Of a DNA stretch of 64,000 nucleotides, positions 1 to 64,000 are shown in pieces. The notes under the pieces were generated by a model, which worked only from the letters and a program-made list of their open reading frames with translations, ran no database searches and was not told the DNA's origin. The DNA is taken from positions 1 through 64,000 of the forward strand of contig VGZA01000017.1 of the NCBI GenBank assembly GCA_016872775.1, written 5' to 3'. This DNA comes from Planctomycetota bacterium (GTDB taxonomy: Bacteria > Planctomycetota > Planctomycetia > Pirellulales > Pirellulaceae). Position 1 is the first letter of the stretch, and each line of letters begins with the position of its first letter. A program made the position numbers and the translations under genes.

Positions 1-173
1 ATCCCTCCCATCCCGCCCATCCCGCCCATGCCACCGCCGCCACCCATCTCGCCGGCCATGGAACTTGATCGTTCGGAATTCAGGTCGGGCGGCACTTCCT
101 TGGAACTTTCTCCGCAACCGTGCAAGAAGAGTGCGCAGCAGGCGAAGATCAGTGCGATGTCAGATCGGCGCAT
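1..173 (-). CDS. Gly/Met-rich lipoprotein, N-terminal part
   Basis: Partial gene that runs off the left edge. Reading leftward from the ATG at 173 gives a basic start (MRRSD), a hydrophobic stretch (IALIFACCALF) and a lipobox-like LHGC near residue 20, so a lipoprotein signal peptide. After about 20 polar residues it enters a low-complexity tract of GGM/GGMGG repeats that continues past base 1. No enzymatic function can be read. Planctomycetes encode many short lipoproteins with Gly/Met-rich tails. The intergenic region 174-354 lies between it and the divergent PQQ gene and probably holds both promoters. Confidence 0.6.
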   Translation of the reverse strand, partial: MRRSDIALIFACCALFLHGCGESSKEVPPDLNSERSSSMAGEMGGGGGMGGMGGMGG

Positions 174-354
174 GGGAAAACCTCGGATTGGGATCCAGTA
201 TTGGCGAAGATTTCGATCTCGTCTCTAATGCAGTCAGTTTTATCCGAGACAATATTCCGCGGCAAGAAGGTCGTGATCGGATAGAAAAGCCGCCGCTAAT
301 CTAGAGATCGTTCAAAACAGATTTATTCCCGCGATTTTCTTCCACGATGGAACC

Positions 355-2163
355 ATGAAAACTCTACGAATTTGGCCTGCGGTCGTTTTTCTCATTTTCC
401 TCGTGGCTTTACAGGTCGTTCCCTCCTTATGGAGGGAACTGTCTTTTCCGATGTTCATTCTGACTTTTACCGCGCCGATGGTATGTGCCCTTGGGATGGC
501 CATCTGGTGGTTATTCGCGAGCCGGGCGACCTGGACGCAGCGGCTGCTGGGGGGCGGCATCACGTTTGCCGCCTGTATCGCATCGATTCTGATTGCGGAT
601 CCAACGATGCGCAGCCTGGCCTTCCCGATTTTCGTACTTCCGACCGGGGTCAGCTCGTTCGCGTTGACGGCGATCCTGTTGACATGGTGGGGGCGGCGTG
701 CACCGAACCTGGATTCGTCGCTACGCTCGGGTACGGCGATACCGGCATGGTCGGCGGTAACAATCGGTTCGCTGGGGTTCCTTGCCTGGGCAGCGGTACG
801 CTCGGATGGTATCGACGGCTCGTTCAAGACCGAATTGCGTTGGCGTTGGACTCCAACGGCCGAAGCGCGCTACCTCGAACTACTCAAGACGCGACCGGCG
901 GCCGCGAAAGCGAGCTCCCCGGCGGACGGCGATGCGACCGGGGAGACCATTGGGGACGCGGCAACGGACGCGCTTGGCGAGATTCTCTGGCCGCGATTTC
1001 GCGGCCCGAACGGTGATAGCGTGATCCGCGATGTCGTGCTGGACAGCGCATGGAAAGAAACACCGCCGCGAGAACTGTGGCGGATCCCGATAGGCCCCGG
1101 ATGGTCGTCTTTCGTCGTGGCCGGCAACCGGTTATTCACTCAAGAGCAACGCGAAGATCACGAAGTCACGCTATGCCTCGACGCCGCCTCCGGTGCCGAG
1201 TTGTGGACGCACGGGACGCAGGATGCGGAGCGCTTCTGGGAGCCGGTCGCCGGCACCGGTCCGCGTGCCACGCCCACGCTTCATGAAGAGATGTTGTTTG
1301 TTCTCGGTGCGACCGGCATCCTGGAACGGCTCGACCCGCGCACCGGCAAGTCCGTATGGTTGCGGGACCTGCGCAAGGACGCACAACGCTCGCCACCCAC
1401 CTGGGGATTCTCGTCGTCGCCGTTGATTATCGGTTCCAACGTTGTCGTGCACGCCGGAGGCGCCGACGGCAAGGGCATTCTCGCGTATGACATCGATAGC
1501 GGGGAGCTGCGATGGCAGGCACGCGCTGGCGATCATAGCTACAGTTCGCCGCATCGAGCTCGCCTTGGTGACCAGGAATTTGTCCTGATGCTGACGAATA
1601 ATGGCTTAACCGCCGTCGATCCGGAATCGGGTGAAATCGCCTGGGAACATTCTTGGGAATATCAAGGTTATCGCGTCGTGCAGCCGCTGATCGTGGACGG
1701 AAGCAGCATCCTCTTGGGAACGGGAATGGACACCGGCACCATGCGCATCGACGTATCCCGCAAGGACAGCGAAGGAAACTTCTACGAATGCTGGCTGTCG
1801 CCTGCGATGCGCCCCGACTTCAATGACTATGTGGCGCATCGCGGTCACCTGTATGGGTTCGACCGCAACATGTTCGCGAGCATCGATCTGGAAACAGGAA
1901 AGCGCAATTGGAAAGGTGGCCGCTATGGCAACGGTCAGGCACTGCTCTTGTCGGATGCCGATCAGATTCTGGTGCTGTCGGAAACGGGGGAACTTGTGCT
2001 GCTCGAGGCGAATCCCAAGCGACTCACCGAACTGGCGCGCCAGAAGATCCTGAGCGGCAAAACCTGGAATCACCCGGTGCTGATCGGCGACAAGCTCTAC
2101 GCGCGCAACGGCGAGGAGGCGGTCGCTTACGCGTTGCCAATGACGAAGCGAAGCGCGCATTAG
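355..2163 (+). CDS. membrane-anchored PQQ-like beta-propeller protein
   Basis: 602 aa. Residues 1-150 contain about four hydrophobic segments, followed by a linker (about 150-210) and then the propeller entry motif WPRFRGPNGDS near residue 220. The rest consists of repeated blades with the typical A-x-D-x-x-(S/T)-G-x-x-x-W signatures (for example LDAASGAELW, LDPRTGKSVW, YDIDSGELRW, VDPESGEIAW, IDLETGKRNW). This is the PQQ_2 / outer-membrane-assembly-like propeller family, very expanded in Planctomycetes. There is no sign of a real PQQ-dependent dehydrogenase active site, so a scaffold or sensor role is as likely as catalysis. The downstream minus-strand gene ends convergently within 4 bases. 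Confidence 0.85.
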   Translation: MKTLRIWPAVVFLIFLVALQVVPSLWRELSFPMFILTFTAPMVCALGMAIWWLFASRATWTQRLLGGGITFAACIASILIADPTMRSLAFPIFVLPTGVSSFALTAILLTWWGRRAPNLDSSLRSGTAIPAWSAVTIGSLGFLAWAAVRSDGIDGSFKTELRWRWTPTAEARYLELLKTRPAAAKASSPADGDATGETIGDAATDALGEILWPRFRGPNGDSVIRDVVLDSAWKETPPRELWRIPIGPGWSSFVVAGNRLFTQEQREDHEVTLCLDAASGAELWTHGTQDAERFWEPVAGTGPRATPTLHEEMLFVLGATGILERLDPRTGKSVWLRDLRKDAQRSPPTWGFSSSPLIIGSNVVVHAGGADGKGILAYDIDSGELRWQARAGDHSYSSPHRARLGDQEFVLMLTNNGLTAVDPESGEIAWEHSWEYQGYRVVQPLIVDGSSILLGTGMDTGTMRIDVSRKDSEGNFYECWLSPAMRPDFNDYVAHRGHLYGFDRNMFASIDLETGKRNWKGGRYGNGQALLLSDADQILVLSETGELVLLEANPKRLTELARQKILSGKTWNHPVLIGDKLYARNGEEAVAYALPMTKRSAH

Positions 2164-3368
2164 CGCGAGTACGTCGGCCGGTCGAGCGGATCATCGTCGT
2201 CAATGACCCAGGTCGCCAGGATGTCGGTCACGACCGACCATTGCTGTTGTCGAGCCGCGCGCAAGGCGTCTTCCACGGCTTGGCTCAGGGATGGGGTAAA
2301 CGGGATCGGAGTTGCGGGAGGTGGGGGTTCGGGAACGAGTCGTTTTGCGATGAGCTCGATCAATTCCGGCACGCCTTCACCGTGTAAGGCGCTGACCGGC
2401 ACTGCGTCGGGCCGGCCGGCGTTCGGGTGTTCCTCGAGCAGATCCGATTTGTTGGCGACCCAAATTACGCGCGGCGCCGGGAATTCGGCGTGAGGCATCC
2501 CTGCTCCTGGCTCCCGCGCGTCGGTGACATCGATCACCAGATCCGCGCTCTCGATTGCCTTCCTGGCGAGTTCGATTCCCTGCAGTTCGATCGCGTGCCG
2601 GGTATCTCGAATGCCCGCCGTATCACAGATCACGACCGGCCATCCGTCGATCAAGGTGTTCTCCTCGAGCAGATCGCGAGTTGTGCCTGCTTCGTCGTGC
2701 ACGAGAGCGCGCGGGAATCCCAGCAACCTGTTCACCAGCGTGCTCTTGCCGACGTTGGGTCGGCCGGCGATGACGACGCGCCACGGTTCGGTCAGGTGCC
2801 GGCCGAATTCGCTGTATTGGTCCAGCTGCTCCAGTCGCGCCACAACCTCGTCGCTCCGTTGTTGCGACACGGCGTCGTGGATTCCCCGCAGTTCGGATCG
2901 CAGGGCACCGTGGAATTGTTCCAGCAGATAACCGACGGTGCGTAAAGAAGGCGCGTCCGACAGGCTCCGTAGTGCTTGCTGGGCGAGGCGATTCAGTCCC
3001 GGGTCGCAGCTGAGTGCGAACCGATCCGCTTCCCGCCGGCAACCCGTCGATTCCAACCCGCGCATGATCCGTTTCGCCGCCCAATCGCCGCCGTGGCAAT
3101 GGACTTCCACGCGTTCCGGGCCAAGAAAGCGCACCACCACGTCTTCGCGGCAACGATCACCGGGGGAAGTCCAGGTCCCGTAGACAATTCGCTCCGATGG
3201 GAACTCGGGTTCCTGCGTGGCGACGGGGGAGGCCGATCCTCGCGCCGGCTGAAAGAACCTTCTTACGCGTTGCGGCGCGGCGTCACCCACGACCGCGACG
3301 GTCGCAATCGCACCGCGGCCCGACGGCGTCAACAGCCCGATTCGGCAGCCTGTCGATTTCCCGTTCAC
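2160..3368 (-). CDS. MnmE/TrmE-like GTPase lacking the catalytic C-terminus
   Basis: 402 aa with a GTG start at 3368 that overlaps the coaX stop (GTGA), so translationally coupled. Residues about 1-120 match the MnmE N-terminal folate-binding domain (TPSGRGAIATVAV; EDVVVRF...HCHGG). A helical segment follows, then an inserted G domain: G1 GRPNVGKS (202-209), G2 TT (229-230), G3 DTAG (249-252), G4 NKSD (306-309), G5 SALHG (326-330). MnmE proteins (about 450 aa) end with a long helical half and the C-x-G-K motif whose cysteine is needed for tRNA U34 modification. This protein ends at PTYSR with only about 45 residues after the G domain and no such cysteine. It is probably a paralogue with another role; the N-terminus excludes Era or Der. 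It lies last in obg-coaX-mnmE-like. Confidence 0.8.
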   Translation of the reverse strand: MNGKSTGCRIGLLTPSGRGAIATVAVVGDAAPQRVRRFFQPARGSASPVATQEPEFPSERIVYGTWTSPGDRCREDVVVRFLGPERVEVHCHGGDWAAKRIMRGLESTGCRREADRFALSCDPGLNRLAQQALRSLSDAPSLRTVGYLLEQFHGALRSELRGIHDAVSQQRSDEVVARLEQLDQYSEFGRHLTEPWRVVIAGRPNVGKSTLVNRLLGFPRALVHDEAGTTRDLLEENTLIDGWPVVICDTAGIRDTRHAIELQGIELARKAIESADLVIDVTDAREPGAGMPHAEFPAPRVIWVANKSDLLEEHPNAGRPDAVPVSALHGEGVPELIELIAKRLVPEPPPPATPIPFTPSLSQAVEDALRAARQQQWSVVTDILATWVIDDDDPLDRPTYSR

Positions 3369-4240
3369 GGGAGCGCCTCGTTGCCCATGCCGGTCGCTCC
3401 ATCCTGCAGGCTTGCGGCGATTCGAGCGATCCCGCGCAAACACATTTCGGGCACAAACTCTGCTTGAGGCCCCAGTACCGGAACGAGTCCCTGCGCATCG
3501 CCGCCCGATACGAAAACCATCGGCGTCTCGGCCAATTCGGCTGCGATACGCGTCACGAGTTCTCGGGCCGCGCCGGAAAAGCCCCAGAACAGGCCGCTGC
3601 GGATGGCCGATTCGGTATCCCTGCCGATCGGGCTGGGCGGCAGGTCGCGCGACGAGACGCCGACCTCGGGAAGCAGATCGGCCTGAACCGCCAGTGCTTT
3701 GCCGGCCAGACGATAACCTGGAAAAATCGAGCCACCCAGGAACGCACCCTCGGAGGAAACGGCATGGACCTTGAGTGCCGTCCCCGCGTCGACAACAATC
3801 GCCGGCCGTCGCGCGGGACGCAACCAATTCGCAGCCACCGACGTCGCGAGTCGATCCAGGCCGACTCGCTCGGGAACACGCACCTCGATGCGAAGCGGCA
3901 CGTCGCGATAGGTCAGCAACCGGTAACTGTCGGCGGGTCGGTGTCTTCGAATCCAGTTGCTCAGAGCGCGTTCCCGTTCGCGCTGCACGCTGGCAACAAC
4001 CCACTGAACCGGAGAGTCAGGAAGCGTGTGTTCAAAGGCGTTCCACAATTCCTGGCCGACGTTAAGCGCCGGCGCTTCCTCCGTACCGGCCGTCCCTTCG
4101 ACCGCCCGTTTCGGCCAAAAACCTTCGTAATGAAATTCCCAGACGCGCTGCGGGACGTCGAGTTCGGAACCGCCGACCGATGGAAACCGGCCGATTTTCA
4201 AGGCGCTGTTTCCGATATCGACGGCAAGCAAGCAGTTCAT
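3365..4240 (-). CDS. coaX: type III pantothenate kinase
   Basis: 291 aa. Phosphorylates pantothenate, the first step of coenzyme A synthesis. It shows the ASKHA-fold landmarks of the CoaX family: an N-terminal phosphate-binding motif (LLAVDIGNS, residues 4-12), a central [15 protein letters not shown] segment and [10 protein letters not shown], and a late FVSGGDA nucleotide-binding motif. Type III kinases are monovalent-cation dependent and feedback-insensitive. The ATG at 4240 overlaps the obg stop codon (ATGA), and its own stop overlaps the GTG of the MnmE-like gene, so all three are likely co-translated. Confidence 0.9.
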
Positions 4241-5262
4241 GACGGGTCCTGTTCATCGTCGCGCTGATCAAGTGCTTGCTGATCAAGCGCCCGAACAATT
4301 GCCGCGGTCAGTTGGTTCAGTCCCTGTCCGGTGACCGCGGAAATGGCAAATACTTCTTTGCCCGCTGCCAGCGCGATTCGTTCCCGAACTTCCTCGGCGC
4401 CGGGTAACTCCACTTTGGTAACCACCAGCAGTTCGGGTCGCTCGCCAAGCCTCGGATTGTACTGAACCAGCTCACTGCGGATCGACTCGTAGTTCCGCAC
4501 CGGATCGGTGCCGTCGAACGGGATCGGTTCCACCAGATGCACCAGGATGCCGGCCCGCTCGATGTGTCGCAGGAATTCGTGGCCCAGGCCGATCCCGGTA
4601 TGGGCTCCTTCAATCAGTCCGGGAATATCGGCAATGACAAACGAACGCTCGAAGCTGAACTGCACGCGACCCAGGTTGGGGTATTTGGTGGTGAAAGGAT
4701 AATCGGCGATTTCGGGCCGGGCGCGGGTGAGTCGGCTGAGCAGCGTGCTTTTTCCGGCGTTCGGTTTGCCCACCAATCCCACATCGGCGATGACCTTCAG
4801 CTCCAGCAACAACCTGCGTCGCTCACCAGGTTCCCCACGCGTGAATTCGCGAGGCGCGCGATTCGTGGAAGTTTTGAAATGCGTATTTCCCTTGCCGCCT
4901 TTGCCACCTTGCGCCGCGACAAAACGCTCGCCCTGGAACGTCAAGTCTTTAACCACAAAATTCCGTTCGGAATCGATCACCACCGTTCCGGGCGGGACTT
5001 GGATCACGATGTCGTCGGCGCTGCGTCCCGAGCAGTTCGCTCCGTGACCACGTTCTCCCGATTCGGCGCGCCAGGTCTTGCGATGAGCGAGCGCCGCCAA
5101 GCTGTTCGCGCCTTCGTGGACCTCCATGATGACACTCCCGCCACTGCCGCCGTCCCCGCCATCCGGCCCGCCATGCGGTACGTATTTTTCCCGGCGGAAA
5201 CTGACACACCCGTCGCCCCCGCTCCCGGCTTCGACATCAATCTGCACGCGATCAAGAAACAT
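4237..5262 (-). CDS. obg: GTPase Obg (ribosome assembly)
   Basis: 341 aa from the ATG at 5262. Obg-fold N-terminus ([15 protein letters not shown], then [21 protein letters not shown]) with the glycine-rich six-helix region, followed by a G domain: G1 [15 protein letters not shown]3 DIPG, switch TTKYPNLG, G4-type TKVE and G5 SAVTG. Late 50S assembly GTPase. The frame extends upstream to 5349, but that extension reads across the terminator that follows rpmA and has no Obg similarity, so the start at MFLDRV is preferred. There is no C-terminal OCT domain. First gene of an obg-coaX-mnmE-like overlap group. Confidence 0.92.
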
Positions 5263-5286
5263 GGCAATACGGCCCCGCGCCATCAA

Positions 5287-5318
5287 CAAAAAAAGGGACG
5301 TCCCCGACGGGCGTCCCT
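5287..5318 (-). terminator. intrinsic terminator after rpmA
   Basis: On the minus strand, a 7-bp stem AGGGACG/CGTCCCT (arms 5312-5318 and 5294-5300) is followed by a run of seven T (5294-5288). This is a textbook Rho-independent terminator placed between rpmA (stop at 5376) and the obg start at 5262. It suggests that rpmA is transcribed separately from obg, or with partial read-through. Confidence 0.85.
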
Positions 5319-5375
5319 CTTGGAAAATCTGACTGCCGAGATTGCGCATCCAGGTCGCAACCGTCCATGTTCGGA

Positions 5376-5639
5376 TCAGTTGGCCTCGGCGGCCGTCGAC
5401 GAAACTACGTTCACCCGACGCCCTCCCTGGTCAAATTTGACTTCGCCGTCGACCAAGGCGTACAACGTGTAATCCCGGCCCTGACCGACGTTCTTACCCG
5501 CGAAAAATCGCGTGCCAACCTGCCGCACGAGAATATTGCCGGCAATCACCTGCTGCCCGCCATAACGCTTCACGCCCCGGCGCTGCGCATTGGAATCGCG
5601 GCCATTTCGCGACGAGCCTTGACCTTTTTTATGAGCCAT
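5376..5639 (-). CDS. rpmA: 50S ribosomal protein bL27
   Basis: 87 aa. N-terminus [17 protein letters not shown] with the conserved block [12 protein letters not shown], then [26 protein letters not shown] and DGEVKF. These are the signature segments of bL27, which reaches the peptidyl-transferase centre with its N-terminal tail. A strong Shine-Dalgarno (AAGGGG) lies about 8 nt before the ATG. bL27 usually follows rplU (bL21); here the upstream neighbour is an unrelated secreted protein gene and no bL21 is seen. The rpmA-obg order itself is the classical one. Confidence 0.95.
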
Positions 5640-5756
5640 ATCAATACCCCTTGCTGCCTCGCCCCGCTACCCTGCACCGCTACCTTGCACCTGCCACCGA
5701 GTACGGAGGACCATCGCCAAATTGTACCGGTAAAAACCGTGGCGCAAGGTGCGAAT

Positions 5757-6764
5757 TTAGCGGTAAACCCAGACGTGATCAAGGGGTTCTTGAATGCCGT
5801 AGTGCATGAAAATCTCGGTCTGCTCCAGCGGGTCTTTCTCCAGACGGATCCCATAATGCACTTCTTCCTCATGTTCCGCGATCGAATCGCCGGCGCGCCA
5901 GAAATTCAGCTGCAGCGTCTTCATCGCGAAAGCCCGCCCCGAGGCCGGCGGCTTTCCCTTTTCATAGCCATCCGGTGCCGGAAGATCGGCCATTCGGTAG
6001 GAATTCGTCAATCCTTGGACATAGATGCGGAAAAAATCGATACGCGGATCGACATCTTCCCAGACCACATACCCCCACACCGATCGATCGACATTCTCGT
6101 CGCTGGCCGGAATCGCGACCTTGTTGATTTCGATGGTGCTGTACAATTTCACTCGCTTTCCGGTCTGCGGATCCCGCGATTCCCGTTCCTCAATCGCCTT
6201 GGCGGCGATCGGCAGCGAGCGGTCGAGGTATTCTTTTTCGACGTATTGGTCGTCGATAAAGGCCTTTCCGGCGAAAACAAAGTGGGGTGAAAACCGCAGT
6301 TCGGGTGCCGTTCCGGGCTGGACTTCGTACGTAATGTTGCCGAAGTCATCGGTCTTGGCGACCGGCGTGAGTTGGGTTCCCAGATTCTTGACGCGATAGA
6401 CCATATACCATAGGTACTTGCGCTGCATGCGTCCGGTGGTCTGAGGGATATCGACGTAGATGCGTCGGACCGGTTTGAACGCGAATTCCAAAGCCCAGAC
6501 CGGACGTCGCAATGTCACCGCCTTGGCTCGCTCCAGCAGGGTTTCTTTCTTGGCGGCATAATTCGGTTTCCAGTCCAGGTTGGCGTAGTCCGTGAGAATC
6601 TCGACCAACGGCATCGGTCCGGTCGCCGCCTCTTCCTCCAGGCTGTCGGGACTGATGACGGTGAGGACTCCCGGCGCGAAATTGCGCATTTCCTCCTGCT
6701 GACCAAAAGCACTCGCTGCGAGAAGACTGAGCAACGACAGCAACACTGTCCCGCGGAGAATCAT
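5757..6764 (-). CDS. secreted planctomycete hypothetical protein
   Basis: 335 aa from the ATG at 6764 (MILRGTVLLSLLSLLAASAFGQQ, a clean Sec signal peptide cleaved after AFG). A longer start at 6806 would put charged residues in front of the signal, so it is less likely. The mature protein has no motif I can assign. It contains segments such as RRIYVDIPQTTGRMQRKYLWYMVYRVKN, PHFVFAGKAF and GYVVWEDVDPRIDFFRIYVQGLTN, and ends LDHVWVYR, which looks like a beta-rich extracytoplasmic domain. No cysteine pairs or catalytic triad are evident. Function unknown. Confidence 0.75.
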   Translation of the reverse strand: MILRGTVLLSLLSLLAASAFGQQEEMRNFAPGVLTVISPDSLEEEAATGPMPLVEILTDYANLDWKPNYAAKKETLLERAKAVTLRRPVWALEFAFKPVRRIYVDIPQTTGRMQRKYLWYMVYRVKNLGTQLTPVAKTDDFGNITYEVQPGTAPELRFSPHFVFAGKAFIDDQYVEKEYLDRSLPIAAKAIEERESRDPQTGKRVKLYSTIEINKVAIPASDENVDRSVWGYVVWEDVDPRIDFFRIYVQGLTNSYRMADLPAPDGYEKGKPPASGRAFAMKTLQLNFWRAGDSIAEHEEEVHYGIRLEKDPLEQTEIFMHYGIQEPLDHVWVYR

Positions 6765-6977
6765 GCGATAATTTCCCGTACAAAATGGACGCGCGACTCG
6801 AAACAAGCTTCGAGCAGTCCGAACCCAACGAAACGCTAGTATAATTACCCTTTTTCTCGTAAATCAAGGATCCGCATACAATTTCGCACTTGCCTTACGT
6901 ATCGGACGGCGCCCTCGGCGGCCCTCAAACCAGGCTCGAAGCCGTACACCCACAGCCTCACCGTATGGGACGTCGCG

Positions 6978-7865
6978 TCATGTCGGAGTTAACGGTTTTG
7001 CGGGGCGAGTTCCGACGTATTTCAGACCGAGCCCCACCAGAATGAACGCGGCGCCGGCCATCGTCCACCAGGCCGGCCAAATCCCCCAGGCAACGAGAAC
7101 CCAAACCGGCATCAACAGCGGCTCCAGCAACCCGATCCCGGACGCCTCATGTCCGGGGAGCGACCTCAGGCCTCGCGCGAACAGCACGTAGGGCAGGCCC
7201 ATTTGGAACATCCCGAACCCGGCCAGCAGCACCCACTGCGTGCCGCTGGACGGCCAGGCATTTCCTTGGATCGCCAGGGGGCCGAGCAGCACGGCCGTCG
7301 TCAGGTGATTGAGCCCGACCAGCCAGGCGCTGTCGAAAGTGCGCAATTGCCTCAGGGAGAGCACGACTCCGGCATAGAACAGTCCCGACGCCACGCCATA
7401 TAGGACGGCCCGCACGCCGCCGTTCCGATCCCCCGTCGTCTGTTCTGCCCTCCATTCAAAATAGAGAATCAACCCGATGCCAACGACGCAGCAGGCGACG
7501 AGGGTCCAATCGCGCCAGTGGGCCGATTCGCGAAAAACGAATACGCCGGCGAGCAGGACCCAGATTGGCGCGGTGCTTTGCATCCAGATCGCGTTTGCCG
7601 GGGAGCCTTCGACCAGCGCGGTGACGTAGGTGAAGTTCATCGCGGCGAACGTGAGCACCGCGGGCAGCAGTTTCCACGACCAGCGTGGTTGTCGCACCAT
7701 GGGCAGCAGGATCAGGCAGGCGAAGGCTGCGCGCCAGAACGCCAGTCCGGCCGGCAGCCAGCCGCTGAAAAATGGTGCGCGGGCGAAGAAACCGCTGGAG
7801 CTCCAAAGCAGCGCAGCGGCGACCACAAGCCATCTGCCGCGCGTCGAACTGCCTGGGTCTGCCAT
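6978..7865 (-). CDS. EamA/DMT-superfamily transporter
   Basis: 295 aa, ten predicted membrane helices in two five-helix halves, the drug/metabolite transporter (RhaT/EamA) layout. The N-terminus reads AAALLWSSSGFFARAPFF, the typical EamA first helix, and the second half begins near GVASGLFYAGVVLSLRQL. Substrate cannot be predicted; family members export amino acids, metabolites or drugs. It starts only 13 nt after the stop of the PQQ gene 7879-9156, so the two are likely one transcript. Confidence 0.85.
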   Translation of the reverse strand: MADPGSSTRGRWLVVAAALLWSSSGFFARAPFFSGWLPAGLAFWRAAFACLILLPMVRQPRWSWKLLPAVLTFAAMNFTYVTALVEGSPANAIWMQSTAPIWVLLAGVFVFRESAHWRDWTLVACCVVGIGLILYFEWRAEQTTGDRNGGVRAVLYGVASGLFYAGVVLSLRQLRTFDSAWLVGLNHLTTAVLLGPLAIQGNAWPSSGTQWVLLAGFGMFQMGLPYVLFARGLRSLPGHEASGIGLLEPLLMPVWVLVAWGIWPAWWTMAGAAFILVGLGLKYVGTRPAKPLTPT

Positions 7866-7878
7866 CGCCGCCTTTGCG

Positions 7879-9156
7879 TCAGTCGATGCGATAGGTGTGG
7901 GTCGTGGTACGGAGGATCAAGCTGTTACCGATGACGGCCGGCGAGGCCATGAAGCCGGATTCGAACTTATTCTGGGCGACAAGCGTGAATTTTCGACGCG
8001 CTTCGATCACGGGCGCCGTGCCATCCTCGCTGAAAAAATAGACCTTGCCCGCGGCATGGATTGGCGAGGCGGTGAAGACGCCGCCGACGCGCTCCTGCCA
8101 GACCGTGTCGCCGCTCAGGGCGTCGACACAGGACAGCACCCCATTGTCCGTCCCCATGAACAGCAGGTCGTCGACCAGAATCGGCGAACTGTACCGCGGA
8201 GCGCCCTTGGTGAGTTTCCAGGCAACGTGGCTGCCGGTGACGTCTCCCTGACCGTCGGCGCGGACGGCAAAAAACTTGAATCCACCGTCCGCGGTCCCGA
8301 TGTAGAACAGGTCGTGTCCAAACACGGGTCTCCCCGAGGCGTTCATGCCGCCGCTTCGGACGCGCCAGATCTCCTTGCCGGTATCCGGTTCATAGGCGAT
8401 TGTGGCTCCCGCCGAAGGGCTTACCAGCAGCGGCTGGCCGTTGACGCGAAACACCGCGGGCGTGGCATACGCTTTTTTCACGTCGCCATCATCGCTGTCG
8501 TAGTGGATCTGCCGATCCTGTTGCCATCGCGTGGCGCCGGTCGATTTCCAGAGCGCGACCGTATACTGCAGATCAAAACCGTCGAAGGTCAGGAAGAGCA
8601 TATTTCCTTCGACAATCGGCGAGGAACCGGGGCCGCGGTGGTGGTTACAAGGAAGATCCTGACGCTTCCAGAGGATCTTGCCGGTGGCGGTATCGATCGC
8701 CGCGGTTCCGTGGGCTCCGAAATGCACGTAGATCCGGCCTTCCTCGATCACCGGTGTGCTCGACGCGTAGCTGTTCTTGGGAATGCAAAATTGCGGTTCG
8801 GCAATATCAAACACTTGCAGATCATGAATTCGTTTTCCGGTGAGCGGATCGAGGGATTGCGCGAACAACTGTTTGCCGTCCTCGGTCGCATTGGTGACCC
8901 AGATCTGGTCTTTCCAGACGACGGGGGATGACCAGGCTTTCCCGCCGTTTTCGATTTTCCAGCGAACATGTTCCGTTTCGCTCCAGCGCGTCGGCAGGGT
9001 GGTTCCAACGCTGTGGCCGTTGCCGTGCGACCCGCGAAATTGATTCCAGAAATCGTCGCCGTGCAACGGTCGTTCCAGGCAGACGCAGACCTCGAGTACG
9101 ACCGCGAGCCCAACACAGACACCGAAACCGAAACGGCAGCAACGTGGTTTCAACAT
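7879..9156 (-). CDS. secreted PQQ-like beta-propeller protein
   Basis: 425 aa from the ATG at 9156. The start is followed by a hydrophobic signal-like stretch (CVGLAVVLEVCVCL). Propeller entry FWNQFRGSHGNGHSV, then repeated blades with LDPLTGKRI, IDTATGKILWKRQD, YEPDTGKEIWRV and VDALSGDTVWQERV. Related to the protein at 355-2163 but without membrane helices, so periplasmic. The family has no assigned reaction in Planctomycetes. Upstream partner of the EamA transporter in a probable two-gene operon. Confidence 0.85.
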   Translation of the reverse strand: MLKPRCCRFGFGVCVGLAVVLEVCVCLERPLHGDDFWNQFRGSHGNGHSVGTTLPTRWSETEHVRWKIENGGKAWSSPVVWKDQIWVTNATEDGKQLFAQSLDPLTGKRIHDLQVFDIAEPQFCIPKNSYASSTPVIEEGRIYVHFGAHGTAAIDTATGKILWKRQDLPCNHHRGPGSSPIVEGNMLFLTFDGFDLQYTVALWKSTGATRWQQDRQIHYDSDDGDVKKAYATPAVFRVNGQPLLVSPSAGATIAYEPDTGKEIWRVRSGGMNASGRPVFGHDLFYIGTADGGFKFFAVRADGQGDVTGSHVAWKLTKGAPRYSSPILVDDLLFMGTDNGVLSCVDALSGDTVWQERVGGVFTASPIHAAGKVYFFSEDGTAPVIEARRKFTLVAQNKFESGFMASPAVIGNSLILRTTTHTYRID

Positions 9157-9288
9157 GAAACAATCCTGAAAGAACGTGGAAGTGGAACGGACGGCGGAGA
9201 ACAAAGGTAACGATGGCGACAACGGGGCAGGCCCGGATTATAACGGGTATGCGGCGCGGATTGCGAGCGACTCTCGAGGAACGGCATC

Positions 9289-10167
9289 ATGATCACACGA
9301 CGCGTTTTCTGCCTGGCGACTTTGTGCGGCGCGGCGGTCGGTCGGAACGGCGCGGCGGAGCAATCGCCGTTGCCGGAGGGTACGGGTCAGGTCGCGGTGA
9401 GCGTGCAGGACCGACCGATCGAACTGTTCACTTATAAGCCGCCCGGGTTCCGTTCCGGGCCGCTGATTATGGTATTTCATGGCGTCCTGCGGAATGCGGA
9501 CGAGTACCGCGACCATGCTCGAGGCATGGGCGACCGGCATCAGGCGTTGATCGTGGCGCCTCGGTTTACGGAGGCCGATTTTCCCTTGGAAAAGTACCAG
9601 CTGGGCGGCTTGCGCGTGAATGGGTCGATTCGCCCTTCGAGCGAATGGACCTGGCAATGGGTCGCTCCGATCGCCGACGCGATCCGCCGACGCGAGTCGC
9701 GGCCGGAGATGCCGTTGTTTCTGATCGGCCATTCGGGAGGCGGGCAGTTTCTGGTGCGACTGGCCGGTTTTGTATCGACGGGCGCGAAACGGGTCGTGGC
9801 GGCGAACGCAGGCACGCTACTATTTCCCTCGCGCGAATATGCATTTCCGTACGGGTTCGGCGAGCTTCCGGACGAGCTTTCCAACGACGACGCCCTGCGG
9901 CGTTATCTAGCGCAGCCCCTGACCTTCTATCTTGGGTCGGGTGACATTGAACGGGACGAGTACCTGGACGTGAAGCCGGCGGCCGACCGCCAGGGGATGA
10001 CTCGATTCGAGCGCGGGCGCAACGCGTTCGCCCTGGGGCAGCGGTTGGCCGAGGAACGCGGCTGGGAATTCGGCTGGCGGCTGGTGATCGCCGAGGGCGT
10101 CGAGCACGACCATGAGAAGATGTTTGATCACCCGCAATGCCAAAAGGCCTTGTTCGACACGCCGTAG
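9289..10167 (+). CDS. secreted alpha/beta hydrolase (esterase/depolymerase-like)
   Basis: 292 aa. Starts MITRRVFCLATLCGAAVG, a short twin-arginine-like or Sec signal. Alpha/beta-hydrolase core: oxyanion strand PLIMVFHGVLRNADEYRD, nucleophile elbow GHSGGG (catalytic Ser about residue 148), a candidate acid near GSGDIERDEY, and a candidate histidine in EGVEHDHEKMFDHPQ at the C-terminus. Resembles polyhydroxybutyrate-depolymerase or feruloyl-esterase-like proteins. Shine-Dalgarno GAGGAA lies 8 nt before the ATG. Substrate unknown. It diverges from the PQQ gene at 9156. Confidence 0.8.
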   Translation: MITRRVFCLATLCGAAVGRNGAAEQSPLPEGTGQVAVSVQDRPIELFTYKPPGFRSGPLIMVFHGVLRNADEYRDHARGMGDRHQALIVAPRFTEADFPLEKYQLGGLRVNGSIRPSSEWTWQWVAPIADAIRRRESRPEMPLFLIGHSGGGQFLVRLAGFVSTGAKRVVAANAGTLLFPSREYAFPYGFGELPDELSNDDALRRYLAQPLTFYLGSGDIERDEYLDVKPAADRQGMTRFERGRNAFALGQRLAEERGWEFGWRLVIAEGVEHDHEKMFDHPQCQKALFDTP

Positions 10168-10242
10168 CGGTCATTCCCTCGCCGATCGGTTCGCGTTAAG
10201 ATGCGGCGAACGTTGTCGGAAGTCCCAGGGAGTCGCAATACC

Positions 10243-11418
10243 ATGCCCCAGGCTGGCGAGTTTTCGGGCGTCGAATCGGCGCTGTCGCAGGGTGGCGTTC
10301 GCCAGTCGTTGCGAGTACTGGCGGATCACTTGTTGGCGGAAGGCCGATACCATGAACTGTACCGCGCGCGGAAGATGCAGGTCCGCAATCGGCTGGGCCT
10401 GACCCTGTTGGATGACGACCCGGGCGAACGGCTGTCGGACGAACAGCGGCTGAAGCTGGAAGAAGAATTGACGCTGGTCTGCCGCGAGATCGGCGGCCTC
10501 TTGATGCGGGCCGGCAAGACCTACGACGGTTGGATGTTCCTGCGAGCCGCCGGGGCGAAGGAATTGGCGCGGCAGATTCTGGACGAAACGCCCACGACCG
10601 AAGATAACCGCGAGGAGATGATCGAAGTTGCCTTGCGCGAGGGGTTAGACGTGGCGCGCGGATTCGCGCTGGTGCTGGAGAGTTTTGGTTGCTGCAATGC
10701 GATCACAACGTTTGACGCCGAGATCAGCCGGCAGAGTCCCGCGGATCGGCAGGCCGCGGCCGCGATCCTGGTCCGAGCGCTGCACCGCGACCTGCTCGCG
10801 AGCGTCACGCGCGATATCGCCCGCCAGGAAGGTCAGGCCCCCCAAGGCACTCGGCTGGGGGAACTCGTCGCCGAGCGCCCCTGGCTGTTTGGAGAAATGT
10901 CGTACCACATCGATACGACCCACCTGGCCTCGGTGGTGCGGTTCGCGCGTCAATTGCGCGACCCTGAACTGCTAAGCACGGCGTTCGACCTCACCGAATA
11001 CGGCCGCCGGCTGCACAAACAGTTTCAATATCCCGGCGACGAACCGTTCGGGGAAATGTACCCGGCCAGCGCATTGTTCTTCCGTGCCTTGCTGGGCGAG
11101 GGCGTCGACGAGGCGCTCGGTTATTTTCGAAACAAGGCCGAGTCGCTCGATCCGCAGCAGGCCGGCTCGGCACCTGCCGAGGTTTACGTCGATCTGCTGG
11201 CTCGGACCGGCCGGCCGCGCGAAGCGCTGGTCGAGGCGCTGCGGCTGCTGGGCAACGAAAATCAATTGCTCGGGATCGCTCCCTCGTTTCTCGATCTCGC
11301 GCGGCAAGCCAACGACTTTCAACCGATCGTCGACTTCTGCCGCGAACGGGGCGATCTGCTCGGCTTCGCCACCGCACTGGTCGTCGCGCGCGGCAGCGAT
11401 CGACTGCCTTCGCCATAA
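10243..11418 (+). CDS. helical-repeat hypothetical protein
   Basis: 391 aa from the ATG at 10243, which has AGGGAG 11 nt upstream; an in-frame ATG at 10201 would add 14 residues without an obvious ribosome site. The protein is almost entirely alpha-helical (LRVLADHLLAEGRYHELYRARKMQ, EVYVDLLARTGRPREALVEALRLL) in a TPR-like pattern, with no signal peptide. No known catalytic motif. The downstream metallopeptidase gene begins 16 nt after its stop, so they are likely co-transcribed. Confidence 0.75.
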   Translation: MPQAGEFSGVESALSQGGVRQSLRVLADHLLAEGRYHELYRARKMQVRNRLGLTLLDDDPGERLSDEQRLKLEEELTLVCREIGGLLMRAGKTYDGWMFLRAAGAKELARQILDETPTTEDNREEMIEVALREGLDVARGFALVLESFGCCNAITTFDAEISRQSPADRQAAAAILVRALHRDLLASVTRDIARQEGQAPQGTRLGELVAERPWLFGEMSYHIDTTHLASVVRFARQLRDPELLSTAFDLTEYGRRLHKQFQYPGDEPFGEMYPASALFFRALLGEGVDEALGYFRNKAESLDPQQAGSAPAEVYVDLLARTGRPREALVEALRLLGNENQLLGIAPSFLDLARQANDFQPIVDFCRERGDLLGFATALVVARGSDRLPSP

Positions 11419-11434
11419 CGCCTGAGGTCCAGCC

Positions 11435-13141
11435 ATGCATTGGGTTCCGCGATTTGGATTTCTTCTGGGGTTCACCATGTGGATCGGGACGGGAATTGGC
11501 GGCAGCCGGGACCTGCCGGCCGCCGACGGTACGCCGGCGGCAATCAAGTTTATTCGCGAGCACGAGACCCGGATCCGGCCGGTGGAAATCGAGGTCAGTC
11601 GCGCCTGGTGGAATGCCAACACCACGGGCAAGGACGACGACTTCGCGGCGAAAGAACAGGCCGAAAACAAGCTGAACGGCCTGCTTTCAAACGCCTCGCA
11701 CTTCGGTCAGCTGAAGCAGATCCGCGCCCTGGAGATCGCCGATCCGACGATCGCCAGGCAGATCCAGATCCTGTATCTGCAATACCTGGAAAAGCAGGTC
11801 GATCCGGCGTTGCTGCAGCGGATGACCGCCACCGCGAACCGCATCGAAAAAGCATTCAACGTGTTTCGCGCCAAGGTCGGCGACAAAAACCTCAGCGACG
11901 GCGAAGTGCGGCAGGTGCTGCAGAAGTCAACCGACACCGCCGAACGGCGGCAGGTCTGGGAAGCCAGCAAGCGCGTCGGCGCGGAAATCGAACCGGAATT
12001 GCGTGACCTGGTACGTCTCCGCAACGAGGCTGCGAGCGGACTTGGTTTCGAGAACTTCCACGCACTCCAACTGCATCTCACCGAATTGAATCAAGCCCAG
12101 GTGCTGAAGCTGTTCGACGAACTCGACGCATTGACGCGCGAACCGTTCGCCCGCGCAAAAGCCGAAATCGACCGTCGTCTGGCGAGGCAGTATGGTATCG
12201 AGGTGGGCGACCTGCGACCGTGGCACTACCACGACCCGTTTTTCCAGGAGCCGCAGAATGTCTACGACTCCAACTTGAACGGCCCCTTTGTGAATGCGGA
12301 TATTCAGCATATTTGCCGCGAGTTCTACCGCAGTATCGGTCTGCCGATCGACGACGTGTTGATGCGCAGCGACTTGTACGAAAAGGCCGGGAAGAGCCCG
12401 CACGCGTTCTGCACCGATATCGATCGCGAAGGCGACGTGCGGGTGCTGGCCAATATCCGGCCCACCGAATACTGGATGGGGACAATGCTGCACGAACTGG
12501 GCCACGCCGTCTACAGCAGCAAGAACATTCCGGCCGAAGTTCCCTACGTCCTGCGTTCCGAAGCGCATATCCTGGCCACCGAAGGCGTGGCGATGATGTT
12601 CGAGCGGTTTTCCAAGAGCGCGGACTGGCTGACCGCATTCGGTGTCGAAGTCGCCGACAAGCAGCAGTACTCCGCCGACGGCGCCCGCATGCGCGCCGAT
12701 CGATTGCTGATCTTCTCCCGCTGGTGTCAGGTCATGTTCCGATTTGAAATGGAACTCTACCGCGACCCGGGCCAGGATTTGAACCGGCTCTGGTGGGACC
12801 TCGTCGAAAAATACCAGAACCTACACCGTCCCGAAGGACGTAACGCCCCCGACTACGCCAGCAAGGTTCACATCGTCTCCGCCCCGGTCTACTACCACAA
12901 TTACATGCTGGGAGAACTGTTCGCCTGCCAGCTGCACGCCACGATCGCCAGAGAACTGCTCAAGGAAACCGACGCCGCCAATGCCATCTACACGCGGGAC
13001 CCGCGCGTCGGTGAATTCATGAAAGCCAAGGTCTTTTCCCAAGGCCGTATTCGCAGCTGGAATGAGCTTACGCGCTTCGCGACCGGTGAGGAATTGAATC
13101 CGCGAGCATTCGCTGCCGAATTCGCACCACCAAAAAAATAA
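11435..13141 (+). CDS. secreted M2/M3-like zinc metallopeptidase
   Basis: 568 aa. N-terminal signal-like segment (FGFLLGFTMWIGTGIGG). Zinc motif HELGH at 353-357 with E354 as the general base; a third ligand is probably E376 or E383 in RSEAHILATEGVAMMFE. The long all-helical N-terminal half and the late VSAPVYYHNYMLGELFA segment match peptidyl-dipeptidase/ACE-type (M2) and oligopeptidase (M3) gluzincins. Likely cleaves dipeptides from peptides in the periplasm. The Shine-Dalgarno GAGG is 8 nt before the ATG. A terminator hairpin overlaps the stop codon. Confidence 0.85.
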   Translation: MHWVPRFGFLLGFTMWIGTGIGGSRDLPAADGTPAAIKFIREHETRIRPVEIEVSRAWWNANTTGKDDDFAAKEQAENKLNGLLSNASHFGQLKQIRALEIADPTIARQIQILYLQYLEKQVDPALLQRMTATANRIEKAFNVFRAKVGDKNLSDGEVRQVLQKSTDTAERRQVWEASKRVGAEIEPELRDLVRLRNEAASGLGFENFHALQLHLTELNQAQVLKLFDELDALTREPFARAKAEIDRRLARQYGIEVGDLRPWHYHDPFFQEPQNVYDSNLNGPFVNADIQHICREFYRSIGLPIDDVLMRSDLYEKAGKSPHAFCTDIDREGDVRVLANIRPTEYWMGTMLHELGHAVYSSKNIPAEVPYVLRSEAHILATEGVAMMFERFSKSADWLTAFGVEVADKQQYSADGARMRADRLLIFSRWCQVMFRFEMELYRDPGQDLNRLWWDLVEKYQNLHRPEGRNAPDYASKVHIVSAPVYYHNYMLGELFACQLHATIARELLKETDAANAIYTRDPRVGEFMKAKVFSQGRIRSWNELTRFATGEELNPRAFAAEFAPPKK

Positions 13142-13175
13142 CGGTCTGCCAGGTTTCCCGTGGCAGACCGTTTGT
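13139..13175. terminator. bidirectional intrinsic terminator
   Basis: Perfect 11-bp stem ACGGTCTGCCA (13141-13151) / TGGCAGACCGT (13161-13171) with a 9-nt loop. On the plus strand it is followed by TTT after the metallopeptidase gene; on the minus strand it is followed by TATTTTTTT after the cysteine-rich gene. It therefore serves both convergent genes. Confidence 0.85.
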
Positions 13176-13202
13176 CGTCAGAGCCTTTAGGGCAAGTCCA
13201 GC

Positions 13203-13826
13203 TTAGCGGACCAAGCTGGCGCTGGCATGAACGACCCGACGTTGGGTAGGCAGGAAAGCGGAAGGATCAACAACCGGAGCCGGAGGAGCGATCGAATCGT
13301 TTCCTTGCTTCGCTTCCGCAGGAGCCGCACTGTTGCTGCCGCAGGTCGGAGCAGCAGCGCAACCCTTCGAGCAACCCGAAGCGCACTTCGGCTTGCAGCT
13401 GCTGTTGCAGGAGAACAAGCGGTCGAGCAGGCAAGGACGGCAACGGTCCTTGCAGCCCTGCTTGCAAGCCTTTTCACAGCCGCAGCTAGGAGCAGCAGCG
13501 CCGCAGGTCGGAGCAGCACAGCCACTGTTGCACTTGTTGGAGCAACGAATCTTGCGGCAGCAGTTGCTCTTGCAGCCCTTGTTGCAGCCGTTGTCAGCAC
13601 CGCAGGTCGGAGCAGCAGCGTTGCAACCGCACGTCGGCGCGGCCGCTGCGCAGCTCGGCTTCTGCGCGCAATCGGCTGGCTTCGTGCAGCAGCTCTTCGC
13701 GGCGCAACCACTGTTGCAGCCGCATCCATTAATCCCGAGCATCCGGTCCAGAAGATCGAACGCGAAAGTCTGGGTACACAGGCCGAGGCCGAGTACCAAC
13801 GCACCAACTAAAACTTTGAACTTCAT
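13203..13826 (-). CDS. secreted cysteine-rich protein (about 30 Cys)
   Basis: 207 aa. Signal peptide MKFKVLVGALVLGLGLCTQTFA, then a mature domain with about 30 cysteines in 130 residues, arranged as GCGC, SCC, CGC and CxxGC pairs and five copies of an A-A-P-(T/S)-C-G element. The last 45 residues are cysteine-free and proline/alanine-rich, ending FLPTQRRVVHASASLVR. Shine-Dalgarno AAGGAG lies about 10 nt before the ATG. The spacing is not that of metallothioneins or granulins that I know. Periplasmic disulfide-linked matrix or metal sequestration are both possible; function unknown. Confidence 0.75.
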   Translation of the reverse strand: MKFKVLVGALVLGLGLCTQTFAFDLLDRMLGINGCGCNSGCAAKSCCTKPADCAQKPSCAAAAPTCGCNAAAPTCGADNGCNKGCKSNCCRKIRCSNKCNSGCAAPTCGAAAPSCGCEKACKQGCKDRCRPCLLDRLFSCNSSCKPKCASGCSKGCAAAPTCGSNSAAPAEAKQGNDSIAPPAPVVDPSAFLPTQRRVVHASASLVR

Positions 13827-14383
13827 CGAGCCACGTCTCCTTTACGTTGGACCTGTCCTACGATCGAGTTTTTCCTTCGGGGTATCCCGGAGGTACCACC
13901 GACGACGTTTGACATGCCCGTTGGCTGCTCTCACGTCTTCGCTGGGGAAACCGTGGGAGGATTCGCTCGCCGTAGGTCCAGTTGCGGGTTGGATGGGTCT
14001 TTACCCGCAGTTCACGGTGTATACGCGTCAGAACCGGTCGAGCCATTCCTTGGCCCGATAAAAGTCCGCTCCGGCTGCTCTGTCGCTCTTGGTTGTGTGC
14101 CCGTGTCGAGCACGAATTCGAGTCAAACGACACCTACCGTATCGTCCGTATCTTCCAGGCCCCTTGAGTCGCCGGAAACAATTTTCCGCGTGTGGTTTAC
14201 GACAACTTCCCGCTTGAGATTTCCGGTTTCAAAAGGTAGCGAAACCTTGCCGGTCGTATTGGGTTCCAGCCGGCCGGATTCCACAGAAAATCCTCGGCGA
14301 GCTCGCATACCTTCCCATAGTGAAAGGTCGCCCGACGTGGTAAACTCTCTCCATCCTGCCTGGCATCCCCGCGGACCCGCCCC
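13827..14383. other. intergenic region, no convincing gene
   Basis: 557 bases between the cysteine-rich gene (leftward) and the cupin gene (rightward). The Shine-Dalgarno and presumably the promoter of the cysteine-rich gene lie at the left end. On the minus strand around 14123-14290 a short stretch reads LEPNTTGKVSLPFETGN..., faintly like a DUF1573-type Ig domain, but it has no start of its own and lies opposite the cupin gene. I see no RNA gene here. Confidence 0.5.
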
Positions 14384-14746
14384 ATGCCTCCCTCCGTCCA
14401 ACCGGGATTCGAAATCGTCGACTTTACGAAACTCGAACCGCAATCCTGCCCGTGCGGATTCGCTCGACGTGCATTTCAGGCCAACAGCGATTTCCCCGGC
14501 ACCGTACACCTCACCGATATCACCCAGGATGCCAGGACCCATTACCACCGCCGGCTCACGGAGACCTATTACATCCTGGAATGCGAACCCGACGCCCGGC
14601 TGCAGTTGGATGACCAACAGCTGCCGATCGCGCCCGGAATGGCAATCCTGATCCGCCCCGGCACTCGGCATCGCGCGATCGGCCGGATGAAGATCCTTAA
14701 TATCGTGTTCCCTAAGTTCGATCCGACGGACGAATGGTTCGACTGA
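14384..14746 (+). CDS. single-domain cupin protein
   Basis: 120 aa, one cupin_2 barrel. Metal-binding motif 1 is recognisable as THYHRRLTETYYILE (His-x-His ... Glu), preceded by VHLTDITQDA, and motif 2 as IAPGMAILIRPGTRHRAIG. The end VFPKFDPTDEWFD is also typical. Small cupins of this type bind one divalent metal and include isomerases, dioxygenases and sugar-binding proteins, so substrate cannot be assigned. No signal peptide. Confidence 0.85.
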   Translation: MPPSVQPGFEIVDFTKLEPQSCPCGFARRAFQANSDFPGTVHLTDITQDARTHYHRRLTETYYILECEPDARLQLDDQQLPIAPGMAILIRPGTRHRAIGRMKILNIVFPKFDPTDEWFD

Positions 14747-14860
14747 CGTAGCCGCCGGCTGGAACCTGACCCGCTTGCCTTCGCCCGACCTGGACTCCTA
14801 TTCTTAAAGGTATTCTCAAAGGATGACATTCTCCGACCCTTGCGACCCACGAGGCGTTTC

Positions 14861-17080
14861 ATGATACGCTCGCTGTTGACAATTGCCCTTTTCCTATTCA
14901 GCGGACCGACTTTCGCCTTCGGCGCGGAGCGTTCCGATCCCCGCTTCCCCGACTGGACCTACTGGCGAGGCCCGGAACAGAACGGTATTTCCCGCGAAAC
15001 CGGGATCGCCGATAAATGGGACCCTCGAGGCGGACCTGGCAGCAATCTGGCCTGGGTTCGTCGCGACCTGGGAACCCGCAGTACGCCGGTGGTCATGAAC
15101 GGCCGGCTGTACACGATTGTCCGCGACCTGCCGGGAACTGCGAACGAAGGCGAAGCGGTCGTCTGTATTAACACCGAAACCGGCGAAGACGTCTGGCGGC
15201 ATCGCTTTAATGTCTGGTTGTCCGAGGTCCCCGATACCCGTGTCGGCTGGTCTTCGGTCGTCGCCGACCCGGAAACGGGTTACGTCTACGCTCTGGGCGT
15301 TTGCGGGTACTTCTGTTGTCTTGACGGCGCCACCGGTAAGCCGATCTGGTCGATTCCAATGCACGAGCGTTTTGGATTATTGAGCACCTACGGCGGTCGC
15401 ACCAATTTCCCGGTCATCTGCGAGGATCTGGTGCTGCTCGGATCGGTCATTATCGGATGGGGCGACATGGCTCGACCGGCCCACCGTGTCCTGGCGATGA
15501 ACAAACGCACCGGCGAAGTCGTCTGGTTCGTCAGCACCAGGCTTCTGCCGGAGGATACCATCTACTGTGCCCCGGTCGTGACGGTGTTGAAAGGGCAAAA
15601 GGCGATGGTGTTCGGTTCGGGCGACGGCTCGATCTGGGCTCTGCAGCCTCGGACCGGCAAGACGATCTGGGAATACCAGTTTTCCCGCCGAGGCATCAAT
15701 ACGCCGCCGGTCGTGGACGGCGATCATATTTATGTCGGACACAGTGAGGAAAATGTCAAAGGACTGAAAGTCGGCGCTGTCGCACGGATCGACGGCTCCC
15801 TGCGGGGACTGGTGACCGAGAAAGCCGAAGTCTGGAAGGTCGAGGAACTCGGCATTGGCAAGTGCGCCCCGCTGCTCTGGGACAAGCGCCTGTATACGTT
15901 CGACGACGCCGGGAAGCTGCGGGTCCTCGACGCGGAAACCGGCGATCCGATCGGGACTGGGCGGCCCTATACCACCGGCACGATGAACCGTTCCTCACCG
16001 TTGTACGTGGACGGCAAGATCATCTACACCGAAGCCAATGGACGCTGGTATTTCTTTCAGCCGACGGAAAAGGGAGTCAAGGAACTGAGCAAGGGTCGCT
16101 TGCCGGCCGGCGAGGAAATCAATGCGTCGCCGATCTGTTCCCATGGACGACTGTATATCACGTCGTCGCACGGTTTGTACTGCATCCAGGATCCGTCCAA
16201 GGCGTCGGCCGCGGATCCGATTTCTCCGGCAGCGGAAGAGATCGTTGACGGGGACAAGGGTCCCTCGCATGTGCAGATTGTGCCGTGCGAAATCCTGATG
16301 GGGACGGGGGAAACTCAGCAATTGAAGGTGCGGCTGTTCAATGCGCGCGGCCAGTTGCTTGGCGAAAGCCCCGCCAGTTTTCAGCTCGAAGGTGACGGCA
16401 AGATCAGCTCCGAAGGCCTGTTTACCGCACCCACCGATCGCAAGCACACCGCCACGATCATCACCGCGAAGGTGGGTGATCTGACCGGCCGGGCGCGGAT
16501 CCGAATCGTGCCGCCGCTGCCGTGGAAATTCGACTTCGAAGGCTTGAACGACGCACCGCTGCCCTGGGTCGGTGCTCGTTACCGACACCAGATTCGCAAT
16601 GTCGACGGCAACAACCTGATGGCCAAAATCACGACGATCCCCAAAGGAACCAAGAGCCGCAGCTGGTTTGGTCCGTCCTCCTTGCACGATTACACCGTTC
16701 AGGCCGAACTGTACGGCAACATCATGAACAAGAAGATTCCCGACATGGGCGTGATCGCGCAAGGGTACACATTGGAACTCCAGGGCGAACAACAGAAACT
16801 CTATATGAGCAGCTGGATTTCCCACGATTTCCGCACCCACCAGGAGATCGATTTCAAGTGGGAACCGAACACCTGGTACGTCATGAAGCTGCAGGTGGCG
16901 AATCAGAACGGCAAAGCAGTGATCCGCGGCAAAGTCTGGAAAAAGGGCGAGAAGGAACCGCAGGACTGGCGGATCGAAATGGTTGACGACACACCGAACA
17001 CGCAGGGCAGTCCCGGCCTGTTCGGAAACTCCACGAACGCGGAAGTGTTTATTGACAACGTCACAGTAACACCTAATTAA
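14861..17080 (+). CDS. secreted PQQ-like propeller with C-terminal Ig-like and jelly-roll domains
   Basis: 739 aa from the ATG at 14861 (MIRSLLTIALFLFSGPTFAFGAE, Sec signal). Residues about 25-460 form the propeller with entry motif WTYWRGPEQNGIS and blades such as INTETGEDVWRH, LDGATGKPIW, MNKRTGEVVWF and LQPRTGKTIWEY. Residues about 470-560 are a bacterial Ig-like segment (LKVRLFNARGQLLGE...SSEGLFTAPTD). Residues about 560-739 are a concanavalin-like domain (FDFEGLNDAPLPWVGARY ... GLFGNSTNAEVFIDNVTVTPN). The modular tail suggests attachment to a surface polymer. Followed by a second PQQ gene 42 nt downstream; likely an operon. Confidence 0.85.
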   Translation: MIRSLLTIALFLFSGPTFAFGAERSDPRFPDWTYWRGPEQNGISRETGIADKWDPRGGPGSNLAWVRRDLGTRSTPVVMNGRLYTIVRDLPGTANEGEAVVCINTETGEDVWRHRFNVWLSEVPDTRVGWSSVVADPETGYVYALGVCGYFCCLDGATGKPIWSIPMHERFGLLSTYGGRTNFPVICEDLVLLGSVIIGWGDMARPAHRVLAMNKRTGEVVWFVSTRLLPEDTIYCAPVVTVLKGQKAMVFGSGDGSIWALQPRTGKTIWEYQFSRRGINTPPVVDGDHIYVGHSEENVKGLKVGAVARIDGSLRGLVTEKAEVWKVEELGIGKCAPLLWDKRLYTFDDAGKLRVLDAETGDPIGTGRPYTTGTMNRSSPLYVDGKIIYTEANGRWYFFQPTEKGVKELSKGRLPAGEEINASPICSHGRLYITSSHGLYCIQDPSKASAADPISPAAEEIVDGDKGPSHVQIVPCEILMGTGETQQLKVRLFNARGQLLGESPASFQLEGDGKISSEGLFTAPTDRKHTATIITAKVGDLTGRARIRIVPPLPWKFDFEGLNDAPLPWVGARYRHQIRNVDGNNLMAKITTIPKGTKSRSWFGPSSLHDYTVQAELYGNIMNKKIPDMGVIAQGYTLELQGEQQKLYMSSWISHDFRTHQEIDFKWEPNTWYVMKLQVANQNGKAVIRGKVWKKGEKEPQDWRIEMVDDTPNTQGSPGLFGNSTNAEVFIDNVTVTPN

Positions 17081-17122
17081 CCGGCGGACGCGACTGAATT
17101 TCAAATGGGAGTAACCAACATC

Positions 17123-19192
17123 ATGTGTGTTTCGCGACAGAGGAAATCGAAGTACGCGTCGGCAGTGCTGGCGGCGTTGGTCTGTGGTACGGCGTCGATG
17201 GCAATCGCTCAAACAAAATCGCCCGCGGCCAAGACCGTGGAAGCGGCTCGACCGTTCCCCTTCATCGACAAAAATGCCAACGCGCCGATCAAGCCCGGCG
17301 ATTGGGCCCAGTGGGGTGGCACTTCCTATCGCAACAATGTGCCGATCACCGACGCCGTGATTCCGATCGAGTTTGATCCGGGCAAGTTCGATCGCAAGAC
17401 GGGTGCCTGGCTCTCCGCGACGGCCAAGAATGTCAAATGGGTCGCTCAGCTTGGCAGCCAGACCTACGGCAACCCGGTGATCTCGGGCGGCAAGATTTTT
17501 GTCGGCACCAACAACACGTTCGGGTACCTGAAACGCTATCCGGCCGACGTTGACCTGGGTGTGCTGATTAGCCTGAACGAAGCCGACGGCAAATTTTTGT
17601 GGCAGGATTCGAGCGAGAAACTTCCCACCGGCAGGGTGAACGATTGGCCGCTGATGGGCATCTGCTGCGCGCCGCTGGTGGAAGGCAATCGGCTCTGGTA
17701 CGTCACCAGTCGAGGCGAAGTCAAATGCCTGGATACGGATGGCTTCCACGATAACGAAGACGACGGTCCCGTGAAGAACGTGCCGGCGAAACTGTTTGAA
17801 TTGATGCGCAATGAGGATGCAAAGCTCGATCAGGTGGCCGGGATTCTCGCCGGTCTGAAGACCGGGAAACTGCCTGAACAATTGGCGAAACGGTTTGCCG
17901 CGGCCGGTTGCGACATTGCCGCGGGCACGGCGATCAATACCGACGATGAAGGCAAAAAATGGTCGTTCACGGCGCCGATGAACGGGGTCGACCGTCAGTT
18001 CTTCATGACGCAGACGGGGCCTCGTTTTGCCGCGTTCCGCGTACTCGGAGTGGCCGACAAGGACGAAGCCGACGTGGTCTGGTCGTACAACATGATGACC
18101 GAGTCCGGCGTCTTCCAGCACAATATGTGCAGTTGCTCTGTGACCAGCTTGGGCGACATCCTGTTTGTCGTAACGTCGAACGGCGTGGACGATTCGCACA
18201 AGATCATTCCGGCACCGGACGCGCCCAGCTTCATGGCGATGGACAAGAACACCGGCAAGGTCTATTGGACCGATAAATCGCCTGGAATGAATATCCATCA
18301 CGGGCAATGGACTTCGCCGACGGTCGCCGTCCTGGGCGGCGTTCCGCAGGCGATCTTCGGCGGCGGCGATGGCTGGATCTACAGTTTCCGCGCCGACAAG
18401 GGAAAGGATGGTTCGCCTGTGCTGCTCTGGAAGGCCGACCTGAATCCGAAAGAGGCCAAATTGATCCTGGGTGGTACCGGGACTCGGAACGATGTCATCG
18501 GGACTCCGGTGGTCTACGATGGTCTGGTCTATGTCGCCGTCGGCCAGGATCCCGAGCATGGCGAGGGACCCGGCCATCTCTGGTGTATCGATCCAAACAA
18601 GCGCGGCGACGTCGGCCTGCAGCTGGCGGTCGACGTCAAAACGCGAAAAGTGATCCCCCATAAACGCGTCCAGGCGGTCGTTCCCCAGGAGGGCGACGTG
18701 GCGATCGATAATCCGAATTCGGCGATCGTCTGGCACTACGACAAAGCCGATCGCAATGAAAACGGAACGGTCGACTTCGACGAGGAAATGCACCGCAGCT
18801 GCGGTTCGGTCGCGATCAAGAACGACTTGCTGTTCATCGCCGACTTCAGCGGTATTTTTCATTGCCTCGACGCCAAGTCCGGCAAAGTCTATTGGACCTA
18901 CGATATGCTCTCGGCCATGTGGGGCTCACCGCTGATCGTTAACGATCACGTCTATATCGGCGACGAGGACGGCGATGTTTGTGTCTTCGCGCTTTCGGCC
19001 GATCCGGAAATGGCAATGCCGAAGCGTGAGGACGAAAACGGTGAAGTCAAGAACCTGCCGCTCACGACGATCAGCATGTTCAACTCCGTCTACAGTACGC
19101 CGGTGGTTGCCAATGGCGTGCTTTATATCGAGAACAAAGATCGCTTGTTCGCGATCCAGCATGGCGCCGAACCGACCGGCAGCGGAAAGTGA
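17123..19192 (+). CDS. secreted PQQ-like propeller with EF-hand loop
   Basis: 689 aa from the ATG at 17123, which has GGGAG 10 nt upstream (an in-frame ATG at 17105 lacks one). Signal peptide ends around TASMAIAQ. Propeller blades: GDWAQWGGTSYRNN, LNEADGKFLWQD, MDKNTGKVYWTDK, LDAKSGKVYWTYD. Near residue 550 a canonical calcium EF-hand loop, DRNENGTVDFDE (D1, N3, N5, G6, E12), is inserted between blades, followed by a CGSVAIKNDLLFIADF strand. An insertion of about 90 residues follows the early CLDTDGFHDNEDDG motif. Second of two adjacent PQQ genes and overlapped by the receiver-like gene. Confidence 0.87.
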   Translation: MCVSRQRKSKYASAVLAALVCGTASMAIAQTKSPAAKTVEAARPFPFIDKNANAPIKPGDWAQWGGTSYRNNVPITDAVIPIEFDPGKFDRKTGAWLSATAKNVKWVAQLGSQTYGNPVISGGKIFVGTNNTFGYLKRYPADVDLGVLISLNEADGKFLWQDSSEKLPTGRVNDWPLMGICCAPLVEGNRLWYVTSRGEVKCLDTDGFHDNEDDGPVKNVPAKLFELMRNEDAKLDQVAGILAGLKTGKLPEQLAKRFAAAGCDIAAGTAINTDDEGKKWSFTAPMNGVDRQFFMTQTGPRFAAFRVLGVADKDEADVVWSYNMMTESGVFQHNMCSCSVTSLGDILFVVTSNGVDDSHKIIPAPDAPSFMAMDKNTGKVYWTDKSPGMNIHHGQWTSPTVAVLGGVPQAIFGGGDGWIYSFRADKGKDGSPVLLWKADLNPKEAKLILGGTGTRNDVIGTPVVYDGLVYVAVGQDPEHGEGPGHLWCIDPNKRGDVGLQLAVDVKTRKVIPHKRVQAVVPQEGDVAIDNPNSAIVWHYDKADRNENGTVDFDEEMHRSCGSVAIKNDLLFIADFSGIFHCLDAKSGKVYWTYDMLSAMWGSPLIVNDHVYIGDEDGDVCVFALSADPEMAMPKREDENGEVKNLPLTTISMFNSVYSTPVVANGVLYIENKDRLFAIQHGAEPTGSGK

Positions 19193-19617
19193 GCGGGGTG
19201 GACCAACCCTCATCAAACGCTGATTCGACCATGCCGCGGGCCCGGTTGATCGATGCCGGCAATTGCGACCTCGACCACGGAAATCTCTGCCGCGTGCTGG
19301 CGGAGCATTTCCAGGTCGACGTGCGGCGGGCACACAGCCAGGACCAGGCGCTTGGGCTGCTGCGCGAGCAGGGCGCGGATCTGCTCGTAGTCAACCGCGT
19401 TTTCGACGCGGATGGCAGCGATGCCATGCAATTGATCCAGACCATCAAGTCGGATCCGAATCTGGCGGCGGTGCCGGTCATGTTGGTTACGAACTTCCCG
19501 GAACACCAGCAACGGGCGGTCGCCGCCGGAGCGGTTCCCGGGTACGGCAAACGCGAACTCGGCTCCCAGGAAATGCTCGCCCGTTTGCGGCCGTTCCTGA
19601 ATAAGCCGCCGCAATGA
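19189..19617 (+). CDS. degenerate receiver-domain protein
   Basis: 142 aa from a GTG that overlaps the preceding TGA (GTGA), or 128 aa from the ATG at 19231. The fold follows a CheY-like receiver: RLIDAGNCDLDH, a DLLVVNRVFDADG strand, PVMLVTNFPE (conserved T) and GYGKRELGSQEMLARLRPF (conserved K). The phospho-acceptor aspartate is replaced by Asn69 (VVN instead of LLD), and the usual acidic pair of strand 1 is reduced. It is therefore probably not phosphorylated in the standard way. No output domain. Coupling to the PQQ protein gene suggests a shared process. Confidence 0.7.
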   Translation: MSGVDQPSSNADSTMPRARLIDAGNCDLDHGNLCRVLAEHFQVDVRRAHSQDQALGLLREQGADLLVVNRVFDADGSDAMQLIQTIKSDPNLAAVPVMLVTNFPEHQQRAVAAGAVPGYGKRELGSQEMLARLRPFLNKPPQ

Positions 19618-19774
19618 ACAAGGCGACGGGTGGGGCGAGGGCGGCGACTTACCCCAATGGCGTTACGCACCGTAACCCAAGGTCGCGGGCCGGCAAGCGA
19701 AGAAATTCCAGCTTGCGGCTCGAGCGGACCGATGGGTAAGCTGGGGGAAGCAACTTCCAAAGCGAGGTCCTGTT

Positions 19775-21109
<1,335 letters not shown>

Positions 21110-21191
21110 AGAGTTGAAAAGGTGGCGGCTCCTGTATCCGGGGTTTAGATTCCGGATAAGCCATTTTCCTCAAGAACAGGAGCACACCACC

Positions 21192-22134
21192 ATGTCACGA
21201 AAGTACCAGAAGTCGAAGGTCATTCGAAACTCTTTTACCGAGCGGACGAAAATCCGAGGTCAGGCGAAAGCTCAAGCTCGCGAAGTTCAGCTTCCGTTGG
21301 ACGTGGAGAGCCTCGTTGAGATGTCACGCACGGCGCTATCCAGTTTTGCTGCGGAAGTGGGCCTCATTGTCGCGCAGCGGCTGTTGGAGGACGAAGCGAC
21401 ACAGTTCTGCGGCGAACGGCACGAAAGGCAGACGAAACGGGAAATGACGCGTTTGGGCATCAACGCGGCTATGTGACGCTCGCTGGTCAAAAGTGCCGTA
21501 TCCACAAAGCCACGTATCCGCCATGTGAAAAAGGGCGGTGAAGTCGAATTGGACGCTTCGCAGCTGCAGAACGCAAAGCGTTTGTCGCGGCCGGCTCCTA
21601 GATCAATTGGGGGGTGTGGCGCAAGCACTTCTCCGACTATGCGACGATCCTCGACTTCATTCACGCGTTGACGTATGTCGACGCCGCAGGCATGGCCGGT
21701 CGAACACTGAAAGAAGGATGGGGAGCATGCCGCGAATGGGCTCAGTGGGTTTGGGGCGGACAAGTCGAGGGTGTCATCGCCGCACTCAAACTCCGACAGC
21801 AAGAGTTAAACAAACCAACCAAAGAGACTCCCAAGACGGCCCCTTCGGCGATTGTCAACACGTCGCTGGGCTATTTACAGAACCAGCGGTTGCGGATGCG
21901 TTACCCCGCGTACCGAAAGCAAGGACTGCCGTTCACCAGCACGTACGTGAAATCCACGGTCAAGCAAATCAACCGGCGAATGAACGGTACCGAGAAATTC
22001 TGGTCACACGGCGTTGAAGGCATGTTGACCCTCGTTGCCGACCACCTCAGCGATACCCCGACGCTAGCCCGCTTCTGGCGAAACCGACCGCCGCGCCTGA
22101 CCGGCTCGCGTTGCCATAAATCTACCGTTGCCTA
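21192..22134 (+). pseudogene. decayed ISKra4-like transposase
   Basis: Remnant with several hits. The N-terminal part (MSRKYQKSKVIRNSF..., VQLPLDVESLVEMSRTALSSFAAEVGLIVAQRLLEDE) is open to 21476. One base is missing near 21457, shifting the frame so that QRGYVTLAGQKCRIHK is read in another frame; an extra base near 21517 restores it for PRIRHVKKGGEVELDASQLQ. A large internal piece of the family is then deleted. The frame resumes as AFVAAGS-stop-INWGVWRKHFSDYATILDFIHALTYV and continues to the C-terminal SHGVEGMLTLVADHLSDTPTLARFWRNRP. ISKra4-family transposases are about 450 aa; this copy is about 310 codons and cannot be active. Clear terminal inverted repeats were not found. Confidence 0.8.
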
Positions 22135-22275
22135 AATCGCAAAGTGCGTGGTGCGCCCGCCAACCGAACCGGGCGTCCCAGTGCCAAAATGCCACGCTGG
22201 CAGTTGGTTTTCGGCGATAAAATCCGATCGGCATGCCGATTTGTCAACCGTTGCCGGGCCTGTTACATTCCCTGC

Positions 22276-24039
22276 ATGCGAAAAGGAGTAGCCGTATCAC
22301 CCGGGGTCGCCGTCGGCACCGCGTACTGCATCGACGAAATCTTCGTGGACCACGACGCCAAACAATTGGCGGAGGACGAAGTCGCGTCTGAACTGGCTTT
22401 GTACGAGACGGCGCGCGACAAAGTGGCCGCGGAACTGCATAACCTGGAGCAGAAAGTCACGGCGCAGGTGGGTGAGGCAGCCGGACGCATCTTCGCCGTC
22501 CACGCATCGATTCTGGCCGATCCCGCGTTCACCAAACGCATCCGCAACTGGATCGGTGACGAAAAAGTGACCGCCGCCGCTGCCCTGCAACGCCTGCTCA
22601 ACGATTACGCATCGCTCTTCGCGCGCACCAAGGACGAATACCTTCGGGAACGATTCACCGATATCCGGGATGTGGTGATGCGGTTGAGTGCGCATGTTTC
22701 GGAGGTTCTCAAGCCCCAATCCCATGTCCTGCCCGGTCCGCTGATTGTCGTCACCGACGAGCTGTTGCCATCCCAGGCCGTGACACTTGGAAATGTCGAC
22801 GTACGCGGCATCGTCACCCAGGCGGGCAGCCAGACCAGCCACGCCGCGATCATCGCCCGCAGCCGAGGCATTCCAGCGGTGTGTGGCCTGCGCGGAGCCC
22901 TGAAACATGTAACCACCGGAGACACGCTGGTCGTGGACGGTCGCGAGGGAGTGGTGCTGATTAATCCGCCCCCCGAGACGCTCAGCGCCTATAGAAAACT
23001 GGAACGCGAGTTCTTCCATCTCAAAGACCAGCTCGCCGCCAACCGCGACCATGCCGCCGCCACGTCGGACGGTGTGGCCCTCGAACTGCTGGCGAATATC
23101 AACAACGCCGCCGACGCGCGCGCCGCGACGGCGATGGGCGCGACGGGGATCGGGCTGTTTCGCACCGAGTATTTATACCTGACCCACCCGACCGTTCCCG
23201 ATGAGGACGAACAATTTCAGGCCTACAGCGAAATCATCGCCAGCAGTCCGGGACATCGGGTCACCATCCGCACACTCGACATCGGCGGCGACAAGACCGT
23301 TCCGTACCTCGGCCATACTCACCAGGAAGCGAATCCGTTTCTGGGCTGGCGGAGTATTCGCCTTTCGTTCGAACACCCCGACTTTTTTAACGTGCAGTTG
23401 CGGGCCATCCTGCGTGCCGCCGGCGCCGCGGGGGAAAAGTCAGGGAACGTGCGGCTGCTGTTTCCGATGATCACCACGGTCGAGGAAATCCACAAAGTGC
23501 GCCGCATCGTCCGCCGCGCCGAACAGCAGTTGCAGCGGGAGGGAAAACCGTACGCGAGCGTACCGCTGGGGATGATGCTGGAAGTTCCCGCGGCGGCAGT
23601 CAGCATTCGCGCGATGCTAAGGGTCGTCGATTTCGTTTCGGTCGGTTCGAACGATCTGGTGCAGTACCTGATGGCGGCGGACCGCGACAATCCGAAGGTC
23701 AACCACCTTTGCCAGCCGCTTTCGCCCCCGGTATTGCGAGTCCTCTATTCCGTGATCAAAGCCTGCAACAAGGCCGGCAAGCCACTCACGCTCTGCGGTG
23801 AAATGGCCGGACAGCCGCGCGCATTCGTCCTGCTGCTGGGGATGGGGCTGCGGAGCTTCAGCATGAGTCCGGCGTTTATCCCGTCCGTCAAAGAACTCGC
23901 TACCCACCTCACCGCCAAAGACGCCCAGACGATCCTCAAAAGGGCGCTGCGATTTTCCACGACCGCAGGCGTCAAACGGTTCATGTCGGAACAGTTGCAG
24001 CAACTGGCGCCGAACCTGGCGCTGTTGGAAACCACATGA
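22276..24039 (+). CDS. ptsI: PTS enzyme I (phosphoenolpyruvate-protein phosphotransferase)
   Basis: 587 aa from the ATG at 22276 (MRKGVAVSPGVAVGTAY, the usual EI start). Transfers phosphate from PEP to HPr. The phosphorylated His189 sits in QTSHAAIIARSRGIPAV, PEP binding in GIGLFRTEYLYL, a late segment VSVGSNDLVQYLMAADRDN, and the active-site Cys in TLCGEMAG (about residue 507). Length matches EI; no GAF domain, so not PtsP(Ntr). No HPr gene or sugar EII is nearby. In Planctomycetes the PTS is often reduced and regulatory. The gene follows the ISKra4 remnant and converges on trxA. Confidence 0.92.
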   Translation: MRKGVAVSPGVAVGTAYCIDEIFVDHDAKQLAEDEVASELALYETARDKVAAELHNLEQKVTAQVGEAAGRIFAVHASILADPAFTKRIRNWIGDEKVTAAAALQRLLNDYASLFARTKDEYLRERFTDIRDVVMRLSAHVSEVLKPQSHVLPGPLIVVTDELLPSQAVTLGNVDVRGIVTQAGSQTSHAAIIARSRGIPAVCGLRGALKHVTTGDTLVVDGREGVVLINPPPETLSAYRKLEREFFHLKDQLAANRDHAAATSDGVALELLANINNAADARAATAMGATGIGLFRTEYLYLTHPTVPDEDEQFQAYSEIIASSPGHRVTIRTLDIGGDKTVPYLGHTHQEANPFLGWRSIRLSFEHPDFFNVQLRAILRAAGAAGEKSGNVRLLFPMITTVEEIHKVRRIVRRAEQQLQREGKPYASVPLGMMLEVPAAAVSIRAMLRVVDFVSVGSNDLVQYLMAADRDNPKVNHLCQPLSPPVLRVLYSVIKACNKAGKPLTLCGEMAGQPRAFVLLLGMGLRSFSMSPAFIPSVKELATHLTAKDAQTILKRALRFSTTAGVKRFMSEQLQQLAPNLALLETT

Positions 24040-24078
24040 ACCGCGGCCGGATCGGACTCGCGACCGGTTGCCGGCGAT

Positions 24079-24405
24079 CTAGCGATAGCCGTCCAGCATG
24101 CTCTGCATCACCGACTTCGGTTTCGCGCCCAGGATTCGCTCGACCGGTTGCCCGTTTTTGAACAGAATCAGCGTCGGAATGCTCTGAACGTCATACTGCT
24201 GCGCCGTCTGAGGACTCTCGTCGACATCCAGCTTGCCGATCGTGACCGTGCCTGCGTACTCCTTGGCGAGTTCCTCAATCATCGGGGCAATCTGCCGGCA
24301 CGGTCCACACCATGGCGCCCAGAAGTCGACCAGAACCGGGGTGCTCGCCTTGAGCACGTCGGCTTGAAAATTGTCGTCGGTAAAGACTTTCGCGTTCGCA
24401 CCCAT
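24079..24405 (-). CDS. trxA: thioredoxin
   Basis: 108 aa. Active site WCGPC at 32-36 within [24 protein letters not shown], the buried KLDVDE segment, and the cis-proline region [20 protein letters not shown]. These are all classical thioredoxin features at the standard length. General cytoplasmic disulfide reductase. Shine-Dalgarno AAGGA about 8 nt before the ATG. Convergent with ptsI. Confidence 0.95.
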
Positions 24406-24512
24406 GGCTTCGTCCTTCGCTGCACGCTATCAATGTCGGTGGTTGATTGGATTCCCGAATCGCCTGGGAATTGTATCGACGAGCAAGTTTGTCTGTCAAT
24501 GAAGGGCCTTAA

Positions 24513-25499
24513 ATGCGCTGCTACTACGTCAATCGGCGGGCCGACGGGGCGATCACTCAGCAGGTGGTCGATCGGCCCGAAAACGAGTTGCCGGAAGGAA
24601 ATACTCGGGTTCGCGTGCAGTGGTCATCGTTGAACTACAAAGATGCGTTGGCAGCCACGGGACACTCCGGTGTTGCCCGATCCCTGCCCCACGTGCCTGG
24701 TATCGACGCGGCGGGAGTCGTGGAAGCGTCCACGTCGCCGGACCTCCCGCCCGGCACACCCGTGATCGTGACCAGTTATGGTCTGGGATCCGAGCGGTGG
24801 GGTGGGTGGAGCGAGCAGATCTGTGTGCCGTCGGAGTGGGTGATTCCGCTGCCCGGCAACTTGACGGCGCGCGAAGCGATGATCTTGGGGACCGCCGGCA
24901 TCACGGCCGGCATCGGCCTGGAAAAGCTCCAACTGCACGGAATCGTTCCTGGTTGCGGACCGGTTCTGGTAACGGGGGCCACCGGGGGCGTGGGGATTCT
25001 CGCGTTACGCATGCTCGCACAACAGAATTACGAGGTCGTCGCCGTCTCGGGCAAGCGGGCCCAATGGGACCGGTTGCGGCGTTTCGGCGCCCACCAGGTC
25101 CTGGATCGCGCCGAATTGGTCCACGCCAACAATCGACCACTGCTCCCCGCGCGATGGGCAGGCGCCATCGATACCGTCGGAGGAACAACCCTGGGGACCA
25201 TCCTGCGGGAGCTTCGACCGGGAGGCTGCGTCGCCGCCTGTGGTCTGGTGGGCGGAACCGAACTGACAACCACCGTCTACCCGTTCCTATTGCGCGGCAT
25301 CACGCTGGCAGGCATCGATTCCGGCGCCTATCCGCGCGAGCGGCGACTCGCCCTGTGGCAGCGATTGGCCAACACATGGAAGCCCGACTGCCTCGAGGAT
25401 GTCGCGATCGAAACCGACCTCGATCACCTGCACGGACAGGTGCAAGCGATCCTGGCGGGGGAAATCGCGGGGCGGGTCGTCGTACGACTGACCGCCTGA
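24513..25499 (+). CDS. AcuI/YhdH-type quinone oxidoreductase (acrylyl-CoA reductase-like)
   Basis: 328 aa, MDR superfamily. N-terminal GroES-like domain with VQWSSLNYKDALAATG and the HVPGIDAAGVVE motif, then a Rossmann domain with VTGATGGVGILALRMLAQ and a GKR segment expected to favour NADPH. YhdH/AcuI members reduce acryloyl-CoA to propionyl-CoA; they lack zinc ligands, as here. Further family motifs are SYGLGSERWGGWSEQ and FLLRGITLAGIDS. Shine-Dalgarno AAGGG upstream of the ATG. Downstream there is a GC-rich hairpin at 25535-25555. Confidence 0.85.
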   Translation: MRCYYVNRRADGAITQQVVDRPENELPEGNTRVRVQWSSLNYKDALAATGHSGVARSLPHVPGIDAAGVVEASTSPDLPPGTPVIVTSYGLGSERWGGWSEQICVPSEWVIPLPGNLTAREAMILGTAGITAGIGLEKLQLHGIVPGCGPVLVTGATGGVGILALRMLAQQNYEVVAVSGKRAQWDRLRRFGAHQVLDRAELVHANNRPLLPARWAGAIDTVGGTTLGTILRELRPGGCVAACGLVGGTELTTTVYPFLLRGITLAGIDSGAYPRERRLALWQRLANTWKPDCLEDVAIETDLDHLHGQVQAILAGEIAGRVVVRLTA

Positions 25500-25534
25500 G
25501 CCCTCTCGCAAAGACGCAAAGAAAGCACAACGTG

Positions 25535-25555
25535 GCGGGGGCTGGAAGCCCCCGC
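25535..25555. terminator. GC-rich hairpin downstream of the reductase gene
   Basis: Perfect 9-bp stem GCGGGGGCT/AGCCCCCGC with a GGA loop, 36 nt after the reductase stop codon. No T-run follows, so it may be a Rho-assisted terminator or an mRNA-stabilising stem. The surrounding 25500-25785 interval shows no convincing gene. Confidence 0.4.
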
Positions 25556-25785
25556 TGAATTGCGACCCGGAAATACGACGCATCGCCTTCCGCCGCCGCC
25601 GAGCTCTCCCGCGCCGCCGTCCAGTGGCTGCTGGAGAACGGATGAGCGTTTCGTACTTTAACGCTATGGCCAGACTTTGTATGTCCCGGCGAATACCGAT
25701 TGGCGATCCGTTCGCGATACCACTCGCTGTGGCAGAACATCGCGCGGCAATTGGCGGCATCGAGCAGAGCATGCAAGTCGACCGC

Positions 25786-26394
25786 TCACCAGGCCGCGAT
25801 CTCGTCGAGAATGACGCGCATCGCGTGCGCCGCCTGTTCGACAGGTAACGAAGCGATGTCGTCCCGCGCGTTGGTCACCTGGCAGGAGGCGAGCGGCAGA
25901 TGCACGAATCCCGCGCGTGTTTCCACCCCATTGCGGTGGCTCCAGTGGTGCGTGAGATACATCGTCGCATTGCACAGAAACGTTCCGGCATGGTACGACA
26001 CCTGCGCCGGGATGCCCGCGCTTCGAATGCGGGCGGCCCAATCGGCGAGAGGCAATTCAGTGCGGTAGGCCACCGGACCGTCAGGAACCAACGGCCGGTA
26101 CTCGTCGGGGCGCAATCGCGACGATCCGCCAATATTCAGTGCGATAGACTCCAAGTGAATCCGACCCAGTCCCGGCGACTGCCCAAGGTGCAGCACGACG
26201 TCGTAGTGCCGGGCCAGGTCGCTTTCAAGCCGTTCGCGCACGCGCGCGAAGTCGACGGGATAAAGGCGCGTCGTGATTCTGGGTGCGGCCGGCATAGAGC
26301 GCGTGAGTTCCTGTACGGTCAGCCAGCTGGCATTCTGTTCCCAGCGATCGTACGGTTCAAACGCGGTGATCAGCACTTTCGTGGACGCCGACAT
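25786..26394 (-). CDS. pcp: pyroglutamyl-peptidase I-like cysteine peptidase
   Basis: 202 aa from the ATG at 26394 (MSASTKVLITAFEPYDRWEQN). Family C15: catalytic Cys141 in AGTFLCNATMY, His165 in FVHLPLAS, and Glu82 in IHLESIALNIG. Removes N-terminal pyroglutamate from peptides in the cytoplasm. The frame stays open well upstream, to 26883, but that extension overlaps the divergent flavoprotein gene and has no family similarity, so the start at 26394 was chosen. Length fits C15 (about 200-215 aa). Confidence 0.88.
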   Translation of the reverse strand: MSASTKVLITAFEPYDRWEQNASWLTVQELTRSMPAAPRITTRLYPVDFARVRERLESDLARHYDVVLHLGQSPGLGRIHLESIALNIGGSSRLRPDEYRPLVPDGPVAYRTELPLADWAARIRSAGIPAQVSYHAGTFLCNATMYLTHHWSHRNGVETRAGFVHLPLASCQVTNARDDIASLPVEQAAHAMRVILDEIAAW

Positions 26395-26521
26395 GCAGCC
26401 AACTATAGCCCGGCGATTTCTCGGAGGCCAGTCAGAGCGACGGGCCGCCCCGTGCGTTCCGTGCGTCCCGACCTGGCGTTGCCCGATTGAAACGGCTGGA
26501 CGGATTGCTTCCAATCTTCCC

Positions 26522-28054
26522 ATGAACGGAAGCTGGCAATTCTCAGGACCGACACCGCCGCTCGACGAGGCGGACCAGCGATGGACCGAGCAGGTTCGTC
26601 CGGAAGGCTGGCGGAATCCGCGTCCCGTTGGGCGATACAACCTGGTGGTGATCGGCGGCGGCACCGCCGGTTTGGTTACGGCCGCGGGAGCCGCTGGGCT
26701 GCAGGCCAAGGTGGCGTTGATCGAACGGGATCGATTAGGGGGAGACTGCCTGAATGCGGGCTGCGTACCTTCCAAAGCGTTGCTAGCATCGGCGGCCGCG
26801 GCAGCCGCGGTCAGGGGAGCGGCCGGTTTTGGCGTCTCGGTGACATCGTCCAGCGTCGATTTCCCGTCGGTCATGCGACGCATGCGTGCGCTTCGCGCTG
26901 ACTTGAGCCCTCACGATTCGGCGGCCCGTTTCCGGCAACTGGGAGTCGATGTTTTTTTCGGTGAGGCGACATTCACCGGTCCCGATCGAATTCAGGTCGG
27001 GGATCAGGAACTTCAGTTTGTGCGTGCCTGTGTGGCGACCGGCGCACGGGCGATCGTGCCGCCGATCGCGGGACTGACGCGCGCCAACTGCCTGACGAAC
27101 GAAACGGTCTTCTCCTTGACAGAATTACCGCGCCGCCTGGCAGTAATCGGAGGCGGCCCGATCGGTTGCGAATTGGCGCAAGCATTCGCTCGCTTCGGCG
27201 CCCAGGTTGTGATAATCGAATCGGCCCCAAGAATCCTCGGCCGCGAATCAAGCGAAGCGTCGCGCTTGGTGGAAATGGCCCTGCGAGCGGATGGTATCGA
27301 TGTCGTCTGCAACGCGCGACTCGACCGCGTGGAGCGATCGCCCGGCTCGCAAATACTGCAGCTCGACGTCGCGGGCGTGCTACATCCGATCGAGACGGAT
27401 GCGATTCTGGCCGGGGTCGGCCGGGCTCCCAACGTCGAACAGCTTGGGCTGGACCGCGCCGGCGTGAAGTGGGACCCGAGTCGAGGCGTGGCGGTGGACG
27501 ATCGATTGCGCACCACGAATCCCCGGATTTACGCCGCCGGGGATGTCTGTTCGCAGTACCGTTACACGCACGCCGCCGACGCGATGGCGCGCATTGTCAT
27601 CCAGAATGCGTTGTTTCAAGGCGGGGCCAGGCTTTCCGCGCTGACCATTCCGCGCTGTACCTATACCGATCCCGAAGTGGCCCATGTCGGCTGGAGCGCC
27701 GCGGACGGCAACCCGCCCCGGCGCGGCATACAGACCATTCTTGTGGAACTGGATCGGACCGACCGCGCGCGGCTGGAGAGCCAGACCGCCGGTTTCCTGC
27801 AGTTGCACCTGCACGCCCACACCGACCGTATCGCCGGCGCCACACTGGTCGCGCGGCATGCCGGGGATCTGATCGCTCCCTGGATCAGCGCGATGACGCT
27901 TGGCTGGGGCCTGAAAAAGCTGGGCAAGACGATCCTGCCCTATCCGACGCAAAGCGAACTCTTGCGCCGCGCCGCCGACGCCTTCCAGCGGGAACGGCTC
28001 ACGCCAGGAGTCAAGAAACTATTTGCGCTCTGGCATCGCTGGCGGCGCCGTTGA
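26522..28054 (+). CDS. MerA/Lpd-family FAD-dependent disulfide oxidoreductase
   Basis: 510 aa from the ATG at 26522; earlier in-frame ATGs overlap the divergent pcp gene. FAD-binding GGGTAGLVTAAGAA, redox-active CLNAGC (Cys76/Cys81) in GGDCLNAGCVPSKAL, NAD-binding VIGGGPIGCELAQAFARFG, second FAD motif IYAAGDVCSQYRYTHAADAMARIVIQNALF, and the dimerisation domain with CTYTDPEVAHVG. The C-terminal pair of cysteines and the NmerA domain of true mercuric reductases are absent, as is the usual HxxxxE of Lpd near the end. It belongs to the widespread MerA-like group of uncertain substrate. Confidence 0.85.
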   Translation: MNGSWQFSGPTPPLDEADQRWTEQVRPEGWRNPRPVGRYNLVVIGGGTAGLVTAAGAAGLQAKVALIERDRLGGDCLNAGCVPSKALLASAAAAAAVRGAAGFGVSVTSSSVDFPSVMRRMRALRADLSPHDSAARFRQLGVDVFFGEATFTGPDRIQVGDQELQFVRACVATGARAIVPPIAGLTRANCLTNETVFSLTELPRRLAVIGGGPIGCELAQAFARFGAQVVIIESAPRILGRESSEASRLVEMALRADGIDVVCNARLDRVERSPGSQILQLDVAGVLHPIETDAILAGVGRAPNVEQLGLDRAGVKWDPSRGVAVDDRLRTTNPRIYAAGDVCSQYRYTHAADAMARIVIQNALFQGGARLSALTIPRCTYTDPEVAHVGWSAADGNPPRRGIQTILVELDRTDRARLESQTAGFLQLHLHAHTDRIAGATLVARHAGDLIAPWISAMTLGWGLKKLGKTILPYPTQSELLRRAADAFQRERLTPGVKKLFALWHRWRRR

Positions 28055-28160
28055 CCCTCTGGATTCTCGCGCGGGGCCTGGGTAGGCTATATAGCGCTGT
28101 ACCAGCTCGCCGAGAACCGCTCCCACCACTCAAATTCGACCGTCCTAAGGGGATTCAGGA

Positions 28161-29030
28161 ATGAGAATATCAAGCGCACTGTCCGCTCTCAGCCTTGTTG
28201 CCTGCCTGCTCACCAGCAACATCGCTCGGGCCCAGAGTATTTTTTCCGACAAGGTGATGGAATCGGCGGTCCGCAAGGAAGTCTTCGAAAAAAGAATGAA
28301 AGAAGACCCGATCGTCGAGGCGGACGTCCCGAATATCTCGCAAGTCAAGCATAAAGGAAAGGACGGGCAGAGAATCGCCAACTTGTCCGGGATGGAAAAA
28401 TGTCGCAGTGTCGCCGAAGTCGCGCTCGACATGAACGAAATTACCGACCTCGCGCCGCTGAAAGACCTGAAAAACATCCAGTCGCTTTCGTTGAAAGGCA
28501 ACAAAATCAAGGACCTGACCCCGCTCGCCGGTTTGGTGAACCTCCAGTACTTGAACCTGGAAGGCAACGAGGTGGTCGATCTCACGCCGCTCGCCGGACT
28601 GGTGAACATGCGCTCCCTGTATCTCTCGCGCAATCAGATCAAGGACATCGGCCCGATCGTCGGCATGAAGAAGCTCTGGTCGCTCTACCTGGGCGGAAAC
28701 CAGATCGCCGACGTCAAGCCGATGGCCGGCCTGAAGGACCTGGATACGATCGATCTGGCATATAACCAAATCGCGGATCTTTCGCCGCTGGTCGAACTCC
28801 AGCCGTACCGCTGGCTGTTCCTGCAGAAAAACCAGATCCAGGACATCAGCCCACTGGTAACGATGGCGAAGAAGGACAGCGAAGGGCAGAAGAACTTTGC
28901 GCCATTCTGGAACGTGCAGCTGTTCGGAAACCCGCTTTCCGAGGCGGCGTTGAATCAGCAGGTTCCGGAATTGAAAAAGTTCAGCTACCCCGATCGCATC
29001 GACTTGAAATCCGACCGCAAAGTCCCCTAG
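28161..29030 (+). CDS. secreted leucine-rich-repeat protein (internalin-type)
   Basis: 289 aa. Signal peptide MRISSALSALSLVACLLTSNIARAQS. Residues about 75-240 hold six or seven 22-residue repeats of the internalin type (L-x-x-L-x-x-L-x-L-x-x-N-x-I-x-D-(L/I)-x-P-L), for example NLQYLNLEGNEVVDLTPLAG and LWSLYLGGNQIADVKPMAG. A capping region follows. Such solenoids bind proteins; no catalytic domain is present. Shine-Dalgarno AAGGGG lies about 8 nt before the ATG. Confidence 0.88.
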   Translation: MRISSALSALSLVACLLTSNIARAQSIFSDKVMESAVRKEVFEKRMKEDPIVEADVPNISQVKHKGKDGQRIANLSGMEKCRSVAEVALDMNEITDLAPLKDLKNIQSLSLKGNKIKDLTPLAGLVNLQYLNLEGNEVVDLTPLAGLVNMRSLYLSRNQIKDIGPIVGMKKLWSLYLGGNQIADVKPMAGLKDLDTIDLAYNQIADLSPLVELQPYRWLFLQKNQIQDISPLVTMAKKDSEGQKNFAPFWNVQLFGNPLSEAALNQQVPELKKFSYPDRIDLKSDRKVP

Positions 29031-29065
29031 CGGATGTTACCGGTGCGGACGAGTCAACCCGACCC

Positions 29066-29893
29066 ATGATCTCTTCGGCGATTGAGATCCTCAATCCGCG
29101 GTATCCGCGCGGTCCATTCGGCGCTGCGGTGTTCGACTTTGACGGTACGCTGTCGTTGCTGCGTCGCAACTGGCAGGAGATCATGGTGCCGATGATGGTC
29201 GATCTGCTGGCGGCGACCGGCACCGCAGAGTCGCGTGAACAATTGCGACAGATCGTGGAGGATTTCGTTGCGCGGCTGACGGGCAAACAGACCATCTATC
29301 AGATGATGCGTTTGGCGGAGGAGATTTCCGCGCGGGGTGGGGTGCCGTTGGATCCGCTGGAGTACAAACATCTCTACCACGACCGGTTATGGGAACAGGT
29401 GAAATGGCGCGTGGCCGCGGTTCGCGACGGCAGCGTGGCTCCCGATGCGCTGACGGTTCCGGGGTCGCGGGAGTTGCTGCGGGAGTTGCAGAGTCAATCG
29501 GTACTTCTGTATCTGGCGTCGGGAACGGACCTGAAGTACGTGCGGGATGAGGCGGCGTTATTGCAGCTCGATCGATTTTTTGGTCCGCACATTTACGCCG
29601 CGCTGGACGACTACAGGAAATTCTCCAAGGCGATGATCGTCGCGCAAGTCCTGCGCGATACGGGCCTGCCGGGCGAGCAGATTCTCGGCATTGGCGACGG
29701 GTTCGTGGAGATCGAAGAGATCAAGAAGGTGGGAGGCTTCGCTTTGGGGGTTGCCAGCAACGAAGAGACTCGGGAGGGAGTCAACGAATGGAAGCGGCGG
29801 AGACTGATCGAAGCCGGCGCCGACGCGATCGTGGGCGACTATCGTGACCTGCCGGCGTTGCTGGGACTGCTCGGATTGCATACCGAGGCATAA
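29066..29893 (+). CDS. HAD-superfamily hydrolase
   Basis: 275 aa. HAD motif I FDFDGTLS (nucleophile Asp24, Asp26), a large helical cap domain (residues about 35-130), motif II LYLASGTD, motif III lysine in DDYRKFSKAMIV, and motif IV GIGDGFVEIEEIKK. Likely a phosphoglycolate-phosphatase-like or sugar phosphatase; substrate unknown. The next gene (GTPase) starts 9 nt after its stop behind AAGGAA, so the two are almost certainly one operon. Confidence 0.85.
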   Translation: MISSAIEILNPRYPRGPFGAAVFDFDGTLSLLRRNWQEIMVPMMVDLLAATGTAESREQLRQIVEDFVARLTGKQTIYQMMRLAEEISARGGVPLDPLEYKHLYHDRLWEQVKWRVAAVRDGSVAPDALTVPGSRELLRELQSQSVLLYLASGTDLKYVRDEAALLQLDRFFGPHIYAALDDYRKFSKAMIVAQVLRDTGLPGEQILGIGDGFVEIEEIKKVGGFALGVASNEETREGVNEWKRRRLIEAGADAIVGDYRDLPALLGLLGLHTEA

Positions 29894-29902
29894 GGAACCG
29901 CC

Positions 29903-31237
29903 ATGACCGGGGAATCCGCGCCAGCCGACGCTCAATACCAGCAGGCCATGAACTCGTTGGCACAGACACTCGCCAACCTGCAGCGCTGTTCGGTCGAGGA
30001 GAAATCGCGGCTGCGCGACGAACTGGACGGCATGCGGGATATGCTTGGCAAGCTTACCAGCGGCCGTGTCGAGATTGTGGTCTTCGGGGAAATCAGCACC
30101 GGCAAATCGGCGTTAATTAATGCTCTGATTGGCAAGACGGTGGCGTCGGTCGACGTGCGAGGCGGCTGGACGCGGGAACTCTGGCATGTCGCCTGGGACG
30201 GCTGCGGTTACTGCGTGCCGGGACTGGGTAATTCCGAAGTCGTATTGATCGACACCCCGGGGCTCAACGAAGTCGGTGGCCAGGCTCGGGGCGAGATGGC
30301 GCGCGAAGCGGCCCAGCGTTCCGATCTGATTCTGTTCGTAACCGATTCCGACCTGACCGAGTCCGAGCATACGGCGATCTGCGAGCTGGCCCAGGTGCAG
30401 AAGCCGATCCTGGTTGTCCTGAACAAGATCGATCTGTACTCGCCGGACCAGCGGGGGAAACTGCTGCAGGTCCTGCGCGACGAGCGACTGCAGGGAGTTA
30501 TCGCCGCAGTCGATGTCGTGACCACGGCGGCCGACCCGCGCAAGATAGAATACGTCATCCAGTCGGCGGATGGGACGACGCGGCACGAATGGCGCAAGCC
30601 CGAACCGGATGTCGCGGCACTCAAAGGTAGAATTCTCGAGGTGCTCGACCGTGACGGACTGGCCCTGGTGAGTTTGAACGCCGCGATCTTTGCCGCCGAC
30701 ACCTCGGATCGCATCGCGGCGCTGCGCGTGCAGCTGCGCGATCGCCGCGCCTCGCAAATCGTCATCAGCTACGCCTCGCTGAAGGCGGTGACCGTGGCGC
30801 TGTCCCCGGCGGTCGTCGATATTTTCGCCGGCAGCGCGCTCGACATTCTGATGGTCGGAACACTGGCCCATGCCTACGGATTGAATCTCTCCTGGACCCA
30901 TGCGCAGGCGCTCGTCACCTCGATCCTGAAAGCCACCGGATGGGTGTTGATCGGCGAGGCGGCCACACGCTGGTTACTGTCATCATTCAAGGCACTGACC
31001 GCCAATCTGGGAATGGCAGTCACGGCGATTCCCCAGGGCGCTGCCGCCGGTTACGGATCGTATATCGTCGGACAGGCCGCGAAATACTATTTCGAACATG
31101 GTTCGTCATGGGGCCCGGAAGGACCGAAAGCCGTCGTGCATCAGATCCTGGAACAGACCGACAAGCAGTCGGTCCTGGAGAAATTGAAGGGAGAAATCCG
31201 CTCCCGAATGCGTCTGAATCCTCATGCCGGTTCCTGA
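29903..31237 (+). CDS. membrane-associated GTPase with DUF697-like tail
   Basis: 444 aa. N-terminal helical segment, then a TRAFAC GTPase domain: G1 GEISTGKS (62-69), a possible G2 threonine in WTREL, G3 DTPG (117-120), G4 NKID (174-177). The C-terminal half has hydrophobic helices (VTVALSPAVVDIFAGSALDILMVG, ATGWVLIGEAATRW, LGMAVTAIPQGAAAGYGSYIVG) as in DUF697/YcjF-type proteins. The architecture suggests a GTP-controlled protein that attaches to or deforms the inner membrane. Operon with the HAD hydrolase. Confidence 0.82.
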   Translation: MTGESAPADAQYQQAMNSLAQTLANLQRCSVEEKSRLRDELDGMRDMLGKLTSGRVEIVVFGEISTGKSALINALIGKTVASVDVRGGWTRELWHVAWDGCGYCVPGLGNSEVVLIDTPGLNEVGGQARGEMAREAAQRSDLILFVTDSDLTESEHTAICELAQVQKPILVVLNKIDLYSPDQRGKLLQVLRDERLQGVIAAVDVVTTAADPRKIEYVIQSADGTTRHEWRKPEPDVAALKGRILEVLDRDGLALVSLNAAIFAADTSDRIAALRVQLRDRRASQIVISYASLKAVTVALSPAVVDIFAGSALDILMVGTLAHAYGLNLSWTHAQALVTSILKATGWVLIGEAATRWLLSSFKALTANLGMAVTAIPQGAAAGYGSYIVGQAAKYYFEHGSSWGPEGPKAVVHQILEQTDKQSVLEKLKGEIRSRMRLNPHAGS

Positions 31238-31389
31238 CGCGCAATCCATGCCCGGCGCGCAACGATGCTCCTCGGCGAACCGTGCGGAATAGCACGCGAT
31301 CGGTCGTCGTTGTTTGGCCGATGGGGCCTCCCCGCAGTGGACGTTCCATGCCACAATAGCGCCGCGATTTTGGCGAGTGGGAGTGCAGT

Positions 31390-31863
31390 ATGGTCAAGCG
31401 ATTTCGAATCGGGTCTAGGGCGGGAATGCGCGTGGGAATTACCTTGTTGTCAGCGTTCGTCCAGTCGGCCGCAGTGTTTTCCGCGGTGGCCGCCGGTGCG
31501 GACGCACCTTCCGCCGAGTCTACGGACGGACTGGGGGCCGCCGGCCACGGCGTCGAAGCGGCCGCCGGCACCGATTTTTCGTCCCTGTTGTTTGTATTGA
31601 TGCTCTCCACTTTTATTGGTCTGGGCGTCATCACGCGTGTTTCCAGGCTGCTGCATACGCCACTGATGTCGCTGACCAACGCGATTTCCGCAATCGCCGT
31701 CGTCGGAGCGATCGTGGTCGTTGGAACCGAATCCCATCACTGGCTGATCACGTTGTTGGGCGCCGTGGCGTTATTTGCGTCGATTACCAATATCGTGAGC
31801 GGTTTCTTGATTACCGACCGGATGTTGAAGATGTTCAAACAGCCGGAGTCACCGAAACCGTGA
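31390..31863 (+). CDS. pntAB: NAD(P) transhydrogenase, alpha subunit membrane part (PntAB)
   Basis: 157 aa. An N-terminal hydrophobic segment and a Gly/Ala-rich linker precede the membrane helices FSSLLFVLMLSTFIGLGVIT, LMSLTNAISAIAVVGAIVVVG and WLITLLGAVALFASITNIVSGFLITDRML, ending MFKQP. That is the C-terminal transmembrane module of split PntA. It belongs to the proton-translocating NADH/NADP transhydrogenase. Its stop overlaps the pntB start. The expected NAD-binding subunit (PntAA) is not upstream; the neighbour is the GTPase gene. Confidence 0.88.
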   Translation: MVKRFRIGSRAGMRVGITLLSAFVQSAAVFSAVAAGADAPSAESTDGLGAAGHGVEAAAGTDFSSLLFVLMLSTFIGLGVITRVSRLLHTPLMSLTNAISAIAVVGAIVVVGTESHHWLITLLGAVALFASITNIVSGFLITDRMLKMFKQPESPKP

Positions 31864-33251
31864 TGCTGATTCAACTGGCCTACCTGCTTGCGACCGGACT
31901 GTTTGTCTTTTCGCTGCACTGGATGAAGGACCCCAAGACGGCGCGTCGCGGCATCCTGGCTGGAGTCGCCGCGATGACGGCGGCGATTCTCGGCACGCTG
32001 GCGACCCCCGATATCGGCAATTGGGCCTGGATCGCCGGCGCGATCGCGTTGGGCTTCGCCGTGGGTATTCCACTTTCGCGAGTGGCTTTGACCGCCGTGC
32101 CACAGCGAACGGCATTATCCCACGCGTTTGGCGGGCTGGCGGCAGGCCTGGTCGGGACGGCGAAATACTACGTCTGGCTTTATGAAGCTCCGGCGAATCT
32201 CACGGCTTTCCGCACCGCCGCGATCATCATCGAGGTCATCCTTGGATTCCTGACCTTTACTGGCAGCTTGATGGCGGCCGGCAAGCTCCAGGAAATTCGC
32301 TGGATCCCGCAGCGCCCCGTCACCTACCGATTTCAGAACTTCAGCAACCTGGCGTTGTTTGCGATCGCGCTGCTGTGCGGCGTCGCGCTGATCGTCAAGC
32401 CGGTGCAACTTTCCTTCTTGTTTCCCGTGATACTGGTTCTGGCGCTGGCGTTTGGCGTCCTGCTGATTATCCCGATCGGTGGCGCGGACATGCCGACCGT
32501 CATTTCGTTGCTCAACTCGTATGCCGGCCTTTCCGCGGTCGCGATGGGTTTCGTCCTCGACAACAAGCTGCTAATTACCGCCGGAGCGCTGGACGGATCG
32601 TCGGGATTGATCCTCTCGATCATCATGTGCCGGGCGATGAACCGGTCGTTCACGAATGTCTTGTTCGGCGCATTCGGCCAGGTCCAATCGGCGGCCGCCA
32701 CCGGCGAAAAGCGAAATGTGTTGAGTGAAACTCCCGAAGGCGCGGCCCAGGTGCTGGAAATGGCGAGGGAAGTCGTGATCGTGCCCGGCTACGGAATGGC
32801 CGTCGCCCAGGCGCAACATCGCGTCAAGGAACTGTATGAGCAATTGAACAAGCGCGGTGTCAATGTGCGCTTCGCCATCCATCCCGTGGCCGGTCGCATG
32901 CCCGGACATATGAATGTCCTGCTGGCCGAAGCCGAAATCCCTTACGACCGCCTGATCGAACTGGACGACATTAACCCTGAAATGCCGCAGGTCGACGTGG
33001 CGCTGGTGATCGGCGCGAACGACGTGGTTAATCCGGCCGCCCGGCACGACAAGTCAAGTCCCATCTTTGGGATGCCGATCATCGACGCAGACAAAGCCCG
33101 CGTCTGCCTGACCGTAAAACGCAGCATGAATCCGGGGTTCGCCGGTATCGAGAATGAACTTTACTACAGCGAACATTCCTACATGCTGTTTGGCGACGCA
33201 AAGGCGGTTATCGGCGACTTGGTTAAGCAGTTGGCGCCCCACAGCGTCTGA
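31863..33251 (+). CDS. pntB: NAD(P) transhydrogenase subunit beta
   Basis: 462 aa from the ATG at 31863, overlapping the pntAB stop by one base; a GTG three bases earlier is also possible. About nine membrane helices (residues 1-250) with GGADMPTVISLLNSYAGLSAVAMGF, the PntB hallmark, then the NADP(H)-binding domain III: VIVPGYGMAVAQAQH, VRFAIHPVAGRMPGHMNVLLAEAEIPYD, VALVIGANDVVNPAAR and GFAGIENELYY. Couples hydride transfer from NADH to NADP+ to proton entry at the inner membrane. Confidence 0.95.
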   Translation: MLIQLAYLLATGLFVFSLHWMKDPKTARRGILAGVAAMTAAILGTLATPDIGNWAWIAGAIALGFAVGIPLSRVALTAVPQRTALSHAFGGLAAGLVGTAKYYVWLYEAPANLTAFRTAAIIIEVILGFLTFTGSLMAAGKLQEIRWIPQRPVTYRFQNFSNLALFAIALLCGVALIVKPVQLSFLFPVILVLALAFGVLLIIPIGGADMPTVISLLNSYAGLSAVAMGFVLDNKLLITAGALDGSSGLILSIIMCRAMNRSFTNVLFGAFGQVQSAAATGEKRNVLSETPEGAAQVLEMAREVVIVPGYGMAVAQAQHRVKELYEQLNKRGVNVRFAIHPVAGRMPGHMNVLLAEAEIPYDRLIELDDINPEMPQVDVALVIGANDVVNPAARHDKSSPIFGMPIIDADKARVCLTVKRSMNPGFAGIENELYYSEHSYMLFGDAKAVIGDLVKQLAPHSV

Positions 33252-33335
33252 TTTCGCGGCGTTCCCTGCCTGGCGCGGCACGGCCGGTTCGCGACGACTC
33301 AACGGATTCCGTGCATTCGCCCTCTGCGGACTTGC

Positions 33336-33629
33336 TTTCATCCCGATCAATTTGTGGTAATGAACTCTCCCCGACTTGACGTGGTTGAGAAGTCCGTGCA
33401 GGAACTTGAATACCAAGCGGAAGTCGCAGGGTGGATTGGAGCCGGTGTTTCACCTTTCCAGCCCGATTGAAGGTGGGAAGGGCCGAAGCCTGAACGACAC
33501 CATGACTTCATCGACGTGGCCGACTTCCCTGCCTGCTGGCGGCGAAAGAAAATCACCGTCGAAGTCGAAGCCAAAGCGAAAGAAGTGGCCGTACTGAAGC
33601 TGAAGGAAGAGTTGCTTGACGATCGTTAA
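33336..33629 (+). pseudogene. remnant of a UvsE/UvdE-type UV-damage endonuclease
   Basis: The frame reads FHPDQFVVMNSPRLDVVEKS, then VQELEYQAEVAGWIGAG. This is the central TIM-barrel signature of UV-damage endonucleases (H-P-x-Q-F-V-V-x-N-S-P, then S-V-x-E-L-E-Y). After about 40 codons comes an in-frame TGA (33468-33470), and in the same frame the C-terminal family end resumes: HHDFIDVADFPACWRRKKITVEVEAKAKEVAVLKLKEELL, stop at 33627-33629. The N-terminal half and the piece between the two blocks are deleted. No functional product is expected. First of several broken genes in the accessory zone. Confidence 0.7.
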
Positions 33630-33638
33630 GAAGTGCCG

Positions 33639-34436
33639 TTATGCCTCGGCTGCCCCTGAAGGGACGCCCTTTCCATTTACGGCCTCGTAGATTCCATCCC
33701 ACAATTGCTGTCGGGCCATCAGGCAACTCACGGCCGTCTCTTCAGCAACTCTCCACAACGACTCGTCCGATGCGCAAAACGACTGTACGAGCCGAGTCGC
33801 CATCGGGCCATGCTCGTCGCCATCCAAGCCAATGTGGCGTTCAAGATAATACTTAAATTCATCTAGTTGCCCACCAGCTTGCGTATTCAACTCATCCACG
33901 ATCCGTTGAAAAACACTTGGCAGCAAATCTTCCCGACCAAACGTGAATGCTGAAGCAACTGCACACAGGTTGCCAGTCTCGATAATTCTGAAGGTTTGCT
34001 CAACAAACCTACGAGCAGCTTTGGGGACTTCGGGGGATGCAAGGGCTGTCAGCACTGGAACGCCCCGGCGAAGCTCACAGAGGAATCCATCAATGCCAGC
34101 GGTGTTCGCCCCGCATTGTTTCATCGAGCGATGATAAAGCTCGAAATGACTGGCGAAGCCGCCTCGGCCATCATCGTCGGATTCCTCGGCAAGCACAATT
34201 TCGTTGATGAAACGGCACGCCAGCGGATCAGCGGGGACCACCCACGGCACTTCGACGCAGCAGAGTTGTCGTTGCAGCACCTTGAGCAAAGACATGAAAT
34301 CCCACACGGCGAAGACGTGGTGTTCCATGAACAATCGCAATACATCAAGGCGATTCATTTCGCCGTAGATGCGGTGGCTGAGCAGAGCTTCCCTCAGCGG
34401 GTTCAGTTGGTCTTCAATTCTGGGTCTGTGGAACAA
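33639..34436 (-). CDS. DUF3050 (heme-oxygenase-like fold) protein
   Basis: 265 aa from a TTG at 34436 that has AGGAAAGAG about 7 nt upstream; an ATG at 34622 in frame would add 62 residues that look like fused intergenic sequence. DUF3050 landmarks are strong: [73 protein letters not shown] and [17 protein letters not shown]. The family has an all-helical heme-oxygenase-like fold and no settled function. The gene is intact but lies between broken genes. Confidence 0.75.
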
Positions 34437-34472
34437 GTCAATTCTCTTTCCTGAAAAGGAACAAATCGCCGC

Positions 34473-34517
34473 GCTGATTGTCACGACATTCTGCACTTTC
34501 GTGCGCGAGTTCTCGCC
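34473..34517 (-). repeat. 45-nt diverged repeat, copy 1
   Basis: On the minus strand this stretch matches 39072-39116 (plus strand) at about 35 of 45 positions. The shared core is ACTCGCG, AAAGT, GT and a common end CAATCAGC. Here it lies just upstream of the DUF3050 gene; at the other site it directly precedes the 79-nt repeat. Possibly a fragment of a dispersed element. Confidence 0.45.
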
Positions 34518-34569
34518 ACCCCTCGCATGGGTGCAGGCAAAATGCCTGTTCTTGAACGATGACAACTTA

Positions 34570-34746
34570 TTACGGCCATTGAGGCCAGAAGTCAAATCGC
34601 CGAGAAATATGCCCGAGCACATACCCTCCCTGGTCGATCCGTTGTCGCTGGATCGACACGACCTTGTGCCCGGCCAGAAACCCGTTCAGCTCTTGCTCAA
34701 AAACGCTTGAATCGTGGACTGGGACGACAAAGAACCGTAAGGCCAT
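34570..34746 (-). pseudogene. N-terminal fragment resembling a retroelement HRDC accessory protein
   Basis: 58 codons from an ATG at 34746: [41 protein letters not shown], then divergence and a stop. The beginning resembles the small N-terminal domain (beta strand, helix, H-K/R-V-L-x-V-x-R) of proteins that in full length carry an HRDC domain and occur next to reverse transcriptases. Here everything after about residue 42 is lost. Two tight hairpins (34768-34789 and 34788-34809) lie immediately upstream of the start. The family assignment is from memory of the motif and is tentative. Confidence 0.4.
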
Positions 34747-34767
34747 TCGCTTCGCACCTCAAAAACG

Positions 34768-34809
34768 GCTCGCAAGATTTTGCGCGAGCAAGGGGACATA
34801 CCCCCTTGC
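34768..34809. other. two adjoining hairpins upstream of the HRDC-like fragment
   Basis: Inverted repeat CGCAA-GATT-TTGCG (34771-34784) with outer GCT/AGC arms, followed directly by GCAAGGGG-ACATAC-CCCCTTGC (34788-34809). Both are perfect in their cores. They may be an RNA structure of the decayed element or a terminator-like relic; no T-run follows. Confidence 0.4.
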
Positions 34810-34854
34810 AACCCCAGGTGTTTTAGCTCGACGAACAACCGCTCCGCCATCCGG

Positions 34855-35322
34855 CTACGGCATCTCCGGTCGCGGCTCCGCCTTTGCTCCCTCCGTGCCT
34901 ACGCCCGATGGCTCCGCTCCCTTGCCCCGACCCTGCTCCGCAGGACTGGAGACTCCGGACGGACTCAGGGCCAGCCGGATTTCGCTGTCGAGGATCCGGA
35001 TCAGGTCGTCGAAGTCGCGTTGACGATGCCCGTAGCCGGAAGCTTCCAGCAATTCAGCCTGAGACTTCATCTGGCCCTTGATGTCCGTGCCCGATTCGGG
35101 AAGCAGGGACTTGAGCACGGCGCGAGCAGCTTTTTGGTGCAGCCGGTGTTTCGGATGCGCTGTGGTTGCCGAGAACGTTGCTTCTAGAAATGTCAGGCCG
35201 ATGCCAGCAGTGCCACCAACTTCCTCCAGGGACGCTGGAGTCCATGGTCGCCCCTTCATCATGTCGGCAAACAGGGCCAGGCGAACACAGGTCACTTTCC
35301 CATCCTCAGCCAGGCCTTTCAC
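34855..35322 (-). pseudogene. fragment of an nSTAND-type NTPase
   Basis: About 155 codons from a GTG near 35322, still open. Reads VTCVRLALFADMMKGRPWTPASLEEVGGTAGIGLTFLEATFS, HRLHQKAARAVLKSLLPESGTDIKG, and ASGYGHRQRDFDDLIRILDSEIRL. This matches the region just after the NTPase core in planctomycete nSTAND1 proteins (often fused to kinases, caspases or WD40 repeats). The Walker motifs and the sensor/repeat domain are absent on both sides, and the following LTHDYL-type segment is replaced by a Gly/Glu-rich tail. Treated as a relic rather than a gene. Confidence 0.6.
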
Positions 35323-35551
35323 TGACTGAGCAATACAGAGCCCTCCTTCGCCGCTTCGCGGCGATCTGGACTCTCATAACGACTGGATCAGATTTCGGGG
35401 AGCCCTTCATCGCCTTGACAAGCCGCCAGCACACTTTTGTTCAATCGACGCGCACTGATTTCCGGTAGTGTATGCTATTCGGGCCTACTCTTACTGAATC
35501 GGAATCGCCACCAAGACTTCTACCAACACTCGCATCGAGGAATCACCCGCC

Positions 35552-38500
35552 ATGCGTTCGACGCTGCTGATCCTGGCGCTGCTCTTGTTGCCCTCCACTT
35601 CAGAGATCGCGATCGCCACTAGCGTCAACGATACAGAACAGAGCCTGGCTAGGCGATGGATCGAGGCCAAGTTCGGCGGCAAAGTCGAGACGATGCCCGT
35701 CGAAGCCTACTTCGTGGATCACTCGCGGGGAGACAGGGTGATGAAGAACATGGTCACAACGAAAGTGTACTACGTCGAGTCTGGGGCGCTGCCGCTGAAG
35801 ATCGTCGACAAGATTTACCAGCGCGGCCTCTTTTGCCCTTCGACGGGGAGCGTTGTCGTACACTTGCCGAGTCCTGCGAAGAGCTTCGAGGCGATCTTCG
35901 GCGTCGACAGCAACCGGGTGACCAGCTTTTATTCGAACGCGGGACGTGGGCGTGTCGTCGGTTCTGTAAAAATTGGCGATCAAGTGGCGTTCAAGTCGGA
36001 AGTCATGCGGGAGGGCATGGAAGGCGTGCCGGTCAAGGTCGATCTGGGAGGTGCGACGGAATTCACGCTGAGTCTGGAAGGGCAACCCGATGGAATCGTC
36101 CAGCGCGTCGACTTCAATCAGGCCGACTGGGCTGACGCGCGTATCACGATGGCCAACGGCGAAACTGTGTGGCTGGATGAGCTTCCTGTTGGTCCGTTGC
36201 GTTCCGCGTACTCGCCTCAGCCGCAATTTTCCTTTCGTTATGGCAGCCAACACTCGAGCGAGTTTCTGCACAACTGGAACGTCACGCGCTCTTCCAGGAA
36301 GCTCGACGACCATCGCACCGAGCACACCGTGACCTATCGAGAGCCGAAACCAGGACTCGAGGTGGGCTGCATCGGGATTGCTTACCATGACTATCCGGTG
36401 GTGGAATGGAAGCTACTGTTCAAGAACACCAGCGACAAGCCGATACCGATTCTCGAAGATCTCCTCCCCATCGACACGCGTTTTGAACGCCGCAACGAGG
36501 GTGAGTTCGTTTTACATCACGCCCGCGGTGCGACCCACTCGCTGGTCTCAATCGAGGGGACGGATTACGAACCGCTCGAGACGCGACTCGCTCCGACTGC
36601 GGAGAAGAAACTCGGCTCGAAGATCGGGCTGCCAGCGAGCCACGACCTGCCGTTCTGGAATCTTGAGTCGCCCGGTGGCGGTGTGATCATGGCGGTAGGC
36701 TGGCCCGGCCAATGGACAGCCGGTTTGAAGCGAGACAAAGAACGAGGGCTGCACATTCAGGCAGGACAGGAGCTCACGCACTTCTATTTGAATCCCGGCG
36801 AAGAGGTCCGCACTCCCTTGATCGCGTTGCTCTTCTGGCAGGGCGGCGACTGGATTCGCGCCCAGAACATCTGGCGACGCTGGATGATAGCGCACAACAT
36901 CCCCAGGGCTGGCGGCACCGTGCATCCGCCCCAGCACGCGGCGGGAGCCTCGGCGCAGTACATCGAAGCGTCGACGGGCAACGAGGAAAACCAGTTGGCC
37001 TTCATCAAACGCTATCTCAAAGAAGGCATCAAACCCGACTACTGGTGGATCGACGCGGGCTGGCACGAATTCAACGACTACTGGCTGGACACTGGCACGT
37101 GGATTCCAGATTCGAAGCGATTCCCGCGCGGACTGAGGCCAATTTCAGACTTCCTGCACGCCAATGACATGAAGATGATCCTGTGGTTCGCACCAGAACT
37201 TGTAACGCAGGGATCCGCGATTCACCGGGATCATCGCAAGTGGCTGCTCGAGCGTGGTGGCACCCCGTGGTGGGCTGGGCACGACTTGTTCCAGGGCGAG
37301 ATCAACGGTCACGTCAACGATTCCGGTTTGACGATCCTGGAGGACGTCGCAGCCTTTGGCATCGGCCCTGAAGAGGCGACTGTCACTGGCAAGACGTTAC
37401 TCGCCGATGGAAAGTGGCATCTCGTGACCGCGACGCGGTCGGTCGACACGATCAGAGGCGTCAGTGATCTTCGTCTTTTTGTGGACGGTAAGCTTGAAGG
37501 ACAAGTCACGTCTCCGAACACACGTCCGCTCGACGCCAATGACTCCTGGGGTGTCGGTCGGCAGTATCAAACGCGCGGGCTGACCGGTGACATCGATGAT
37601 GCGCGCGTGTATGACTCAGCCCTGAACGCCGAAGACATTCAGGCGTTATTCAAGGGGACTGACACGAAGGCTCCCGTCAGTCGTTACACGTTCGATGGCA
37701 GTCTGAAAGACACTGTAGGCCGCCTCAACGGGGATCGCATCGGCACCGGCGATCCCGCATACGTGCTGGGTGCGACCGGCAAGGCCGGCGACGGCGCGTT
37801 GCGTTTCAACAACGACTATGGCGTCAAGGTCAAGAATACCGCGCCGAACAACTTCACCCTGTCGTGCTGGGTCCGCATGGACAAACCGCAACCGCCTCCC
37901 TACTCCGGCGCCGACTTCAAGCTCCTCGACTTTGGGAATCCCGACGCGGCAGCATGGATCACCGCGCACGTCGAGGGGCAGATCAACGAGCAGGGCGTTG
38001 ATCTCTACCGGCACGACGGAATCCCAACGTTGTCCTACTGGCGCGCCAATGACACCGCGGATCGTCAGGGGATCACTGAAATCCGCCACGTCCAGGGCTA
38101 TCTGAAGTATTGGGACGAATTGCGTCGCCGCCATCCGAACATGCGCTTCGACATTTGCTCGGGCGGCGGCAGTCGAAACGAGTTGGAGACGCTACGGCGG
38201 GCCGTGCCGCTCTGGCGCAGCGATTACGCGTACGAAACGACGGGCATGCAATCGCTGACGTTCGGCATGTCGTACTGGATTCCTTATTTTGGTACCGGTA
38301 ACAATGCGGTCGACAAATACACCTTTCGCAGTCAGATGGCTCCGGCCATTGTTTCTGTCTGGGATCTGCGACGTAAGGATGCGGACTACGACTTAACGCG
38401 TCGCATGCTGGCCGAGTGGCGCGAGGTTTCGCGGTATTACTACGGTGACTTCTATCCGCTGACGACTTACCGTACTACGAACGATGTCTGGATGGCCTGG

Positions 38501-38743
38501 CAGTTCGACAAACCCGAAGACGACGCAGGCGTGGTCCAGGCCTTCCGACGTCCGCAGAGTCCCGTGGTGTCGATGAACTTCAAGCTGCGTGGACTCGCCG
38601 CGGATGGCCGTTACTCACTGACGAATCCCGATGTCGAGGTTGATCGGCAGATGTTGGGTCGCGAACTGATTGAGAGCGGGCTTCTGGTCACGCTCGAGCA
38701 GCCTCGGCAGGCAGTGACGATCTTTTACAAGCGCATCGATTAG
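35552..38743 (+). CDS. GH36-like alpha-galactosidase interrupted by LamG halves
   Basis: 1063 aa with signal peptide. Residues about 50-215 look like an NPCBM carbohydrate-binding domain (GSVVVHLPSPAKSFEAIFGVD). Residues 215-450 form the beta-sandwich before the barrel. The TIM barrel begins at PDYWWIDAGWHEFNDYW and ILWFAPELV and resumes at LLDFGNPDAAAWITAHV (791) with a nucleophile candidate in GVDLYRHDG (815) and acid/base candidate in CSGGGSRNELE...WRSDY (869-890). Between residues about 600 and 785 are concanavalin-like pieces: first a LamG C-terminal half (GKWHLVTATR, DLRLFVDGKLEG, IDDARVYDSALNAEDIQALF), then an N-terminal half (YTFDGSLKDT, FTLSCWVRM). Likely a periplasmic or surface glycosidase; activity uncertain because of the insertion. 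Confidence 0.8.
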   Translation: MRSTLLILALLLLPSTSEIAIATSVNDTEQSLARRWIEAKFGGKVETMPVEAYFVDHSRGDRVMKNMVTTKVYYVESGALPLKIVDKIYQRGLFCPSTGSVVVHLPSPAKSFEAIFGVDSNRVTSFYSNAGRGRVVGSVKIGDQVAFKSEVMREGMEGVPVKVDLGGATEFTLSLEGQPDGIVQRVDFNQADWADARITMANGETVWLDELPVGPLRSAYSPQPQFSFRYGSQHSSEFLHNWNVTRSSRKLDDHRTEHTVTYREPKPGLEVGCIGIAYHDYPVVEWKLLFKNTSDKPIPILEDLLPIDTRFERRNEGEFVLHHARGATHSLVSIEGTDYEPLETRLAPTAEKKLGSKIGLPASHDLPFWNLESPGGGVIMAVGWPGQWTAGLKRDKERGLHIQAGQELTHFYLNPGEEVRTPLIALLFWQGGDWIRAQNIWRRWMIAHNIPRAGGTVHPPQHAAGASAQYIEASTGNEENQLAFIKRYLKEGIKPDYWWIDAGWHEFNDYWLDTGTWIPDSKRFPRGLRPISDFLHANDMKMILWFAPELVTQGSAIHRDHRKWLLERGGTPWWAGHDLFQGEINGHVNDSGLTILEDVAAFGIGPEEATVTGKTLLADGKWHLVTATRSVDTIRGVSDLRLFVDGKLEGQVTSPNTRPLDANDSWGVGRQYQTRGLTGDIDDARVYDSALNAEDIQALFKGTDTKAPVSRYTFDGSLKDTVGRLNGDRIGTGDPAYVLGATGKAGDGALRFNNDYGVKVKNTAPNNFTLSCWVRMDKPQPPPYSGADFKLLDFGNPDAAAWITAHVEGQINEQGVDLYRHDGIPTLSYWRANDTADRQGITEIRHVQGYLKYWDELRRRHPNMRFDICSGGGSRNELETLRRAVPLWRSDYAYETTGMQSLTFGMSYWIPYFGTGNNAVDKYTFRSQMAPAIVSVWDLRRKDADYDLTRRMLAEWREVSRYYYGDFYPLTTYRTTNDVWMAWQFDKPEDDAGVVQAFRRPQSPVVSMNFKLRGLAADGRYSLTNPDVEVDRQMLGRELIESGLLVTLEQPRQAVTIFYKRID

Positions 38744-39071
38744 TCCCTTTCTCGCGCACCTGTAGCGTAGCCGCAGTGTTGGCAGTAGCGGAGGCATTCA
38801 CTGCTATTCACCACAACAATCTGGGCTTTAACGCGCGAGTACTCGTCATTCTAGAGCCCGCGGGCTAACTTGGGTTTCCCTGATCCACAGCTGGCATGAT
38901 CATGAACGCGTGGCACGAAACATCTCTATTCGAAAGCAGCACGATCACCGACTACTTCGCAGTGTGCTAACTCTCATTGCCAACGGGTCGGCGTCGTCGC
39001 AGCAATCCACCCACGATCATCTTCCTGCCAACTTCAGTGCCGGGATACGGAAGTCGAGTCGCGACTCAAAC
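38744..39071. other. intergenic region, no gene seen
   Basis: About 330 bases after the glycosidase with stop codons in all frames. It contains a 12-nt palindrome AGCCCGCGGGCT around 38857 and nothing resembling an RNA gene or transposase. It leads into the 45-nt and 79-nt repeats. Confidence 0.5.
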
Positions 39072-39116
39072 GGCAAGCACTCGCGGACAAAAGTCCCAAA
39101 GGTTGTGGCAATCAGC
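39072..39116 (+). repeat. 45-nt diverged repeat, copy 2
   Basis: Partner of 34473-34517 (minus strand), about 78 percent identical by eye. It ends CAATCAGC four bases before the 79-nt repeat begins, so the two repeats may be parts of one dispersed unit. Confidence 0.45.
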
Positions 39117-39120
39117 AGCC

Positions 39121-39199
39121 CGAATTTCCGCGTAGAAACGCAAAGACCCGCTGGGATGAGCCAGCGGGTCTGTTTGCTTCGAGCCACCTTGCGGTGGCC
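39121..39199 (+). repeat. 79-nt direct repeat, left copy (with ssrA-terminator hairpin)
   Basis: 76 of 79 positions identical to 43500-43578. Begins CGAATTTCCG, contains the perfect 10-bp hairpin GACCCGCTGG/CCAGCGGGTC (arms 39145-39154 and 39161-39170) and ends TTGCGGTGGCC. The right copy is the 3' flank of ssrA. Differences are single bases at repeat positions 11, 51 and 77. It marks the left border of a 4.4-kb segment holding the GntR/ABC cassette. Confidence 0.85.
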
Positions 39200-39216
39200 G
39201 TGTTAGTGGTGGCAAG

Positions 39217-39594
39217 GTGGTGGTTTCCGTTCCCGTCAGGTTCTATCGCCGAAATGGCCGGCAGATGATCCTGGCTGACAGCCATGAACCGGAATCGAAA
39301 TCCACTGAAGCTGCGGTCCCGAACAATGCGCTGCTGACTGCCCTAGCCAAAGCGTGCGCCTGGCAGGAGCAACTGGAATCGGGGCAATTCGAAGACCTCG
39401 AGGACATCGCCAAAGAGCAAGGCGTCGACCGCAGCTACGTCGGGTGAATGCTGCAGCTGACCTCGCTTGCGCCGGATATTGTGGAGTCGATCCTGGCAGG
39501 ACAGGCCTTTGCCGACATTAGCTTGCAGAAATGCCGCAAAGGCATTCCCGCTCTCTGGGCTGATCAACGTCGATCCTTGATCGCGGCGGAATGA
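39217..39594 (+). pseudogene. broken recombinase-associated small protein gene
   Basis: One frame of 125 codons from 39217 to the stop at 39592, interrupted by TGA at 39445-39447. Translation: VRFYRRNGRQMILADS, VPNNALLTALAKACAWQEQLESGQFEDLEDIAKEQGVDRSYVG-stop-MLQLTSLAPDIVESILAGQAF, ADQRRSLIAAE. It matches the small helix-turn-helix accessory protein commonly found beside site-specific recombinase genes in Planctomycetes and Alphaproteobacteria (S-Y-V-x-R-x-L-x-L-x-x-L-A-P-x-I-V-E-x-I-L). The TGA replaces the conserved arginine codon (CGA to TGA is one base). No recombinase gene remains. Confidence 0.7.
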
Positions 39595-39710
39595 ATGCGA
39601 GTCCCCATCGCTACAAGCCGCATTCTTCCGTTTCTTCACAACGATTGATTGACAATTAGGCACTTCCACCAGTTCTGGAGAAAAGACAATAGACCGGCCA
39701 GGATTCGCGC

Positions 39711-39746
39711 TTGACCACCGAATCCTACTGTGTATATACTGTGTAT
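39711..39746 (+). promoter_or_regulatory. sigma70-type promoter and GntR operator, leaderless start
   Basis: TTGACC (39711-39716), an 18-nt spacer, then TATACT (39735-39740), close to the sigma70 consensus. The -10 box lies inside a tandem TACTGTGTATA/TACTGTGTATA repeat (39726-39746) that contains the palindrome GTATATAC, as expected for an operator of a YtrA-type GntR regulator. Transcription from this -10 would start at or within a base or two of the ATG at 39747, so the mRNA should be leaderless. Confidence 0.65.
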
Positions 39747-40145
39747 ATGAACACGCACGGTTGGATCACGCTCTCGCAGAGTGACCCGCGGGCTCTGTAT
39801 TTGCAGGTCATCGAGCAAATCCAGCGGCGCGTGGCGGTGGGCGATTTGCCGCCGGGGACCGAACTCCCCTCCATTCGGCAACTTGCTGCGGATCTCTCCG
39901 TCAGTGTGATCACCATCAAACGGGCTTACCTGGAACTGGAACGCTACGGAACAATCACAACGCGTCAGGGCAAAGGGTCCATTGTGTCTGATGATCCCGG
40001 TCTGTCGACATCGATCGCCGAGCGGGAACTGGAATCGCACCTGAACGAAGCCGCCCAATTGGGATCGCTGCTGGGACTGTCGAAAAGAGAAATGCAACGG
40101 CGGATGGCCGAAGCGTACGAAACATCACTGGGGAAAAAGAAATGA
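39747..40145 (+). CDS. GntR-family (YtrA-type) transcriptional regulator
   Basis: 132 aa from the ATG at 39747. Winged helix typical of GntR: ALYLQVIEQIQRRVAVGDLPPGTELPSIRQLAADLSVSVITIKRAYLELERYGTITTRQGKGSIV. The short C-terminal tail (about 45 residues, helical) is that of the YtrA subfamily, which has no ligand-binding domain and usually represses its own ABC-transporter operon. An upstream in-frame ATG (39711) would place the operator inside the gene, so it was not used. The stop overlaps the ABC gene start (ATGA). Confidence 0.88.
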   Translation: MNTHGWITLSQSDPRALYLQVIEQIQRRVAVGDLPPGTELPSIRQLAADLSVSVITIKRAYLELERYGTITTRQGKGSIVSDDPGLSTSIAERELESHLNEAAQLGSLLGLSKREMQRRMAEAYETSLGKKK

Positions 40146-41065
40146 ATAGCAAGCTCGACCGACCCCAGCAGAATGCCTCCGCGGCTTCGCTGCGTGGTGT
40201 CACAAAGTCCTACAAGCACTTCCGGCTCGACAAAATTGACCTGGAAATCGAACCAGGAACCGTCAACGGTCTGATCGGCCCCAACGGCGCAGGCAAATCC
40301 ACGATCATGCGTATCATGATGGGACTGGTGACGCCAAAATCGGGAACGGTTTCGGTACTGGGCAAATCTATTTCGTCGCGTGAAGCGAGTGCCAAACAGG
40401 ATATTGGCTTTTTTTCCGACGACATGCGTCTCTACAAGTCGGAATCGATTGCCTTTCACATGCAATTCGTGCGTTCGCTTTTCCCAAGCTGGGACGAAGG
40501 CTACGCTCAGCAACTGCTCGACCGGTTCGGGCTGATCGCGCAGCAAAAAGTTAAAGGGTTTTCGCACGGCCAACGGGTCAAAGCCCTTCTGCTGCTGATT
40601 CTCGCGCGGCGTCCCAAGTTGCTGATACTCGATGAGCCTACCAACGGACTCGATCCAGTGGCAAAGCAAGAAGTTCTCGCGGAGCTGATGCAAATCGTCA
40701 ATGACGAAACGCGAACAATTTTGTATTCGTCGCACAATACGCAGGATGTCGAACAGATCAGCGACACAATCACGTTTATTGATCGCGGAAGAGTGATTGC
40801 CAGCAACAACCGCGATGAGTTTCTCGATCGCTGGCGTCGATTCAAATTGCAAGCTCCACAGAATTGGCAAGCTCCTGCGATTGATGGATTGCGCCCTGAG
40901 TCAACCTTCGGCAATTTGCGAGTGATGACATTGGATCGGTACGAGACCGGGGTTGAAGATCAACTGCAATCGTCGGGCGCGACCTTGGAGTCGTCCGAGG
41001 CTATGACACTTGAAGAGATTTTTATAGCCGCCGTTTCACGCGGTCGAGAGGAAAAGCAACAATGA
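40142..41065 (+). CDS. ABC transporter ATP-binding protein
   Basis: 307 aa. Walker A GPNGAGKS (46-53), a Q-loop region KQDIGFFSDD, variant signature FSHGQ (140-144) in place of LSGGQ, Walker B LLILDEP (160-166), D-loop NGLDP, and switch histidine in SSHNTQDVE. Residues about 230-307 form a C-terminal extension typical of YtrB/CcmA-like subunits. Pairs with the next gene; the second membrane component is not present, so the permease probably forms a homodimer. Overlaps both neighbours by 4 nt. Confidence 0.92.
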   Translation: MNSKLDRPQQNASAASLRGVTKSYKHFRLDKIDLEIEPGTVNGLIGPNGAGKSTIMRIMMGLVTPKSGTVSVLGKSISSREASAKQDIGFFSDDMRLYKSESIAFHMQFVRSLFPSWDEGYAQQLLDRFGLIAQQKVKGFSHGQRVKALLLLILARRPKLLILDEPTNGLDPVAKQEVLAELMQIVNDETRTILYSSHNTQDVEQISDTITFIDRGRVIASNNRDEFLDRWRRFKLQAPQNWQAPAIDGLRPESTFGNLRVMTLDRYETGVEDQLQSSGATLESSEAMTLEEIFIAAVSRGREEKQQ

Positions 41066-41736
41066 ACACACAGGCTATCCAGATACTGTTTTTAAAGGAC
41101 TTGTTCCTTAGCCGTTGGCCGATGTTTGGCTACTTGGTGGGTGGGCTGTTGAGCGTGATGGTCACTTGCCTGCCAGGTGAGTCGGCGGGTTTCATCGGTT
41201 TCATTTTGATGATTACGGTGACGATTGCCGCCGGAATTCACTTGATCGGCGCGTTACTGCTGGGCGAGTCGATTGATATGACGCGGACATTCATCATGAG
41301 TCTGCCGATCAGCTTACTTGATTACTCGCTCGCCAAGATCTCAGTCGTGCTTGTCGCATTCTTGATTCCGTGGTTCGGAATGCTGGCGAGTTTGACGATC
41401 ATCACTTTCGTCGCGCCGGAAGCCAAACCAGGCATATTACCATTTCTCGTTCTGTTGTTCCTTTTTATGCTGGGGGGATTCTGTTTGCAGTTGTTCACTG
41501 CGGTGGTAACGGAATCGGTAGGTTGGACGATTGTCGTGCTTGTATTGGGCAACGTAACCTTGAATTTGTTCCTCAAGATGCTGTACGAGCATCCGGTAAT
41601 TTCGAAACTGAACAAAAGCGAAGTTCTTTCGTGGCCGCCTGTTGTCTTGCAGATCATTGCCATCGAAGCCATCGTAATTCTGGCCGCGCTGGGACTTACG
41701 TTTATGTTTCAGATTCGTCGAAAGGATCTCGTTTGA
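41062..41736 (+). CDS. ABC transporter permease
   Basis: 224 aa with six hydrophobic helices: FGYLVGGLLSVMVTCL, IGFILMITVTIAAGIHLIGALLL, LVAFLIPWFGMLASLTIITFV, LPFLVLLFLFMLGGFCLQLF, WTIVVLVLGNVTLNLFL and VVLQIIAIEAIVILAALGLTFMF. Starts with the MNTQAIQILFLKDLFLSRWP pattern of ABC-2-type permeases. The stop overlaps the acyltransferase ATG by one base (TGATG). Codon use here is richer in A/T than in the flanking housekeeping genes. Confidence 0.88.
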   Translation: MNTQAIQILFLKDLFLSRWPMFGYLVGGLLSVMVTCLPGESAGFIGFILMITVTIAAGIHLIGALLLGESIDMTRTFIMSLPISLLDYSLAKISVVLVAFLIPWFGMLASLTIITFVAPEAKPGILPFLVLLFLFMLGGFCLQLFTAVVTESVGWTIVVLVLGNVTLNLFLKMLYEHPVISKLNKSEVLSWPPVVLQIIAIEAIVILAALGLTFMFQIRRKDLV

Positions 41737-42899
41737 TGGCCGCTGCGTCCGGCGCTTCGTCGCGGATTCACTATCTCGATAACCTTCGGGCGTTGGCGAT
41801 GATGCTGGGACTGTACCTGCATAGTGCGTTGGCCTACGCCGAACCAGCTCGGTCGGTCTGGATCGCTACCAATCCTGGGGGAAGCGTGGCAGTTGATGCT
41901 TCGATATGGTACATCCACCTGTTTCGAATGGGACTGTTTTTTTTGCTGTCGGGCTATTTTGCTAAGCTGATGATCCAGCGCAAAGGGCTCAAGCCGTTTC
42001 TGTGGAATCGCGTGATTCGAATCGCTTTACCATTCGTCTTATTCTGGCCGTTGTTGGTGGTGGCGATGGCGATCGTTTTCGTTTTTGCTTTTGCTTACGT
42101 AAAGGAACCTCAAGGATTGTTGGGGTTCATTGTCGCAGCGGGCAAGGATCCTGAAGCTGCAAAATCATCAACACCCTACACCACGATGCATTTGTGGTTT
42201 TTGTACTATCTGCTGATGTTTTCCTTGATCGCAGCGGTTTGCAGCCGTTGCCAACTGTTGAAATTCGATTGGCTGTTTGAACGGAATTGGTTGCTCGCTC
42301 TTTTACCGCTGGCTTTGGTTCCTGGGGTGTTGGGCGGCGGACTTCCCATTGCGGCACCCGAGTCTTTTATTCCAACTTGGTGGCCATTTGCTTTTTACGG
42401 CTTGTTCTATTGGGCTGGTTGGCAGTTGTTCGGCCGTGAGGAGTTGTTGGATCGTCTGCAACCGTGGCGTTGGCTTCTGGTCTCGGCAAGCGTCTTCTTG
42501 TTCGTGCCCCATTACTACTTGCTGCCCGTGCTAGACGTCGAGTTGATTAAAGAGGCCGCCGAATCACGGAATGTGACGCCAACTTTGTTTGAAGCGGTGC
42601 TGGCCTCGTACCTTTCTGCTCTGTTGACGCTTTCGGCGTTGTTGATTGGTCAGCGGTTTCTGGCTCGATCGAATGCTTGGCTCAAGTTCTGCGCCGATTC
42701 ATCCTATTGGGTGTATTTGATTCACTTGCCGATCATTCTCTTTTTGCAGACTCTTTTGATTCCGATTGCGATACCGGTTTTGGGAAAGTTGGTTTTGGTA
42801 ATCCTCGTTACGTGGCTTTTTTGCATGGCGACATACGTCGTGTTTGTGCGGTACACACCGATCGGCTGGATGCTTATCGGAAAGCGGACCTTTCCCTAA
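41736..42899 (+). CDS. membrane acyltransferase 3 family protein
   Basis: 387 aa from the ATG at 41736. Acyltransferase_3 fold: HYLDNLRALAMMLGLYLHSALAY with the conserved histidine, a RVIRIALPFVLFWPLLVVA segment with the family's arginine, and about ten membrane helices, ending in YWVYLIHLPIILFLQT and VFVRYTPIGWML. The closest pattern is the OpgC/MdoC-like group that succinylates or acetylates exported glycans. Last gene of the GntR-ABC-permease-acyltransferase operon, suggesting that an exported molecule or envelope glycan is modified. Relatively AT-rich. Confidence 0.87.
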   Translation: MAAASGASSRIHYLDNLRALAMMLGLYLHSALAYAEPARSVWIATNPGGSVAVDASIWYIHLFRMGLFFLLSGYFAKLMIQRKGLKPFLWNRVIRIALPFVLFWPLLVVAMAIVFVFAFAYVKEPQGLLGFIVAAGKDPEAAKSSTPYTTMHLWFLYYLLMFSLIAAVCSRCQLLKFDWLFERNWLLALLPLALVPGVLGGGLPIAAPESFIPTWWPFAFYGLFYWAGWQLFGREELLDRLQPWRWLLVSASVFLFVPHYYLLPVLDVELIKEAAESRNVTPTLFEAVLASYLSALLTLSALLIGQRFLARSNAWLKFCADSSYWVYLIHLPIILFLQTLLIPIAIPVLGKLVLVILVTWLFCMATYVVFVRYTPIGWMLIGKRTFP

Positions 42900-42963
42900 T
42901 GCGACGTTTGCCAATTTGTGAACCGGGAATAGAGAGCCGAAGTCCATTGTTAGGTCAGGTCAG

Positions 42964-43068
42964 GTCTTGGCTGATGGCGTTGAAACAGAATCCGACTCCA
43001 GCTCCATGGAACCCGCGGTCCCCAACAACGCACTTCTAAATGCATTAGACACGGGCTCTTTTTTTTAA
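42964..43068 (+). pseudogene. second fragment of the recombinase-associated gene
   Basis: About 34 codons: VLADGVETESDSSSMEPAVPNNALLNALDTG, then TTTTTTTT and a stop. It aligns with LADSHEPESKSTEAAVPNNALLTALAKA of the pseudogene at 39217. Only the part before the DNA-binding region is left. It lies 65 nt after the acyltransferase, so remnants of the same gene sit on both sides of the cassette and in the same orientation. Confidence 0.7.
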
Positions 43069-43499
43069 CGGCAGATTGTCTGGAAATCCGGGACTGGCAT
43101 AGGCGTCTCTCTATCGTGCTGTTTTGAACTTTGGTGCCGTCTCCATGATGCGACTGTGTTTGGGCTTGTCGGCAGATTCTATCAAGCCGATCTTTTGACC
43201 GCAGCCGGAGAATTTTGAAGTTGGCTGCAAACGAACCATCGCATCCGGCAAGCTGGACCTCGGGACGTGATGGGCAGGTTTTTTATGTCACTGCCACTGG
43301 CGTTGTTCGCAAAAACCTCGCGACGTTACGAATCACGGAAGTGCCGCGTTTTACAGGGTTTTTGAGCACGGGACGTGTTTGGGGGTCGTCCCGTGGTTTT
43401 GAGCCTTTGCCCCCGATTTGAGCCTTTTGGGGTGGCGATGGGGGGCAGGCGCGTCCCGTGGTTTGGACACGAGCAAAGTTTGGCGTCTCGCAAAAGCCC
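43069..43499. other. non-coding region between cassette and right repeat
   Basis: About 430 bases with no convincing gene. A short open frame (43215-43421) ending SRGFEPLPPI has no homologue that I recognise. Contains a 12-nt direct repeat GTCCCGTGGTTT (about 43389 and 43453). Probably decayed element DNA. Confidence 0.5.
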
Positions 43500-43578
43500 C
43501 GAATTTCCGGGTAGAAACGCAAAGACCCGCTGGGATGAGCCAGCGGGTCAGTTTGCTTCGAGCCACCTTGCGGTGACC
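43500..43578 (+). repeat. 79-nt direct repeat, right copy
   Basis: Matches 39121-39199 at 76 of 79 positions. It starts CGAATTTCCG, includes the hairpin described separately as the ssrA terminator, and ends 7 nt before the 3' end of tmRNA. Confidence 0.85.
43514..43549 (-). terminator. ssrA terminator hairpin
   Basis: On the minus strand, 10-bp stem GACCCGCTGG/CCAGCGGGTC (arms 43540-43549 and 43524-43533) with a 6-nt loop, followed by TTTGCGTTTC. It is about 37 nt beyond the mature 3' end of tmRNA. An almost identical stem occurs at 39145-39170. Confidence 0.75.
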
Positions 43579-43585
43579 AAGTTTA

Positions 43586-43946
43586 TGGAGGCGGCGGGGA
43601 TCGAACCCGCGTCCCGAGGCATTTCCGTGTGAGCTTCTACGGGTGTAGTCGGTACTTTGTATTTCGCCGCACCGGGCCCCCACCGACAGGATACCGGTCC
43701 GACTAGTCAGGTACTTTTTTTAGCGTGCAACGTTCCCGACGTGATTGCCCGCGAACCGGAATTGGCGACCGACTTTTGGGACTCTCCGGTGAAGTCCCGC
43801 AGCCGGATGCTACCGTTTAATTAGGCAGCAAGAGCGAGGTTACCCTCAGCATTCAAATTGTGGTCAGATTTTTGCGTGGCCGTCTGACCAACCACGACTC
43901 GCCACTCACACTTCAAGCTGTCCGGTCGAAACCATTATTCGCCCCC
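43586..43946 (-). ncRNA. ssrA: transfer-messenger RNA
   Basis: 361 nt. The 5' end GGGGGCG (43946-43940) pairs with CGCCTCC at the 3' end (43592-43586, with one G-U), forming the alanyl acceptor stem; the discriminator A is at 43586 and CCA is not encoded. GGTTTCGACC follows the 5' stem, and the T arm reads GGGTTCGATCCC. The tag frame GCT GAG GGT AAC CTC GCT CTT GCT GCC TAA (43850-43821) encodes AEGNLALAA, of the usual A...ALAA type. Rescues stalled ribosomes together with SmpB and marks products for proteolysis. Genes for tmRNA are frequent integration sites, relevant to the repeats nearby. Confidence 0.93.
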
Positions 43947-44158
43947 GGTTTTCTCCCCCGGCGAATCCTCCCGCGACAAGTATTCTGGGAACACGTTCAG
44001 GAACGCGTCCAGGAACCCGTCGAGACCAGGAAAACGCCGACGTCCGTATTCTACGCAATTCGGGCTCGCTCGGCCAGCTGATCCGGCCTGGGATTGGCCC
44101 GGGATGGCCTGGAATCCGCGTCGATCCCCTGGCCGACACGTGGCGACTGCCGCGCCGC

Positions 44159-44941
44159 CTACCGCAACTGCCAGAAAACGATCGTTAACCCCGAGCACAG
44201 GCACCAGGCGGCGAAGATCAGGAATCGGCCCTTCTCAAGAAGTCGCATCAGGACCGACAACGCGCCCAGTCCTACCGCGAACGAGATCAGCGCCCCATAG
44301 AGCAGGTTTTGCCAGGGCGTGTGAAAACCGTGTCGAAACAAGGAGATCCCTTCGATCAGCCCAGCTCCGCCGATGGCGACGATTGCCATCATAAACGAAA
44401 ACGTCGCCGCGGCCTGGGGACGCAGGCCGAGGTAAATTCCGGTCGAGATCGTCGTGCCGCTCCGTGAAAGGCCGGGCAGGACGGCACATGCCTGGGCCAC
44501 TCCGATCAGCAGGGACTTGCCCCAGGTAATCTGCCGGTAGTCCTGATCGCCAGGCCGAGTCCGCGACGCCAGCGCCAACACGGTGGCGGTCACCGTCAAC
44601 ATACACCCCGCCAACAAGGGGCTGGACAACCATTCTTTTGCAAACATCACGATCGGAATCCCAACGCATGCAGCGGGTAAACTCGCCAGCAGGACCATTC
44701 CGGTCGTCCGCCAGTCACCAGCGAGCAGCTCGCGGAGACGACCGCGGTAGAAAATCAGCACCGAACCGAGCGTGCCCAGATGCAGGACGATATTCACATC
44801 GGCGACATCCAGTTGCTCGGGGTCACCGCCGCTGAGCAGCGCCGCCAGGATCACCAAGTGTCCGCTGGAACTCACCGGTAGAAACTCCGTAACCCCTTGC
44901 ACGACTGCGAGAATTACGATCTTCCAAAGTTCCAGTTGCAT
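44159..44941 (-). CDS. uppP: undecaprenyl-diphosphate phosphatase
   Basis: 260 aa, eight membrane helices. BacA/UppP signatures: VVQGVTEFLPVSSSGHL (first conserved loop with Glu and the SSSGH run), HLGTLGSVLIFY, and the second loop VLPGLSRSGTTISTGIYLGL. Dephosphorylates undecaprenyl pyrophosphate to recycle the lipid carrier for envelope polysaccharides and peptidoglycan. The presence of UppP fits with glmS, kdsB and a glycan acyltransferase in the same window. The region 43947-44158 before ssrA shows no gene. Confidence 0.95.
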   Translation of the reverse strand: MQLELWKIVILAVVQGVTEFLPVSSSGHLVILAALLSGGDPEQLDVADVNIVLHLGTLGSVLIFYRGRLRELLAGDWRTTGMVLLASLPAACVGIPIVMFAKEWLSSPLLAGCMLTVTATVLALASRTRPGDQDYRQITWGKSLLIGVAQACAVLPGLSRSGTTISTGIYLGLRPQAAATFSFMMAIVAIGGAGLIEGISLFRHGFHTPWQNLLYGALISFAVGLGALSVLMRLLEKGRFLIFAAWCLCSGLTIVFWQLR

Positions 44942-45132
44942 AGCGAGGTTGTCCCGATTTTACCCCTAGGAAATCACGCGAGGTCTGACAATAATACGTC
45001 GCGGGCCGAGCCCAAACGCTGGGCAGTTGATTGAGGTTCTGACCTGGGCACGTTCAACGGTACGGCCTGTTTCCAACGTTGCTCGGACCGGGATTGTTTT
45101 AAAACCTGACACAAGGAGCGGGGTGGGGGATT

Positions 45133-46047
45133 ATGCAGCGGATTTTGAATGCATCGATTCTAGGGATCTCTGGTCGACAGAGCGAGTTGATCGAACTGGC
45201 TCTGACCCACGGTTTCAAGGGACTTGATATCGAGATCGATGACCTGCGAAAACGGGTCCAGTCGCAGGGGTTCGAGCAAGCTCGGCGGTTTCTGGAAAGT
45301 GCCAAACTTACCGTATCGAGTTTCGAAGTCCCATGCCAAAACGATCCCCACGACGCGGATTCTCCGCACGATCGACAAGAACTGGAGGAGCGTTTTCGCA
45401 TCGGTGCGGCCATGGGTGCTTCGCGGTGTTACACCACAATATTGCCGGCCAGCGACGAACTTCCTTACCACCAGAACTTCGAATTTCATCGCAAGAAGCT
45501 CCGGGAACTCGCTGAATTGGCGGCCGGGCACGGTATGCAGTTGGGGGTCGGGTTCCTGGCGGCAGCCTGCCATCGGGCCGAACGGGCCTTCCAGTTTATC
45601 TACCAAGCCGATCAGCTGATGATGTTGATCAAAACCACGGGCGCTCCGAACATCGGGATCGTCCTTGATACCTGGAACTGGTATGTCGGAGGTGGAACTC
45701 TCGATTTCATCCAGCAGCTGCGGACCAACGAAATCACCGGGGTGCGGCTGGCCGATTTGCCGGCTGAATTCGACCCGGCGACGATCGACGAATCCCAGCG
45801 GCTCGTGCCAGGCGATGGAGGGGTCGTCGACACAGCTGCGATTTTGAATCACTTGGTCGACATGGAGTATTCGGGCCCGATCGCCGTGCACGTGGGAACC
45901 TCGGCATTTCAGGGACTCAGCAAGGGTCCGGCGCGCGATGCGATGGTTCAGCATATTGCCAAGGCGTTGGATGCTGCCTTTCAGGCAGCCGGCTTGTCGC
46001 GAAGCGGAAAACGCCTCCTTTCGACGACACCGGCAAATGCATCCTGA
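45133..46047 (+). CDS. sugar-phosphate isomerase/epimerase-like TIM barrel
   Basis: 304 aa. AP_endonuc_2/xylose-isomerase-like barrel: ILGISGRQSELIELALTHGFKGLDIEIDDL, AKLTVSSFEVPC, RFRIGAAMGASRCYTTILP, GMQLGVGFLA, NIGIVLDTWNWYVGGG with metal-ligand candidates, VRLADLP and LVPGDGGVVDTAAILNHL. Such proteins isomerise sugars or keto acids; substrate unknown. Shine-Dalgarno GGGG before the ATG. Upstream region 44942-45132 contains no gene. Confidence 0.83.
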   Translation: MQRILNASILGISGRQSELIELALTHGFKGLDIEIDDLRKRVQSQGFEQARRFLESAKLTVSSFEVPCQNDPHDADSPHDRQELEERFRIGAAMGASRCYTTILPASDELPYHQNFEFHRKKLRELAELAAGHGMQLGVGFLAAACHRAERAFQFIYQADQLMMLIKTTGAPNIGIVLDTWNWYVGGGTLDFIQQLRTNEITGVRLADLPAEFDPATIDESQRLVPGDGGVVDTAAILNHLVDMEYSGPIAVHVGTSAFQGLSKGPARDAMVQHIAKALDAAFQAAGLSRSGKRLLSTTPANAS

Positions 46048-46079
46048 TTGGGAGTGTTGCGACTGACGAGGAGTTGAGG

Positions 46080-46796
46080 ATGGATGAACCGGTCTCGGAA
46101 CTGGGGCTGTCCCTGACGGAACTCAGTGAAACCTATGCCGCGCTGTTGGGAGAAGGCAACGACCCGTACCGGCCCGTCCCGGAGCCGACCGATGTCTTAG
46201 GGCGTTCGGTCGGCGAGTTAGCGGCGGAGCCCGCCGTGAGTTTGCCGGCGTACCACGGGCAGGCGCCCGACGACCTCGAGCCGATTGCGATTCTGGAGGC
46301 AATGCTCTTCGTCGGGCATCCGGAAGACCGGGCCATGTCGAGCGCCCAGATTGCATCCTTGATGCGCGGTGTATCGGCAAATGATGTGGAGGAGTGGATC
46401 GGGCAGCTCAACGAGCAATACGATCGCAACCAGGCGCCGTACCGGGTCGAATCGACCGTTGCCGGATTTCGCATGGCATTGCGTTCGGAGTACTCTTCGT
46501 TCGCGGATGTTTTCCTTGGCCGAGTTCGCGAAGCCAGACTCGCGCAATCGGCGATCGACGTACTGGCGATCGTGGCGTATGGTCAGCCGGTCAGCCGGCA
46601 AGAGGTCGATCGGCTGCGCGGGCAGCCGTCGGGAGCGGTGCTGGCTCAGTTGGTCCGTCGAGATCTGCTGCGCGTCGAGCGCTCGGAAATCGATCGGCAG
46701 ATCCTACTTTACCGGACCACAGAGCGATTTCTGGATCTATTTGGGCTGTGTTCGCTGGACGATTTACCGCGGAGCCAGGATCTGGAACGCTCCTGA
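46080..46796 (+). CDS. scpB: segregation and condensation protein B-like
   Basis: 238 aa from the ATG at 46080, 7 nt after GAGGAG; a TTG at 46074 is an alternative. Two winged-helix units of ScpB: IAILEAMLFVGHPEDRAMSSAQIASLMRG and, in the second, LAQSAIDVLAIVAYGQPVSRQEVDRLRGQPSGAVLAQLVRRDLL, ending LLYRTTERFLDLFGLCSLDDLP. The N-terminal 70 residues are an extension not usual for ScpB. Binds the ScpA kleisin in the SMC complex for chromosome segregation. No scpA is adjacent. Confidence 0.88.
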   Translation: MDEPVSELGLSLTELSETYAALLGEGNDPYRPVPEPTDVLGRSVGELAAEPAVSLPAYHGQAPDDLEPIAILEAMLFVGHPEDRAMSSAQIASLMRGVSANDVEEWIGQLNEQYDRNQAPYRVESTVAGFRMALRSEYSSFADVFLGRVREARLAQSAIDVLAIVAYGQPVSRQEVDRLRGQPSGAVLAQLVRRDLLRVERSEIDRQILLYRTTERFLDLFGLCSLDDLPRSQDLERS

Positions 46797-47060
46797 TCGG
46801 CGCGTTACGTCACGCGACAACACAGCACAAGCTGTTCCATACCAGCAGGTTACGCAAACATATCCGCCAATTCTGGACGGTGCTGACGTCGACGGGGCGG
46901 GCTGATACAATGGGCATCGAATTCGACCGATGCTGGTTGACCCTTCCAGGTCAGGCGATGAAGGGAAGAGTATCCCTTCGATTCTGGTGGCAGAAATTGA
47001 TCCCCAACCCATCGCGACGTTGTCGAGTTTACATTGGGCGCGGGAACGAGCGCTTGCTGC

Positions 47061-47771
47061 ATGGGTCGCGAGTTGTTTGCAACATTATTGAATCCCGAAC
47101 CTCGGGTTCTGCCGTCGCTGCTGCTTTGCGACTTCGGGAATCTGGAACGGGAAGTCCGCAGGCTGGAAGAGGCGGGGGTTGTCGGTTTGCACTTGGACGT
47201 GATGGACGGGGTTTTCGTCCCGAATTTCACTTATGGCCTGACGATTGTCGAAGCGATTCGCCGGCTCACGAGACTGCCGCTCGATGTCCACCTGATGATG
47301 GTAAATCCTGAATCGTACATCTCTCAGTTTGCCGCGGCAGGCGCCGACAGTTTGACTGTGCATTGTGAGGCAATCGAGGATCCGAGAGCGGCGGCGCAGC
47401 GGATTCACGCGGCCGGTTTGGCGGCGGGATTGGCGTTGAACCCCGCCACCTCGCTGGACCGATTGGGGAGCGATCTTGGGGAGTTTGATCTGGTGCTGGT
47501 CATGAGCGTACCGGCCGGTTTTGGCGGCCAACCGTTTCAATCGGTGGCGTTGGACAAATTGCGGATCCTGCGCGGCCGTGTTCCCGCTTCGACCATCCTG
47601 GAGGTCGACGGGGGCGTAAACATGCGGACAATCGCCGATTGTGCTCGTGCAGGTGCCCGACTGCATGTGGTCGGGTCCGCTATTTTTCACAGTGCGGACT
47701 ACCGGACGTCGATCCGGGATCTCGAGGCGACAGCCTCCGCGGGCTTTCGCGGTATTTCGGAGTTCAACTGA
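47061..47771 (+). CDS. rpe: ribulose-phosphate 3-epimerase
   Basis: 236 aa from the ATG at 47061. VLPSLLLCDFGNLEREV, HLDVMDGVFVPNFTYG (catalytic Asp, metal His), LPLDVHLMMVNPESYI, AAGADSLTVHCEA, LALNPATSL, VLVMSVPAGFGGQPF and ILEVDGGVNMRTI (second Asp), GARLHVVGSAIF. Interconverts ribulose 5-phosphate and xylulose 5-phosphate in the pentose phosphate pathway. The next gene starts 3 nt after its stop. Confidence 0.93.
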   Translation: MGRELFATLLNPEPRVLPSLLLCDFGNLEREVRRLEEAGVVGLHLDVMDGVFVPNFTYGLTIVEAIRRLTRLPLDVHLMMVNPESYISQFAAAGADSLTVHCEAIEDPRAAAQRIHAAGLAAGLALNPATSLDRLGSDLGEFDLVLVMSVPAGFGGQPFQSVALDKLRILRGRVPASTILEVDGGVNMRTIADCARAGARLHVVGSAIFHSADYRTSIRDLEATASAGFRGISEFN

Positions 47772-47774
47772 ACT

Positions 47775-48356
47775 ATGATTCGAATAGCGATGATTCGCCC
47801 CGGCGCGACCGATTTCGACGACCAGGGACGCATCACTGGGACTTTGGACCTGCCGCTGAATGACACGGGTATGGGGCAAGCTGGCCGCGCTGCGCAGGAA
47901 CTGGCCTCGCTTCCCTTGGAATCGGTTTACGCATCGCCGTGCCAGTCGGCCAAACAGACGGCCCAGATTATCGCCAAAGAACTGCAGATCAAGGTGAAGG
48001 AGTTGTCGAAGCTGGCCAACCTGGACCATGGGTTATGGCATGGTCGACAGGTGGAGGAGGTACGGCAGCGTCAACCCAAGGTCTACCGTCAATGGCAGGA
48101 GAATCCCGCGAGCATCTGTCCGCCCGAAGGTGAGACACTGGCTCAAGTGCAAAGCCGGGTGGAATTGGTGTTTCGCAAACTGGTAAAACGGCACACTCGG
48201 GAAGCGATTGCCGTCGTATGTCCGGAACCGCTGGCGAGTGTCGCGATCGCCTGGTTGCGAAATGTGCCTGTGGGCGATATCTGGAAGGCGGAGTGCCGTT
48301 GCGGCTGTTGGGATCTGGTGGAACTCGAACCCGAGCAGGTGGCATCGATCCGTTAG
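47775..48356 (+). CDS. histidine-phosphatase-fold protein without catalytic histidines
   Basis: 193 aa with the overall layout of phosphoglycerate-mutase-like enzymes ([82 protein letters not shown]). The RHG catalytic motif is RPG at 8-10, so His is replaced by Pro. The second active-site His (usually VSHG) is CP at 149-150, and the arginine of the SP-x-x-RA-x-QTA motif is Ser. It should therefore not be an active phosphatase or mutase; a regulatory or binding role is likelier. Starts 3 nt after rpe. Confidence 0.82.
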
Positions 48357-48447
48357 CTACGGGCGGGTGAAGCGCCCGCTGCCGGTCCGGTGCCGACGCC
48401 AAAAAACGTTTACGTCTCGAGGGGATTCGAGTATAGTTGGGAGCACC

Positions 48448-49287
48448 ATGGCATCGATCGACGAAAAACGAGGCACGGCGCGGCAGCCGAAACGCGGCGT
48501 TCCCCACGGCCTTTGGCTGCGCTGTACCGGTTGCAAAGAGACGATTTTCCGCAGCGAAGCGGAGAAGTTCTTCAATCTCTGCCCCAAGTGCGGCTACCAT
48601 TTTTACGTCACCGCGAAAGAACGGATCAATCAGGTCCTCGACACGGGCACATTCGAGGAGTGGGACAAGGATGTACTTCCAACCGACCCGTTGAACTTTC
48701 ACGACAACAAACCTTACTCGGAACGGTTGACGGCCGAGCAGAAGCGGACGGGACTTTCCGAAGCGGCGGTCACCGGCACGGGTATGATCCGGGCACGACG
48801 GGTCGCGTTCGGCGTTACCGATTCGGCCTTCATCATGGGCAGTATGGGATCGGTTGTCGGCGAAAGGCTGGCCCGGTTGGTGGAGCGTGCGACGGAGCAG
48901 AGGCTGCCGTTGATTATCGTAAGCGGTTCGGGCGGAGGCGCCCGGATGCACGAAGGAATTCTCTCGCTGATGCAGATGGCCAAGGTCTCCGCGGCACTCG
49001 CCCGTTACGACCAGGCGGGCGGTCTGTTTATCTCGGTGCTTACCAATCCCACGATGGGAGGCGTCGCCGCCAGCTTTGCTTCCCTGGGCGACTTGATCTT
49101 CGCGGAACCGCGGGCTTTGATCGGTTTTGCTGGACCGCGCACGATCATGGCAACCATCCGGTTGGAGCTGCCAAAGGGATTTCAGACCAGTGAATTCCTG
49201 CTCGAACATGGTTACATCGATCGCATTGTGACTCGAGATAAACTGAAGAGCGAAATTGCCAGGGCCATCGATTACTGCGGAAAATGA
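48448..49287 (+). CDS. accD: acetyl-CoA carboxylase carboxyltransferase subunit beta
   Basis: 279 aa from the ATG at 48448, with GGGAG a few nt upstream. N-terminal zinc ribbon CTGC/CPKC (Cys26, 29, 45, 48), then the crotonase-like carboxyltransferase core: [86 protein letters not shown] and HGYIDRIV. Transfers carboxyl from carboxybiotin to acetyl-CoA in fatty-acid synthesis. No accA nearby. Confidence 0.95.
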
Positions 49288-49351
49288 GCCTCTGACTGGC
49301 AACAACCCATTTCCGGCCTAAACCGGTCCAGCCGCCGACAGATCACTCGTC

Positions 49352-50266
49352 ATGGGTCTCCTCAATCGACTGCAAGCGATCTTTCAGACCAAGGAACTGG
49401 ATGTTTCCAAGCGTTTCGAGCTGTTGCGCGAGGCGATCACCGGAACGATGTCACAGTTCTTCGTCGCGCGGGACATTGAGTCGGGCAAGGTCGTCGGCCT
49501 GAAGCTGCTCGACCGCGAAAAGACCCTCCAGTTCGAGGCTCGCTTCAAAGGCCTGAAGAAACCGTCGGAAGGTGAAATCGCGAGCTCCATCAAGCACCCG
49601 CTGGTGGTCGACACCTTCGAGTATGGCACGACGACAACTGGTCAGCCGTACCTGGTGATGGAATTCTTGAAAGGCACCAACCTCCACCTGTTGATTTTGA
49701 ATCGGGATCCGATTATCAAGGCCCGACGGACAAAGCTGGTTTGCCAGATGGCCGAGGCCATCGAGGCGGTGCATAAAGCCGGGTTTATCCATCGCGACGT
49801 CTGCCCTCGCAATTTTATCTTCGATCCGGAAACGGATCTGCTGAAGATGATCGACTTCGGGTTGACCGTCCCGGCGATCAAGGAGTTCATGCAGGCAGGA
49901 AACCGTACCGGTACGCCGCAGTACATGTCTCCCGAGGTGGTGCGTCGCAGGCCGACCGACCAGCGCTTGGATATCTTTTCGTTTGGCGTATCCGCGTACC
50001 AGATCTGCGCGTTTGAACTGCCATGGCCGAGTTCCGAGACGACCGGAAAGGTGGCACTGGCTCACGATACGCATCCGCCAGTGAATATCTTTGAAGTTTT
50101 TCCGAACCTCGAAAAGAAGCTGGGGGAGCTGATCATGCGGTGCATCGATCCGCGTCCCAACCAGCGTCCGCAGGACATGTCGGCAGTGGTGCGAGTCGCG
50201 CGCAAGGTCGTGTTTGAAGAGCAGGCAGGGTCAACGGCCGTACCGCCGGCGAAACCGTCGCCCTGA
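49352..50266 (+). CDS. serine/threonine protein kinase
   Basis: 304 aa. ATP-lysine Lys51 in VVGLKLLD, catalytic HRDVCPRNF (HRD 147-149, Asn154), DFG at 168-170, SPE at 193-195, DIFSFGVSAYQ and a C-terminal R in PRPNQRPQDMS. The glycine-rich loop is degenerate: the position of GxGxxG reads AITGTMSQ. No membrane helix or sensor domain; the whole protein is the kinase domain, so it is a soluble Hanks-type kinase. Substrates unknown. Confidence 0.88.
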   Translation: MGLLNRLQAIFQTKELDVSKRFELLREAITGTMSQFFVARDIESGKVVGLKLLDREKTLQFEARFKGLKKPSEGEIASSIKHPLVVDTFEYGTTTTGQPYLVMEFLKGTNLHLLILNRDPIIKARRTKLVCQMAEAIEAVHKAGFIHRDVCPRNFIFDPETDLLKMIDFGLTVPAIKEFMQAGNRTGTPQYMSPEVVRRRPTDQRLDIFSFGVSAYQICAFELPWPSSETTGKVALAHDTHPPVNIFEVFPNLEKKLGELIMRCIDPRPNQRPQDMSAVVRVARKVVFEEQAGSTAVPPAKPSP

Positions 50267-50405
50267 CACGCAGACTTTCGTGTGCCAATCGCTCTGGATT
50301 CGTTCGGCAGGATTTGCTACTGTCCGGCCGCTTTTGCCGGATTCGAGCAGGCGGGCCGTCGTCGACGGGCCGGTCTCTGCGCTTCGCGCTTGGAGGGACT
50401 CTTGC

Positions 50406-51521
50406 ATGTCGATCATCCAAATTCGCCGTTGGGTCTGTTGCAGCGTGACGGTTTGCGCTGTCGCCATGATTTCGCGGCAGTTGCCGGCCCAGTCTCCGCT
50501 GTCGAATCTTGTTCCATTCAAGAGGGTCGACGCCGATCCCAATAAATCGTTTGTATTGACGGAGAAGCATGGACCGTGGCTGATTATCGCCTCGACGTTT
50601 GCGGGCGAGGACGCCGAGTCGCAGGCGCATGAACTGGTGATCGAATTGCGGCGGGATTTCAAGCTTCCGGCGTACATGCACAAGCACCACTTCGACTTCA
50701 CCGACACGGTGGATGGGATCAACAAGCATCGTCAGAAAGTCAAAATGAAGTACGCCAGCGCGGTGAAATTCGACGAAATCGCGGTGATGGTCGGGAATTT
50801 CACGTCGGTGGACGATCCCGGACTGGAAAAGGCGCTTCAGACGGTCAAGCATGCCAAGCCCAAATGCCTCGACCTGGAGAAGAATCAGGCGACCACGCAG
50901 CGATTCAGCGGCTACCGCAATCTCTGGAAGATCTACAGCGCCAGGGAGGAATCGAAAACCCGCGGGCCGATGGGTGCGGCTTTCGCCACGAGTAACCCGC
51001 TGCTGCCGCCGGAGTATTTTCGCACGACCGGTATCGATCCCCTGGTGAAACAGATGAACCGCGATGCCGAGTTCAGCTTGTTGAAGAACAAGGGGCACTA
51101 CACCGTGCGCGTCGCGACCTTCAGCGGCAATTCCACGATGTTCTTCCGCGACAACGAGGAACTCGACAAGAAAAAAGGCCTTTCGATGCTCGAAAAGGCC
51201 GCCACGGACGCGCACAAACTGGCGGCGTCGTTGCGGGCCAAAGGGGTGGAAGCCTACGAGTTCCACGATCGGTACGAGAGCTTTGTGACCATCGGTTCAT
51301 TTGACAGTGACGGCACGCAGCAGCCGAACGGATCGTTCGTGTATCAACCCGCGATCCAGAAGGTGATCGATCGCTACAAAGGGGTCCCGAAAGGAAGTCC
51401 CGGACAGGGAGCGATTTCCTACGAGCCCCACCGGGAAAGCGGTATTCTCTTCGACATGACCCCGACGCTGATCAAAGTCCCGCGCGAATCTCTGGGGGCC
51501 AGCTACTATCGGGAACGATAG
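50406..51521 (+). CDS. secreted planctomycete hypothetical protein
   Basis: 371 aa from the ATG at 50406 with GGAGG 9 nt upstream. N-terminal hydrophobic signal (WVCCSVTVCAVAMISRQLPAQS). Contains KHGPWLIIASTFAGEDAESQAHELVIELRRDFKLPAYMH, a FDEIAVMVGNF segment and a second, related segment YTVRVATFSGNSTMFFRD ... AASLRAKGVEAYEFHDRYESFVTIGSF. Both halves resemble SPOR-like strand-helix units with alternating basic residues, so it may be a duplicated peptidoglycan- or protein-binding domain. No catalytic motif. It converges on glmS. Confidence 0.75.
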   Translation: MSIIQIRRWVCCSVTVCAVAMISRQLPAQSPLSNLVPFKRVDADPNKSFVLTEKHGPWLIIASTFAGEDAESQAHELVIELRRDFKLPAYMHKHHFDFTDTVDGINKHRQKVKMKYASAVKFDEIAVMVGNFTSVDDPGLEKALQTVKHAKPKCLDLEKNQATTQRFSGYRNLWKIYSAREESKTRGPMGAAFATSNPLLPPEYFRTTGIDPLVKQMNRDAEFSLLKNKGHYTVRVATFSGNSTMFFRDNEELDKKKGLSMLEKAATDAHKLAASLRAKGVEAYEFHDRYESFVTIGSFDSDGTQQPNGSFVYQPAIQKVIDRYKGVPKGSPGQGAISYEPHRESGILFDMTPTLIKVPRESLGASYYRER

Positions 51522-51534
51522 AAGCCGCCGCTGG

Positions 51535-53400
51535 CTATTCCACCGTCACACTCTTGGCGAGATTGCGCGGCTTGTCGACATCGCAGCCGCGAAGCACGGC
51601 GATATGGTAGGCCAGTAACTGCAACGGCACGATGCTGACAATCGGTTGCAGGAAATCGTCGACGTGGGGAATGTAGATGACGTCGTCGGCCAGGTTACGA
51701 ACCCGCTTGTCACCCTCCGCGACGACCGCGATGACCGGTCCGCCGCGCGCCTTGATTTCCTCAAGGTTCGACATCACTTTGTCGTACACCGATCCCTGGG
51801 GCATGATGAAGACGCTTGGCGTGGATGCATCGACCAGTGCAATCGGTCCATGTTTCATTTCCGCCGCAGGATAGCCCTCGGCGTGAATATAGCTGATTTC
51901 CTTCAGCTTCAGAGCGCCTTCCAGGGCGGTCGGGTAATTGTATTGGCGGCCCAGGTACAGGAGGTTCTCCGCGTGGCAGTATTTTCCGGCGATTCGCCGC
52001 GCTTCGTCGTTGGTTTTCAAAGCGGTTCGCACTGCGTCCGGCAACTGGTGCATCGCGTCGATGATTCGGCGTCCGGAGTCGTAACCGATATGGTGCAGGC
52101 GTCCGAAGTAGAGTGCCAGCATCGAAAGCGTGATGCACTGGGAGGTATACGCCTTGGTGGAGGCAACACCAATTTCCGGTCCCGCGTGCAGGAACACGCC
52201 GCCGTCGGCCTCCTGGGCCAGCGTACTTCCGACCACGTTACAGATTCCCAGTGTCGGGTGCCCCTTGCGTTTCATCTCCCGCAAGGCGGCCAGCGTATCG
52301 GCCGTTTCGCCGCTTTGGGAGATCGCGAACAACAAGGTGCCCTGGTTCACCGGCGGATTGCGATAGCGCAGCTCGCTGGCGTATTCGACTTCGACCGGGA
52401 TCCGTGCGAATTCCTCGATCAAATACTCGGCGACCAGCCCGGCGTGAAAACTTGTTCCGCAGGCGGTGAGGATGATCCGATTGATGTGTCGCAGTTGCTG
52501 CGGCGAGAGATTCAGTCCGCCGAATACCGCGGTGGCGTTGTCCTCGCACAACCGGCCGCGCATGGCGTTTTCCAGCGATTCCGGCTGCTCGAAGATCTCT
52601 TTGAGCATGTAGTGCGGATAGCCGCTCAGTTCGACGTCGTTCGAATCGATTTCCAGCGCGGAGACGCTGGGCTCGATCGCACCGTAGTCGCGGTGCAAGA
52701 TGCGGAGATTTTCCGCGGTGACCAACGCGATCTGGTGGTCGGAAAGGTAGACGATCTTGCTGGCATGTCCGACCAGCGGCGACGGATCGCTGGCGACAAA
52801 GTGTTCGCCGTCGCCGACGCCGATCACGATCGGGCTGCCCAATCGGGCGACGATGATCAGATCGGGGAGTTCAGTGAACATCACCACCAGCCCGTAGGTG
52901 CCACGCAGTTTCGCGATCGCGCTTTGCACGGCCGCCAAGGCGCGCGCGTGGGGGTCGACGCTGGTATCGATGTCCGCGCGTCGGTGCCATTGGCGGGCGA
53001 TCAAGTGGGCGATCACCTCGGTATCGGTCGCCGATTGGAAATCGAAACCTTCGCTCGCCAACCTTTCCTTCCAGAACTGGTAATTCTCAATCACGCCGTT
53101 GTGGGCCAGCAGCACAAGGTTGTTTCCGCCGATATGGGGATGGGCGTTCGACTCCGTGGGCGGTCCATGGGTCGCCCAGCGGGTATGGCCGATCCCGATC
53201 GTTCCGGTGACCGATTCCTGGATCACGCGTTCCTGAAGCCGGTCGATGCGTCCCACCGTCTTCGCAAGACTGAAATCCCCCCAGCCGGTCAGCGTCGCAA
53301 CCCCGGCGCTGTCGTAGCCGCGATATTCCATGCGTTTGAGTCCGGGAACAAGGAATTCCACGGCCGAGCGAAAACCGACGTAGCCAACGATTCCACACAT
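51535..53400 (-). CDS. glmS: glutamine-fructose-6-phosphate aminotransferase
   Basis: 621 aa from the ATG at 53400 (MCGIVGYVG, so Cys2 is the N-terminal glutaminase nucleophile). The glutaminase domain has GIGHTRWATHGPPTESNAHPH. Two SIS isomerase domains follow: LTACGTSFHAGLVAEYLIEEFARIPVEVEYASELRYR, FAISQSGETADTLAALRE, YLGRQYNYPTALEGALKLKEISYIHAEGYPAAEMKHGPIALVD, ending NLAKSVTVE. Makes glucosamine 6-phosphate for cell-wall and LPS precursors. An upstream extension to 53499 lacks family similarity. Diverges from kdsB. Confidence 0.96.
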   Translation of the reverse strand: MCGIVGYVGFRSAVEFLVPGLKRMEYRGYDSAGVATLTGWGDFSLAKTVGRIDRLQERVIQESVTGTIGIGHTRWATHGPPTESNAHPHIGGNNLVLLAHNGVIENYQFWKERLASEGFDFQSATDTEVIAHLIARQWHRRADIDTSVDPHARALAAVQSAIAKLRGTYGLVVMFTELPDLIIVARLGSPIVIGVGDGEHFVASDPSPLVGHASKIVYLSDHQIALVTAENLRILHRDYGAIEPSVSALEIDSNDVELSGYPHYMLKEIFEQPESLENAMRGRLCEDNATAVFGGLNLSPQQLRHINRIILTACGTSFHAGLVAEYLIEEFARIPVEVEYASELRYRNPPVNQGTLLFAISQSGETADTLAALREMKRKGHPTLGICNVVGSTLAQEADGGVFLHAGPEIGVASTKAYTSQCITLSMLALYFGRLHHIGYDSGRRIIDAMHQLPDAVRTALKTNDEARRIAGKYCHAENLLYLGRQYNYPTALEGALKLKEISYIHAEGYPAAEMKHGPIALVDASTPSVFIMPQGSVYDKVMSNLEEIKARGGPVIAVVAEGDKRVRNLADDVIYIPHVDDFLQPIVSIVPLQLLAYHIAVLRGCDVDKPRNLAKSVTVE

Positions 53401-53492
53401 GGTCGTATTGCTGCCTGAATGCTCGCAGATTTGCCTCCGGACCGGATCGACTGATCGTACCAGAAACTCGACATTTCTGATACAAATTCGCC
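53401..53492. promoter_or_regulatory. divergent promoter region glmS / kdsB
   Basis: 92 nt between the ATG of glmS (minus) and the ATG of kdsB (plus) must carry both promoters. No riboswitch or ribozyme fold of the glmS type was recognised here; the region is too short for the canonical glmS ribozyme with its leader. Confidence 0.5.
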
Positions 53493-54251
53493 ATGGCACT
53501 TTCTCGAATTCTTATCGTCATTCCCGCCCGGCTGGCATCGACCCGATTGCCGCGCAAACTCTTGCTCCGCGAAACCGGAAAAACCGTCATTCAGCACACG
53601 TACGAGTCGGCCTCCCGGGCCCGATTGCCGGCGGGCGTGGTGGTCGCGGCCGATCACGAGGAAATCGCCAGGGAAGTGCAGAGCTTTCGCGGGCAGGTGG
53701 TGATGACCAGTCCCGAATGTGCCAGCGGGACCGATCGCGTCGCCGAGGTCGCGGCGGCGCGGCCCGATTTCGAAATTTTCGTCAATGTTCAGGGGGACGA
53801 GCCGGAAATCGAGGCGGATGCCATCGATCTGGTCGTCCGCCGACTGATCGATTCCCCGGACGCTGTGATGGCGACCCTGGCGACTCCGATCCGCGAGTTG
53901 GAACGATGGCACGATCCGGCCTGCGTCAAAGTGGTCTTGAACAGCAGCGGGCGGGCTCTTTATTTCAGTCGCAGTCCGATCCCGCACCCGCGAGCCTGGA
54001 ACGAAGAACTGCTCCTGGACGATCCGCCTCATTTCCTGCAGCATATAGGCCTCTACGCCTATCGCCGCGATTTCCTGTTGCGCATCGCTTCGCTGCCCCG
54101 TTCCGACCTGGAGCAGCTCGAATCCCTGGAGCAACTCCGCGTTCTCTCGGCCGGATACGCGATTGACGTCGGAATTGTCGCCAAAGCGATGCGCGGCATC
54201 GATACGCCAAACGACTATGGGGCCTTTGTCAGGCGGATGCGTGGCGAGTAA
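53493..54251 (+). CDS. kdsB: 3-deoxy-manno-octulosonate cytidylyltransferase
   Basis: 252 aa. N-terminal nucleotide-binding PARLASTRLPRKLLL (R-x-x-S-x-R-x-P-x-K motif), HTYESASRA, VVAADHEEIA, NVQGDEPEI with the catalytic Asp, VMATLATPI, YFSRSPIPHPR and FLQHIGLYAYRRDFLL (QH-x-G motif). Activates Kdo with CTP to CMP-Kdo for LPS core. Followed after 67 nt by pyrG (CTP synthase), a common association. Implies LPS-like lipid A/Kdo in this organism. Confidence 0.93.
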   Translation: MALSRILIVIPARLASTRLPRKLLLRETGKTVIQHTYESASRARLPAGVVVAADHEEIAREVQSFRGQVVMTSPECASGTDRVAEVAAARPDFEIFVNVQGDEPEIEADAIDLVVRRLIDSPDAVMATLATPIRELERWHDPACVKVVLNSSGRALYFSRSPIPHPRAWNEELLLDDPPHFLQHIGLYAYRRDFLLRIASLPRSDLEQLESLEQLRVLSAGYAIDVGIVAKAMRGIDTPNDYGAFVRRMRGE

Positions 54252-54318
54252 AATCGAGGCCAGGTTCTTGCCGTGGGAATCCAGAACTCCGTATGAAGCG
54301 GACGCATGAAAGGAATCG

Positions 54319-55956
54319 ATGACCAAGCACATTTTTGTCACCGGCGGCGTTGTCAGTTCCCTCGGAAAAGGCCTGACCAGCGCATCGATCGGCATGCTGC
54401 TGGAACGGCGTGGACTGCGGGTCAAACTCCAGAAACTCGACCCCTACATCAACGTCGATCCGGGGACGATGAGTCCCTATCAGCACGGTGAAGTGTACGT
54501 GCTGGACGACGGCAGTGAAACCGACCTGGACCTCGGCCATTACGAACGGTTTACCCACAGCCCGCTCTCGCGCCATTCCAATTACACGACGGGGCAAATA
54601 TATCTGTCGGTAATCGAGAAAGAGCGCCGCGGCGAATTCCTCGGCAAGACCGTCCAGGTGATTCCTCATATCACCAACGAGATCAAAGGGGTGATCAGTA
54701 AACTGGCGGACCAGGAAACCGATGTCGTTATCACCGAGATTGGTGGAACCGTCGGCGACATCGAGAGTCAACCGTTTCTCGAAGCGATCCGTCAGTTCGC
54801 ACTCGATGTGGGCAAGGAAAACTGCCTTTACATTCACTTGACGCTCGTACCGTACTTGAAAGCCGCCGGGGAATTGAAAACCAAACCGACCCAGCACTCC
54901 GTCGGGCAGCTGCGCGAAATTGGTATTCAGCCCGACATCCTGATCTGTCGCACGGAACGATCGATCAGCCACGAGGACCGGCAGAAAATCGGGTTGTTCT
55001 GCAATATTCCGATCGAGGCGGTGATCGAGGAAAAAGACAAAGAGTTTTCGATCTACGAAGTGCCGTTGAGTCTGGTCGATAATGGGCTGGACGCGCTGAT
55101 CATCAAACGGCTCGGACTGAACTCGGACTTGCTTGAGTTGGACGATTGGCGCAATCTGCTTCACTGCCTGCGCAATCCCAAGCACGAAATCAGCATCGCC
55201 GTCGTCGGAAAATATGCCGAACACAAAGATGCCTATAAGTCCATCTACGAGGCCCTTGATCACGCGGGGATTCACCACAATGCGCAGGTGCGGATCGGGC
55301 GCATCCAAAGCGAGAGTATTGAACGGGAAGGGCCGGAACGGCTGTTGAGCGGGTACGATGGGATCCTGGTTCCCGGCGGATTCGGTGAACGAGGAATTGA
55401 AGGCAAGATCGAAGCGATCCGATATGCCCGGGAGCGGCGGATCCCTTTTTTCGGTATCTGCCTGGGAATGCAGTGCGCCGTGATTGAATTCGCGCGCCAC
55501 GTGATCGGCCTGGAAGGAGCCCATTCGACGGAATTCAACAAAGACACCCTGCGCCCGGTAATCTGCTTGTTGGACGAGCAAAAGAACATCACCGACAAAG
55601 GCGGGACGATGCGATTGGGGGCCCAAACCGCACACCTTGCCCCGGACGGCGTGGCTCGCGAATGCTACCAGAAGCCGATTATTGAAGAGCGGCATCGGCA
55701 TCGCTACGAGTTCAATAATGTCTATCGCCAGCAGTTCGCCGCGCACAACATGGTGGTGACCGGTACCAGTCCGGACGGTTCGCTCGCGGAGATCATCGAA
55801 CTGCCCGACCATCCCTGGTTCCTGGCGGTGCAATACCACCCCGAGTTCAAGTCGAAGCCGACGGCCGCCCACCCCTTGTTCTCCGGACTGATTCAGGCGG
55901 CGATCGAGCGGCGTTCGTTTCGCTCGGAAAGGAACAGTGAAGTTTCCGCATCGTGA
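54319..55956 (+). CDS. pyrG: CTP synthase
   Basis: 545 aa. Synthase domain: [65 protein letters not shown], and [20 protein letters not shown]. Glutaminase domain: [28 protein letters not shown] (nucleophile Cys) and [11 protein letters not shown] (His, Glu). Converts UTP to CTP. Shine-Dalgarno AAAGGA before the ATG. The downstream DUF1844 gene starts 28 nt after its stop. Confidence 0.97.
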
Positions 55957-55984
55957 CCCCAGCCGGGTTGCAGTGAGGTTGGAC

Positions 55985-56512
55985 ATGAACGCCGAAGGCA
56001 AAGCTGCCAAATCAAAACTGGTGATTGACGAGGATTGGAAGACCCGCGTTGAGAGCGAAAAGGCGGAATTGGAAAAACGCCGTGGCCCCCAAGTCCGGAT
56101 GGGCGAGGCGGGCGAGGCCACTCCGGCTGACGAAGCCGCTCGCGACGCTGCTGCCGAGCCGGCCGCCCCAGGTTCTGGGCAATCGAACCCTGCGGCAGCG
56201 GAGGACCGCAAGACCACTGCCCCGACGGGCGGTTCCACCGGTTCCGCGTCCCCACCCGAACCACAACTTCCACCCGCCTCGATCGGTTCGCTCTTCATGA
56301 TGCTGGCCAGTCAAGCAATGGTGGAGATGGGCCAGATCCCCGATCCGTTGCAGCAGAAGCGAATCGTCCGCAAATCGGCCGCTCGGCACTACATCGATAC
56401 GTTGGAAGTGCTCGAGGAAAAAACCAAAGGCAATCTCACGACGGAAGAGAGCCGTTATCTGGCGGCGATTCTGAACGAATTGCGCATGGCGTATCTCCAG
56501 CTGAAAGTCTGA
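55985..56512 (+). CDS. DUF1844 protein
   Basis: 175 aa from the ATG at 55985, with GAGG about 7 nt upstream; an in-frame ATG at 55937 overlaps pyrG. N-terminus KLVIDEDWKTRVESEKAELEK, a disordered Ala/Pro/Gly-rich middle (residues about 35-90), and the DUF1844 C-terminal helices: ASIGSLFMMLASQAMVEMGQIPDP and AARHYIDTLEVLEEKTKGNLTTEESRYLAAILNELRMAYLQL. The family is small, helical and without a known reaction. Confidence 0.9.
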   Translation: MNAEGKAAKSKLVIDEDWKTRVESEKAELEKRRGPQVRMGEAGEATPADEAARDAAAEPAAPGSGQSNPAAAEDRKTTAPTGGSTGSASPPEPQLPPASIGSLFMMLASQAMVEMGQIPDPLQQKRIVRKSAARHYIDTLEVLEEKTKGNLTTEESRYLAAILNELRMAYLQLKV

Positions 56513-56636
56513 TTGTATGGTCGCGGCAGGAGTTCGCCAGCAAGGGATCTGACTGTTTCTTTTGGCCGAAGGCCAACAGCCATGCCACTCCATGTCGCAG
56601 GTGGTCGTGGTCGATGGGACGGTCCGCCGGTCGAAG

Positions 56637-58436
56637 TCATTCTCGAAGGGAGGCCGGTCCCGGCGGACTGCCCGTGGCACACGTTGAGGTGGCTCTATTG
56701 GATGGACGCCAATCGACCAGGTGCAATTCAACGCGGCTCTGGCCGCGGAATGTGTTAATCACCGGCCGGAAGGCGAGGTCGAGCGGTCCATCATGTTGCA
56801 CCAGTTCATCGACCCAATCGGCAAGTCCGAAACCAACGGCACGAAGCGACGTCTGCTCTTGCACGACGCGCAACGTCAGATGACGTTCTCCGTTTCCCAT
56901 CCGCTTGGGAGGCTCCGCCAGTTGCAGTCCGGTGGCGCAGAGTAACGGACGCGGGTTGCCCGCGCCGAATGGCGACAATTGCTCGATCTGTTCGACGGTC
57001 CGGAGGGAGAGCTGAGCCAGCGGGGTTTCCGCGTCGATCTCCAGTTCCGGTGTGAGCGACTCCCTCGAAATCATGCAGGAGACCTGTTCGCAGAACGCCG
57101 CCCGGAAGGCAGGCAATTTCGACTCTTCGAGCTTCAGCCCCGCGGCGGCGGCATGCCCACCATGCGAGAGCAGGTGTTCGGAGCAAGCTCCGAGTGCGGC
57201 GTGTAGGTCTATGACCCCGCCGCTGCGCCCCGATCCGGTCGCCGGTTTGATCCCAAGTTGATCGAGTGCCAGGACGATGACCGGCCGTTGGTGTTTTTCG
57301 GCAAGTCGGCCGGCGACGATACCGATGACTCCGGGATGCCAGCCTCGTCCGGCAAGCACGAACGCCGGATCGTTATCCGCATCGAAGTCCTCTTTGATCT
57401 GCTTGTTGGCCGCCAGCTGGATGCTGCGTTCCAGGCTTTCGCGGCTCGAATTCAGTTCGTGGATATACTCCGCCAAGGCCTGGGCTCGAGCCGGGGATTC
57501 GGTCGTCAGCAACTCCACGCCAAGTTGCGCCTGCCCCAGGCGGCCGGCCGCGTTGAGATGCGGCCCGATCGTAAAGCCGATATCCTCGCTGGCAAACCGC
57601 GGTTTCTCGCTGAGACCGGTCAATTCGATCAGCGCTTTCAATCCGAGCGTCGGTCGCAGACGCAAGCTTTCCAGTCCGTGCCGCACCAGGATTCTGTTTT
57701 CATCGACCAGCGGAACAACATCCGCGACCGTGCCGATGGCGACGATGCCGACGGCCATCATCAGGAATTCCCGCATCGCTTCGGAGACCCGTTTGGCCTG
57801 ACACGCTCGCTGGCAAAGCGCCCAAGCCAGTTTGAACGCCACGCCCGCTCCACAGAGACCTCCAAACGGGTAATTCGATCCCGGCAGCCGAGGATGGACG
57901 ATCGCGGCGGCATTCGGCAATCGATCGGCAAATTCATGGTGATCGGTGATGATCAGTTCCAGGCCTGCTTCCCGAGCGAAATCGGCCAGCGCGACACTGG
58001 CGACACCGCAGTCGACGGTCACCACGACGGACGGACCACGCTGCGCGATCTGTCGCAGAGCGTCCTCGTTAAGCCCGTACCCGTCCTCGATGCGATTGGG
58101 GATATGGTAGCCGACGTTGGCATGCAGTAATTGCAGGCAGCGCAGGAGGATCGCCGTCCCCGTCATGCCATCGGCGTCATAGTCGCCGTAGATGACAATC
58201 CGACGTCGATCCTGAATGGCCTGATGGATTCGATCCGCGGCGGCCGGCAGCCCTGGCAGCTCTTCGGGATCGCGCAATCCGGTCAGCTTGACATTCATGA
58301 ACCGTTCGGCGTCCGCAGCAGCCGCAACGCCTCGACCGACAAGCAACTGGGCGACGACGGGCGGTAAACGGGCAACCCGCTGCAAGCGGTCAATCAGCTC
58401 GGAATCGTGGGCACGAAATCGCCAGCGCTTCGCCAT
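56637..58436 (-). CDS. recJ: single-stranded-DNA exonuclease RecJ
   Basis: 599 aa. DHH phosphoesterase domain: IYGDYDADGMTGTAILLRCLQ (motif I), VTVDCGVAS (II), ITDHHEFADRLPNAAAIVHPRLPGSNYPFGGLCGAGVAFKL (DHH, III), VVPLVDENRIL (IV). DHHA1 region GIVAGRLAEKHQRPVIVL ... GGHAAAAGLKLEE, and a C-terminal OB fold. 5'-3' ssDNA exonuclease for recombination and mismatch repair. AGGA sits 5 nt before the ATG. Convergent with the DUF1844 gene. Confidence 0.94.
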   Translation of the reverse strand: MAKRWRFRAHDSELIDRLQRVARLPPVVAQLLVGRGVAAAADAERFMNVKLTGLRDPEELPGLPAAADRIHQAIQDRRRIVIYGDYDADGMTGTAILLRCLQLLHANVGYHIPNRIEDGYGLNEDALRQIAQRGPSVVVTVDCGVASVALADFAREAGLELIITDHHEFADRLPNAAAIVHPRLPGSNYPFGGLCGAGVAFKLAWALCQRACQAKRVSEAMREFLMMAVGIVAIGTVADVVPLVDENRILVRHGLESLRLRPTLGLKALIELTGLSEKPRFASEDIGFTIGPHLNAAGRLGQAQLGVELLTTESPARAQALAEYIHELNSSRESLERSIQLAANKQIKEDFDADNDPAFVLAGRGWHPGVIGIVAGRLAEKHQRPVIVLALDQLGIKPATGSGRSGGVIDLHAALGACSEHLLSHGGHAAAAGLKLEESKLPAFRAAFCEQVSCMISRESLTPELEIDAETPLAQLSLRTVEQIEQLSPFGAGNPRPLLCATGLQLAEPPKRMGNGERHLTLRVVQEQTSLRAVGFGLADWVDELVQHDGPLDLAFRPVINTFRGQSRVELHLVDWRPSNRATSTCATGSPPGPASLRE

Positions 58437-58477
58437 GCCATCCTGACCTTGCGTGCGGACTGGAAGACCAGGAGAAA

Positions 58478-58642
58478 CTACTTCTTTTTCTCGACGTGCA
58501 GCGTGTGTTTGCGCAACCGTTGCGAGTACTTCTTCAGCTTCAGCTTCTCGCCGCCCGGCTTGCGTTTGAGGGTGTAGTTGTAATCGCCCGTTTCTTCACA
58601 AACCAGAAACACGACTTCGGCTTTTTTCTTGCTCTTTGCCAT
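58478..58642 (-). CDS. rpmG: 50S ribosomal protein bL33
   Basis: 54 aa from the ATG at 58642: [28 protein letters not shown], then [21 protein letters not shown]. Only one cysteine is present, so it belongs to the zinc-free (C-minus) type. A strong GGGAGAAGG ribosome site lies just upstream, preceded by a 14-bp tandem repeat. It stands alone rather than with secE/nusG or rpmB. Stop 41 nt from the recJ start on the same strand. Confidence 0.9.
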
Positions 58643-58662
58643 GCCCGACCTTCTCCCTTCAA

Positions 58663-58705
58663 ACGCGCAATACCAAGCGCGCAATACCAAGCGCGCAATA
58701 CCAAG
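58663..58705. repeat. 14-bp tandem repeat, three copies
   Basis: Three consecutive copies of GCGCGCAATACCAA (the first copy begins AACGCGC). They lie immediately upstream of the rpmG ribosome-binding site, so within its 5' leader or promoter. Perfect in copies 2 and 3. Confidence 0.8.
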
Positions 58706-58976
58706 GGAACCTGGACCCGACGCCGTCTACCCTATACCCGGGGGGGACCCGGAACCGGAAAGTGATCCTGACGGGTCTTTTTCCACGGGACGATTCTAGC
58801 AGATCCGACGCTGCCTGCGGAGGCCTCGCACCAGCCTCCCCGGGAATATTCATCGCGTCGGGGGACGAAATAGCTGCAGGTTGGCTTGAACAAAAGCTTG
58901 TACATCGGCTGGGAGTCCGCTAAAGTTCAGGTTAGGATCTTTCTGGGCCGCAGCGGTAAGCAAGTGGAGCGTTTCG

Positions 58977-60704
58977 ATGGCCAAAGAACCGAACGAGTCC
59001 GGTCCCGAAGAGTCTGGGCCGAAGAAAGCAGCGTCCGAGCGATTCGTCACGGCGAAGCCCCTGACGCAACCTGTCGCCGCTGCGCCCCGTGCCGCGAACG
59101 CCGTCGCTTCGGACAACGTTGGTTCGCCCCGCGCGGGCGGCACCGCTACCTCGAACCTGCCGTCCGGCAATGCCAAAGGCGGAGCAGCCGCGGCCACTGC
59201 AGCCGCCGCAGCCGATGATGCGGACGGTGAGGACGGCGTGGAAGAGGGTTCGACGAATTACAAGTTTCTGATGTTTAATGCGGTCCCCAGCTGGGTGATC
59301 AGCGGCATCGTCCACGGAGTAGCGCTGGTCGTTCTGGCCTTGTGCACCTTGGAACCCGTTGTGATGAAGAAGTCGGAAATCGTCGCCAAGGCCTACGACG
59401 AGGCTGCGGAGATCGAGACGTTTACCGAGGACGTTTTGAAAACGATGGATGTTTCGGACATCGTGCCCGATACAAATTCGACGTTGTCTTCCGACGTGCC
59501 TCTGGACGCCCCGGAAGTTTCCACATCCGTGGACGCCGACGCGGCGCCTGCGGCGGTGGAATTTACTGACCTGGGAGACCAGCTCGCCCCACGCAATGTT
59601 TTGACCCAGCAAATTGGGGTGACGATGGGAACGGGGTTGGACGGCCGGGGTTCCGCCAAAGCGAGGAACGCGTTAGCGTTGGCCAACGGGGGAACCAAAG
59701 AGAGTCAGGACGCGGTGGCCAAGGCGCTACGTTGGCTGGCCCGTCATCAGCTTCCGGATGGTGGATGGAATTTTGATCACCGCATCGGTCAGTGCCAGGG
59801 TCAGTGCGACCATCACGGAAAGCTGGAATCAGCGCGGAATGGGGCCACCGGTTTGGCCTTGCTTCCCTTTCTTGGCGCCGGGCAGACGCACCGGGAGGGC
59901 GACTACAAGGAAGTGGTGCGCCGCGGGCTCTATTTTCTGATGGCCAGCATGAAAAACAACCGCCAGGGCGGAGGGGATCTCGCGGACGGCGGATCGATGT
60001 ATTCGCATGGTATCTGCGCCATCGTGCTGACCGAGGCCTATGCGATGACGCACGACAAGGAGTTGATGGCACCGGCGCAAATGGCAATCAATCATATTGT
60101 CTACGCGCAAGATCCCGTGGGGGGCGGCTGGCGCTATGCACCGCGGCAGCCCGGAGATACCTCGGCGGTAGGCTGGCAACTGATGGCCCTCAAGAGCGGC
60201 CATATGGCCTATTTGCGCGTCCCTCAGGCCACCGTCATCGGGGCCGCGAAATTCCTGGATTCCGTGCAGGCGGAAAGCGGCGCGATGTACGGGTATACCG
60301 GACCCGGTGCCGGTCAGGCGACGACGGCGGTCGGCCTGTTATCGCGCATGTACCTGGGCTGGAAAAAGGACAGCCCGGCGTTGCAGCGCGGCGTCGAATA
60401 TCTCAGTCGGACAGGACCTTCCAAAGGAAACATGTATTACAACTACTACGCCACGCAGGTCATGCGGCATTGGGGTGGCGAAGAATGGGAAAAATGGAAT
60501 AAGGAATTGCGCGACTGGCTGGTCGCGGAGCAGAACCAGCAGGGACATCGCGAAGGAAGCTGGTATCTGGACGCCGGCGATCACGGGGCGGATCGAGGAG
60601 GCCGGATCTACTGCACGTCGATGGCCACAATGGTGCTGGAAGTCTACTACCGGCATATGCCGATCTACGGCCAGTCGGCCTCGGAAGACGATTTTCCGCT
60701 CTGA
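58977..60704 (+). CDS. membrane-anchored terpene-cyclase-fold protein
   Basis: 575 aa. Residues 1-95 are Ala/Pro/Gly-rich and disordered; one membrane helix follows (VPSWVISGIVHGVALVVLAL, about 102-122). An acidic linker (about 130-210) precedes the alpha/alpha-barrel domain with squalene-cyclase/prenyltransferase-like repeats: AKALRWLARHQLPDGGWNF, GATGLALLPFLGAG, GICAIVLTEAYAMT, GWRYAPRQPGDTSAVGWQLMALKSG, YCTSMATMVLEVYYRHMPIY. The DxDD catalytic motif of hopene cyclases is not seen. Planctomycetes have many such proteins of unknown role. GGAG before the ATG. Confidence 0.82.
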   Translation: MAKEPNESGPEESGPKKAASERFVTAKPLTQPVAAAPRAANAVASDNVGSPRAGGTATSNLPSGNAKGGAAAATAAAAADDADGEDGVEEGSTNYKFLMFNAVPSWVISGIVHGVALVVLALCTLEPVVMKKSEIVAKAYDEAAEIETFTEDVLKTMDVSDIVPDTNSTLSSDVPLDAPEVSTSVDADAAPAAVEFTDLGDQLAPRNVLTQQIGVTMGTGLDGRGSAKARNALALANGGTKESQDAVAKALRWLARHQLPDGGWNFDHRIGQCQGQCDHHGKLESARNGATGLALLPFLGAGQTHREGDYKEVVRRGLYFLMASMKNNRQGGGDLADGGSMYSHGICAIVLTEAYAMTHDKELMAPAQMAINHIVYAQDPVGGGWRYAPRQPGDTSAVGWQLMALKSGHMAYLRVPQATVIGAAKFLDSVQAESGAMYGYTGPGAGQATTAVGLLSRMYLGWKKDSPALQRGVEYLSRTGPSKGNMYYNYYATQVMRHWGGEEWEKWNKELRDWLVAEQNQQGHREGSWYLDAGDHGADRGGRIYCTSMATMVLEVYYRHMPIYGQSASEDDFPL

Positions 60705-60839
60705 GAATTCTGTCGAGCTTGCGCGGAATGCCGGTTGGCCATTCCGAGCGGATCCGGGACTACGAACCGCCCGCCCGCTCGGTTCCAACTCAATCTTGAG
60801 CACGGTCGCGAGACTGTCATCGACGGGAAGGCACCGAGC

Positions 60840-61601
60840 ATGAGGATTTTACCGGTCATCGACCTGTTGGGCGGTCAGGTCGTCCATGCGGTCCGCGGTG
60901 AACGAGCCGGCTATCGGCCGTTGCGGACGCATCTGATCAACGGCAGCGACCCTGCCGATCTGGCGGCCGCCTTGCGGTCGCAGTTTGGCTGGCAATCGAT
61001 TTATGTCGCCGATCTGGATGCGATCCAGGGCCGCTCGGCGAATCGCCCACAGATTGACCAGCTGCTGGCGGCCCAATACGACGTCTGGCTCGATGCCGGC
61101 CTGACCTCGCTCGACGTCGCGGTCCAATGGAGCGAGCTCGAGGTGTCCGGCCATCGCCTGCGATCGATCATCGTCGGCCTGGAATCACTCCGTTCGGCAC
61201 GCGAACTGCGAGAGCTTGTGTTGCGGTTGAGTCCGGAACGGGTTGTGTTCAGCCTTGATCTTCGAGACGGCCAGCCGATCCTGGGCGCCGACGATTGGGA
61301 GGCACAGGACCCGCGGGGGCTGGTAAGGACGATCGCCAGCGCTGGTATTCGCCGCTGGATCGTGCTCGATCTGGCCAGCGTCGGGGGCAACGCCGGCACG
61401 CCAACCCTGGAGATCTGTGCTTCCCTGCGTCAGCAGTTTCCGGACGCTCAGATTACCAGCGGCGGTGGCGTGCGCGATGCGGCCGACTTGCGTCAATTGC
61501 AGCGCAGTGGTTGTGATTATGCGCTCGTCGCCACGGCCATCTATCATGGCGGAATGACTCCGGTCGACGTAGCGCCGTTCGAGCGATCCGCGGTGCGATG
61601 A
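60840..61601 (+). CDS. HisA/HisF-related TIM-barrel protein
   Basis: 253 aa from the ATG at 60840, with GGAAGG about 8 nt upstream. HisA-like phosphate barrel: ILPVIDLLGGQVVHAVRGERAGYRP (catalytic Asp of strand 1), IYVADLDAI, FSLDLRDGQPILG (the second catalytic Asp), VLDLASVGGNAG, ITSGGGVRDAADL. The usual HisA loop with RDG...H is altered and no his genes are adjacent. Such HisA paralogues occur in Planctomycetes and methylotrophs next to tetrahydromethanopterin genes; a role there is only an inference. Confidence 0.78.
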   Translation: MRILPVIDLLGGQVVHAVRGERAGYRPLRTHLINGSDPADLAAALRSQFGWQSIYVADLDAIQGRSANRPQIDQLLAAQYDVWLDAGLTSLDVAVQWSELEVSGHRLRSIIVGLESLRSARELRELVLRLSPERVVFSLDLRDGQPILGADDWEAQDPRGLVRTIASAGIRRWIVLDLASVGGNAGTPTLEICASLRQQFPDAQITSGGGVRDAADLRQLQRSGCDYALVATAIYHGGMTPVDVAPFERSAVR

Positions 61602-61637
61602 GCGACCGGTCGGCGTGCTGGCATCCAGGACTTCGCG

Positions 61638-62291
61638 TTATTCGAGGATCGTCGCGTCGTACGCAAAGTCCTCTTTCACCGCGTGCGGATAGAAGTGCCG
61701 GCCGATGTTATTGGCCAGTTCCAGCACAAACCGCGCCTGGAACTGCCGATCGTTGGTGTCGGTGATATGTTTCCCACCGTTCGCGGGAAATGTGAAGTCG
61801 ACAATCTCGCACTTGTAGACCACGTCTCCCTGTTTTTTCATATCAAACACGCGCACTTGTGCGGTTGCTTTTCCCTGGTAAAGCGTGGAACCTTCGTGCA
61901 GTCGGAACCCGATCAAATCGATGCCGATCACCATGTCGGCCTCGACTCCTTTTCCAATGTCGCGAAAGTCGATCTGGTTCCAGTTGTTGGTGTCAATCCA
62001 TTTGTTGACTTTGTGCGGCTGCACAATCTTGATGTTCTTTACCTTCTTCGACAGCAGGCTGGTGACGTTGTAGGCAAGCTGGGTCGACGCAGAGTAGGGA
62101 TCGTAATTGGAAGCATTGTTGGCGACGCAGACCACGGCGACCTTCTTGCCTTCCAGCCCGGTATAGTTGGCGGGAATCTGCGGATCGCCCTTGATGACGT
62201 AAAGCAGTTGCGCGGTGACACCGACGCAGCCGGCGCTGGCCACCATGAACGGAAGCAGAAAAAACAGCATCTCAAGTCGGTGAGGTCGCAT
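61638..62291 (-). CDS. lipoprotein of unknown function
   Basis: 217 aa from the ATG at 62291, with AAGGAAG about 5 nt upstream. Signal MLFFLLPFMVASAGC, lipobox ASAGC. The mature part has GLEGKKVAVVCVANNASNYDPYSASTQLAYNVTSLLSKKVKNIKIV, then NWNQIDFRDIGKGVEADMVIGIDLIGFRLHEG, and QVRVFDMKKQGDVVYKCEI, a layout like the periplasmic lipoproteins (CsgG/LpoB-like) that assemble or scaffold. Likely in an operon with the upstream DUF2752 gene (28-nt gap). Confidence 0.8.
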   Translation of the reverse strand: MRPHRLEMLFFLLPFMVASAGCVGVTAQLLYVIKGDPQIPANYTGLEGKKVAVVCVANNASNYDPYSASTQLAYNVTSLLSKKVKNIKIVQPHKVNKWIDTNNWNQIDFRDIGKGVEADMVIGIDLIGFRLHEGSTLYQGKATAQVRVFDMKKQGDVVYKCEIVDFTFPANGGKHITDTNDRQFQARFVLELANNIGRHFYPHAVKEDFAYDATILE

Positions 62292-62319
62292 GGTACTTCC
62301 TTGTAGCCAGCGTTTGAAC

Positions 62320-62799
62320 CTAACGGTAAATGCGTACGACCCAATCTCCCAAGGTGACCACAATGAGCAGCAATCCTGTTCCCAGGACCAGCCATTCGTT
62401 GGGACAACCGATCCACCATCGCCCTCGTAACGCGGAGGCCAACAGCCAGGGGCTCGCCGCCGCGGCCAGTAATCCCATCAGGAAGCCACCGGCATTGGCG
62501 TGCACACCGCGCATCCATTCGCCCCGCATAAGGCAACTCCAGGAAGTCGTCATGCCGCATGCCGGACAACGAATCCCGTACAAAGCCACCATGGTACACG
62601 GCGGAAGTCCCAATCGCCGGTGTGTACCGTAACCGGCGGGATCAGGTTGCAGCGCCGCGGCCGTTACCAGCAGGAGGATCAGTCCGCTGCCGGCAAACGC
62701 CAGCATCCAGCGCTGAATGCGAGGCATCCGCACCGGTTCCGACCGATCAACCACCGTTGGGGGCAAGGGTGGAGGAGCATAGCGAGGAGTGGATTGCAT
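62320..62799 (-). CDS. DUF2752 membrane protein
   Basis: 159 aa. Proline-rich cytoplasmic start, helix WMLAFAGSGLILLLVTAAAL, then the DUF2752 signature PPCTMVALYGIRCPACGMTTSWSCLMRGEW (C-P-x-C-G-M-T-x), and two more helices (GGFLMGLLAAAASPWLLAS; EWLVLGTGLLLIVVTLGDWVV). Function unknown; the conserved C-P-x-C is on the membrane face. First gene of a pair with the lipoprotein. Confidence 0.88.
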   Translation of the reverse strand: MQSTPRYAPPPLPPTVVDRSEPVRMPRIQRWMLAFAGSGLILLLVTAAALQPDPAGYGTHRRLGLPPCTMVALYGIRCPACGMTTSWSCLMRGEWMRGVHANAGGFLMGLLAAAASPWLLASALRGRWWIGCPNEWLVLGTGLLLIVVTLGDWVVRIYR

Positions 62800-63123
62800 G
62801 GCAAGTGCATCATAATGCGGGAATTCTCCGCGCGAAAGCGCCGTTCGATCCCGCAGGATGCCACGCGCCCCGTCGTTTCGCCCAGGCCCAAAATCCCTTG
62901 ACGCATTCGAGCGAACTCGCTATTTACCCCCCGTTTACCTGCGGCCGCACCGCTGGACTTCTTGCGGCGTTCGGCGAGCCGCTCGAACTTGTCGCCGCTG
63001 CGAAAACCTGTCGGCCGCAGAAAAACTGAGGGACGAACAGCGGAACGATCGATATTAATGAATAACGCGAATCGCCCTTTTGCGCTCGCTGCGAACTGCG
63101 CTGTCGGTTCAGGGAGAAGTCGA

Positions 63124-63609
63124 ATGGGTAATACGGCCTGCACCTGGGCGTTACTACTGAGCACCTGTGGGAGTTCCCCGATCGAGGACCTCGCCGTCGA
63201 AGAGGTCGATCTGGTCGAGATCAACCATTTTCACGACGAGTTGGGACGGCCGGTTTTTGACCAGCTGATCTTCTACGACTGGTCGCCTCGGGAAAGCCGC
63301 TATCAAGTTCGAGCTTTTCGGATGCTGAAATCGCCGCAGCAGATTCCGCGCAGGAACTGGGTCGATGGCGGATTCGATTCGATCTGGCATGATGGGCAGG
63401 CGAATGACTTATTGCGGCGCGTCCACGCACGACAGATGCGGGAGACCTGGACGCAATACGATCCGGAACTTGTGGAACGGGAGTTTCTGGCAAAAGATCG
63501 CCGACGGGATCTCAAGAAACTGCCGTTGAACGTCCCCTCGCAGCTCGCGAGAACTCGCCCCACAGCGACACCCCAGGTCGCCACCCGCCCCGATACGACG
63601 CGGAAGTAG
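63124..63609 (+). CDS. conserved planctomycete protein
   Basis: 161 aa from the ATG at 63124, which has AGGGAGAAG about 6 nt upstream (ATG at 63058 lacks a good ribosome site). N-terminal MGNTACTWALLLSTCGSS, possibly a weak signal or lipobox. The body has VDLVEINHFHDELGRPVFDQLIFYDWSPRESRYQVRAFRMLKSPQQIP, then NDLLRRVHARQMRETWTQYDPELVEREFLAKDRRRDLKKL. I recognise the family as one that recurs in Planctomycetes but know no function. A basic, threonine-rich tail ends it. Confidence 0.75.
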   Translation: MGNTACTWALLLSTCGSSPIEDLAVEEVDLVEINHFHDELGRPVFDQLIFYDWSPRESRYQVRAFRMLKSPQQIPRRNWVDGGFDSIWHDGQANDLLRRVHARQMRETWTQYDPELVEREFLAKDRRRDLKKLPLNVPSQLARTRPTATPQVATRPDTTRK

Positions 63610-63635
63610 GGAACGGGGGAACCGGGAACGGGGCG

Positions 63636-64000
63636 TTAAGGGTTGGATCCGGATTGGACTTGGTACGTTCCCTGGTTCTGTGCCGCTAGCTGCTCCAGGA
63701 AGTGACTCGATGCCTTGGGCGCATCGGTCGCGAACTGCACGCAATGGATCACGATTCGGCCCGCGGTGCGCTGGCGAATGCGGGCCAGTTGTGCGTCGTT
63801 CAAGTAGGGATCGCCTCCGTCGGTAAGCAGGTAGATGACGTCCGGCTGGAGCTGGATTGCGGTCTGCAGCGCCATTTCATGGTGCGTCGCGCCGAATCCT
63901 CCCAATTCTGCCAGGAACCGATCGGCCTTCTGTTTATGTTCCTCGGTCGCCGGCAGCATCCTTCGTTCGTCGACAAACAAGGTCTTGAAATTGTAGGCGA
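63636..64000 (-). CDS. VWA-domain protein, C-terminal end
   Basis: Partial gene running off the right edge (about 121 codons seen). The frame reads YNFKTLFVDERRMLPATEEHKQKADRFLAELGGFGATHHEMALQTAIQLQPDVIYLLTDGGDPYLNDAQLARIRQRTAGRIVIHCVQFATD, which is the C-terminal half of a von Willebrand A fold (conserved T of the MIDAS and DGG after strand 4). Likely a secreted or membrane-anchored protein with MIDAS in the missing part. Stop at 63636. Confidence 0.75.
   Translation of the reverse strand, partial: AYNFKTLFVDERRMLPATEEHKQKADRFLAELGGFGATHHEMALQTAIQLQPDVIYLLTDGGDPYLNDAQLARIRQRTAGRIVIHCVQFATDAPKASSHFLEQLAAQNQGTYQVQSGSNP

Follow-up and report, generated by a model that had tools for sequence, protein, structure and literature searches.

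Genes and repeats at the ssrA locus

The window analysed here, a 64,000-nt stretch of DNA from a member of the Pirellulaceae, carries the tmRNA gene, ssrA, on the minus strand at 43583-43946. The Rfam model RF00023 identified it with 153.8 bits, while ARAGORN found no tmRNA in the window. The acceptor end is encoded at 43586, with CCTCCA read from the sequence at 43586-43591. Directly behind the gene lies the right copy of a direct repeat (43500-43578, minus strand), and the left copy is found at 39121-39199 on the same strand. An earlier note on this DNA had described a 79-nt repeat that encloses a hairpin behind ssrA and stops 7 nt short of the tmRNA 3′ end. This description is borne out: the two copies agree at 76 of 79 positions (96%), the right copy ends at the stated distance from the acceptor end, and strong RNA folds are obtained for both (-38.7 and -42.4 kcal/mol, z -5.8 and -6.5). 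Each repeat consists of an arm and a terminator hairpin, at 43524-43549 in the right copy and 39145-39170 in the left, and the U tract following the hairpin is short. Since the tmRNA gene occupies 43583-43946 on the minus strand, the right copy is the 3′ flank of ssrA.

Only one family of direct repeats of at least 25 nt is present in 33-46 kb. It is 95 nt long (39119-39213 and 43498-43592; 92% identity), and the distance between the starts of the two repeat copies is 4379 nt. The idea that the repeat is scattered genome-wide was rejected for the genome to which the window belongs, because the two copies are the only matches in its 5.85-Mb draft (E ≤ 0.001). Comparison with relatives places the right copy in a longer ssrA-end unit (43081-43594, minus strand).

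The two copies bracket a 4.4-kb cassette for which GntR, ABC ATPase, permease and acyltransferase genes had been claimed, and Pfam matches confirm all but the permease. The genes, all on the plus strand, encode a GntR-family regulator (39747-40145; PF00392, start codon read from the sequence), an ABC transporter ATPase (40142-41065; PF00005, ABC_tran), a predicted membrane permease of an ABC system (41062-41736) and an acyltransferase 3 family protein (41736-42899; PF01757, Acyl_transf_3). The name "permease" is that of the earlier note and is taken from the gene's place in the operon, which is conserved; the protein has no match in Pfam, NCBIfam or PHROG. The GC content of the cassette is 52.1%, compared with 59.6% for the window.

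No integrase was found with Pfam between the repeats or elsewhere in the window, which holds only remnants of a recombinase partner gene. One remnant, immediately next to the left repeat, derives from the gene of an HTH protein, the putative partner of a large serine recombinase, and is broken (39206-39567, plus strand). It matches by tblastn with 61% identity over 112 aa at 39232-39567, has an in-frame stop at 39445-39447, and its first stretch, 39206-39231, was assigned by eye. A second short piece, with approximate limits of 42970-43050 (plus strand), is placed by alignment with the partner ORF of a relative (G129) and has no tblastn match of its own. Partner-gene pieces are thus present at both ends of the cassette, the second scrap lying beside the right unit.

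The operon across the family

A total of 241 genomes of the family (G-numbers; G000, the genome of the window, is the only one of its genus) were searched, and 17, including G000, have a permease match. The four cargo genes form a true operon in this family, because they occur together in the same order in 14 of the 17 (broken in G063 and cut by a contig end in G236). The other three lack one or two of the genes, two of them at a contig end. The tmRNA gene was located in 13 of the permease genomes. The operon adjoins it in two (G000 and G129); in G138 the two share a contig but are separated by about 94 kb, and in ten genomes they are on different contigs, although the assemblies are fragmented, so that distance is not proven for these. 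Conservation of the operon beside ssrA in all relatives, an outcome that would have spoken against an island, was therefore rejected with 2 of 13 adjoining. As expected for an island, the cassette content is missing behind ssrA in relatives such as G010, which has no permease match anywhere.

Displaced ssrA ends and their motif

With 43250-43595 of the window as the query, 36 places were found in 25 of the 241 genomes. Sixteen adjoin tmRNA and 20 do not, one of the latter being the window's own left repeat. Among the 19 non-adjacent matches in other genomes, 13 include the last 9-11 nt of ssrA and six stop short (G112:C150, G111:C232, G062:C454, G072 and two in G148). In all 13 that reach the ssrA end, a form of TTGCGAGTCYANGAMR immediately precedes that point. 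The count of 36 is unselected; the 11 places inspected further were chosen because the match starts at the ssrA end.

Searching the 241 genomes with a combined 25-nt pattern gave 31 places in 19 of them, against one for the backward control. Behind the motif, CRCAA occupies +14 to +18 in 17 of 30 loci, and none of the remaining offsets between 1 and 26 has it. Common descent links many of these loci, and the 17 therefore do not count as independent events. The motif count refers to 31 places, the CRCAA count to 30 loci with contexts, and the recombinase check described below to 31 sites, obtained from a larger set of loci in which identical contexts were merged.

G108, a complete genome, has two motif sites 18.1 and 26.4 kb behind ssrA and on its strand, and G250 has one in the same orientation at 10.4 kb. 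The ssrA flank of G205, a genome with a terminator sequence unlike the window's, is 78% identical to a displaced copy over 204 nt, and in G250 the corresponding value is 78% over 49 nt. Three displaced-type sites are situated near lepA (L109, L221 and L249), and some of these may not be linked to ssrA. The islands inspected carry defence-like genes and pretoxin HINT pieces.

Recombinases behind ssrA

Both serine and tyrosine recombinases are found behind ssrA in relatives. In G108, G121 and, as fragments, G081, the region 2.4-4.1 kb behind ssrA encodes a large serine recombinase with Resolvase, Recombinase and Zn-ribbon domains, and an HTH gene follows it. Against the CcrB model the recombinase scores 160 bits, far under the cut-off of 900. 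The overlapping gene order and the PHROG label "recombinase" suggest that the HTH protein is a putative partner of the serine recombinase. On the element side of the motif, a recombinase similar to one of three queries was detected at only 2 of 31 sites, with 0.3-6 kb of sequence available per site. In G000 itself, serine recombinase similarity at E ≤ 1e-40 is limited to a 105-aa stretch on another contig.

It is conceivable, if doubtful, that a tyrosine rather than a serine recombinase made the island and the displaced ends. Relatives of the G010 tyrosine recombinase start 0.2-0.9 kb behind ssrA in eight of the nine genomes with a match and a located tmRNA. Moreover, G010 has two displaced ends and belongs to several motif genomes with no serine recombinase match at E ≤ 1e-40 (others are G112, G115, G122 and G250). 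However, the window and G129 keep remnants of the serine recombinase partner, and G000 has no match to the G010 enzyme at E ≤ 1e-10. The tyrosine elements in G010, G067 and G071 also place a different hairpin, with a T run, directly behind ssrA; therefore, other islands too bring a terminator. A large serine recombinase with its HTH partner is the most likely source of the site-specific recombination that would have made the island; the recombinase and the left end of the element would later have been deleted.

Comparison with G129 and G010

The earlier note had proposed comparing the regions downstream of ssrA in related genomes. G010 and G129, which are close relatives, are 95.5% identical over 2377 aligned nt ending at the last base of ssrA and diverge exactly beyond it. 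(The G129 stretch before ssrA was compared with 16 tmRNA loci, many on short contigs, and matched G010 only; 1e-10.) Beyond ssrA, G129 has a terminator unit and the operon, whereas G010 has the tyrosine recombinase gene (PF00589) 0.2 kb downstream; its copies of the terminator unit are on two other contigs. Positions 43098-43594 of the window match a displaced copy in G010 (L038, 430-926) at 83% identity, and 43258-43616 match the ssrA flank in G129 at 86%. The left repeat resembles that G129 flank (94.7% of 95 nt) slightly more than it resembles the right copy in the window (92%).

G129 belongs to another genus and carries the operon 2 kb behind its own, different ssrA in unchanged orientation. 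Neither the motif nor a second repeat was found in G129, whose contig ends 2 kb past the operon. Window positions 39502-43076 are 89.4% identical to G129, and in 150-nt steps the identity is 94-99% over 39741-41690, 69-85% over 41841-43040 and 85% in the ssrA-end unit. The GntR-ABC-permease DNA is about 97% identical over roughly 39.6-41.8 kb only. At 4-fold sites the identity is 96% for GntR, 97% for ABC and 91% for the permease, versus 52% in the acyltransferase gene and 35-36% in two genes of the backbone (two further rows, of 294 and 213 aa, are omitted as overlapping wrong-frame ORFs). Backbone DNA matches of at least 200 nt between the two genomes are 64-71% identical. Because the identity of the operon is high but uneven and that of the backbone is low, the sequence comparison indicates that the operon is shared horizontally, one part more recently than the rest; the GntR-ABC-permease part would be the one exchanged last. 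The unevenness also means that the segment was not transferred whole in a single recent event.

This pattern is open to another explanation, namely that an old island became fixed behind ssrA and that the identity to G129 reflects homologous exchange of the GntR-ABC-permease part between chromosomes, not island movement. The confinement of the 97% identity to about 2 kb, with lower values in the acyltransferase part and the ssrA-end unit, fits such an exchange, as does the presence of the four-gene operon in 14 of 17 genomes, mostly away from ssrA. We regard it as rather unlikely: the two genomes in which the operon adjoins ssrA belong to different genera, even the 4-fold sites of the acyltransferase are closer to G129 than those of the backbone genes, and the GC content of the cassette is low. 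The probabilities given to the alternatives overlap with that of the main reading because how the last exchange took place and which kind of recombinase acted are distinct questions.

The left junction

The main weakness of the island reading is the left junction, where the TTGCGAGTC motif found at intact displaced ends is absent and a few bases are common to the repeat end and the HTH pseudogene (by eye). The junction could be a deletion at microhomology. The left copy is 3′ flank of ssrA with at most 7 nt of the gene itself, including one mismatch, which the pseudogene could equally explain. GCCACCA at this junction was at first taken for a sure ssrA remnant, but these letters also agree with codons of the partner pseudogene, and the reading was withdrawn. 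The idea of a pseudo-attachment site within the pseudogene was rejected too: inspection by eye showed no TTGCG arm where one would be expected, and scanning the window with a relaxed motif (up to 6 substitutions) gave no site. Given the missing motif and the shared bases, the original far end was probably deleted at this junction, or the duplication arose otherwise. A segmental duplication, in which slippage or illegitimate recombination copied the ssrA terminator and the operon arrived between the copies independently, would account for the junction without an element-end motif, for the bases shared with the pseudogene and for the absence of an integrase from the window, but it is quite improbable, as the left copy appears to end at the ssrA end like 13 displaced copies elsewhere, the operon is behind ssrA in G129 too, and partner-gene scraps flank the cassette on both sides.

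A probable island and its proposed formation

The operon in G129, the displaced ends and the break between G010 and G129 support the suggestion of the earlier note that the segment may be a small island bounded by a duplicated 3′ flank, and the relatives indicate that mobile DNA has inserted at this position more than once. We consider it probable that 39200-43586 holds a small genomic island, its integration genes since lost, which sits at the 3′ end of ssrA and has displaced the previous ssrA end. The cassette is read as a decayed or trans-mobilised (CIME-like) ssrA island because the window holds no integrase and a broken partner gene abuts the left repeat.

In the proposed mechanism, islands of this kind would recombine with the last bases of ssrA (CCGCCTCCA). 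The incoming island would restore the acceptor end and supply a terminator, and the insertion would push the previous ssrA end, arm and terminator, to the far side of the island. In this scenario, the right repeat would now serve ssrA, the left repeat would be the displaced earlier end, and the cargo would be the horizontally acquired four-gene operon.

Relation to known systems and significance

The nearest known system is that of the ssrA-specific islands of Dehalococcoides described by McMurdie et al. 2011 (PMC3146451). These islands stand in tandem behind ssrA and use a CcrB-type serine recombinase; 15 of 31 have no integration module, and the histories of cargo and integration module differ. 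Their insertion in the T loop involves a 20-bp repeat with the conserved motif TTCAGRSMGMRKCCA beside it. The ssrA target, tandem stacking, serine recombinase, motif near the repeat and recombinase-less islands are common to both systems, and a serine recombinase is similarly present in part of the Pirellulaceae islands (G108, G121 and, in pieces, G081). T-loop insertion is not seen here; the displaced copies start 9-11 nt before the ssrA end, and the repeat runs through the terminator. The motifs also differ (TTCAGRSMGMRKCCA in Dehalococcoides versus TTGCGAGTCYANGAMR in the Pirellulaceae), an HTH partner gene follows the recombinase here, and the window's island is only 4.4 kb long and without a recombinase. 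The unusual feature is that the duplicated end carries a terminator.

Islands catalogued by Islander at tRNA and tmRNA genes (PMC4383910) are alike in having an intact target at one end, a displaced end piece at the other and cargo between. They are defined by tyrosine integrases and a gene fragment, whereas nearly all of the displaced piece in the window is 3′ flank; in 2014, these authors stated that tyrosine integrases were the only kind known to target tRNA and tmRNA genes (PMC4383910). CIMEs, as outlined in section 10 of PMC3146451, also hold cargo between attachment-like repeats without integration or transfer genes, although the left end in the window looks damaged and its ends are only putative attachment sites. 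Integron cassette arrays may serve as an analogy only, for stacked and mostly recombinase-less cargo.

Dehalococcoides is the case of serine recombinase islands at ssrA found in the literature searched, and the Pirellulaceae would be a second group. With its terminal crossover and carried terminator, such a group would show how elements spare an important RNA gene. The 25-nt end motif offers a practical signature of island ends in planctomycetes. More tentatively, the 3′ end of ssrA in the Pirellulaceae may anchor a cassette-collecting system, in which mostly recombinase-less cargo with a dyad site (TTGCG...CCGCCTCCA...CGCAA) and a built-in ssrA terminator would be stacked behind ssrA, and a serine recombinase together with an HTH partner would mobilise it in trans. 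If so, each insertion would leave the tmRNA intact and properly terminated.

Gene neighbourhood of ssrA and of displaced copies of its end

Upstream of the tmRNA gene ssrA, the window carries a BacA gene (44162-44941), and a BacA homologue lies near ssrA in several further genomes, with matches at eight of the 69 loci searched, the window's own included. At three displaced-type sites, where copies of the ssrA end and the conserved motif stand away from ssrA, a lepA gene is found nearby (loci L109, L221, and L249), on a side of the site that varies. This lepA may be either an old ssrA neighbour or the marker of a second target.

Immediately after CCTCCA, the encoded acceptor end, a short palindrome is present at loci L195 and L213 (complete genome G108), L198 (G112), L202 (G119), L210 (G213), and L228 (G094), and in most of these it is followed by a GAGAGT(A/G)GACAGGAGAAAG-like sequence. 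Together, the two look like a repetitive (REP-like) element.

The unit of ssrA-end sequence and terminator is also contained in a contig titled Candidatus Kuenenia (L080, CAMARC010000244.1), with match statistics identical to those of the contig of G129, a genome of another genus; this contig is perhaps mis-binned.

Recombinase-like genes and cargo

In G108 (L187, 4736-7987), a second ORF resembling a serine recombinase is succeeded by a pair of ParB-like ORFs, all recognized by eye, at a distance of 3.3 kb from a displaced site; this arrangement is reminiscent of the Dehalococcoides integration module.

Segments behind ssrA also carry defence-like genes [L125 (G121, contig C181), L134 (G081, contig C152), and, in G108, L118 and L188]. 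These include a match to HmaA scoring 2032 bits, together with AbiEii, a protein kinase, and a DNA methylase, and G108 holds one type I methylase-like and one SIR2-like ORF, as judged by eye.

Near ssrA-type sites, related ORF pieces recur (L037, L109, L110, L111, L115, L116, L120, L128, and L248). Since the one piece subjected to a domain scan (L037, 1653-2384) is a pretoxin HINT domain, this recurrence suggests polymorphic-toxin arrays in the ssrA-site islands.
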